IMG/VR virus record: IMGVR_UViG_3300029319_000314
Coordinates: 1-30,139 of that record
Source of the DNA: a virus
DNA length: 30,139 bases
Direction: 5' to 3' (one strand)
Positions within the stretch are counted from its first letter, which is position 1, and each line of letters opens with the position of its first letter. A model generated the notes under the pieces. The model made no database searches. It was not told where the DNA came from and saw only the letters and a program-made list of their open reading frames with translations. Both the position numbers and the translations under genes were made by a program. Below are positions 1-30,139 of this stretch, in pieces.

Positions 1-2
1 AC

Positions 3-2183
3 GGACGCACGTACAGCGACATTTTAGCCGATCAGGCCTACCGCCAGCAGAACGACCCGCGCCTGGAGGCTGCGTTGGACCTGGCCGGGCTGGCAAGCGA
101 CCGCTACATGCAGGGCGGCGAGATGGTCGGCCGCTTGGGTGGCGTGGACACCCTTGCCGCACGGCAGGCGCAGCAAGATGCGATTGAGCGGGAGGCTGAG
201 ATCAGCGGCTTCTTGCGTGGGGCCCGCTCCCTGGCCGGTCGAGAGCAAGACATCGGCGCTCAGATGGATCGCGCTGACCGGCAGCTTGCGCAGGCTGAGA
301 TCTTGGCACCGCAGTATCAGTATGCTGCCGATCTGCAGCGGAGTGATGCGATGCTGCAGCAAGACATTGCCGACCGTGCCCTCGCTCGGGGTTTGACGAT
401 TACCGAGCCGACGACCCGAGAGCGCTTTGAGGAAGGGGTTCGCGGGGCTCAGGAGGCCGAAGCGCTGGCACGAGCTGGAGTGACTGGCTACTTGGATGAC
501 GAGGCTACCCTGGCCCGAGAGCTGGGACTCGACTTAGAGCGAGAGCGCGACCTTACAGCGGTACGCGAAGCAGATCGGGATCGGATGCTGGAGCGTGAGC
601 TGGCAGCGGGCGAAGTGGCGCTGGAAGGTCCGAGCAGGCCACGCACAACGACGATAGCTGGGCGTGAAGCCGGTGCGGAAGAGCGGATGCAGACCGAGCG
701 GTTAGCGTCTGAAGAGCGTCGTCTAAGTGATCAGCTAGATACGGACGAGGCTTTGGCGCGGATAGATGCCAAGAGCCGCACCGACATTCAGAAGCTGATT
801 AATAGCGGCGAGTATGAAAAAGCCGAGCTGCTGATGGAGGGCGAGAAGGCGCTACAAAGTGAGGCGCTGACGTTTGAGCAAGAGAATCTCATCAAGCAGC
901 TTGCAAACGACATAACGATGGGTCGCATCGATGCTGATACTGCGAAGTCGATTCAGCGCACGATAACTCGCGGCGACATTGACATTGCGCAAAAAGAACT
1001 GGATGCCGTTACCGCTACGCTGTCTTCGGAGGAAAAGCGCTTAAGCGAACAGCTTGATACGGACGAAGCCTTGGCGCGAATTGACGCAAAGAGTCGCACC
1101 GATATTCAGCGGATGATTACTGATGGCGAGTATGAGAAGGCTCAATTGCTGATGGACGGTGAGAAAGCGCTACAAAGTGAGGCGCTCACGTTTGAGCAAG
1201 AAAACCTCATCAAGCAGCTTGCAAACGACATAACGATGGGCCGCATCGATGCCGATGCTGCGAAGTCGATTCAGCGCACGATAACTCGCGGCGACATTGA
1301 CATTGCGCAGAAAGAATTGGATGCCGTTACCGCTACGCTGTCTTCGGAGGAAAAGCGCTTAAGCGAACAGCTTGATACAGATGAGGCCTTGGCGCGAATT
1401 GACGCAAAGAGTCGCACCGATATTCAGCGCATGATCACTGATGGCGAGTATGAGAAGGCTCAACTGCTGATGGACGGTGAGAAAGCGCTACAAAGTGAGG
1501 CGCTGACGTTTGAGCAAGAAAACCTCATCAAGCAGCTTGCAAACGACATAACGATGGGTCGCATCGATGCTGATGCTGCGAAGGCGATTCAGCGGTCAAT
1601 TACTGCTGGGGATATAGCTGTTGCCAAAGAGCAGCGCGGTGAGGCGGTTGACGTAGCTAAGGAGGCTCGTGGATCGGCAAAAGAAATTGCCGAGATCGAT
1701 GAAGCGATGCAGACCGAGCGGCTGACCTACGAACAGGCCAACCTGCTAGAGTCGCTAAAGACGGAAGTCACGCTAGGGCGCATCGATGCGGGCACTCGCA
1801 AGTCGATTCAAAACATGGTTATCAAAGGCGATTTGGCTGAGGCCCGACAGCAACTGGCTTATGCCCGGGAAATTGCCGCAGGTCAGGTGACGATTGGCGA
1901 TGAGCAGGTGCCTACGATAGAGGCGGGTCGTTTCAACCTTGAAGAGGCCCTGACCCAGGCTCAGTTAGAGCAGTTGGTCAAGACCGAGCAGGGTCAGTCT
2001 ATTGCCAACTTCATGGCGCTCGTGCAAACGCTGGAGCCAGGATCTGTGGCGCGTGGCGAACTGGAAGCTAAGATTGCCGAAGAGGTAACAGGGTCAATAC
2101 AAGATGAGGCGCTGAAGAGTGTGCTGTTGGAGATGCTGCGTCCCATAGATCTGGGTGGTGAAGAAGAAACGGGGGGTCTTTGA
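3..2183 (+). CDS. Repeat-rich coiled-coil virion protein, 5' end outside window
   Basis: The reading frame is open from the first bases, so the gene starts upstream; 726 residues are visible. A TTG at 75 is only an internal codon. The protein is highly charged (Glu, Asp, Arg, Gln, Ala) and mostly helical in character. It holds about three tandem 106-residue units (about 703-1020, 1021-1338, 1339-1656). Each unit carries two related halves with the pattern RIDA-x5-IQ-x2-I-x2-GD/E-x3-A, so the real period is about 53 residues; a degenerate further copy sits near 1770-1860. Units 2 and 3 are almost identical in DNA, which suggests recent duplication or gene conversion. It lies at the head of the block of large virion genes before the tail fibre. 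From position I infer an internal or ejection protein; no named family is recognised and no enzyme motif is seen. Confidence 0.8.
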   Translation, partial: GRTYSDILADQAYRQQNDPRLEAALDLAGLASDRYMQGGEMVGRLGGVDTLAARQAQQDAIEREAEISGFLRGARSLAGREQDIGAQMDRADRQLAQAEILAPQYQYAADLQRSDAMLQQDIADRALARGLTITEPTTRERFEEGVRGAQEAEALARAGVTGYLDDEATLARELGLDLERERDLTAVREADRDRMLERELAAGEVALEGPSRPRTTTIAGREAGAEERMQTERLASEERRLSDQLDTDEALARIDAKSRTDIQKLINSGEYEKAELLMEGEKALQSEALTFEQENLIKQLANDITMGRIDADTAKSIQRTITRGDIDIAQKELDAVTATLSSEEKRLSEQLDTDEALARIDAKSRTDIQRMITDGEYEKAQLLMDGEKALQSEALTFEQENLIKQLANDITMGRIDADAAKSIQRTITRGDIDIAQKELDAVTATLSSEEKRLSEQLDTDEALARIDAKSRTDIQRMITDGEYEKAQLLMDGEKALQSEALTFEQENLIKQLANDITMGRIDADAAKAIQRSITAGDIAVAKEQRGEAVDVAKEARGSAKEIAEIDEAMQTERLTYEQANLLESLKTEVTLGRIDAGTRKSIQNMVIKGDLAEARQQLAYAREIAAGQVTIGDEQVPTIEAGRFNLEEALTQAQLEQLVKTEQGQSIANFMALVQTLEPGSVARGELEAKIAEEVTGSIQDEALKSVLLEMLRPIDLGGEEETGGL

Positions 2184-2427
2184 CGACACCGACACCGACA
2201 TAGACGTTGATGACGAAGAGGATGTTGGCGGTGAAGAAGAATTGTCGCCTGGATATGCTCAATGGTTAAGAGACAACCCCGAGCCGCCAAGCCCGGCCAG
2301 GCCCAACTACGACAATGCGACAACGGACGCGCAGCGGCGAAGGGCGACAGAGGAATGGGATCGCCAAGTGGCAGCGTGGGAGGATTGGGATCGGCGCAGG
2401 CAGCAGGCAGAAGTTGATTTTGGTTAA
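2155..2427 (+). CDS. Small acidic hypothetical protein
   Basis: A 90-residue frame begins at GTG 2155 inside the end of the preceding gene (29-base overlap), with no good ribosome site, so translation is probably coupled. After a basic start (VKKKRG) comes a strongly acidic stretch of Asp-Thr-Asp and Glu-Glu residues, then a Pro-rich middle and an Arg/Glu-rich helix near the C terminus. No family is recognised. It is kept because it fills the gap between two virion genes on the same strand and ends 17 bases before the next start. A structural or adaptor role is possible, but nothing in the sequence proves it. Confidence 0.55.
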   Translation: MVKKKRGVFDDTDTDIDVDDEEDVGGEEELSPGYAQWLRDNPEPPSPARPNYDNATTDAQRRRATEEWDRQVAAWEDWDRRRQQAEVDFG

Positions 2428-2444
2428 GAAATAAGGAATCGGCC

Positions 2445-2729
2445 ATGGCACTAGCAGCAATATTAGCCGCAGCCCAGATGGGAAAAATGGGCTACGACAT
2501 GTACAACCAGCGGCAGACCCAAGCGGAGCAAGATCGGCTGCGCAAAGAGCGTATGCGCGAACAGGAGTTGATGAACGCTCTCGCTACGCTGCGCCGACAG
2601 CAGCCCCAGCAGCTCAGCATGGCGACCAGCCCGACGCCAGCCCAAGTGGGGCGCGACCACACCTCGGGCCTGCTGGGCAATTTGATTAGAGCGGGCCAGA
2701 TCTACCAAAATTACAAAGCGACGAGCTAG
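2445..2729 (+). CDS. Small internal virion protein candidate
   Basis: This is a 94-residue protein with an AAGGA ribosome site eight bases before ATG. An N-terminal Ala-rich hydrophobic stretch (ALAAILAAAQMG, residues 2-13) is followed by GYDMYNQRQ and a long, highly charged helix (about residues 24-50) rich in Arg, Glu and Gln. A hydrophobic N terminus followed by a charged coiled coil, directly before two very large virion genes and the tail fibre, recalls the layout of T7 gp14 before gp15 and gp16. That comparison rests on position and composition only; no sequence homology was tested. It is separated from the next gene by two bases. Confidence 0.6.
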   Translation: MALAAILAAAQMGKMGYDMYNQRQTQAEQDRLRKERMREQELMNALATLRRQQPQQLSMATSPTPAQVGRDHTSGLLGNLIRAGQIYQNYKATS

Positions 2730-2731
2730 CT

Positions 2732-4717
2732 ATGCAGATGCCTTCTATGCGGCAGCAACTTTTGATAGACCGGGACCGTGGGCTTGCGCTGGGAGCCTTT
2801 CTCGACAAAGTGGTACGAGACGCCAGCGCCAAGCGCAATGTGCCAAAGCTTGTTGGCGCGACCCTTGGCACCAGCCTGCAAGACATTGATGTTGACGCTC
2901 TGTTACGCGCCATCGAAAGAAGTGGAAGCACTGGCGAATCCTTCGACAGGCCAGGGGCATGGAGCGACCTTGGCCAAGAAGCGGAGGACCGGCGCAGGCT
3001 AAAGCGTCGAGAGTTGTATCCCGATGCTTATTTGGCAGAACAAAAAAGACAGGATGAGGCCCGTGCTAGTGCGATACCGGGCCGTGATCCCGGCCTAATT
3101 GATGAATTCAGGCGTATGGGCGGTCAGATGGAGACGCCGGTAGGCCCGGCGCTGCCTGGTGGCCCTGGCATGATGACGCCGGTGGGGCCAGTGGAAAGGC
3201 CAGCCGCTGAAGCAATGCCTGAACAGAAAACGGGCCCGGTATTCCGAGGCGTCAGGCCTGATCTGTTGCGGCACTTACAAAGCATAAGAGTTCCGCAGGC
3301 CACAGCGATTGAGGGAACAGATTATCGCCTTGGAGGTGCCCAAGACACCGGCAATATCTACCGCCAAGTGCCGTACCGCACCGAGGGAAACTGGCGTCGC
3401 GGTGGCGTCGAGTTGCCGTTCCGTACGGAAAGAGAGCGAATAACTGAAGAGGAATTGCTTGAAGAATTAGGAGAAGAAAGGGCTCGGCAAATACGGGAAC
3501 AGGATGCTTTTCCAGATGCTGTTGTTCGGCAACCCGTCGCAGAAAGGCCTGAGCCGCCACAGCGTCCCACGGTCTTTACGCCAGGCGACCAACAGATACT
3601 AAATCGACAAGGGGTGTCTGAATCCCTGCAGACGATTGATCCAAGTGCTTTTGTTGCCGACCAGCAAAGAGGTATGGATCCGCAGCTTGCTGGAGTGGAC
3701 TTAGAAGGCATGGCACCCGAAAGCCCGTCTTTCCTCTCCCGTCTGGGCAGCGGCATAAAAGACAACCCCGAGGTCGCGCTGCAAATAGCTGCGCTTCTTG
3801 GTGGCGTGGGCTCGGGGCTTATGGGCCGAGGCCGCTTAGCCAAGCAGCAGGCAGAGCAAGACGCTGCTAACCGGCAAGCCGCAGCCTATGCAAACGCTAT
3901 TAGCACTTTGACCCGTGGCCGCACTACGCCAGCAATGGCGCCGAGGCAGGTGCGCAGCACTCCCGGCACCGCTGAGACGATCATGGATGTCCTGGGCACA
4001 TTGGGCCAGGGCGGGGCACAGATCATGGCGGGACGCCGCCAGCAGCGCCAGGCCGAAGAAGACCGGCAGCGGGCCCAGGCCATGGAAGATTTTAAGATGC
4101 AGTACATGACCCGGGGTCAGGACATCGAACAGCGGGGTCAGGACATGGACCTGATGGGCCAAATGCTTCGGGCGAGTGGTGGGGCTGGAGCAGGGGGAGC
4201 TAGTGGCGCTGCGGCCCCAGGTGCCAACGAGATAGACGTTTTAGATCAGGTTATTGACGTAGCGGAGCAGCTCTACGAAGGAGCCCCGACCGGGCCCGTC
4301 ATGGGCATGTTCGGCACCAGCCCATACTCCCAGTATCTGGAGTCGGGCCAAGCTGCTTCGCAATACGACGGCTATCGAAACATCATTAAGGGTCAGATCG
4401 CCAAGCTGATCGGTGGCTCTCGTCCGAGTGACTTGGACATGCAGCTAGCTGACCAGATCGTCCCAACGCGACGTGACTTATCCGCACCGCAAAAGTTCAA
4501 TCTGCTGCGCCAGCTCAACCAGTTCCGCAGAGGACACGGCATGGAGGGGAACATCGGCCACATGATCGATCCCGGTGGCCTCACGTTTGCGGCCGGGCAG
4601 GCCGACATGAGCATGAACTTGCAAGCATTGTCTGATGCCCAGCTCTACCAATACGCGCAGCGTAACAGAAACGACCCAGCCGTAGAGGCTGAGCTGAACC
4701 GTCGATTGGGCAACTGA
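2732..4717 (+). CDS. Large internal virion or ejection protein candidate
   Basis: This 661-residue protein has its ATG two bases after the preceding stop and a weak Shine-Dalgarno site, as expected for a coupled operon gene. The N-terminal half is charged and Pro/Gly-rich. Around residues 345-370 there is a Gly/Ala/Leu hydrophobic stretch (LQIAALLGGVGSGLMG) that could insert in a membrane. It is followed by a Gln/Arg/Ala-rich helical region with QRGQDM repeats near residue 465 and a Gly/Ala linker (about 480-500). The C-terminal part is more globular (GQIAKLIGGSRPSDLDMQLA). A size of about 70 kDa, its place before the tail fibre and the amphipathic segments fit an internal core or DNA-ejection protein. 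No enzyme motif was seen. Confidence 0.65.
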   Translation: MQMPSMRQQLLIDRDRGLALGAFLDKVVRDASAKRNVPKLVGATLGTSLQDIDVDALLRAIERSGSTGESFDRPGAWSDLGQEAEDRRRLKRRELYPDAYLAEQKRQDEARASAIPGRDPGLIDEFRRMGGQMETPVGPALPGGPGMMTPVGPVERPAAEAMPEQKTGPVFRGVRPDLLRHLQSIRVPQATAIEGTDYRLGGAQDTGNIYRQVPYRTEGNWRRGGVELPFRTERERITEEELLEELGEERARQIREQDAFPDAVVRQPVAERPEPPQRPTVFTPGDQQILNRQGVSESLQTIDPSAFVADQQRGMDPQLAGVDLEGMAPESPSFLSRLGSGIKDNPEVALQIAALLGGVGSGLMGRGRLAKQQAEQDAANRQAAAYANAISTLTRGRTTPAMAPRQVRSTPGTAETIMDVLGTLGQGGAQIMAGRRQQRQAEEDRQRAQAMEDFKMQYMTRGQDIEQRGQDMDLMGQMLRASGGAGAGGASGAAAPGANEIDVLDQVIDVAEQLYEGAPTGPVMGMFGTSPYSQYLESGQAASQYDGYRNIIKGQIAKLIGGSRPSDLDMQLADQIVPTRRDLSAPQKFNLLRQLNQFRRGHGMEGNIGHMIDPGGLTFAAGQADMSMNLQALSDAQLYQYAQRNRNDPAVEAELNRRLGN

Positions 4718-4718
4718 T

Positions 4719-6752
4719 ATGGCCATCAGCGACGACCTTCTAAGCAAATTTGCTCAGCGCTCAGGCATTCAGCCAGGCCGTAGAGCCCAGGATGACCTAC
4801 TGCGCCGGTTTGGTGAGCGCGTTCAGAGTCGCGGTCGGCAAATCACAAGCATCGAAGACTTTCTAGAGGCCTGGGAGGAGGAGGACGTTGACCTCTTGGA
4901 GCTGCTAGGCAACATCCCCGGCTCGGCCGTCCAATTCGGCGGCGACGTAGCGTCAGCGCTGGGTGAAGTCGTCACCAGCCCGGTGCAGACGGCCAAGGCC
5001 TTGGGAACGCTGGGTGTAGGTGTCGCGGATCTGCCGCTACGAGCAGCAGGTCAGGAGGCTACGGGCATCCAGCGCCGAGGCCGAGAGGCTTTAGGCGAGT
5101 TAGCGGGCGGCATAGCGGGATCGCTTACGCCTCAAGCCCTTACTGAACGGCCTGTAGAAGGATTGGCCAACCTGGCCGTAGGGGGCGGCACAGCGCTGAA
5201 GGGCCTTGGGGCCCTCTCGCGGGTCGGTCGTATGCCCCAGGTCGCTGAGACGCTCCAGAAGGCCGGTAGGGCAGCTATGGCTGCGGATCCCACTACGATG
5301 CCCTTTAGGGCCGCTGCGGGAGCCACAAGGGCTGCAGGGCGAGGCATCGGCCGTATTACGGGCGCAGGCAGACGCCGGGCCCAGGAATTCGGGGAGTCCA
5401 TAGGCGGCGAGACGCCAACCGGGCGCAAGGTGCCCTTATGGAAAGAGGTGCTGGCAGGCGGTGCGGCGTTTACGACGGGCACGTCGCCCGGGACGATCCT
5501 TCTGACGCTGGAAAAAGCCCGGGAAGGGTTGGGCAGTGTCATACGAGAGGCGCGGAATGACCGGGTAGGGGCCTGGGAGGACATCGTCAAGCGGGGCGTA
5601 GAGGCGACGAAAAAGGTACGGACGCAGGCGAATAAACTGTACGAGCAGGGCAAAAACCAGATACAGCAAACGGGTGCTTTAGAGGATCTCGTATCGCATC
5701 AAGAGATTTTGCCGGGCATACAGCAGACGCTGGCGAGATTTGGCGTGCGGATCGATGCAAAGCCCGTAGACATCACAGGGGCCCGGCCGCCCCAGGGGTC
5801 TATGCCCACGGGGGCCTACGCCGACGTGCGTCCTCCAGTGGTCGGACGGAAGACTGAATACGAGGTAAAATTCGATGACAACTCTGCCGTCTCGGAGATT
5901 GGAGCGAATCGCTCAATTATAGCAAAGCAAGTACGTGACCTGCTCAATAACTGGGCAAAGGGTGATGCAGGCACAGACGTAGATGCCATGCGCCTGGAAC
6001 ATATACTGACTCGCCGCAAGCAGATCGATGACTCTATATCGGCCTTGGGGCCCTTGGACAACGTATCGGCCAGCACTCGTGCTATCCTGAGCGATATTCG
6101 CACTCAGCTCCGCAGCAAGTTTGATGAGAAGGTGCAGCAGAGGGGCCTGACGACAGACTATTTTGGCGGCTATGAAGATGCCAAGATCGCCCTGGAAGAG
6201 TATCGGTCCATGCTGGGCTTAGGGCCCGAGATGGTGTCAGAGGCCGGGAAGTTTGGCGATGGCGTGAAGCTAGAGTCCATACGAAAGATGCAGCGGGCCT
6301 TGAATGAGGGAAACGAAAACGTCCTTAACCGCATACGCGGATTAGAAGACATCGCACAGGACAACACCATCATGGCGCGTATGGTTGGTGCCGCCATGCA
6401 GCCGCTGCTCGGCTCGGGCCTGGTCGTGAAGTCTGAGATCAGCCAGGCCTTCCGCGCTGCCGCCGGGCTCGGTGCCGGTTTGTGGAATGCCCCTGCTGTG
6501 GTGCTGTTTTCGCCCCGCGCCGTCAACGAGCTGCTCGTGCGAATGGGAGGCCCTGGCGGGATGGCGATGGGTGCAGCGGCACGAGGGCAGGCGCAGGCTC
6601 TAGTGCAGTCGGTGCGGGCAATGCAGCCCAAGCTCAAGCCCTTGGGCATCGATCTCAAAGACATAGCCAAAGAGGGCATGACGATTGGTGTGCTATTGGA
6701 GCGTTTAAACGAAGTGGCAAATGCTGAAGAGCAGCAAACGATGAGGCGATAA
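4719..6752 (+). CDS. Large virion protein with hydrophobic Gly/Ala segments
   Basis: A 677-residue protein whose ATG follows the previous stop by one base. Residues 65-120 and 130-215 are rich in Gly, Ala and Val (for example LANLAVGGGTALKGLGALS), giving amphipathic or membrane-active character. The middle holds a helical region with Lys, Gln and Asp. Near residues 565-620 there is another hydrophobic Ala/Gly stretch (AAAGLGAGLWNAPAVVLFS). Such alternation is typical of phage proteins ejected with the DNA, and the gene lies immediately before the tail fibre. No lytic transglycosylase motif was recognised by eye, so it is not called a gp16 homologue. It overlaps the tail-fibre start by one base (TAATG). 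Confidence 0.65.
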   Translation: MAISDDLLSKFAQRSGIQPGRRAQDDLLRRFGERVQSRGRQITSIEDFLEAWEEEDVDLLELLGNIPGSAVQFGGDVASALGEVVTSPVQTAKALGTLGVGVADLPLRAAGQEATGIQRRGREALGELAGGIAGSLTPQALTERPVEGLANLAVGGGTALKGLGALSRVGRMPQVAETLQKAGRAAMAADPTTMPFRAAAGATRAAGRGIGRITGAGRRRAQEFGESIGGETPTGRKVPLWKEVLAGGAAFTTGTSPGTILLTLEKAREGLGSVIREARNDRVGAWEDIVKRGVEATKKVRTQANKLYEQGKNQIQQTGALEDLVSHQEILPGIQQTLARFGVRIDAKPVDITGARPPQGSMPTGAYADVRPPVVGRKTEYEVKFDDNSAVSEIGANRSIIAKQVRDLLNNWAKGDAGTDVDAMRLEHILTRRKQIDDSISALGPLDNVSASTRAILSDIRTQLRSKFDEKVQQRGLTTDYFGGYEDAKIALEEYRSMLGLGPEMVSEAGKFGDGVKLESIRKMQRALNEGNENVLNRIRGLEDIAQDNTIMARMVGAAMQPLLGSGLVVKSEISQAFRAAAGLGAGLWNAPAVVLFSPRAVNELLVRMGGPGGMAMGAAARGQAQALVQSVRAMQPKLKPLGIDLKDIAKEGMTIGVLLERLNEVANAEEQQTMRR

Positions 6753-9700
6753 TGGGCACTATATCCAGACAGACGACGTGGGCAACCGGCGATACGCTGA
6801 CCGCCAGCGACCTAAACGGCGAATTCGACAACATACTCAGCACAGCCAACGGCAGTTTAAACGCCGACAACCTGGGCGTCACGGCCGGTCAGGCAGCGGC
6901 TTCCAAGGCGGTAGTGCTGGATAGTAACAAGGACTTTGCCGATACCTCCAGCGGCAACCAGATCCGCAACCTAACAATAAGCGGGTCGCTGAAGATCGGT
7001 ACGACGTTTTTGCCCGATGCTTCGGGCGGGGCCGACCTGGGCAGCACGTCGCTGGAGTGGGGCGATGTCTACATAGCCGATGATAAGAAAATTTATCTCG
7101 GCTCGGACCAAGACATTAGCCTCCAGTATGACGAAACGACTAACAACGCCTTGGAGATTGCCGCAGCCGTCGAAGGGGCTGCACTTGGCATTGTCCTGAA
7201 ATCCGACCAGGGCGACGATGCCGGGGATGAGTGGAAGCTGAACATAGCTGATGGCGGCACCTTAACACTCGGCAATGACATCGCCTCCGCAGGCACGTAC
7301 GTAACCCATCTCACGCTAACGCCCAACTCGACGGTATCCAGCTCGACGCTGGCCCTGGCCGGGGGCCTGACCGTAGCTGGGACGGCAGGGATTACCGGCG
7401 TAGCTACGGTGGGTGGCCTGACGATAGGGTCGGCGGTCATTAACGAAGCCGAGCTGGAAACGATTGACGGCATCACGGCAGGCACCGTCGCGGCCAGTAA
7501 GGCGGTGGTGGTTGACTCTAATAAGGACATAGGGTCATTCCGAAACGTGACGCTTACAGGTGAGTTGGACGCCGCCACAGGCGACTTTTCGGGGGCCGTG
7601 GATATTGCCGGGGATCTGACCCTGTCAGCCGGGGCCGATGGTGCGTTGCAATTTTCCGCAGCTAGTAGCATTAAGGTGCTTGATAATAATTCTGCTGCCT
7701 TGGTCATCGAAGAGGCTGACAATGCCTACATGACCTTTGTGACGACTAACAGCTCGGAAGCCGTCAAGTTTGACAAGGCACTCGACATCAATGCGGCGAT
7801 GCAAATTGATGCGACGGTCACGGTAGGAGCCGACGACCAGGGCTACGACATCATCTTCTACGGCGACACCGCCTCGGCTAACATGACATGGGACACCTCC
7901 GCAGACGACCTGATTTTTAATGGCGCTGCGGGCCTTATAGTTCCCGATGGCCAGCTAACACTTGGGTCTACAGCGCTGGCGGCTACGGCGGCTGAGTTGA
8001 ATGTATTAGACGGGGTCACCGCAGGCACGGTAGCAGCCAGCAAGGGCGTCGTAGTGGACGCCAATAAAGACATCGGGTCATTTAGGAATGTTACACTAAC
8101 AGGCGAGTTGGATGCAGCCACGCTCGACATCAGCGGCAATGCGGACATCGATGGCACGACCAATTTAGATGCTGTAGACATCGACGGAGCCGTGCAGGTC
8201 GATGCCACCGTCACCGTTGGCGTCGATGACACCGGGTATGATGTAAAATTCTTCGGCGCGACCTCGGGCAGCAGCATGTTATGGGACGAGAGTGCCGATG
8301 ACCTGATCCTAACAAATGCCGGGCTGGCCGTGGGCAGCGACGCTACGGGCGACATCTACTACCGTGACAGCAACGGCTTCCTGGCGCGTCTGGGCGTAGG
8401 CAGTAATGGGCAGGTGCTTACAACGAATGGAACCATCCCAAGCTGGGGATCTGCCAGTGGCAGCGGCGACTTCTCTGGCCCCGGCTCTGCTACCGACAAC
8501 GCCATCGTGCGGTTCAATGGCACGGGCGGTAAGACGGGCCAGAACAGCGGCGTAACGATTGACGATAGTAACAACGCCACCGGCTTTGCGAATCTCACGC
8601 TTACGGGCGAACTCGACGCAGCTACGGGCGATTTCAGCGGCGATGTTGACATCGATGGCACCCTCGAAACCGATGCTCTGACCATCGGCGGCACAACGCT
8701 ACTGGCAAACGACAGCAACAACCGCGTCACGACAGCAACGGGCAGTGGCACGCTGAATGGTGAGGCCAACCTGACCTTCGACGGCTCGACGCTGACGGTA
8801 ACAGCAGATCAGCATATTGCCAACGGTAGCGGATTGGTTGTCGGAAATACTGCTCAAGTTTCAACAAATACGCTGACGGGCGAGGCTCAGATTCAAGGCA
8901 CCGCGAACAATGATACACTGTTTTCGATCAGCCGATACAGCGCAGATGGCACACCGTCACGTATTCATTTCGCAAAAAGCCGCAACGCGACCATTGGCAA
9001 CGTGACTGGCGCGGTGCAGAGTGGCGATGATCTTGGGCAGATTGGTTTTTGTGGTAGCGACGGAACTGATTTTAATAATCTGAGTGCGTCTATCGGTGCT
9101 GTTGTATCCGGCACAGTATCTGGTGATACAGTACCCGCAGATTTGGTATTTGGAACGGGTACGAGTGCAACGGAGCGTTTGCGAATCGATGCCTCGGGCA
9201 ACGTCGGGGTCGGCATGACTCCAACCGCGAAACTCCAGTTAAAAATTGCGGGTAACACAAGTGATGGCATATCGATTCAGACAACAGAGGATGGTGGATC
9301 GGCTGAGTATTTTAAAATCGGCATCGGAACACCTTCGGGCTACGGAGCCTCAACGATATTTACTCGCGGCGGTGCTGATGGGTTCACATCTGAGACGATG
9401 AGGTTGACCCATACGGGCGATGTGTTGATTGGCACCACAAGCACCACTAACGCTGGACGATTCAAAGTTCAAAATAGCGATGGCGAATATACAGCCGCCT
9501 TTTTCAACTCTCACTCATCGTCACCTTACGGTTTGTTTTTGAATTTTAGCGGTGACGACCCCGACAACAGTACCACAAATCATTTTCTGCACTGCAAAGA
9601 CACGTCCGCTGATAGACTTAAAATTTGGTCTGATGGCGATGTTGCTAACCACGATGGCACGTATGGCACGCTTTCCGACGCCAAACTAAAACAAGACATC

Positions 9701-10168
9701 ACCGACATGCGCTCCTATTGGGGCGATTTCAAGTCACTCCAATACCGCAAGTATCGCCACAAGACAGATGTCGAGGCAGACCCTGATGCGCCGTATCGCA
9801 TTGGCCTTGTCGCCCAAGAAGTCGAGTCGGTATTTCCAAGTCTGGTTCAAGAGGGGGTCGACCAAGAGCAGCAGGACGTTGCGGTGTTGGACGAGGACGG
9901 CAACGCCACGTACGAGCAGACTGCAAAACTGGATGCTGATGGCAACGCTGAACTCGACGCTGATGGCAATACGGTGATGATTAACAAACTCGACGACGAC
10001 GGCAACGCGATACCGATAACCGAGACAAAAACAGTTGATCTTGGAACCGTGACCAAGTGGGTCAAGTCGAGCATTATCGAAGGGCCGATCATGGCGAGTG
10101 TGGTGCAGGAACTTCAGACGCGCCTTGAGGCAGCAGAAGCCAAGATCGCAGCACTGGAAGCGGCGTAG
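6752..10168 (+). CDS. Tail fibre with C-terminal S74 intramolecular chaperone
   Basis: An 1138-residue fibre. The N terminus has the W-x2-GD-x-LTA-x-DLN-x2-F pattern common at the start of phage virion proteins. Low-complexity beta-rich repeats follow, with the module GTVAASK-x-VVVD-x-NKDIGSFRN at about 7484-7560 and 8026-8100, and LTLTGELDAATGDFSG recurring near 8596. The last about 164 residues are a peptidase S74 chaperone domain. It opens with SDAKLKQDI (Ser975, at 9674), where this family cleaves itself just before the Ser, and continues with YRIGLVAQEVESVFP. The released chaperone trimerises the fibre in known members. An unusual insert of four D-x-DGN repeats lies at about 9892-10015, inside the domain. 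A final helix is rich in Ala and Glu. The fibre would bind the host receptor. Confidence 0.93.
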   Translation: MGTISRQTTWATGDTLTASDLNGEFDNILSTANGSLNADNLGVTAGQAAASKAVVLDSNKDFADTSSGNQIRNLTISGSLKIGTTFLPDASGGADLGSTSLEWGDVYIADDKKIYLGSDQDISLQYDETTNNALEIAAAVEGAALGIVLKSDQGDDAGDEWKLNIADGGTLTLGNDIASAGTYVTHLTLTPNSTVSSSTLALAGGLTVAGTAGITGVATVGGLTIGSAVINEAELETIDGITAGTVAASKAVVVDSNKDIGSFRNVTLTGELDAATGDFSGAVDIAGDLTLSAGADGALQFSAASSIKVLDNNSAALVIEEADNAYMTFVTTNSSEAVKFDKALDINAAMQIDATVTVGADDQGYDIIFYGDTASANMTWDTSADDLIFNGAAGLIVPDGQLTLGSTALAATAAELNVLDGVTAGTVAASKGVVVDANKDIGSFRNVTLTGELDAATLDISGNADIDGTTNLDAVDIDGAVQVDATVTVGVDDTGYDVKFFGATSGSSMLWDESADDLILTNAGLAVGSDATGDIYYRDSNGFLARLGVGSNGQVLTTNGTIPSWGSASGSGDFSGPGSATDNAIVRFNGTGGKTGQNSGVTIDDSNNATGFANLTLTGELDAATGDFSGDVDIDGTLETDALTIGGTTLLANDSNNRVTTATGSGTLNGEANLTFDGSTLTVTADQHIANGSGLVVGNTAQVSTNTLTGEAQIQGTANNDTLFSISRYSADGTPSRIHFAKSRNATIGNVTGAVQSGDDLGQIGFCGSDGTDFNNLSASIGAVVSGTVSGDTVPADLVFGTGTSATERLRIDASGNVGVGMTPTAKLQLKIAGNTSDGISIQTTEDGGSAEYFKIGIGTPSGYGASTIFTRGGADGFTSETMRLTHTGDVLIGTTSTTNAGRFKVQNSDGEYTAAFFNSHSSSPYGLFLNFSGDDPDNSTTNHFLHCKDTSADRLKIWSDGDVANHDGTYGTLSDAKLKQDITDMRSYWGDFKSLQYRKYRHKTDVEADPDAPYRIGLVAQEVESVFPSLVQEGVDQEQQDVAVLDEDGNATYEQTAKLDADGNAELDADGNTVMINKLDDDGNAIPITETKTVDLGTVTKWVKSSIIEGPIMASVVQELQTRLEAAEAKIAALEAA

Positions 10169-10359
10169 TGGACGTTGACGCCATCATATCCGCAGTCGCC
10201 CTCGCGCTTGTCGCGCTGATCGGCGCTAACACCTGGCTGCTGCTGTCGGTGCGCGACAGAATCGGCGGCGTAGATCGGCGTGTGGAGGCGCAAGGCCAGA
10301 GGCTGACGAAGTTGATTGAATGGATTGAAGGGCAGGGCAACAAGCGTAGAGCAAAATGA
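10168..10359 (+). CDS. Small one-TM membrane protein (lysis-cassette candidate)
   Basis: A 63-residue protein starting at GTG, overlapping the tail-fibre stop by one base (TAGTG). Residues 6-27 form one clear membrane segment (IISAVALALVALIGANTWLLL). The rest is a charged helix rich in Arg, Glu and Gln, ending in a basic tail (NKRRAK). It overlaps the next gene by four bases, so the two are translationally coupled. A single N-terminal membrane anchor plus a coiled coil, in a cluster of tiny membrane proteins after the tail fibre, fits a holin-associated or inner spanin-like protein. The assignment is by topology and place only. Confidence 0.65.
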   Translation: MDVDAIISAVALALVALIGANTWLLLSVRDRIGGVDRRVEAQGQRLTKLIEWIEGQGNKRRAK

Positions 10360-10784
10360 TGAAAAGGATCAACTGGAGCCAGCCACCAGAAGATCCTGAC
10401 GGCCTTTCGTTTTCCGATCTCAAGCGGATGTACAAGATCGTATTCGGGATGCTGATGGAATGCAGACGGATTCGGGGGGCAGAAAAGTCAACGCTGAGAG
10501 CATCCCGCAAAGCGGAATTAGAGTTGCGCGAGGAAAAAAAGGTGCTGACGGGAAAGGTCGCGCTGATATCAAAGAAAGCCGCAGCCGCAAAATCTTTCCG
10601 CGAAACTTCGGGATGGAGCGCCGGTGCTATCGGATTTGTTACGTTGCTCTGGGCGGCATTTGGCCACTATGGCTACCCGGGCCCGCAATGGTTTTGGGAG
10701 CATGAAGTTGTGTATGGTGCCGTGTGCTGGTTTGCAACTACGATATTCGCCTGGGCCGCAAAGCACTACTATGGCGCAGATTGA
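10356..10784 (+). CDS. Two-TM membrane protein, holin candidate
   Basis: A 142-residue protein starting at the ATGATG that overlaps the previous stop. The first 80 residues are charged and helical, with many Lys, Arg and Glu. Two hydrophobic segments follow at about 87-104 (WSAGAIGFVTLLWAAFGH) and 117-135 (EVVYGAVCWFATTIFAWAA), joined by a short Pro/Gly turn. The protein ends shortly after with KHYYGAD. Two closely spaced membrane spans with a soluble N-terminal coiled coil suit a class II-type holin or holin-like protein. No family signature was recognised. The neighbouring small membrane genes support a lysis role, although the only peptidase seen lies far away at 24078. Confidence 0.65.
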   Translation: MMKRINWSQPPEDPDGLSFSDLKRMYKIVFGMLMECRRIRGAEKSTLRASRKAELELREEKKVLTGKVALISKKAAAAKSFRETSGWSAGAIGFVTLLWAAFGHYGYPGPQWFWEHEVVYGAVCWFATTIFAWAAKHYYGAD

Positions 10785-10815
10785 ATTAACGCACAAACCC
10801 AAATAGGAGACGACA

Positions 10816-11031
10816 ATGGCTATAGAGATTGCCCAAAAGATAGAGGCCATGGAGGCCGAGATCGTGAGGACTCAGGAGGTGCGCCAGAACGCCCTCAGAC
10901 AGGCCCAGGAGGCCGAGGCCATGCTACAGCGCCAGGCAGGCTATATCGCAGGCCTGAGAGAGATACAGGAGGCCGAGGCCCAGGCCAATGGCCAGGTCGA
11001 GGTCGAGGAACCCGAAGCCGTGGAGGCTTAG
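10816..11031 (+). CDS. Small coiled-coil protein
   Basis: A 71-residue protein with a good ribosome site (AGGAGA) six bases before ATG. It is almost entirely one charged helix, rich in Glu, Gln and Ala with a heptad-like pattern (EAMEAEIVRTQEVRQNALRQ), and it has an acidic tail (QVEVEEPEAVEA). There is no membrane segment or enzyme motif. It ends two bases before the next gene. It could be a spanin-like or virion accessory protein. The function is unknown. Confidence 0.6.
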   Translation: MAIEIAQKIEAMEAEIVRTQEVRQNALRQAQEAEAMLQRQAGYIAGLREIQEAEAQANGQVEVEEPEAVEA

Positions 11032-11033
11032 TT

Positions 11034-11204
11034 ATGATTGATATCGTTAAAAACATCGTGGACAAAGTCCAGAGCCGTAAGCTTGGGGTGACGGCAGTGG
11101 CTGGGGTTGCTGCAGGCACGGGTGCCGTCGATATTACTTGGCCGATTGCCGCCATTGCCATGGCCTATATCCTGGGCCAGGCATACGTGGATGGACGAGG
11201 CTAA
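11034..11204 (+). CDS. 56-residue small membrane protein
   Basis: ATG at 11034 follows the previous stop by two bases and is read to TAA at 11202-11204. The protein starts with an amphipathic helix (MIDIVKNIVDKVQSRKLG). A hydrophobic stretch follows (VTAVAGVAAGTGAVDI), then a second one (WPIAAIAMAYILG), and it ends with QAYVDGRG. It is the last rightward gene before the attachment region, and its stop codon abuts the first attP-type repeat. Small two-helix proteins of this size at the end of the virion operon are often holins or lysis regulators in phages of this kind. That role is an inference. Confidence 0.6.
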   Translation: MIDIVKNIVDKVQSRKLGVTAVAGVAAGTGAVDITWPIAAIAMAYILGQAYVDGRG

Positions 11205-11482
11205 GTTTTACCAAAGTTTTACCACTAGTATAGTAAACGCCCCATCCCTCACGGCAATACGGTGCAACGTATTTCCTATGGGGATGGGGCGTAAGTTGTT
11301 GCTCCCACAAAATTTTAGGGTACGTATTTCCTATAGATTCCTATTAGTTCCTATGTGCGTGGACTGTGTTCATCACTTGTTGCAGTGACCCGCAACCATG
11401 GCATTTATCCCCCTCGAAAAACAGCCGGTTACGTAGTAGTGGGTAGCAAGGCTGGCCTACGGGTTTTACCAAAGTTTTACCA
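11205..11482 (+). other. Candidate attP / integrase and excisionase binding region
   Basis: This is a gene-free stretch between the late operon and the integrase 3' end, running into the integrase stop codon. It holds exact 20-base direct repeats at 11205-11224 and 11463-11482, each made of two GTTTTACCA units 11 bases apart. It also holds 13-base direct repeats ACGTATTTCCTAT at 11267-11279 and 11322-11334, and further TTCCTAT boxes at 11338 and 11348. A perfect 12-base inverted repeat lies at 11237-11248 and 11281-11292. Arrays of short repeats beside int are typical of phage attachment sites. The crossover core cannot be fixed without the bacterial attB, and no tRNA fragment was recognised. 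Confidence 0.6.
11237..11292. repeat. 12-bp perfect inverted repeat (terminator or attP cruciform)
   Basis: The arms ACGCCCCATCCC at 11237-11248 and GGGATGGGGCGT at 11281-11292 are exact complements with 32 bases between them. The hairpin could end the rightward late transcript 33 bases after the last stop codon. However, no T-run follows on either strand, so an attP structural role is equally possible. Confidence 0.5.
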
Positions 11483-12736
11483 GCCCAAGCTTTCTTGCAT
11501 CCGACCCATGGCGTCCGATGTCTCTTGCTCAAACAAATGGGAATATGTGTCCAGGGTTATACTGGGCTTCTCGTGCCGCATTTGGCGCTGCACAGTCAAG
11601 ATGTTCTCGCCGTTGTATATCATAATTGACGCACAGGTGTGGCGCAGGTCGTGGAACGTGTAGTCTGACGACAGTCCAGCTCGGGCAGCAGTCCGTTTAA
11701 ACGCCTTATACCATTTGTCGTAACTGTCGAGCGTACCGGCCTGGCCGTAGATTTGCCGCGAGTTGCCAAAGGCATAATTGTACGACTTCTCAATCGGCCA
11801 GATGAAATCGTTCTCTATGGCTGTCTTGGTAATTTTCTTGCTGCCCATCTCAGCGACATCAACCGTAATGGTCGCTGGCCAATCGTGAGTCGATAGAGCG
11901 ATGGCATTAACGTGGGCTATCTGCTGCTTAATGATGGCAACCACAGCAGGCATTAGGGAGACTGTCTGTGTTGAGGCCTCTGATTTAGGGGCTCCCAAGC
12001 AAAAGTTCTTGTAGTCGTAGTTACCCATTCGATCACATACTTGGTACGTGCCCTCATCGGGATTAAAGAGGGACTTCCGCATGGCCATCATTTCTCCCAT
12101 CCGCAGTCCCGAGTTGATGGCCACCTGATACCGTCGGCCTTCGGTGTCGGTGCTGGCACAAGAAATAAAATGTGGGACCTCTGTGATGTTTATCGCTTTG
12201 GCCCTGGATGCGTCTGGCTTGCCCAACTTGATCGTGCGACTCTTAGCTGGATTCTGAGCAAGCCAATTCCACTCCACGCCGGTGGCAAGGATGGCCCGCA
12301 ATAGCGTCAAAGCATTGCGTCTGGTGTTGTAGGCCAGGTGCGATAAGGTGTTCAGCCAGGCGATGATGTATTGCGGCCCGAGCGCTTTGAGCTTGATGGC
12401 GCATAGCATGGTCGGCTGATCGTGAGTGCCGCGAATACGTTTCAGGTCTTCTTTGTACGCTTTGACGGTGGAGATCTTCGGAACTTGTGGCAGCATTAGC
12501 TGCTCCCAACGAGCGCACAGATCTCCAAAAGTCGCATTAGTATGCGCCGTTAAAGCGCTTTTAGCATACTGCTCTGCTATCTTGCCGTCGTAGGCTGTGC
12601 GCTTGGCGTCGGTATTGATCTTGCGGCCGGTGTCGGGATCGACATCGGGGATTCGGACCTGGGGGCGCTTCCCGTCAACGCTATGTCGGGAGTAGTAGTA
12701 TGTTTTGCCCTTCGCTGTCTGTTTGATAACTGCCAT
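11477..12736 (-). CDS. int: Tyrosine recombinase integrase
   Basis: A 419-residue phage integrase. It catalyses site-specific recombination between attP and attB through a 3'-phosphotyrosine intermediate. The N-terminal arm-binding region (about 1-60) resembles the AP2-like or lambda-type start (GKTYYYSRHSVDGKRPQVRI). A SAM-like core-binding domain follows (about 65-165), then the catalytic domain. Visible catalytic residues are Arg212 in SGLRMGE, Lys251 in APKSEAST, His362 and Arg365 in HDLRHT, His388 in RHEKPS and Tyr398 in LDTYSHL. All are present, so the enzyme looks intact. ATG 12736 has an excellent AGGAGG site. It overlaps the end of the excisionase-like gene by 56 bases, and its 3' end runs into the candidate attP. 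Confidence 0.97.
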   Translation of the reverse strand: MAVIKQTAKGKTYYYSRHSVDGKRPQVRIPDVDPDTGRKINTDAKRTAYDGKIAEQYAKSALTAHTNATFGDLCARWEQLMLPQVPKISTVKAYKEDLKRIRGTHDQPTMLCAIKLKALGPQYIIAWLNTLSHLAYNTRRNALTLLRAILATGVEWNWLAQNPAKSRTIKLGKPDASRAKAINITEVPHFISCASTDTEGRRYQVAINSGLRMGEMMAMRKSLFNPDEGTYQVCDRMGNYDYKNFCLGAPKSEASTQTVSLMPAVVAIIKQQIAHVNAIALSTHDWPATITVDVAEMGSKKITKTAIENDFIWPIEKSYNYAFGNSRQIYGQAGTLDSYDKWYKAFKRTAARAGLSSDYTFHDLRHTCASIMIYNGENILTVQRQMRHEKPSITLDTYSHLFEQETSDAMGRMQESLGW

Positions 12737-12917
12737 GATTATCCTCCTGGGATGAAGTAGCGTAGATTGCGGAGCTGGGTATTCTCCACAATTTTCCTCG
12801 TTTGATGCCTTCTAGCTCACCTCCGCGCAGCCAGTTGTAGACGGTGCGCTGGCAGACATCTAATTGCACCGCCACCTCGGCGGGGCTGTAATACTTCTCA
12901 CGGGTTACTAGTGCCAT
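12681..12917 (-). CDS. xis: Excisionase-like MerR/HTH_17 DNA-binding protein
   Basis: A 78-residue protein with an AAGGAG site before ATG 12917. Residues 9-47 (YYSPAEVAVQLDVCQRTVYN, then WLRGGELEGIKRGKLWRIP) form the winged-helix fold of the HTH_17 / excisionase family. The tail is short and polar. It lies just upstream of the integrase on the same strand and overlaps it, the usual xis-int order, so it probably directs excision by bending attP. The helically phased TTCCTAT boxes at 11328-11354 are plausible binding sites. An integrase-operon regulator is the alternative reading. Confidence 0.85.
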   Translation of the reverse strand: MALVTREKYYSPAEVAVQLDVCQRTVYNWLRGGELEGIKRGKLWRIPSSAIYATSSQEDNHGSYQTDSEGQNILLLPT

Positions 12918-12929
12918 GCTGGGCTCCTT

Positions 12930-13232
12930 TTATCTTACGTCGTGGTTCCATATTTTGTCGTATACCTCCTTTACGGTGTCCTGGGGCAGGGCGTCCGAGA
13001 TATCTACGTCTCCGAGCTTAACCTCCCAGCAGTCTATCGACGGTCCCTCGGACGGCGTCTCCAGGGTCTGGGGCCGGGTGTCACTGTTGACGATGGCGCG
13101 GATCGTGACCGGGATGTAGAGGTCGGCTTCCATCTCGACGTTCCAAGGGGGCTGCTTGTCCATGCTGTCCTCGCATTGCCAGGCCGTGTATTCCACGCCC
13201 AAGAATTCGATGCGGCGGCGGCAGACCATCAT
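12930..13232 (-). CDS. Hypothetical protein in the int operon
   Basis: A 100-residue protein. The start is set at ATG 13232 because it overlaps the upstream stop in an ATGA junction; a GTG six codons earlier has no ribosome site. The N terminus is basic (MMVCRRRIEFLGVEYTAWQ). The rest is mixed and acidic, with one aromatic-rich piece (PPWNVEMEADLYIPVTIRAI). No motif or membrane segment is recognised. It sits between the winged-helix candidate and the excisionase in a leftward run of coupled genes. The function is unknown. Confidence 0.65.
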   Translation of the reverse strand: MMVCRRRIEFLGVEYTAWQCEDSMDKQPPWNVEMEADLYIPVTIRAIVNSDTRPQTLETPSEGPSIDCWEVKLGDVDISDALPQDTVKEVYDKIWNHDVR

Positions 13233-13552
13233 TGTCCGCGCAGGCTCCACACCCGTATCATGCGTCCATGATTCGACGGTATTTCGGACTTCTTCATTCG
13301 GCCGGTCCAGACAAAGCGCCGGTCCTTGAAGACCGATCCTATCCAGTTCTGGCCATTGGTTCGACCAGGGTTAACATGCGCGGCCCGGCGCACATCGTCT
13401 ATCGTCACATAGCCCTGGGCCCGGGCGATGCGCACAGCCTCGTCGCGGGCCTCGGCCAGTAATTCCGATTGCGTGAGCGCGGCCATGGCCATGCCCTCGT
13501 CGCGCAGGGCCTCGCCCTGGTCAAGGTCGAAGCGGAGCTGGGACTGAATCAT
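13229..13552 (-). CDS. Small protein with possible winged-helix fold
   Basis: A 107-residue protein. I chose ATG 13552, which has a GAGGAG site and overlaps the upstream stop by four bases (ATGA); an upstream in-frame start at 13615 lies deep within the neighbouring gene. The N-terminal half is helical (LTQSELLAEARDEAVRIARA). The C-terminal part (YVTIDDVRRAAH, then WIGSVFKDRRFVWTG) has the helix, turn and beta-wing rhythm of a winged helix and ends with a basic strand (MIRVWSLRGQ). It may bind DNA during replication, but the family is not recognised. Confidence 0.65.
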   Translation of the reverse strand: MIQSQLRFDLDQGEALRDEGMAMAALTQSELLAEARDEAVRIARAQGYVTIDDVRRAAHVNPGRTNGQNWIGSVFKDRRFVWTGRMKKSEIPSNHGRMIRVWSLRGQ

Positions 13553-13977
13553 GTGCGGCTCCTCTCGTGCTGCGAGAGTAACGCCGCCCGCCGCTGTAGT
13601 GAGCTTACCATCCACGATGGCATGGTTGCCTTATCAATGCGCTTTTTTCGCTTTGCAGGCGACTCAATGCCATGCCTCTTGCAGGCCTTTGCAAAGCCCC
13701 CTACGCTAACGCCGAGAGCGGCTGCGGCCTCGACGTTGGTGTCGTGCATCTCAGACGCCTGTGCTAAGACCGGGGGATTCAATCGGTATCTCCATCTCGG
13801 GTTCATAGGTTTCTTTCTTCGGGGAGCAGGGGGCTCAATGCCAAAGCGCTTGCAGGCCCGTGTAAATCCTGATTGGCTCACTCCCAATGCCTGCGCTGCT
13901 GCGGTACTGGTCTTATACATCCGCGCTGCCCGCTCGACAGCAGCACGGTCCAGCTTATTAACCCAGGACTTTGCCAT
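13549..13977 (-). CDS. Tandem helix-turn-helix DNA-binding protein
   Basis: A 142-residue, very basic protein built from two similar units of about 46 residues. Residues 11-56 contain STAAAQALGVSQSGFTRACK then RFGIEPPAPRRKK. Residues 67-112 contain NVEAAAALGVSVGGFAKACK then RHGIESPAKRKK. In each, a short helix, the turn at Gly-Val-Ser and a second helix give a Fis- or resolvase-like HTH, followed by a Pro/Lys/Arg tail. Two HTHs in one chain suggest binding to direct-repeat or pseudo-palindromic DNA. Its targets are not known. It overlaps the downstream gene by four bases and sits in the replication/integration operon. Confidence 0.75.
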   Translation of the reverse strand: MAKSWVNKLDRAAVERAARMYKTSTAAAQALGVSQSGFTRACKRFGIEPPAPRRKKPMNPRWRYRLNPPVLAQASEMHDTNVEAAAALGVSVGGFAKACKRHGIESPAKRKKRIDKATMPSWMVSSLQRRAALLSQHERSRT

Positions 13978-13980
13978 TCG

Positions 13981-14178
13981 TTACCCTTTCGCGTGTGATC
14001 GGTAGTGGCTGATGGCCCGCACAGTATGGTCGCTGGTCTTGGCGTGGCGCTGCAGGCGGGCGAGGAAGCTCCACATGCTCTCAATCTGCTTGGACTGCTT
14101 AACCACTACGCCCTCCAGATGCTCGTTATACTCGTTTAGACGCCGCTGCTGTGATGCGCTGAGCTTAGTGGCGGGCAT
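13981..14178 (-). CDS. Small basic helical protein
   Basis: A 65-residue protein (MPATKLSASQQRRLNEYNEH onward) that is helical and basic, with several Gln, His and Arg residues and the end HYRSHAKG. The start at 14178 is preferred because a GGGGAG site lies upstream. The longer frame from GTG 14229 would add a Cys/Val-rich stretch that also covers a 16-base palindrome and looks non-coding. It stops four bases before the tandem-HTH gene. No family is recognised. Confidence 0.5.
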   Translation of the reverse strand: MPATKLSASQQRRLNEYNEHLEGVVVKQSKQIESMWSFLARLQRHAKTSDHTVRAISHYRSHAKG

Positions 14179-14290
14179 CGGTGCGTGTCTCCCCGATATG
14201 CCTAGGCATATGCACACGCAGACGGCCACCGGCCCCCTTGGCGGTCATATCCGCACTACCGGTGATGTTGCCGTCCCGATGCCCGCCATA

Positions 14291-14968
14291 TCAGTAATCG
14301 CTCCGCTTGTACGGGTTGAGAGATGATCGGCGTCCCGTCTGGACATTGGCCTCGCCCATCGCTTCTTCGGCAACCTGCTGCTGGGCCCGCAAATCGCCTA
14401 ACAGCCTCCACCCGATCTCCTCGGCCTGCTGTAACTGCCCGATGCGGCCCTCACCACACAGCCCCTCGTCATCCATCATCTCGGTGATCACCCGGGTAGG
14501 TATCACACCCTCCTCGGGCTTTCGGAAATTGAGGCCCAGCTTGCTTTGGAGGTGGGCGCGTATGCGCAGGCCCATCTGTTCCTCCTGGCGCACCCGCTGG
14601 CCCCAATAAGCCGCACCTCGCTCACTCTTGGGCTTGCGCTTGTATTCGGCGCGGGCCTTCGTGGTGGCCTCTTGCAGGCGCTGCTGCTGCTCATACTGGG
14701 TGGCCAGGGCCACGAGCTGCCCCGGGTGCGGGTGGAAATCGCCCTGGCCGAGCATGTAGCTATCGATGGCGTGGTTCCAGCCCTCGTCGGTTAACCCTTT
14801 TACCTGCCGCCACCAGCGCTTGAGTAGCTGCGCATCGGGCTTCCAGTGGTATTCGCCGGTCAGTAGGCCAATGCCCTGTTTAAACGCCCCCTCACTCAAG
14901 GTCGAGGTCTGCGAGGATCTCGTCGGCGGTGTGGACGGTGCGCTCGGTACGGCCTGTGTTAGTTCCAT
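14291..14968 (-). CDS. Helicase-loader-like replication protein (candidate)
   Basis: A 225-residue protein starting at ATG 14968 with an AAGGA site, overlapping the upstream gene by 77 bases. After a Ser/Thr/Pro-rich N terminus, residues 28-90 (FKQGIGLLTGEY, LLKRWWRQVKGLTDEGWNHA, FHPHPGQLVALA) show the pattern of phage helicase loaders of the G39P type. That pattern is a helical bundle with W-x-L-x-D and a late F-x-P-x2-G-x-L. A long Gln/Glu/Arg-rich coiled region follows, with a basic end. It sits in the operon with the SSB-like and RusA genes. If correct, it would load the host DnaB at the phage origin. The similarity was judged by eye, so it is a candidate, not an assignment. Confidence 0.55.
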   Translation of the reverse strand: MELTQAVPSAPSTPPTRSSQTSTLSEGAFKQGIGLLTGEYHWKPDAQLLKRWWRQVKGLTDEGWNHAIDSYMLGQGDFHPHPGQLVALATQYEQQQRLQEATTKARAEYKRKPKSERGAAYWGQRVRQEEQMGLRIRAHLQSKLGLNFRKPEEGVIPTRVITEMMDDEGLCGEGRIGQLQQAEEIGWRLLGDLRAQQQVAEEAMGEANVQTGRRSSLNPYKRSDY

Positions 14969-15536
14969 GGATCTGTCCTTGGATTACCTCCCAGATGCAT
15001 AGCTCTGGGTAGCTGCGTGATTTGGTTCGATACTTGGTCGGGGCCTGGCAATACCTCGGCACCCAATGGGCCAAAGCGTAGTCGTTGATCTCGGAGATCT
15101 CTTCCCAGCTCAGCTTGTCGAGGCGGTGCAGGTCATCAAATGCCTTCGCCCAGGCCCGCTCGTGCTTGCTGACGCGCTGCTGCAACGAGCCATGCGCGAT
15201 GAGGTGGCGCTGGAATTCCGCGACGAGCTGCAGGGCCTGCGCAGACGGTTCGTAGCGCTTCTCAACGGAGCGATTGTAGTGCGTTTTGCAGAGTCCCTTC
15301 GAATACCCGGGACGAGTACAGTTATCCTTGGTACAGGTATCAGGGTCTTGGGTACTAGGGCCCTGGGTACTAGGATCCTTGGTACTAGGTACCCTAGTGT
15401 CTGCGGGTAGTTTTGTGGTACCCTCTTGGGTACCATCAGACATAGTATCGGGTAGTCTTGTGGTATCCTCTTGGGTACCCTCAAAGGTTACCCGCGAACC
15501 CTCGCCGGTATCGATCTTGATCGTAATAATTATCAT
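14892..15536 (-). CDS. Zinc-motif protein with repetitive Thr/Pro/Asp linker
   Basis: A 214-residue protein. ATG 15536 is chosen because it overlaps the upstream stop by four bases and has a GAGG site. An N-terminal beta strand (MIIITIKIDT) is followed by a low-complexity linker (about 20-66) with repeated GTQE-x-TT-x-LP and PSTQ-x-P units. The DNA under it (15340-15480) is a mosaic of TACTAGG, GGTACC and GGGCCC, like the region at 22690. Residues 68-86 hold C-x4-C-x9-C-x2-H with YSKGLCKTHYNR, a small zinc motif seen in phage proteins near HNH-type domains; no HNH nuclease core is visible. The C-terminal half is helical. A DNA-binding or replication-initiation role is possible but unproven. 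Confidence 0.65.
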   Translation of the reverse strand: MIIITIKIDTGEGSRVTFEGTQEDTTRLPDTMSDGTQEGTTKLPADTRVPSTKDPSTQGPSTQDPDTCTKDNCTRPGYSKGLCKTHYNRSVEKRYEPSAQALQLVAEFQRHLIAHGSLQQRVSKHERAWAKAFDDLHRLDKLSWEEISEINDYALAHWVPRYCQAPTKYRTKSRSYPELCIWEVIQGQIHGTNTGRTERTVHTADEILADLDLE

Positions 15537-15778
15537 CGTTGTTGCCTCGACCCAAACGGCTTTTCCTTGACCTTCATTCGCGGATCGGATGTCGAGTATC
15601 TGCAATAGCTGTCGTTGATAATTCGCGGCTGCAGGCCCGGCTCAGCGGGCCAGCCGGTCAGCACTTTCGGGCGGCGGCTATCGGTCAGCGTATACGGCGC
15701 TTCGGTCGTCGGGTTAATTGCGCCCAGCACGTCCTCGCGGGCAAAATATTGATACTCTAGCAGGTATTTAAACTTCAT
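15533..15778 (-). CDS. Hypothetical protein
   Basis: An 81-residue protein (MKFKYLLEYQYFAREDVLGA onward). ATG 15778 overlaps the RusA gene end by 11 bases and has a GGAG site seven bases before it; the longer frame to 15868 is discarded for that reason. The protein is basic towards the end (DPRMKVKEKPFGSRQQR) and has a mixed middle with many Pro and Thr. No domain is recognised. Coupling to the resolvase suggests a role in DNA metabolism. Confidence 0.6.
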   Translation of the reverse strand: MKFKYLLEYQYFAREDVLGAINPTTEAPYTLTDSRRPKVLTGWPAEPGLQPRIINDSYCRYSTSDPRMKVKEKPFGSRQQR

Positions 15779-16145
15779 CGACCGTCTCCAGGGTGACTTC
15801 GATGCGTGGATTTTTGCGGTCGAGGACAAATACATCTTCAAAGCCAGCGATGTATTTCGGAGAGTCATCGGGGATCACACCGGCCTGTACCAGGCCGTCC
15901 AATACATACTTGGTTGCCACGCCGCGCAGGTTGTCGGGGTCACGACGTAGATCCTTCATATACCAGAAAAACCGCAGACGCACTGGAGGAGTATGCGCCC
16001 GCAGTTTACCGGCTTTGGCTTCGGCCCACACGCGATGGGTCCAATCTCGTTTCTCCTTCGCGTAGAGGGACCAGTGCCGCTTGGCGTTATTGAGGCTCGT
16101 ATTCACAGCGGGCCAATCACCCTTCAGAACTATCGTCTGCTTCAT
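15768..16145 (-). CDS. rusA: RusA-family Holliday junction resolvase
   Basis: A 125-residue protein of normal RusA length (about 120). RusA dimers cut four-way DNA junctions made during phage recombination or replication. The family signature is clear: Asp69 and Asp71-Asn72 in RRDPDNLRG, Asp83 in VLDGLVQAGVIPDD, and Asp93-Asp94. These are the metal-binding acidic residues. Other family features are WPAVNTSLNNAKRHW near the start and a final beta region (RIEVTLETV). ATG 16145 lies within the end of the upstream HTH gene (29-base overlap). Phages often carry rusA with SSB and loader genes, as here. Confidence 0.93.
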   Translation of the reverse strand: MKQTIVLKGDWPAVNTSLNNAKRHWSLYAKEKRDWTHRVWAEAKAGKLRAHTPPVRLRFFWYMKDLRRDPDNLRGVATKYVLDGLVQAGVIPDDSPKYIAGFEDVFVLDRKNPRIEVTLETVDEV

Positions 16146-16347
16146 ATTCGCGTATCTCAGACTCGTAGCGGCTGATCTCAGCCCTGTGGATGCGCACGAG
16201 TTTTCGGGCCATGCGGTGGGCCGTTAGTTCTTTTGCCTTCAGCATCCTCCAAACCTGGCGCTCACTGATGCCGAGCCGCAGCGCAACCTCGGTCACGCTA
16301 TACCACTCGCGCTGTATGGGCTCCAGGGTGGGGCGTTCCCCGGCCAT
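16117..16347 (-). CDS. Small HTH_17 / excisionase-type DNA-binding protein
   Basis: A 76-residue protein starting at the ATG that shares one base with the preceding stop (TAATG). Residues 15-55 (EWYSVTEVALRLGISERQVW, then RMLKAKELTAHRMARKLVRI) are a MerR-like winged helix of the HTH_17 family, and a charged tail follows. Its fold resembles the excisionase candidate at 12681, but it lies between the SSB-like and RusA genes. A replication or transcription accessory factor is more likely than a second excisionase. It overlaps rusA by 29 bases. Confidence 0.8.
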   Translation of the reverse strand: MAGERPTLEPIQREWYSVTEVALRLGISERQVWRMLKAKELTAHRMARKLVRIHRAEISRYESEIREYEADDSSEG

Positions 16348-17063
16348 TAGAAGGGCACCTCCTCCTCCTCGGCTACGACCTCGCCGTCCATGACATCGAC
16401 CACGGTGCCCAGCGCATCCTCAAAAGCGCTCTTCGGCAGATCCATGGACTGGATGAACAGCGTGGTGGCGCTATTGCGGACATTCGTCCAGTAGTCGTTG
16501 TCGGGCTCCCAGCTCTCTCCTAAGCCCCGTGAGTAGGTTTCGTTCCACAACGACATGGATGCGCCCAGGGCCCAGCCGTAGCGGTCCTTGAGGTCGCCAG
16601 GGCGCATGGTGGATAATGTGACCGGCTTCTTGGCCTGGCCGTTGTCGCTGCGGCTCTGGGGCTGCTTGGCAGGCGTCTCGGCTTTAGCCTTTTTCGGCTT
16701 GCTCTGCTTGGGGGCGGGTGCATCGAAGTCGGGCATCTCCAGCGTGACCCAGCCGCCATCCTCATCCGACCACGTCGCCAGCTCAGGTCCCTTGCTCAGG
16801 TCGCCTTCGTCGTCCTCGTCTACGGTGATCTCGTAGCGGTTCGCGTTGAGGCGCTCTATCGTGCAGCCGCCATTAGCGCCGGGCCAGTTTTCGACCAGGG
16901 CCTGGAGGAAGGGGAGTTCGCCCCAGATCTTTTCCTTGCGGCCATCGACCAGGCAGTCGAGGCTGTAATACACGCCATCACCGCGCTGGCTATCCTTCTG
17001 CTTGATGCTTCCGTACTGGTTCACTACGATTGAGATCTCTTGGTTGTCCTTCAGACCAGGCAT
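16347..17063 (-). CDS. SSB-like protein with acidic C-terminal tip (candidate)
   Basis: A 238-residue protein. ATG 17063 is chosen for its GGGAG site and its one-base overlap with the upstream tiny gene; ten upstream codons are dropped. Residues 8-82 (ISIVVNQYGSIKQKDSQRGD, VYYSLDCLVDGRKEKIWGEL, CTIERLNANRYEITV) have a beta-barrel rhythm compatible with an OB fold. A linker rich in Pro, Lys, Ala and Gln (about 113-150) leads to a helical domain (about 155-225) with conserved-looking Trp and Asn residues. The chain ends in AEEEEVPF. An acidic tail ending in Pro-Phe is the hallmark by which bacterial and phage SSBs recruit partner proteins. The SSB call rests on that tail and on the context; the extra C-terminal helical domain is atypical. 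Confidence 0.6.
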   Translation of the reverse strand: MPGLKDNQEISIVVNQYGSIKQKDSQRGDGVYYSLDCLVDGRKEKIWGELPFLQALVENWPGANGGCTIERLNANRYEITVDEDDEGDLSKGPELATWSDEDGGWVTLEMPDFDAPAPKQSKPKKAKAETPAKQPQSRSDNGQAKKPVTLSTMRPGDLKDRYGWALGASMSLWNETYSRGLGESWEPDNDYWTNVRNSATTLFIQSMDLPKSAFEDALGTVVDVMDGEVVAEEEEVPF

Positions 17064-17161
17064 TACAGTCTCCCGTGGTATAGGGCGAGGCACAGGTGCC
17101 CGCCAACATAGAAAAAGGTGAATAGCAGCAGGGCGTAGACGGCCTTATCGACTCGGGACAT
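17063..17161 (-). CDS. 32-residue membrane peptide
   Basis: A very short gene with strong signals: GGGAGG eight bases before ATG 17161 and a TAATG junction with the SSB-like gene. The peptide is MSRVDKA then VYALLLFTFFYVGGHLCLALY and a basic end (HGRL), so one membrane helix (about residues 8-28) with a short charged N terminus. It overlaps the end of the upstream 64-residue gene by 17 bases. No family is known to me. It might act on the host membrane or serve as a leader peptide for the SSB-like gene. Confidence 0.6.
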   Translation of the reverse strand: MSRVDKAVYALLLFTFFYVGGHLCLALYHGRL

Positions 17162-17339
17162 GGCGATGCCTCCCAATGTTGGTTGTGGGCCGTTCTGGGA
17201 TGTTCTGGGGGGCGTAGAGCTTGCTGATCCGCAATCCACGCAATACGAGGCGTCCGTCGTCCGACAGAGTGCTAGTAGAGGTGCTACTGGAGTGGTATTT
17301 CTGATTGCGGAAATGCTGCGAGGATGCTACATTATGCAT
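17145..17339 (-). CDS. Small hypothetical protein, first gene of the int/replication operon
   Basis: A 64-residue protein. ATG 17339 is picked because a near-perfect AAGGAGG lies eight bases upstream; a TTG two codons earlier has worse spacing. The protein is basic, with a Ser/Thr run (HSSSTSTSTLSDDGRL) and an Arg/His-rich end (TNIGRHRHVPSR). No domain is recognised. It is the first reading frame after the leader at 17340-17460, which carries the shared TAGCAG hairpin and CCACCCTATCC box. It could be a true early protein or a leader peptide. Confidence 0.5.
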   Translation of the reverse strand: MHNVASSQHFRNQKYHSSSTSTSTLSDDGRLVLRGLRISKLYAPQNIPERPTTNIGRHRHVPSR

Positions 17340-17384
17340 GCACAAAGCCTCCTTGTTTACGAGCCTTAAAACTCGTTGACATAC

Positions 17385-17444
17385 CCCTGGGATAGGGTGG
17401 GTTTTGTTGTTTTAGCCTGGCGGGGGCTGCTACCCCTGCCGGGC
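17385..17444 (-). promoter_or_regulatory. Leader element B: TAGCAG-loop hairpin plus CCACCCTATCC box
   Basis: Read leftward, a 12-base-pair stem (17415-17426 with 17433-17444, two wobbles) closes the six-base loop TAGCAG. It is followed 14 bases later by CCACCCTATCCCAGG (down to 17388). The same loop and box occur in the leaders at 21091-21129 and 21487-21515. It lies just before the int/replication operon. No convincing sigma70 -10/-35 pair was found for that operon here. Confidence 0.5.
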
Positions 17445-17453
17445 GTTTTTTTT
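17415..17453 (+). terminator. Rho-independent terminator, rightward sense
   Basis: GCCTGGCGGGGG at 17415-17426 pairs with CCCCTGCCGGGC at 17433-17444 over a six-base loop. Eight T residues follow at 17446-17453. On the plus strand this is a textbook intrinsic terminator and would stop transcripts running against the leftward operons. Read leftward, the same hairpin lacks a T-run, so it may only pause the repressor transcript. Confidence 0.75.
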
Positions 17454-17461
17454 GCTATTCG

Positions 17462-18220
17462 CTATCGAATTGGCGCTGCTTGGTCAAATATGTTTGATCC
17501 GGTGCCGTGCTGATACGTCACCGTGCCTGCGCCAGGCACCCAATTATGATGGGTTATTGTCGGTGTGATCTTTGCTTCGACGATGTCTTTGATATTGTGG
17601 CCCAGGCCCAGCACCGAAGCGCTCTCGTATCTCGTGTACCCAGAGTCGCGGTAATAGTAGCATACGGTCGATACGAGCAGTAGGCTACCGGAGATAATCT
17701 TTGCGCTCACGGGGTGGAATGAGGTCTTTTCAGCCACCTCATAATTAATTTTCCATTCGTCTTGGGCGCTTAAGCCCCAGGCGTCGTGGCCGTTTTCTCG
17801 CTTCGAAGCCACCCTAATCAGAGTCATCCCATTAAACGGCTCTACCTTTGGATCAAAGCCCGTGCAGAAATACGTACTAGCAAGGTACGGCCGCATCTTC
17901 TCATAACCGGCCTGCCCGGCGTACAGTGTCTTGCCCCACAGCAGCAGCAGGTCGTTAATGGCCGTGACGGGCGTCAAATTAACGTCGTCTACTACGGTCG
18001 GCTTGCTATCCACGATCCAAGCGGGGCTCAGGGAGAGGCCAGCGGCGATTTTGTCGATTGTGTCAGAGCTGATATTTGCCTCGTCATTCGACATAAATCG
18101 GTGCAGAGTTGAATACCCAATGTCGCACTTACGGGCTACTTCTTTAAGGGATGTCTGGTGCGACAATACGTAGGCTTCCAGATTTTCTCTCACGGCAATC
18201 GCGGTAGGTGTGCGCGGCAT
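17462..18220 (-). CDS. Repressor-like HTH regulator
   Basis: A 252-residue protein with GGAGGAG before ATG 18220. Residues 14-60 (EAYVLSHQTSLKEVARKCDI then GYSTLHRFMSNDE) form a lambda-repressor/Cro-type HTH. After that (DTIDKIAAGLSLSPAWIVDS) the helical domain closes. The C-terminal 180 residues look globular, with many aromatics and beta character (ISGSLLLVSTVCYYYRDSGY). They do not show the Ser/Lys pair of a LexA/S24 autopeptidase that I could recognise. It sits apart from the early operon, with its own promoter at 18573-18601 and a terminator upstream. By place and size it is the best candidate for the lysogeny repressor; induction may not be by RecA-style cleavage. Confidence 0.75.
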   Translation of the reverse strand: MPRTPTAIAVRENLEAYVLSHQTSLKEVARKCDIGYSTLHRFMSNDEANISSDTIDKIAAGLSLSPAWIVDSKPTVVDDVNLTPVTAINDLLLLWGKTLYAGQAGYEKMRPYLASTYFCTGFDPKVEPFNGMTLIRVASKRENGHDAWGLSAQDEWKINYEVAEKTSFHPVSAKIISGSLLLVSTVCYYYRDSGYTRYESASVLGLGHNIKDIVEAKITPTITHHNWVPGAGTVTYQHGTGSNIFDQAAPIR

Positions 18221-18572
18221 TTTTACTCCTCCAGGGGTCGTGGGGTAGGGGAAATATATTGCCTGCGGTTCTGAGGCGCAACCGAAAAAATGACACTTAA
18301 GTGTAACTCAATCCGTCGAAGTGTATTTTCATAGTGACCGCAATCAAGTATTTTGGATTCGTTATCGCGCACTTTTGCCCCAGAATTGGGGCTATATACG
18401 CTGTATTTCCCATACAGGGCCCGAATCTTTGCGCCGTAACGCATTGCATAAATAAGTGAAGTCCAAGATCTGGCGTAGTGACAATCCAATGTTTGACAAT
18501 TTTGACCCGTGAAAAAAATGTCAATCCAATAAAATGGATGGGAATTATACTGCCCTTATGGGCACCTCGTAT
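18221..18572. promoter_or_regulatory. Long repressor leader with operator-like repeats
   Basis: About 345 bases separate the repressor promoter from its start codon. They hold a perfect 12-base palindrome ACACTTAAGTGT at 18293-18304, two CAATCCAAT boxes exactly 40 bases apart (18482-18490 and 18522-18530), clustered TTGAC motifs in both orientations (18493-18521), and a TGCCC-TTAT-GGGCA inverted repeat at 18551-18564. An 88-codon leftward frame (18223-18489, TTG start) ends two bases before the repressor. It has no ribosome site, so I do not call it a gene. Confidence 0.5.
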
Positions 18573-18601
18573 ACTATACAGGCCGTATCGTTGGATGTCA
18601 A
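18573..18601 (-). promoter_or_regulatory. Leftward sigma70-type promoter for the repressor
   Basis: Read leftward, TTGACA (18601-18596), a 17-base spacer and TATAGT (18578-18573) make a near-consensus promoter. An 11-base palindrome GTATACTATAC (18569-18579) covers the -10, so a bound regulator would block it. It lies between the terminator at 18645 and the repressor gene. Confidence 0.75.
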
Positions 18602-18644
18602 CTATTAGTTTAAAAGTTTTTGATTAAGCTGGTCGCCCGCCCAC

Positions 18645-18681
18645 AAAAATGCGCCAGGCCCCCACCTCCAGGGCCCGGCGC
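18645..18681 (-). terminator. Leftward terminator of the early operon
   Basis: Read leftward, GCGCCGGGCCC (18681-18671) pairs with GGGGCCTGGCGC (18662-18651) with one wobble and is followed by ATTTTT (18650-18645). It stands 28 bases after the stop of the XRE gene, so it would end the operon that starts at the promoter near 21150 and insulate the repressor unit. Confidence 0.75.
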
Positions 18682-18709
18682 TGCTTTTCGGAACTGCGTT
18701 TAAACGCTC

Positions 18710-18907
18710 TTACTCTTTTTGCTTGTTCTGCATACGGCTCCGCTTCCGATCCAGCTCGGCCAGGGCTCTAAGCGCCAGGGTCGAGGGCTTCATCTTGCCT
18801 GCCTCCCAGCGCGAGACGGTATTCCAGAAAACGCCGATCGCCTCGCCCAGCTCGGCCTGGGTAAGCCCCAGCCGCAGCCGCAGGGCCTTGATCTCCTCGC
18901 CGGTCAA
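18710..18907 (-). CDS. XRE-family Cro-like regulator
   Basis: A 65-residue protein that is almost all HTH_3: EEIKALRLRLGLTQAELGEA, IGVFWNTVSRWEAGKMKPST, then LALRALAELDRK and a basic end. I chose TTG 18907, which overlaps the upstream stop (TTGA) and has GGAAG seven bases before it; a TTG at 18922 would add five residues but has no ribosome site. It is the last gene of the leftward early operon, and a terminator follows. A small single-HTH protein opposite a larger repressor is the usual Cro/CI arrangement. The likely targets are the palindromes in the 21140-21474 divergent promoters. Confidence 0.85.
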   Translation of the reverse strand: MTGEEIKALRLRLGLTQAELGEAIGVFWNTVSRWEAGKMKPSTLALRALAELDRKRSRMQNKQKE

Positions 18908-19056
18908 TTCTGATTCTTCCAAGTTTTGGCATCATCAGCAGACTCAAATACCCACCATCCACCTTCGGCCTCAACGATCTCTGCGGCCCAGGGATATACT
19001 TCTTGTATCATGTCCTCGTCGTCATAATCGTGTTCGTCAGCGAATGCGGTTCTCAT
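18904..19056 (-). CDS. 50-residue acidic hypothetical protein
   Basis: ATG 19056 follows an AGGAGGAGGAA run, part of the Glu codons ending the upstream gene, and one base separates the two genes. The protein is very acidic at first (ADEHDYDDEDMIQEVY) and ends WWVFESADDAKTWKNQN, with several Trp. The pattern recalls small phage proteins that fold around aromatics, but no family is recognised. An upstream in-frame region to 19167 is not used because it overlaps the neighbour and lacks a ribosome site. Confidence 0.6.
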   Translation of the reverse strand: MRTAFADEHDYDDEDMIQEVYPWAAEIVEAEGGWWVFESADDAKTWKNQN

Positions 19057-19057
19057 T

Positions 19058-19312
19058 TCATTCCTCCTCCTCGTCAGGCGTAATCGCATCGATGTAGGCA
19101 TCGTGGATTGCCAGGTGCATAGTGTAGTGGGCCTGGGCCTTGCCGAGGTCATTGGTCTTAATCGCAATCAGGCTGCACTCGGCAAGGGCGTAGGCCAGGT
19201 TGAACAGCTTCTCTTCGGGCTCTGCGGCCTGGACATCGGGATCCTCGCTGTATTGCTGCAGGGCCGTGATGATCGCGTCCCGGGCCGGGTCTAGGATATT
19301 GGTGTCGGCCAT
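19058..19312 (-). CDS. Hypothetical helical protein
   Basis: An 84-residue protein with AGAGGAG before ATG 19312. It is helical, with Ala, Leu and Glu (PEEKLFNLAYALAECSLIAI, then QAHYTMHLAIHDAYIDAITP), and ends in four Glu. There is no membrane segment. It lies two bases downstream of the basic 114-residue gene in the early leftward operon. The function is unknown. Confidence 0.65.
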   Translation of the reverse strand: MADTNILDPARDAIITALQQYSEDPDVQAAEPEEKLFNLAYALAECSLIAIKTNDLGKAQAHYTMHLAIHDAYIDAITPDEEEE

Positions 19313-19314
19313 GG

Positions 19315-19659
19315 CTATTGCTCCTCTGCTGTGTCAAGGTGTTCTGCCTTAAACTGCGTCCATGCCTGCTGCTTGCCCGATTCGCGCTGCTGCTCAGGCC
19401 ATTGATCGAAGGATTTGCAATGATTAAATAGCCAGAGGCGCGTTAGTTCAAATGCTGCATCAGATGCGACGGCATTTTCTTTTGTTTGCCAAACTCTTAT
19501 GCGCCAGTGGCCACACAGATTATTGCACCACTCAACGTGCCGCTTGTAGTGCGAAAATTTTTTCTGCAATAGATCTACAAACTCCCGCCTATCTATGCTT
19601 TGGTTCCTTTTTTTATTCCTCTTCGCGCTGCGTCTGTCTATCAGCACTTTGTTGGCCAT
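19315..19659 (-). CDS. Basic early protein with Arg-rich N terminus
   Basis: A 114-residue protein with a strong AGGAGG site before ATG 19659. The first 26 residues are very basic (DRRSAKRNKKRNQSIDRREF). The middle has aromatic and Cys residues (VEWCNNLCGHWRIRVWQTKE) and the end is polar (AEHLDTAEEQ). Arg-rich N termini of this kind bind RNA hairpins in lambdoid N antiterminators, and the window has repeated leader hairpins. A link is an attractive guess without direct support. No family is recognised. It is an early gene in the operon starting at the 21140-21168 promoter. Confidence 0.65.
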   Translation of the reverse strand: MANKVLIDRRSAKRNKKRNQSIDRREFVDLLQKKFSHYKRHVEWCNNLCGHWRIRVWQTKENAVASDAAFELTRLWLFNHCKSFDQWPEQQRESGKQQAWTQFKAEHLDTAEEQ

Positions 19660-19731
19660 GGCTAATCCTCCTGGGGTATGCGGGTTATGATAGGGTATAG
19701 GAATCTCATTGTCTACTGGCCGTGGAAGGCA

Positions 19732-20127
19732 TTACGGTAGCGGATTAGCGATAGTTCTGGACGCCAGCAAGGACGACGAGTCTTTGGGCTCAATGGGCAA
19801 TGCCTTCAATTCGGCGTCGTGTTCGCCCAAGAATTCCTCTATCTCTTCCACTTCTTCTAGGTCGATGTCGGCGTAGCTATCGGTCCAGCGAAGGTAGGCG
19901 AGGCCTGCAGGGCTAGCCTGCCAAAATTCATTTCGCTCTTCATAGTAGTCTTCTTGCTCCGAAACAATCTCTTCGCATAAGCTATTTGCGCTCTGCAAAA
20001 GCTCATTGTAAGCAAGAACGGCGTCGTTGTAGGCCATCGATGCGTCGTGCAATACGACTTGCTGATCGTCAAGCTTGCTGGCGATGTCCCACAATCGCTG
20101 GCGACGTGATACGGATACGCATTTCAT
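19732..20127 (-). CDS. Acidic coiled-coil early protein
   Basis: A 131-residue protein with AGAGGAG before ATG 20127. A basic start (MKCVSVSRRQRLWDIASKLD) leads into a long helical, acidic body (LCEEIVSEQEDYYEERNEFW, then ADIDLEEVEEIEEFLGEHD). The chain ends in a Ser/Pro-rich tail. Such small acidic proteins are common in phage early operons, where some mimic DNA or inhibit host enzymes, but nothing specific is visible here. It follows the hairpin region at 20159-20273. Confidence 0.65.
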   Translation of the reverse strand: MKCVSVSRRQRLWDIASKLDDQQVVLHDASMAYNDAVLAYNELLQSANSLCEEIVSEQEDYYEERNEFWQASPAGLAYLRWTDSYADIDLEEVEEIEEFLGEHDAELKALPIEPKDSSSLLASRTIANPLP

Positions 20128-20158
20128 GGGTAATTCTCCTCTGGGATATGGTTTATTG

Positions 20159-20273
20159 CCAGGCCCAGAGCGGCTGCCCTGGGCCTGGGATGGGGCGCTG
20201 GTGCAGCGGAGTGCGAGTCATTGGATACCATGCCGGTAATCAACCGGGCGCTCTCCTCGGCGCACTCCGCTGC
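20159..20273 (-). ncRNA. Structured intergenic RNA with stacked hairpins (candidate)
   Basis: In the 160-base gap of the leftward operon there are two perfect inverted repeats. One is CCAGGCCCAG (20159-20168) with CTGGGCCTGG (20179-20188) over a ten-base loop. The other is GCAGCGGAGTGCG (20203-20215) with CGCACTCCGCTGC (20261-20273). A nested CCGGT/ACCGG pair (20233-20237, 20243-20247) lies inside the second. No T-run follows, so this is not a simple terminator. It could be a processing site, a translational switch or a small RNA. Confidence 0.45.
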
Positions 20274-20287
20274 TCATGGTCATCAGC

Positions 20288-20500
20288 TTACTCGTGGGAC
20301 CGTTCTATGGTTGCTCTAATGTCGTTCATCCACGGCCAAAGCATTTTCACAATGCCCTCAATCTGCACCGCTGTGTAGCCGTGCCCGCCAAGGATCGCCA
20401 AGGCTGGAGTGTCTTCTGGCAGGTCGCCATCGATTATGTATGTGACCCGTCCTCGCTTGGCTATCGAATCGTCCTTGGTTTCGTATCCAATTATTTTCAT
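20288..20500 (-). CDS. Hypothetical early protein
   Basis: A 70-residue protein (MKIIGYETKDDSIAKRGRVT onward). ATG 20500 is two bases after the upstream stop and has GAGGAG eight bases before it; the longer frame to 20551 lies inside the SprT gene. The protein is mixed alpha/beta (VTYIIDGDLPEDTPALAILG, then GIVKMLWPWMNDIRATIERS) and ends SHE. No family is recognised. Confidence 0.65.
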   Translation of the reverse strand: MKIIGYETKDDSIAKRGRVTYIIDGDLPEDTPALAILGGHGYTAVQIEGIVKMLWPWMNDIRATIERSHE

Positions 20501-20501
20501 C

Positions 20502-21083
20502 CTAGCACTCCTCCATGGGGATCTCGTCCAGCGGGCAGATCGGGGTGCCAAACTCTAAGTATTTGCGCGTGGTGCGGACGGTGTATCCGCAGTCCAGGCA
20601 CTGGCACTTGATCAATCGGGTGGACTGCTTCTTGGCTCCGCTGCGGGCCATCAGCGTCGCGTGGGGGTAATCGCCCAGCGCATCGATCATCGGCTGCACG
20701 TCGCGTTTAAACGCTTCCGACTCTGTCGTGGCCGTCATCTTGCCCTCCAGCCCAATCGCCAGGGCGCACTTGCGGAAGGGCCCCTTGTGGCCGCAGGCCA
20801 GGCCGACCGTGGCGTGGATCAGCTCGTGCGCCAGGACACCGGCAACCCGCATCGAATCCTCCAGGGTGGGGCTGATGAAGATCTCAAACGTCTCGTCGCC
20901 GCTGCACTGATTCGACCAGCATTCCCCGATGCGCCGGGCCTTGCGGCTCAAAGCGCTTTGGGACGGGAAGCCGCAGCTCACGCGCACATTGTCGGGGATG
21001 GTGTAGCCCTGGTCCGTGAAGTGGGGCCTGAGCTGGTCGGTCATCTCAGCTAGCCAGGCTTCGCGTTTGGCGGGTGTGGCCAT
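20502..21083 (-). CDS. SprT-like zinc metalloprotease-domain protein
   Basis: A 193-residue protein, first in the leftward early operon. ATG 21083 is set by CCCAGGAGG just upstream; the longer frame to 21134 overlaps the leader hairpin. The HExxH zinc site is HELIH at 86-90, with a further His at 99 (ACGHKGPF). The helix GPFRKCALAIGLEGKMT is typical of SprT/Spartan domains. A C-terminal zinc ribbon uses Cys160, Cys162, Cys165 and Cys183 (IKCQCLDCGYTVRTTRKY, then GTPICPL). Eukaryotic SPRTN cleaves DNA-protein crosslinks. Phage members are common but mostly of unknown role, perhaps removing host or phage proteins from DNA. Confidence 0.85.
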   Translation of the reverse strand: MATPAKREAWLAEMTDQLRPHFTDQGYTIPDNVRVSCGFPSQSALSRKARRIGECWSNQCSGDETFEIFISPTLEDSMRVAGVLAHELIHATVGLACGHKGPFRKCALAIGLEGKMTATTESEAFKRDVQPMIDALGDYPHATLMARSGAKKQSTRLIKCQCLDCGYTVRTTRKYLEFGTPICPLDEIPMEEC

Positions 21084-21090
21084 GTGATAT

Positions 21091-21129
21091 CCTCCTGGGA
21101 TAGGGTGGGGTATGAGGGCTGCTACCCTC
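21091..21129 (-). promoter_or_regulatory. Leader element A: TAGCAG-loop hairpin plus CCACCCTATCC box
   Basis: Read leftward, just after the promoter, GAGGG (21129-21125), the loop TAGCAG and CCCTC (21118-21114) form a short hairpin. Five bases later comes CCACCCTATCCCAGGAGG (21108-21091), which includes the ribosome site of the SprT gene. The loop and box match the elements at 17385-17444 and 21487-21515. Confidence 0.55.
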
Positions 21130-21139
21130 GACACACTTC

Positions 21140-21168
21140 AATATAGCGTGCGCTATACGAGATGTCAA
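21140..21168 (-). promoter_or_regulatory. Leftward early promoter with internal operator palindrome
   Basis: Read leftward, TTGACA (21168-21163), a 17-base spacer and TATATT (21145-21140) form a near-consensus sigma70 promoter for the SprT-to-XRE operon. The spacer and -10 are covered by TATAGCG-TG-CGCTATA (21143-21158), two 7-base arms around two central bases. This is a typical place for a repressor to act. Confidence 0.85.
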
Positions 21169-21188
21169 GCCCTAATTTAATTTTTCTG

Positions 21189-21244
21189 CAATCGCCAATC
21201 GCCAATCCGCAATCGCCAATCCGCAATCCGCAATCCGCAATCGA
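21189..21244 (+). repeat. Eight tandem 7-bp iterons CAATCSS
   Basis: CAATC begins at 21189, 21196, 21203, 21210, 21217, 21224, 21231 and 21238, exactly seven bases apart. The two following bases are GC, CG or, in the last copy, GA. AT-rich sequence lies on both sides. Short tandem iterons between divergent promoters suit an initiator-binding origin or a cooperative regulator site. Confidence 0.9.
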
Positions 21245-21250
21245 TAATCT

Positions 21251-21314
21251 TATATACGTGCGCGTGCGTGTGCATGTGCGTGTGTGCGCGTATGTATGCG
21301 CGTGTGCGTGTGCA
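21251..21314. repeat. 64-bp perfect alternating pyrimidine-purine tract
   Basis: Every base from 21251 to 21314 alternates pyrimidine and purine. It is mainly TG and CG steps with a few TA and CA. Such tracts can adopt left-handed Z-DNA under negative supercoiling. It lies directly next to the iterons. A leftward open frame across it (to 21534) is low complexity and not coding. Confidence 0.9.
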
Positions 21315-21318
21315 ATAT

Positions 21319-21415
21319 AGGCCAGGGCAGGGCAGGCCAGGGCAGGCCAGGGCCAGGGCCAGGGCCTGCAGGCCTGGGGCCTGGGGCCTGGGCTCGGGCT
21401 GCAGGTGGGGGTCTG
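21319..21415 (+). repeat. GC-rich CAGGGC/GGCCTGGG repeat tract
   Basis: A run of overlapping GGCCAGGGCA, CAGGGC and GGGCCTG units covers this stretch, strongly G-rich on the plus strand, with two CTGCAGG palindromes. It separates the alternating tract from an A-rich stretch and the rightward promoter. It may form G-rich secondary structure. No gene is seen. Confidence 0.8.
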
Positions 21416-21446
21416 AAAAAAATATGAGGGGATAGAAAAAAAGCGC

Positions 21447-21474
21447 TTGACATATAGCGTACGCGATATATATT
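21447..21474 (+). promoter_or_regulatory. Rightward promoter with operator-like palindrome
   Basis: TTGACA (21447-21452), a 16-base spacer and TATATT (21469-21474) form a strong sigma70-type promoter for the genes starting at 21528. The spacer begins with TATAGCG-TA-CGCGATA, an imperfect copy of the palindrome in the divergent leftward promoter, so one regulator could control both. Confidence 0.8.
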
Positions 21475-21486
21475 TACAGGCATAAC

Positions 21487-21523
21487 GGGCTTAGCAGGGC
21501 CCACCCACCCTATCCTTGGAGGA
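21487..21523 (+). promoter_or_regulatory. Leader element C: TAGCAG-loop hairpin plus CCACCCTATCC box
   Basis: GGGC (21487-21490) and GCCC (21499-21502) enclose TTAGCAGG. Two bases later comes CCACCCTATCC (21505-21515), which runs into the ribosome site TTGGAGGA before ATG 21528. It is the rightward counterpart of elements A and B. Confidence 0.5.
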
Positions 21524-21527
21524 TGAC

Positions 21528-21695
21528 ATGACACACTCGTTTTTAGTATCTCGGGCAGTACGCAACAACAAGGGCCAGTTTACCGGCCGGTACCGGCTGG
21601 GGTTTAGCTTGCCCGGGCTGGGCAAGATTGACAAGAGCTGGGCCGGGCTGCAGGTGGCTGTATTGGTTTTGGTTTATCTCGGTTTGGTGGCCTAG
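21528..21695 (+). CDS. 55-residue protein with C-terminal membrane helix
   Basis: ATG 21528 has TGGAGG seven bases upstream and follows promoter and leader element C. The first 38 residues are basic and polar (MTHSFLVSRAVRNNKGQFTG). Residues 39-55 are a membrane helix (WAGLQVAVLVLVYLGLVA) that ends at the stop codon, so the protein is tail-anchored. It ends one base before the next gene. No family is recognised. Confidence 0.7.
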   Translation: MTHSFLVSRAVRNNKGQFTGRYRLGFSLPGLGKIDKSWAGLQVAVLVLVYLGLVA

Positions 21696-21696
21696 T

Positions 21697-21906
21697 ATGA
21701 AGACCCTACCCAACATCGCATGGACGGATTACGAGACGGCACAACAGGTTTGCGCAAAGTTTAATGAGTCTAGCGCAACTACCGAAACATGTATCATGCC
21801 GGTACAGGCTTTCCCGATTGAGCTGGACGCTAAGCGCTGGAGTATTGGCATTTTTACCGATTCTTTTGACCTGGTAGACTATTTTCGGGCTGGGGAGGAT
21901 GGTTAA
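21697..21906 (+). CDS. Small hypothetical protein
   Basis: A 69-residue protein (MKTLPNIAWTDYETAQQVCA onward). ATG 21697 follows the previous stop by one base, so it is probably coupled; an upstream in-frame start at 21628 would overlap the membrane-protein gene. The protein has two Cys (VCAKF, TCIMP) and a beta-like second half (KRWSIGIFTDSFDLVDYF). It ends one base before the GP88-family start. The function is unknown. Confidence 0.65.
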   Translation: MKTLPNIAWTDYETAQQVCAKFNESSATTETCIMPVQAFPIELDAKRWSIGIFTDSFDLVDYFRAGEDG

Positions 21907-21907
21907 G

Positions 21908-22627
21908 ATGAAGATCTTTACGGAAAAAAGGGGAAACCCCAAAACCAGCAAGAACAAGGCACACAGTATTATTTTGCATATGGCTCCAGCGGATCTATCG
22001 GGCTGGAATGTATGCAAGTTTAGCACTGCAGGTTGTAGGGATAGTTGCCTAAACAGGGCGGGGAGGGGAGGTATTGGGGCCCCAGATACCAACACAATAC
22101 AGCTAGCTAGGATAGAGCGTACCCAGCTATTTTTCAGGGATAGGGCAGAGTTTTGGGCTCGGACCTATTGGGACCTGCACAAGCTAGGGCGCCAGGCCCA
22201 GGCCCAGGGCCTGGGGGCTGCAGCCCGGCTCAATGGGACTAGCGACCTGCCCTGGGAAAAGATTAAGCCCGAGCTGTTTACAGACTTCCCCAATATCCAG
22301 TTTTACGACTATACCAAACATCCCAACCGCACAGACCTGCCCAACAACTACCACCTCACCTTTAGCTTGTCCGAGACTAACAAGGCCCAGGCCCTGCAGG
22401 TATTGGATAGGGGCCAAAATGTCGCGGCCGTATTTGCCACAAAGAAAGGCCAGGCCCTGCCCGAGACTTGCTGGGGCTATCCGGTATTTGATGCCGATTT
22501 AACCGATGAGCGCTACCTAGACCCCTTTGGCATTGCTGGGCTTAGAGCGAAAGGGCCAGCCATTAAAGACACGTCGGGTTTTGTGCTAAATGAAGACGGC
22601 ACCCAGCGCACAAGCTTAGGAGCATAG
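21908..22627 (+). CDS. GP88 / DUF7227-family phage protein
   Basis: A 239-residue protein. ATG 21908 is chosen because GGGGAGG lies nine bases before it; ATG 21899 would sit on that site. Hallmarks of this family are visible: KIFTEKRGNPKTSKNK at the start, a Cys cluster C-x6-C-x3-C (Cys36, Cys43, Cys47 in NVCKFSTAGCRDSCLN), ARIERTQLFFRD, ARLNGTSDLPWEKI, QFYDYTKHPNR, NYHLTFSLSETN and the end AKGPAIKDTSGFV. The family is widespread in phages and plasmids and its reaction is unknown. The fixed Cys triad hints at metal or cluster binding. It is the last gene of a small rightward unit and a terminator follows. Confidence 0.85.
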   Translation: MKIFTEKRGNPKTSKNKAHSIILHMAPADLSGWNVCKFSTAGCRDSCLNRAGRGGIGAPDTNTIQLARIERTQLFFRDRAEFWARTYWDLHKLGRQAQAQGLGAAARLNGTSDLPWEKIKPELFTDFPNIQFYDYTKHPNRTDLPNNYHLTFSLSETNKAQALQVLDRGQNVAAVFATKKGQALPETCWGYPVFDADLTDERYLDPFGIAGLRAKGPAIKDTSGFVLNEDGTQRTSLGA

Positions 22628-22652
22628 CCCCAGGGCCCCAGGCCCTTCCTGA

Positions 22653-22689
22653 AGCCCCAGGAGCCCCTATAAGGGCCCTGGGGCTTTTT
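22653..22689 (+). terminator. Rho-independent terminator after the GP88 gene
   Basis: AGCCCCAG (22653-22660) pairs with CTGGGGCT (22678-22685). An inner GCCC/GGGC pair and one bulge surround a six-base loop, and TTTTT follows to 22689. It stands 26 bases after the stop of the GP88-family gene and closes the small rightward operon. Confidence 0.85.
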
Positions 22690-22690
22690 G

Positions 22691-22935
22691 TTTGGCAAAC
22701 AAGGCCCCTAGTACTAGGTCCTAGTAGTAGGGGCCCAGGCCTAGGGGCTGGGGCCCTGGGGCTGGGCCTAGGCCCTGGGCCCTAGTACCTGGGCCCTAGG
22801 TACCTAGGACCCAGGGCCCCAGGGTCCCAGGGATCCCCCAGGGGCCTAGTACCTAGGTCGATCCCTAGGTAGATCCCCAGGCCCTAGCCCAGGGCCCAGG
22901 GCCAGGCCTGGGCCGGGCCTGGGCCGGGCTCGGTA
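22691..22935. repeat. Palindrome-mosaic region (CCTAGG, GGGCCC, GGTACC vocabulary)
   Basis: About 245 bases consist almost only of short self-complementary words: six CCTAGG, six GGGCCC, plus AGTACT, GGTACC, GGATCC and AGGCCT. A near-perfect 28-base inverted repeat lies at 22788-22815. There is no plausible gene in any frame. The region can fold into many alternative hairpins on either strand. Confidence 0.85.
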
Positions 22936-22961
22936 GGCTTGGTAGATCGGGGCTGGTATAC

Positions 22962-22990
22962 TTGAAACCGTGTGTAATCCTTTCTCTATT
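22962..22990 (+). promoter_or_regulatory. Possible rightward late promoter
   Basis: TTGAAA (22962-22967), a 17-base spacer and TCTATT (22985-22990) make a weak sigma70-like promoter. It faces the packaging genes in an otherwise gene-free, locally AT-richer patch. ACCCACCCGATAGCA follows shortly after, a partial echo of the leader box. It is only a candidate. Confidence 0.3.
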
Positions 22991-23738
22991 CTCTCATTAC
23001 CCACCCGATAGCATTAGAGCCCGGCTCGGGCCCTGGCCCGTTTAAACGGGGCCCTGGGGCCCGGGCTGGGCCCAGGCCAGGGCCCATGTGGTAAAACTCG
23101 GGTAAAACCCGGGCCCAGGCCCTGGCCTAAGTCTAGTCTAGGCCTGGGCTTAGCTGGGCCCTGGCGTATATCTAGCTCATATGTGCCCGGGCTTTGGGCC
23201 TGGCTGGGCCCGGGCTCGGGTCTGGGCTCGGGCCCTGGAGGCGAAGCGACCAGGCCCATCCTTCGATCGATCCGCATGCGTATATACGCTCCCCCACATA
23301 GGCCTTCCCAGGGCCTTCCCGGGACCTTCCCGGGGTCTTCCCTCGGACCCGGGCCTACGCTCTGGGCTTCCCCTGGTTTCCGGTCCCAAAGGGGCTCAAG
23401 CATGAGCCAGACTGTGGGGCCCTTTGCAAACAAGGGCTTACGTCCAGTTTCGCTCCAAAGGGGCTCAAATCCTTGCGCCTTTAGGGCTAAGGGTGTTTAA
23501 ACGCAGCTTGGGCCTCCGACCCGACCTGGGGGGGCCTTACCCTCTGATTCCCGTAGGTACCTGATTTTACCCTGGAATACTGGATAGGAAATATGGCGCA
23601 GGGAATTGGCCTGTCTTGCCCGGTGTACCTAAAGCCTTGAAAGTCCTTGCGCCCGTTGGGTTTGCGTGATGATTTTTATAGCGAGGGCATGTTTAAACGT
23701 GCCTTTATCCTCCTCGGGTAGGGGTACCCGACTCGGCT

Positions 23739-23764
23739 GGGGGAGCCCGCTTCGGGTATCCCCC
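23739..23764 (+). promoter_or_regulatory. Hairpin before the packaging operon
   Basis: GGGGGA (23739-23744) pairs with TCCCCC (23759-23764), with CCCG/CGGG inside and a CTT loop. No T-run follows. It stands 25 bases before the ATG of the first packaging-side gene, where it could protect the mRNA end or control translation. Confidence 0.45.
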
Positions 23765-23788
23765 GCCGTTTAGATCTTGGCCGACGAA

Positions 23789-24064
23789 ATGGAAGCAGCA
23801 AGCGTTGACATAGACTATGCCGCATACCTCGGCGCATTGCCGCCTGCGGAGTTTATCCGCTTGAAGCAGGCGGCTATGGACTACAAGGCGGCCGATCTGC
23901 TATTGGATGAGGCAAAAAAGGGGATGGACGCTATGCGGACTGCGGTGAAGGCCTCTAAGGCGAAGAAGATGAGAGATGCGGCCAGGTCGAACTGGATGGA
24001 ATCTGTGCGATTAAGGCTTCGTGCTAATGAAGTTTTTGCCCTGCATTTGCCGATACAGCGTTAG
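23789..24064 (+). CDS. Small helical hypothetical protein
   Basis: A 91-residue protein from ATG 23789 (MEAASVDIDYAAYLGALPPA onward); TTG 23777 would add four residues, and neither start has a clear ribosome site. It is helical and basic (LLLDEAKKGMDAMRTAVKAS, then KAKKMRDAARSNWMESVRLR) with an amphipathic pattern. It lies just before the M15 peptidase and terminase genes. It may be a packaging accessory, but no family is recognised. Confidence 0.55.
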   Translation: MEAASVDIDYAAYLGALPPAEFIRLKQAAMDYKAADLLLDEAKKGMDAMRTAVKASKAKKMRDAARSNWMESVRLRLRANEVFALHLPIQR

Positions 24065-24077
24065 GATCCCGTAGCCC

Positions 24078-24491
24078 ATGGAATACACCGCAGACACCTG
24101 GCCTCGGGACCGCTGGCCGAATTTTTCGTTTGAGGAGTTTTCCTGTAGCCATTCGGGGGCCTGCATTATGAACCCCGAGTTCATGGACCGGCTTCAGGAT
24201 CTGCGGGATGAGATGGGCCCGCTGCATATCACCAGCGGCTACCGCAGCCTGACCCATCCCAACGAGATCAAGAAGGACCGGCCCGGGGCCCATACCCATG
24301 GCCGGGCCTGTGATATCGCCCTGTATGGGGAACCGGCGTATTCGATCGTCGGCCGGGCTGAGAATCATGGATTTACCGGGATTGGCATACAGCAGCGGTC
24401 GGATGTGCCGCATCACAAGCGCTTTATCCACCTCGACGACCTTGAGGACGACATCTTCCACGGGGAACGGCCCTGGATCTGGAGCTATTGA
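24078..24491 (+). CDS. M15-family peptidoglycan peptidase (endolysin candidate)
   Basis: A 137-residue single-domain M15_3-type peptidase. It would cut peptide cross-links in peptidoglycan. Visible motifs are FSFEEFSCSHSG near the start, SGYRS at 53-57, the zinc site H72-x2-G-x-A-x-D79 in AHTHGRACDI, GFTGIGIQ at 98-105, and H118 in RFIHLD with a Trp-rich end (WIWSY). All zinc ligands are present. There is no signal peptide or cell-wall-binding domain, so release would need a holin, candidates for which lie at 10168-11204. Its place before terS rather than in the lysis cluster is less usual but seen in some marine phages. Confidence 0.88.
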   Translation: MEYTADTWPRDRWPNFSFEEFSCSHSGACIMNPEFMDRLQDLRDEMGPLHITSGYRSLTHPNEIKKDRPGAHTHGRACDIALYGEPAYSIVGRAENHGFTGIGIQQRSDVPHHKRFIHLDDLEDDIFHGERPWIWSY

Positions 24492-24494
24492 GCG

Positions 24495-25007
24495 ATGAAG
24501 CTGTCTGATAGACATCACGAAGCGATTCAGATGATGATTCTGGATCGGTATTCCCGTCGTCGGCAGTCCCACCAGATAGCCGCCCAGGTCGGTGTCCACT
24601 ACGTCACGGTCAATGCCTGGAAGCGGGATCCTGATTTCCAGGCCGAGTATCAAAAGCAGCTAGCGCTCTATAAGAACAACTTCGATGACATCCAGTTGGC
24701 CGACCGCAAGGAGCGGGTCAAGGTGCTGTCGGAGATGTTCGCCCATATCCCCGAGCCCCGGGTGTCGCTGCGGTTGAAGGTCTTGGAGCAGATCCGCATT
24801 GAGGTGGGGGATGACCGCATAGAGGTGGCCCATACCCACGAGCTGAAAGGGCCCAACACGCCGCCCCGTGCCCAGACCTATGAGGAGTGGCTGGAACAAA
24901 ACCAGCAGATGGAGGCATTAAACGAGGCGCTGGAGACGACGGCCGTCGTGGTGCCCGAGCTGCCCCAGGCGGTAGAAGAGGCCGTGGAAAAGAAGGTGCC
25001 CGCATGA
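24495..25007 (+). CDS. terS: Terminase small subunit
   Basis: A 170-residue protein directly before the large terminase and overlapping it by four bases (ATGA). Residues 8-50 contain a helix-turn-helix (QSHQIAAQVGVHYVTVNAWK, then RDPDFQAEY) like phBC6A51-type small terminases, which recognise the packaging site. A helical oligomerisation region follows (LADRKERVKVLSEMFAHIPE). The tail is acidic and Glu/Val-rich (LPQAVEEAVEKKVPA), as expected for the part that contacts the motor. The order M15 - terS - terL - portal supports the call. Confidence 0.85.
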   Translation: MKLSDRHHEAIQMMILDRYSRRRQSHQIAAQVGVHYVTVNAWKRDPDFQAEYQKQLALYKNNFDDIQLADRKERVKVLSEMFAHIPEPRVSLRLKVLEQIRIEVGDDRIEVAHTHELKGPNTPPRAQTYEEWLEQNQQMEALNEALETTAVVVPELPQAVEEAVEKKVPA

Positions 25008-26371
25008 CGTGGACACCCCAGCCGGGCCCCCAGGAAAAGGCCATACGGGCGACCTTTGTCGATGAGTTGTTCTTCGGCGGCTCAAGAGGCGGGGGAAAAT
25101 CGGACTACCTTCTCGGCTCGTTTGCTTCCGATGTCATCGAATACGGCGAACATTGGCGCGGCATCCTCTTTCGACGCACCTACCCCGAGCTGGATGAGAT
25201 CATTGAACGCTCCCGAGCCATTTACTACGACATGTTCCCCGGTGCCGAGTACAAGGTCGGTTCCCATACGTGGCAATTTCCCAATGGGGCGTCGTTACGG
25301 CTGCGTCATATCGAATCCGAGATGGATGCCGACCATTATCAGGGCCACCAGTACTCGATCATCATGTGGGACGAGCTGGGAAGCTGGAATACGCTCAAGC
25401 CCTACCACAAACTCAAGGCCTGCTTGCGCTCGGCGCACAACATCCCGGTCAAGCGAATTCTTTCCACCGGCAACCCCGGCGGTCCTGGCCATTTAGAGGT
25501 CAAGAAGTACTTCATCGATCCCGCACCCGAGGGGCACCTGATCACGGGCAACGACGGGATGACCCGCATGTACATCAAGTCGCTGGTCACCGACAACAAG
25601 ATCCTCCTTAAAAATGACCCGGGTTATATCGACCGGCTGCGGGCGGTAGGGGATGAAAATCTCGTCAGGGCCTGGCTGGCGGGCGATTGGGATGCGATAG
25701 TCGGGGCCTTTTTTGGTAACTGGGACAACGACCATATCGCCGTACCCAGCTTTGAGATCGACAAGGGGTGGCCTCTTTTCGGGGCGCTTGACTACGGCGA
25801 GGCGGCACCTAGCGCGTTTGGGCTGTTTACCTCGGACTGGGATGGCAACATATATCAAATCGCGGAATACTATCGCGCCAACTGCACCGCCTCCCAACAT
25901 GCGGCCAACATCAACGACCTGATCGACAACTGCCCGTTTACCGGCGGTCGTCGTCCCACCACGATCTTTGCCGACCCCTCCATCTTCGTCAAAAGGCGAT
26001 TGACCGACGTGATGAACATCTCGCCGGCCGATGTCTTTGGCGAGGCGGGCCTGTGGCTGACTCGGGCCAACAACGACCGCATCAACGGGTGGCGGGTCAT
26101 CAACGACGCGCTGATCAAAAAGCGCTTCTATGCCTTCGATGGTTGGAATGACAACCTGATGCGCACGATGCCTGCGCTGCCGCGCAGCGCCTCCAACATC
26201 GAAGACTGCGACACCCACGCCGAAGACCACATGGCCGACATGCTGCGCTACGCCATGATGCACATCTACAAGCCGCACAAGGTGGAAGAGACGCCCTATG
26301 AGGGCACCGCCCAGCAGATGATAGACCAGATGACCTCCAACGTAGGCCTGCGCTCAGGCCGTTATGCCTAA
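25004..26371 (+). CDS. terL: Terminase large subunit (ATPase and nuclease)
   Basis: A 455-residue DNA-packaging motor. ATG 25004 overlaps the terS stop; 39 upstream codons in frame are shadow of terS. Walker A is GGSRGGGKS (25-33), Walker B SIIMWDE (118-124) with catalytic Glu124, and the coupling motif is STGNPGG (154-160). The RNase H-like nuclease has Asp263 in GALDYGEA, Asp324 in IFADPSIF and Asp408 in DHMADMLRYA. All key residues are present. It is of ordinary length for a headful or pac-type terminase. It is followed by two tiny genes and the portal. Confidence 0.97.
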   Translation: MTWTPQPGPQEKAIRATFVDELFFGGSRGGGKSDYLLGSFASDVIEYGEHWRGILFRRTYPELDEIIERSRAIYYDMFPGAEYKVGSHTWQFPNGASLRLRHIESEMDADHYQGHQYSIIMWDELGSWNTLKPYHKLKACLRSAHNIPVKRILSTGNPGGPGHLEVKKYFIDPAPEGHLITGNDGMTRMYIKSLVTDNKILLKNDPGYIDRLRAVGDENLVRAWLAGDWDAIVGAFFGNWDNDHIAVPSFEIDKGWPLFGALDYGEAAPSAFGLFTSDWDGNIYQIAEYYRANCTASQHAANINDLIDNCPFTGGRRPTTIFADPSIFVKRRLTDVMNISPADVFGEAGLWLTRANNDRINGWRVINDALIKKRFYAFDGWNDNLMRTMPALPRSASNIEDCDTHAEDHMADMLRYAMMHIYKPHKVEETPYEGTAQQMIDQMTSNVGLRSGRYA

Positions 26372-26385
26372 AGGAGCTTTTTCCC

Positions 26386-26499
26386 ATGGCAAAATTCAAT
26401 GGAACACCTACCGGCAGTCCCACGCGCAACAAAGGGCCCAAACGGGTCAAGCCCGCACCGGCCAACGCTGACCAGATGGGCAAAAAGGTGAAGAAATAA
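26386..26499 (+). CDS. 37-residue basic protein
   Basis: AAGGAGC lies nine bases before ATG 26386. The peptide is basic and Pro/Gly-rich: MAKFNGTPTGSPTRNKGPKR then VKPAPANADQMGKKVKK. It shares the FNGTP-x-P-x-TR pattern with the next tiny gene and overlaps it by one base (TAATG). It sits between terminase and portal. It might bind DNA or the portal, but nothing is known. Confidence 0.6.
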   Translation: MAKFNGTPTGSPTRNKGPKRVKPAPANADQMGKKVKK

Positions 26500-26645
26500 T
26501 GCCAAACGTCGCAGGTAAGGAATACGCGTATACCCCCAAGGGGATGGCCCAGGCTAAGCGGGCCGCAAAGCGCCAGGGCAAAAACAGCTCAGGCAAGTCC
26601 AAGGGTTTTAACGGGACGCCGAAGCCGCAAACGCGCAGAAAATGA
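26499..26645 (+). CDS. 48-residue basic protein with FNGTP motif
   Basis: Starts at the ATG shared with the previous stop and overlaps the portal start by four bases (ATGA), so all three are coupled. The peptide is very basic (MPNVAGKEYAYTPKGMAQAK, then RAAKRQGKNS) and ends GFNGTPKPQTRRK, echoing the N terminus of its neighbour. There is no known family. The basic composition suggests binding to nucleic acid or to acidic virion proteins. Confidence 0.65.
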   Translation: MPNVAGKEYAYTPKGMAQAKRAAKRQGKNSSGKSKGFNGTPKPQTRRK

Positions 26646-28702
26646 AGCAACGCGAGATCACCTTCTGGCAGGGCTGCATAGAAAACAGCGCCCTGTATAT
26701 GCGGGACCGGCATAAGGTGTGGAAACGCCTGCTCCGCGCCTATGAGCTGGAGTATGATGTCGGCTCGTTGCCCGATGACAAGGTGGTCAAAGTCTCGCGC
26801 TTCTACCCGCTGGTCAGGCAGATCATCGCCAGCATCAGCTTTCAGCACCCGCACGTCTATTTCCACGTCGAAGAGCCCAACAAAGAGTTCGCCTCGACCA
26901 TACTGGAGCGTGTAGCCAATGCGGCCCTGACGCAGATGGGTACCAAGGCCGAGGTGCAGCAAGTGATCTTCGATGCCTTGTTCTGCTCGGTGGGTTGGCT
27001 TAAGTGCGGCTATAACCCGGCCGGTGACGACGACTTGATCGCACCCTACACGCTCAACGACTCGCTCAACGACGATTTTCCCTATGTCCACCGAGTCAAC
27101 CCCTTCAACGTCTTCATCGATCCGTTGACGCCGCCGCATAAGCTCAGCCATGCCAGGTATGTCATTGAGCGGATGACGGTGCCGCTGGAATACGTCAAGC
27201 GGGATGACCGCTTTGTAAACCGGCGCCAGATACAGGCCAGCGAGACGATTGACGAAGACGTACAGGACTCCTTCCTACGAGACAGTGGCTCGGTGGACAG
27301 TAGCAACGAGAAGGAAGCGATAGCCAAGTCCAAATCCATGGGCGAGATGACGGTCCTGTATGAGGTGCATGACCGTATGAAGCGTCGTCGCTATACCTTC
27401 GCCCCGGGCGTCGAAGACCCCATCGAAGATGTCGAGCATCCGATGCGGGCGATGAAGCCGGTCTATGCGCCCGACCCGTTCACCGGCGAGATGCTGATGA
27501 CGGGGGAGTATGAGCCCGAGGGCGGCTTCCTCACCGATGGGGGCTTTCCATATATCCCGCTGCGGTTCGATTCGACGGCTTCGGGCTTTTATGGGGAGCC
27601 GCCGATGCGCTACGGCGAAGACCTGCAAAAGGTCATCGTAGAAAGCATTTCCCGCCGCATCGACATCCTCAAGCGCAACCAGCGGATCCTCCTGGCCTCG
27701 CGCCGAGAGCGCGACAGCAATGCCGACATCGGCCACCAGCTAGAGACGGGGCGCGATGGCGAGGTCATCTGGGTCGAGGATGTGAATCAGTCGTTTAAGG
27801 AGCTGGGCTTCGGCGCTCCTCCACCCGATCAGATCGGCATCGAAAAAGACGCTCGGGGCTACGAAGAGCAGTCGATGGGCGTAAGTCAGATGGCGATGGG
27901 GGGCGGGAAGAAGGTCACCGCCACCCAGGCCAGCCTGGAGGCCAGCTATGGCCAGCTCAACCGGGAGTGGATGCAAGACAAGGTAGCCGTGGTCTTTGAG
28001 ACGGTGGTGCGCAACACCCTGCGCATGATGGCCGACGCCAGGTATCTGCCCGAAGAGTTTCTGATCAACGTGGCAAAGGACGAGGCCGACCCGGTCTATG
28101 AGGCGGTGACGACCGACATGCTGCGGGTGCGCTACTCCGTAGACATCGAAACGGGATCGATGAGCCCGCTGACGGAGCAGCTAGAGCGCGAGGATGCGCT
28201 GGCGCTCTTCAACTACACGATACAACTGCCCGAGATCGACCGGCGCGAGGCCATCAACGGCCTGCTTAAGGCGTTTAAAGTGGCCGACCCCGACAAGTAC
28301 TTCAAGCCGGGCATGGATGCCGACGTGATCAAGCTGGCCAGCATGGAGAACCTGCTGTATTTGCTCAAGGGAGCGGCGGTAAACGTTAGCCCCGACGAAA
28401 ATCACGAGGTGCATCTGCAGATCCACAGCCAGATCGGTCAGATGCCCGAATTCCAGCAGCTTTTACCCGCTCAGCAGCAGGCGGTGATGCAGATCGCCCA
28501 GCAGCACATGGCCCAGCATCAGCAATTTTTGCAGCAGATGGCGCAGGGCCAGGCTCCCGGCGCAGGCCAGGCCCCTGGCGGGGGCGGCGACATCGGCTCG
28601 GTGCGGGAACGAGCAGGCACCGAAGGCAACATCGTCTCGCTGGTGCGCTCAAACGCGCAAGAGGTCAGCCAGGAGCTGCAGCGGGCCCCGGGACAAGGAT
28701 AA
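26642..28702 (+). CDS. Portal protein (podovirus type)
   Basis: A 686-residue protein after terminase, the position and size of a podoviral portal. Twelve copies would form the ring through which DNA enters. The N-terminal part (WKRLLRAYELEYDVGSLPDD, then KVSRFYPLVRQIIASI) is typical of the clip/wing region. PFNVFIDPLT and GFYGEPPMRYGEDLQKVIVE are common portal landmarks before the long helices. The stem region (DILKRNQRILLASRRERDSN) and a crown rich in Gln follow. The C terminus (about 590-660) is Gln/Met/Ala-rich with a Gly-rich end. No enzyme motif is expected or seen. Confidence 0.88.
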   Translation: MKQREITFWQGCIENSALYMRDRHKVWKRLLRAYELEYDVGSLPDDKVVKVSRFYPLVRQIIASISFQHPHVYFHVEEPNKEFASTILERVANAALTQMGTKAEVQQVIFDALFCSVGWLKCGYNPAGDDDLIAPYTLNDSLNDDFPYVHRVNPFNVFIDPLTPPHKLSHARYVIERMTVPLEYVKRDDRFVNRRQIQASETIDEDVQDSFLRDSGSVDSSNEKEAIAKSKSMGEMTVLYEVHDRMKRRRYTFAPGVEDPIEDVEHPMRAMKPVYAPDPFTGEMLMTGEYEPEGGFLTDGGFPYIPLRFDSTASGFYGEPPMRYGEDLQKVIVESISRRIDILKRNQRILLASRRERDSNADIGHQLETGRDGEVIWVEDVNQSFKELGFGAPPPDQIGIEKDARGYEEQSMGVSQMAMGGGKKVTATQASLEASYGQLNREWMQDKVAVVFETVVRNTLRMMADARYLPEEFLINVAKDEADPVYEAVTTDMLRVRYSVDIETGSMSPLTEQLEREDALALFNYTIQLPEIDRREAINGLLKAFKVADPDKYFKPGMDADVIKLASMENLLYLLKGAAVNVSPDENHEVHLQIHSQIGQMPEFQQLLPAQQQAVMQIAQQHMAQHQQFLQQMAQGQAPGAGQAPGGGGDIGSVRERAGTEGNIVSLVRSNAQEVSQELQRAPGQG

Positions 28703-28705
28703 GCC

Positions 28706-29107
28706 ATGGTATTTCACGATTACGAATGCTCGACGTGCGGCCACCTCCACAAAGACGTATTTACCCGCCGCCGCGAAGACATCAAAAAGCGCATCGACTG
28801 CGAAAAGTGCGGTCGTAACGCGCCGATGGTCTTTAATACCGTCAACCGCATTCATCACGACCATTCCAGCATGTATGGCAAGTTCCATCCAGGCTTTGGC
28901 GAGGTCGTCAACAGTTATAGCCACAAGCAAGAGCTACTTAGGAAATACAACGTCACCGAGTCGTCCGACCCCGTGGGTGGGAGTCGTGAGCATCGGCCGG
29001 GTGACCTTTTCGACAAGAAACCCAAGCTCGACGGGCCACAGCCTGGCTTCGGTGACACGCCGCAGGCCGCTATAGCCGCTGCCGAGCGATTACGCACGGA
29101 GGATTGA
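28706..29107 (+). CDS. FmdB-like zinc-ribbon protein
   Basis: A 133-residue protein. The first 40 residues are an FmdB-type zinc ribbon: YEC-x2-C with Cys8 and Cys11, then DCEKC with Cys32 and Cys35. The remainder is polar, with His (RIHHDHSSMYGKFHPGF) and a Gly/Pro-rich middle, and ends in an Ala/Glu helix. Such ribbons occur between portal and scaffold genes in several podo-like phages; the role is unknown and may be in head assembly. It ends one base before the scaffold start. Confidence 0.8.
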   Translation: MVFHDYECSTCGHLHKDVFTRRREDIKKRIDCEKCGRNAPMVFNTVNRIHHDHSSMYGKFHPGFGEVVNSYSHKQELLRKYNVTESSDPVGGSREHRPGDLFDKKPKLDGPQPGFGDTPQAAIAAAERLRTED

Positions 29108-29108
29108 C

Positions 29109-30050
29109 GTGACTGAGGCCGTGATCGACGTAGGCTCCTCTAACGGTGCCGAGGCACCCGATGCTGGCGCATCCGCTAATGAAACTACCAGCGATACGCT
29201 GCTGTTTCCCGATGCGGATGCCACCCAGGAATCGGCCCCCGAGCCCGAAGCGGGACACTCTGCGGAAGCAACCGACTCAGTAGCAGACGACAGCAAAGTT
29301 GACCTTTTACGCACCCCGGTCGATGAGCTGCCAGAAAACCTGCGCCCTTTGGCCCCACTGGCCAAAAACCTGCAAGCCGACTATACCCGGTCGCAACAGG
29401 ATCTGCGGGAGCGCGAGGCGCAGCTTGCCCAGCGCGAACAGCAGATACAAGCCCAGAACCAGCAGGCCCAACAGCACCAGCAGCAATGGGCCGACCGGCT
29501 GCAGCAGGCCGTTATACCCGACACAGACCCGATCCAGCAGATGCGGGCCTCACTGACGGCTGATGAGAATCAAGCCATCGATACCGTGCAGGCCATCGTC
29601 CAGCATCAGGTGGGGGCTCAGCTCCAACAGATGCAAGGCCAGATCGACACGCTGCGTCAGGAAAACGACGCGCTGAAGTCAGGATATAGCGGCGTCCATA
29701 ACTATATGACCGAGCAAGCCCAGGTGAAGACGCGCCAGGACGTGCAGCAGGCCATAGATCGTTATGGAGAGGATGTGCGGCGGTATGGACAGCAAATATT
29801 GCACATGCTCAAATCAGACGCCCCACCCAACCCGCGCACTGGTCGCAAGTACACCGTGATCGAAGCGTACGAGCAGGTGAGCGGCAGAACGCAGCAGGCC
29901 GCAGAGGCTCTGCGTAATGCCGACCAACAGGCTAAGCGCAGCAGTAAGCGCCGGGTGGCGGCGAACAGCTCAGTGGATAGTTCCGAGGACGCAGGGCCAT
30001 TGAGTGAGACCGAGGTCATCAACCAGCTAAAAGCCCTCGGTTTCGAGTGA
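29109..30050 (+). CDS. Scaffolding protein (candidate)
   Basis: A 313-residue protein from GTG 29109 with GGAGGA six bases upstream. Residues 1-65 are acidic and disordered (Asp, Glu, Ala, Ser). Residues about 90-190 form a Gln/Glu/Arg coiled coil (LREREAQLAQREQQIQAQNQ onward). After it comes a smaller helical part, then a basic patch (AKRSSKRRVAANS) and a final helix (LSETEVINQLKALGFE). An acidic N terminus, long coiled coil and basic C-terminal capsid-binding helix, between portal and the next gene, are the usual scaffold layout. The family itself is not recognised by sequence. Confidence 0.78.
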   Translation: MTEAVIDVGSSNGAEAPDAGASANETTSDTLLFPDADATQESAPEPEAGHSAEATDSVADDSKVDLLRTPVDELPENLRPLAPLAKNLQADYTRSQQDLREREAQLAQREQQIQAQNQQAQQHQQQWADRLQQAVIPDTDPIQQMRASLTADENQAIDTVQAIVQHQVGAQLQQMQGQIDTLRQENDALKSGYSGVHNYMTEQAQVKTRQDVQQAIDRYGEDVRRYGQQILHMLKSDAPPNPRTGRKYTVIEAYEQVSGRTQQAAEALRNADQQAKRSSKRRVAANSSVDSSEDAGPLSETEVINQLKALGFE

Positions 30051-30083
30051 ACCGTAAACATATGAGCCACAGGAGTTTAAGTC

Positions 30084-30139
30084 ATGGCATCTACTAGCAC
30101 CACCGAGACCTGGAACGCCGCATGGACGCTTAGTCTTCG
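30084..30139 (+). CDS. Start of a gene, probably major capsid protein (3' end outside window)
   Basis: ATG 30084 has AGGAG eight bases upstream. Only 18 residues are visible (MASTSTTETWNAAWTLSL). They are Thr/Ser/Trp-rich, with no motif to name. Because the gene follows a scaffold candidate, the major capsid protein is the most likely product. Confidence 0.5.
   Translation, partial: MASTSTTETWNAAWTLSL

Follow-up and report, generated by a model that had tools for sequence, protein, structure and literature searches.

Phage-encoded antisense RNAs that serve immunity or lysogeny have been described as c4 in P1 and P7 and as sar in P22; both pair around the ribosome binding site of their target, the antirepressor gene ant, through complementary stretches placed in loops (PMC12197685). 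The putative RNA described here resembles them in that its complementarity spans the ribosome binding sites of its targets (the starts of the early operons PL and PR, the best two of 97) and is partly loop-borne (terminator loop CUGCUA against leader loops UAGCAG). Unlike c4 and sar, it would target two early operons that diverge and that do not begin with a recognised antirepressor gene; its own gene lies ~4 kb away from them beside the repressor gene, and the loop of the intrinsic terminator at its 3' end would join the contact.

Two-part pairing of this kind, with an imperfect duplex over the Shine-Dalgarno site (SD) and a loop-loop contact, is known for RsaA-mgrA and RNAIII-coa of Staphylococcus aureus (PMC3961350, PMC2837412). 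These are host regulatory RNAs and the target loop lies in the coding region, whereas the present locus belongs to a phage genome and the loop is that of a 5'-terminal hairpin upstream of a conserved box in both targets. Repeated boxes next to start codons are also found in Cluster K mycobacteriophages (SAS/ESAS): the SAS consensus GGGATAGGAGCCC, which contains AGGAG, lies 3-7 bp before start codons in many copies per genome, about half of the sites have an upstream inverted repeat, and the ESAS repeats were judged not to be RNA hairpins (PMC3203893). Some Cluster K genomes additionally have one site in opposite orientation that is not linked to a gene start (PMC3203893). Finally, the nut sites of lambda and the put sites of HK022 are RNA elements at the start of the PL and PR transcripts, as are the two leader elements reported below.

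The stretch of DNA analysed (the window) is an entire virus record of 30,139 bases. It has genes for an integrase, an HTH repressor, a P22-like portal, and a terminase, and the uncultured phage is temperate. A contig that is 98% identical over 6 kb (L114; window 24056 to the end, 30139) continues for ~6 kb past the window end and then matches the window start (86.6% identity); judged from this overlap, the genome probably has a circular map of ~36 kb, of which the record is a cut version. No DNA match and no homologue of the repressor or the portal was found among phage records. A 318-nt repeat was seen in three tandem copies (724-1659) within the gene at 75-2183. One syntenic relative was found, L140 (IMGVR_UViG_3300028925_013498), a partial contig of 14.9 kb with protein identities to the window of 70% for GP88, 75% for the RusA-like protein, and 53% for the 16347 protein.

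Leaders of the divergent early operons

The 11-mer CCACCCTATCC, here called the box, was located at exactly three sites in the window: 17390-17400 (-), 21098-21108 (-), and 21505-21515 (+). It was absent from all 100 dinucleotide-preserving shuffles. TAGCAG followed by the box within 2-32 bases was found three times in the window and never in the same 100 shuffles, so the repeated element is real and not a chance product. Hairpins of 3 bp or more with TAGCAG in the loop were also limited to three in the window, all of them members of this set. An earlier note on this DNA had described the three copies as leaders with a hairpin and a box. The copies stand, and two of them (copies 2 and 3) form the 5' leaders of PL and PR, the early operons that diverge from each other (Table 1); copy 1 had been read on the wrong strand.

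Table 1. Positions in the window of the early leaders, the repressor gene, and the proposed antisense RNA
Feature	Position	Strand	Remark
Weak candidate promoter TTGCGG-17-TACATT, TG extension	17305-17333	+	Expected RNA start ~17340
Antisense segment of the proposed RNA (CCCCTGGGATAGGGTGGGT)	17384-17402	+	Complementary to box and SD of PL and PR
Intrinsic terminator, loop CTGCTA (17427-17432), then G and TTTTTTTT	17415-17453	+	
HTH repressor gene	17462-18220	-	Convergent with the proposed RNA
Promoter of the repressor gene, TTGACA-17-TATAGT	18601-18573	-	
First PL gene, SprT-like protein (phrog_6361)	20502-21083	-	ATG at 21083
PL box CCACCCTATCC, then CA, then SD GGAGG	21091-21108	-	
PL leader hairpin GAGGG[TAGCAG]CCCTC	21114-21129	-	5' end of the expected transcript
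PL promoter TTGACA-17-TATATT	21168-21140	-	
Predicted PL operator palindrome GTATAGCGCACGCTATAT	21141-21158		Inside the PL promoter
PR promoter TTGACA-16-TATATT	21447-21474	+	
Predicted PR operator ATATAGCGTACGCGATAT	21452-21469		Within the PR promoter
PR leader hairpin GGGCT[TAGCAG]GGCCC	21487-21502	+	
PR box CCACCCTATCC, then TT, then SD GGAGG	21505-21522	+	

Both leader copies lie just downstream of near-consensus promoters, as had been claimed before. The PL and PR promoters have 11 of 12 sigma-70-type matches each and scores of 16.5 and 15.7, the 99th percentile of the best sites per 150 nt being 12.2. Palindromes of the type TATAGCG-N2-CGCTATA were found once in each of these promoters and nowhere else, and they are probably operators bound by the phage repressor. 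In both leader RNAs, a hairpin that starts a few bases from the expected RNA start (GAGGG[UAGCAG]CCCUC in PL, GGGCU[UAGCAG]GGCCC in PR) is followed by CCACCCUAUCC, two bases, GGAGG, and ATG. The first PR gene encodes a small 55-aa protein of the GP88 operon (ATG at 21528); neither this protein nor the first PL protein matches an antirepressor family.

The relative has the same arrangement in both leaders, GAGCC[UAGCAG]GGCUC..CACCCACUCUAUCCUAGGGGG..AUG in PR and CAGUCGAGAU[UAGCAG]AUCCGAUUG..CCACCCUACCCCAGGAGG..AUG in PL. The earlier note had named relatives lacking the loop and the box at these places as the outcome that would speak against its element. L140 keeps both, together with the spacing between box and SD, in both leaders, and its stems have been replaced with compensation, which bears out the note's description of changing stems around a kept loop and box. 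The promoters and operators of L140 differ in sequence from those of the window. When the five loop-proximal stem pairs were aligned across the four leaders, three of the five had changed on both sides and 90% of the cells paired; stem covariation was 0.80 vs 0.25 in shuffles, a value reached by 5 of 500 shuffles (with only four sequences compared). Judged by this conservation, hairpin and box in the two early leaders make up a genuine RNA element. The distance from the end of the box to the SD is exactly 2 nt in all four leaders and the distance from hairpin to box varies, which points to a box tied to translation, not to the hairpin.

Other starts in the window and in L140 have similar C-rich stretches before AGGAGG, and the leaders might therefore be nothing but a favoured ribosome-site context with 5' stabilising hairpins, shared within one phage group and served by no dedicated regulator. 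Such a context would not need the same hexaloop on unrelated stems in all four leaders, and the 11-mer never appeared in shuffles; this explanation is considered very improbable.

The earlier note had likened the element to lambdoid nut or HK022 put sites, at which polymerase starting at PL and PR would be set to read through early terminators. Its place at the 5' ends of both early transcripts agrees with antitermination, as do the conserved loop and box on changing stems and a strong leftward terminator (18681-18640, with the Cro-like HTH gene on one side and the repressor promoter on the other) that separates the first PL genes from later ones. The fixed spacing, however, locks the box to the SD, not to the hairpin; no boxA-like or nut-like sequence was found in either leader, and no Rfam family, nut and put included, matched at the gathering threshold. 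The Arg-rich protein (19315-19659) proposed as partner has no homologue in the L140 contig despite the conserved leaders there. With the properties of copy 1 given below, the nut/put design is not retained, and antitermination is regarded as quite improbable.

In both phages, the region between the divergent early promoters contains short tandem repeats (CAATCCG-type at 21189-21320 in the window, GATTAGA at 4424-4640 in L140) that adjoin GTGCGTGTGC-like alternating tracts and GGCCAGGGC/GGGCTGGCC repeats; this region is possibly a replication origin.

A putative rightward RNA beside the repressor gene

Copy 1 (17385-17444) starts 18 nt past the stop codon of the leftward repressor gene. In the leftward direction no good promoter was found for it (best upstream score 5.5, window median 5.3), and its weak SD-like stretch has no start codon at a usable distance. 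Copy 1 is neither a leader nor the start of a transcription unit, which is a further point against antitermination, and the asymmetry of its two strands favours the plus strand. On that strand the stem is a perfect 12 bp (10 G-C and 2 G-U; -26.0 kcal/mol) with a U8 tail, while on the minus strand 10 pairs form, with 2 A-C mismatches (-19.7), and no U-run follows, the G-U pairs of the one being the A-C mismatches of the other. The 12-pair stem reported earlier thus exists only on the plus strand and would not form in a leftward RNA. The TTTTTTTT run that follows it on the plus strand is absent from the earlier note.

As RNA, the plus-strand hairpin reads GCCUGGCGGGGG[CUGCUA]CCCCUGCCGGGC, then G and eight U, and it is the strongest intrinsic terminator of the window; no terminator with a stem of at least 10 and at least 7 T in 9 occurred in the shuffles. 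Because the stem asymmetry, the U-run, and the strongest terminator all lie on the plus strand, the functional hairpin of copy 1 appears to be that of a rightward RNA with loop CUGCUA and upstream stretch CCCCUGGGAUAGGGUGGG. The candidate promoter of this RNA scored 7.3 (best site per 150 nt: median 5.3, 90th percentile 8.6). The proposed RNA and the repressor gene converge within the immunity region. With a start at ~17340, the RNA would in addition be antisense, at its 5' end, to the SD of a small leftward ORF that starts at 17339. In the predicted fold the terminator loop is fully unpaired, and the antisense segment is partly paired in the longer, 113-nt form.

The candidate RNA carries GGGAUAGGGUGGG, the complement of box and SD in both leaders, and its terminator loop is complementary to the UAGCAG loops of both. 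For a ranking of duplexes, start sites were defined by an SD-like stretch and an ORF of at least 40 codons, and the 40-nt upstream part of the RNA was used as the query. Among the 97 start sites of the window, PL was best (-42.9 kcal/mol) and PR second (-39.4; mean -21.0, sd 5.1), and among 50 in L140, PR was best (-44.2) and PL second (-36.5); the core complementarity is the shared motif seen from the other strand and hence not independent evidence. Evidence that is independent of it comes from the strand asymmetry, the terminator, the complementary loop, and the place in the immunity region.

An identical 27-nt element, TTATCCTCCTCGGGTAGGGGTACCCGA, was observed just upstream of the rightward late operon in both phages (23706-23732 (+) in the window, ~1935-1905 (-) in L140). 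It includes the anti-SD CCUCCU together with a hairpin of 7 bp whose loop is GGGG. As a candidate for another antisense RNA, the rightward element at 23706-23732 was rejected, its duplex ranking not being specific for PL and PR. In this neighbourhood L127 has the adjacent TCCTCCTCGGCTGGGTAGGAATTGAATG stretch of L140, and L118 and L121 have TTTTCCTCCT..GGGGG at the position of the element. A long non-coding GC-rich stretch with GGGCCC/CCTAGG-type palindromic repeats and terminator-like hairpins follows the GP88 gene in both phages (22630-23240 in the window, 2160-2810 in L140).

Other carriers and possible readers of the element

Searches of IMG/VR and of 84,980 genomes yielded no carrier besides the L140 leaders. 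In IMG/VR, the exact leader pattern gave 26 matches, all without hairpin and ribosome site and rejected as chance; a looser pattern returned only L140 and chance matches, and the terminator-RNA pattern gave 11 matches, none with a stem longer than 3 bp. The single match of the leader pattern in the 84,980 genomes, in a Chloroflexi MAG, has a 3-bp stem and no homologues and was likewise dismissed as chance. The SprT relatives L030-L033 have no such leaders. L121, a more distant syntenic phage (portal 74% identical), has another leader box (CACACCCAAAC), and no antisense RNA was found in it. Since its early leaders share this different box, the leader box seems to be particular to each phage of the group. 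The boxes in the L121 leaders at 2541-2590, 4306-4355 (-) and 4560-4604 (+) read CACACCCAAACCAGAGGAGGATTACCC twice, with one difference, and CACACCCAACAAAG once.

The candidate RNA was thus found in a single genome. Neither it nor a repressor was seen in the 14.9-kb L140 contig, and the syntenic position, flanked by the genes for the Cro-like HTH protein and the membrane protein, lacks both; either both lie outside this contig, or the leader element has another reader. Such a reader could be a phage or host protein that recognises the leader in sense and acts at the level of translation, with the element as an operator or start-associated element and copy 1 as a duplicate in inverted orientation, its hairpin having turned into a terminator by chance. 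A sense reader fits the L140 leaders, which keep loop and box without a visible antisense RNA, and the box placed 2 nt from the SD in every leader; extended ribosome sites of a similar kind (TATCCCAGGAGGATA) are present where the L140 integrase gene starts, and Cluster K mycobacteriophages carry SAS/ESAS at many starts (PMC3203893). It leaves unexplained why copy 1 is an exact antisense of box and loop, with the best terminator and in the immunity region, and no candidate RNA-binding protein common to both phages is linked to the element. The sense strand here departs from the SAS consensus, reading CCACCCTATCC and then SD. The protein-read RNA element of the earlier note is a fair reading of the conserved leaders, copy 1 being better read as an antisense RNA gene, and a sense reader is overall held to be unlikely.

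A proposed second layer of immunity

The reading leaned towards, with modest confidence, is that a trans-acting antisense RNA blocks translation from both leaders and forms a second immunity layer behind the repressor. The plus strand at ~17340-17453, beside the repressor gene, would encode a short RNA ending in the intrinsic terminator. Its terminator loop CUGCUA would kiss the UAGCAG loop of the 5' hairpins of both early mRNAs, after which the segment GGGAUAGGGUGGG would form a duplex over box and SD (PL to SprT, PR to GP88). Kissing and duplex together would block translation of both early operons in trans and so add to the repressor in silencing the dormant phage. If transcription of the repressor operon read through leftward, its product would be perfectly antisense to this RNA and could titrate it. 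The more specific proposal, that one RNA silences both operons by this two-part contact and, with the repressor acting on the same promoters, makes a double-layer immunity switch, is plausible without reaching probable.

From features present in the sequences (a leader element common to PL and PR and kept in L140, the terminator on the plus strand, and the complementarities with their rank) and from the structure prediction, we infer that the RNA is transcribed, pairs with its targets in the cell, represses them, and has a role in lysogeny. The weak promoter, the absence of the RNA from the L140 contig, the partly paired antisense segment, and first targets that are no antirepressors count against the antisense reading.

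Phage immunity is usually explained by DNA-binding repressors, and the classic RNA examples, c4, sar, and OOP, act on one gene or operon each. If the antisense reading is true, one RNA would reach both early operons at their leaders, by way of a loop and box that they share and that evolution has held fixed, and would make a compact second lock. A repeated leader box with one reverse-oriented copy ending in a terminator may then serve as a search rule for other phages. Reverse-oriented start-associated sites are on record in Cluster K, are unexplained in the literature, and are worth checking; the single reverse SAS of Mycobacterium phage Anaya (L241 29871-29883) has no obvious U-tailed terminator after the site. 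In the present phage, the two early operons would be held by the repressor at their promoters and by the RNA at their leaders.
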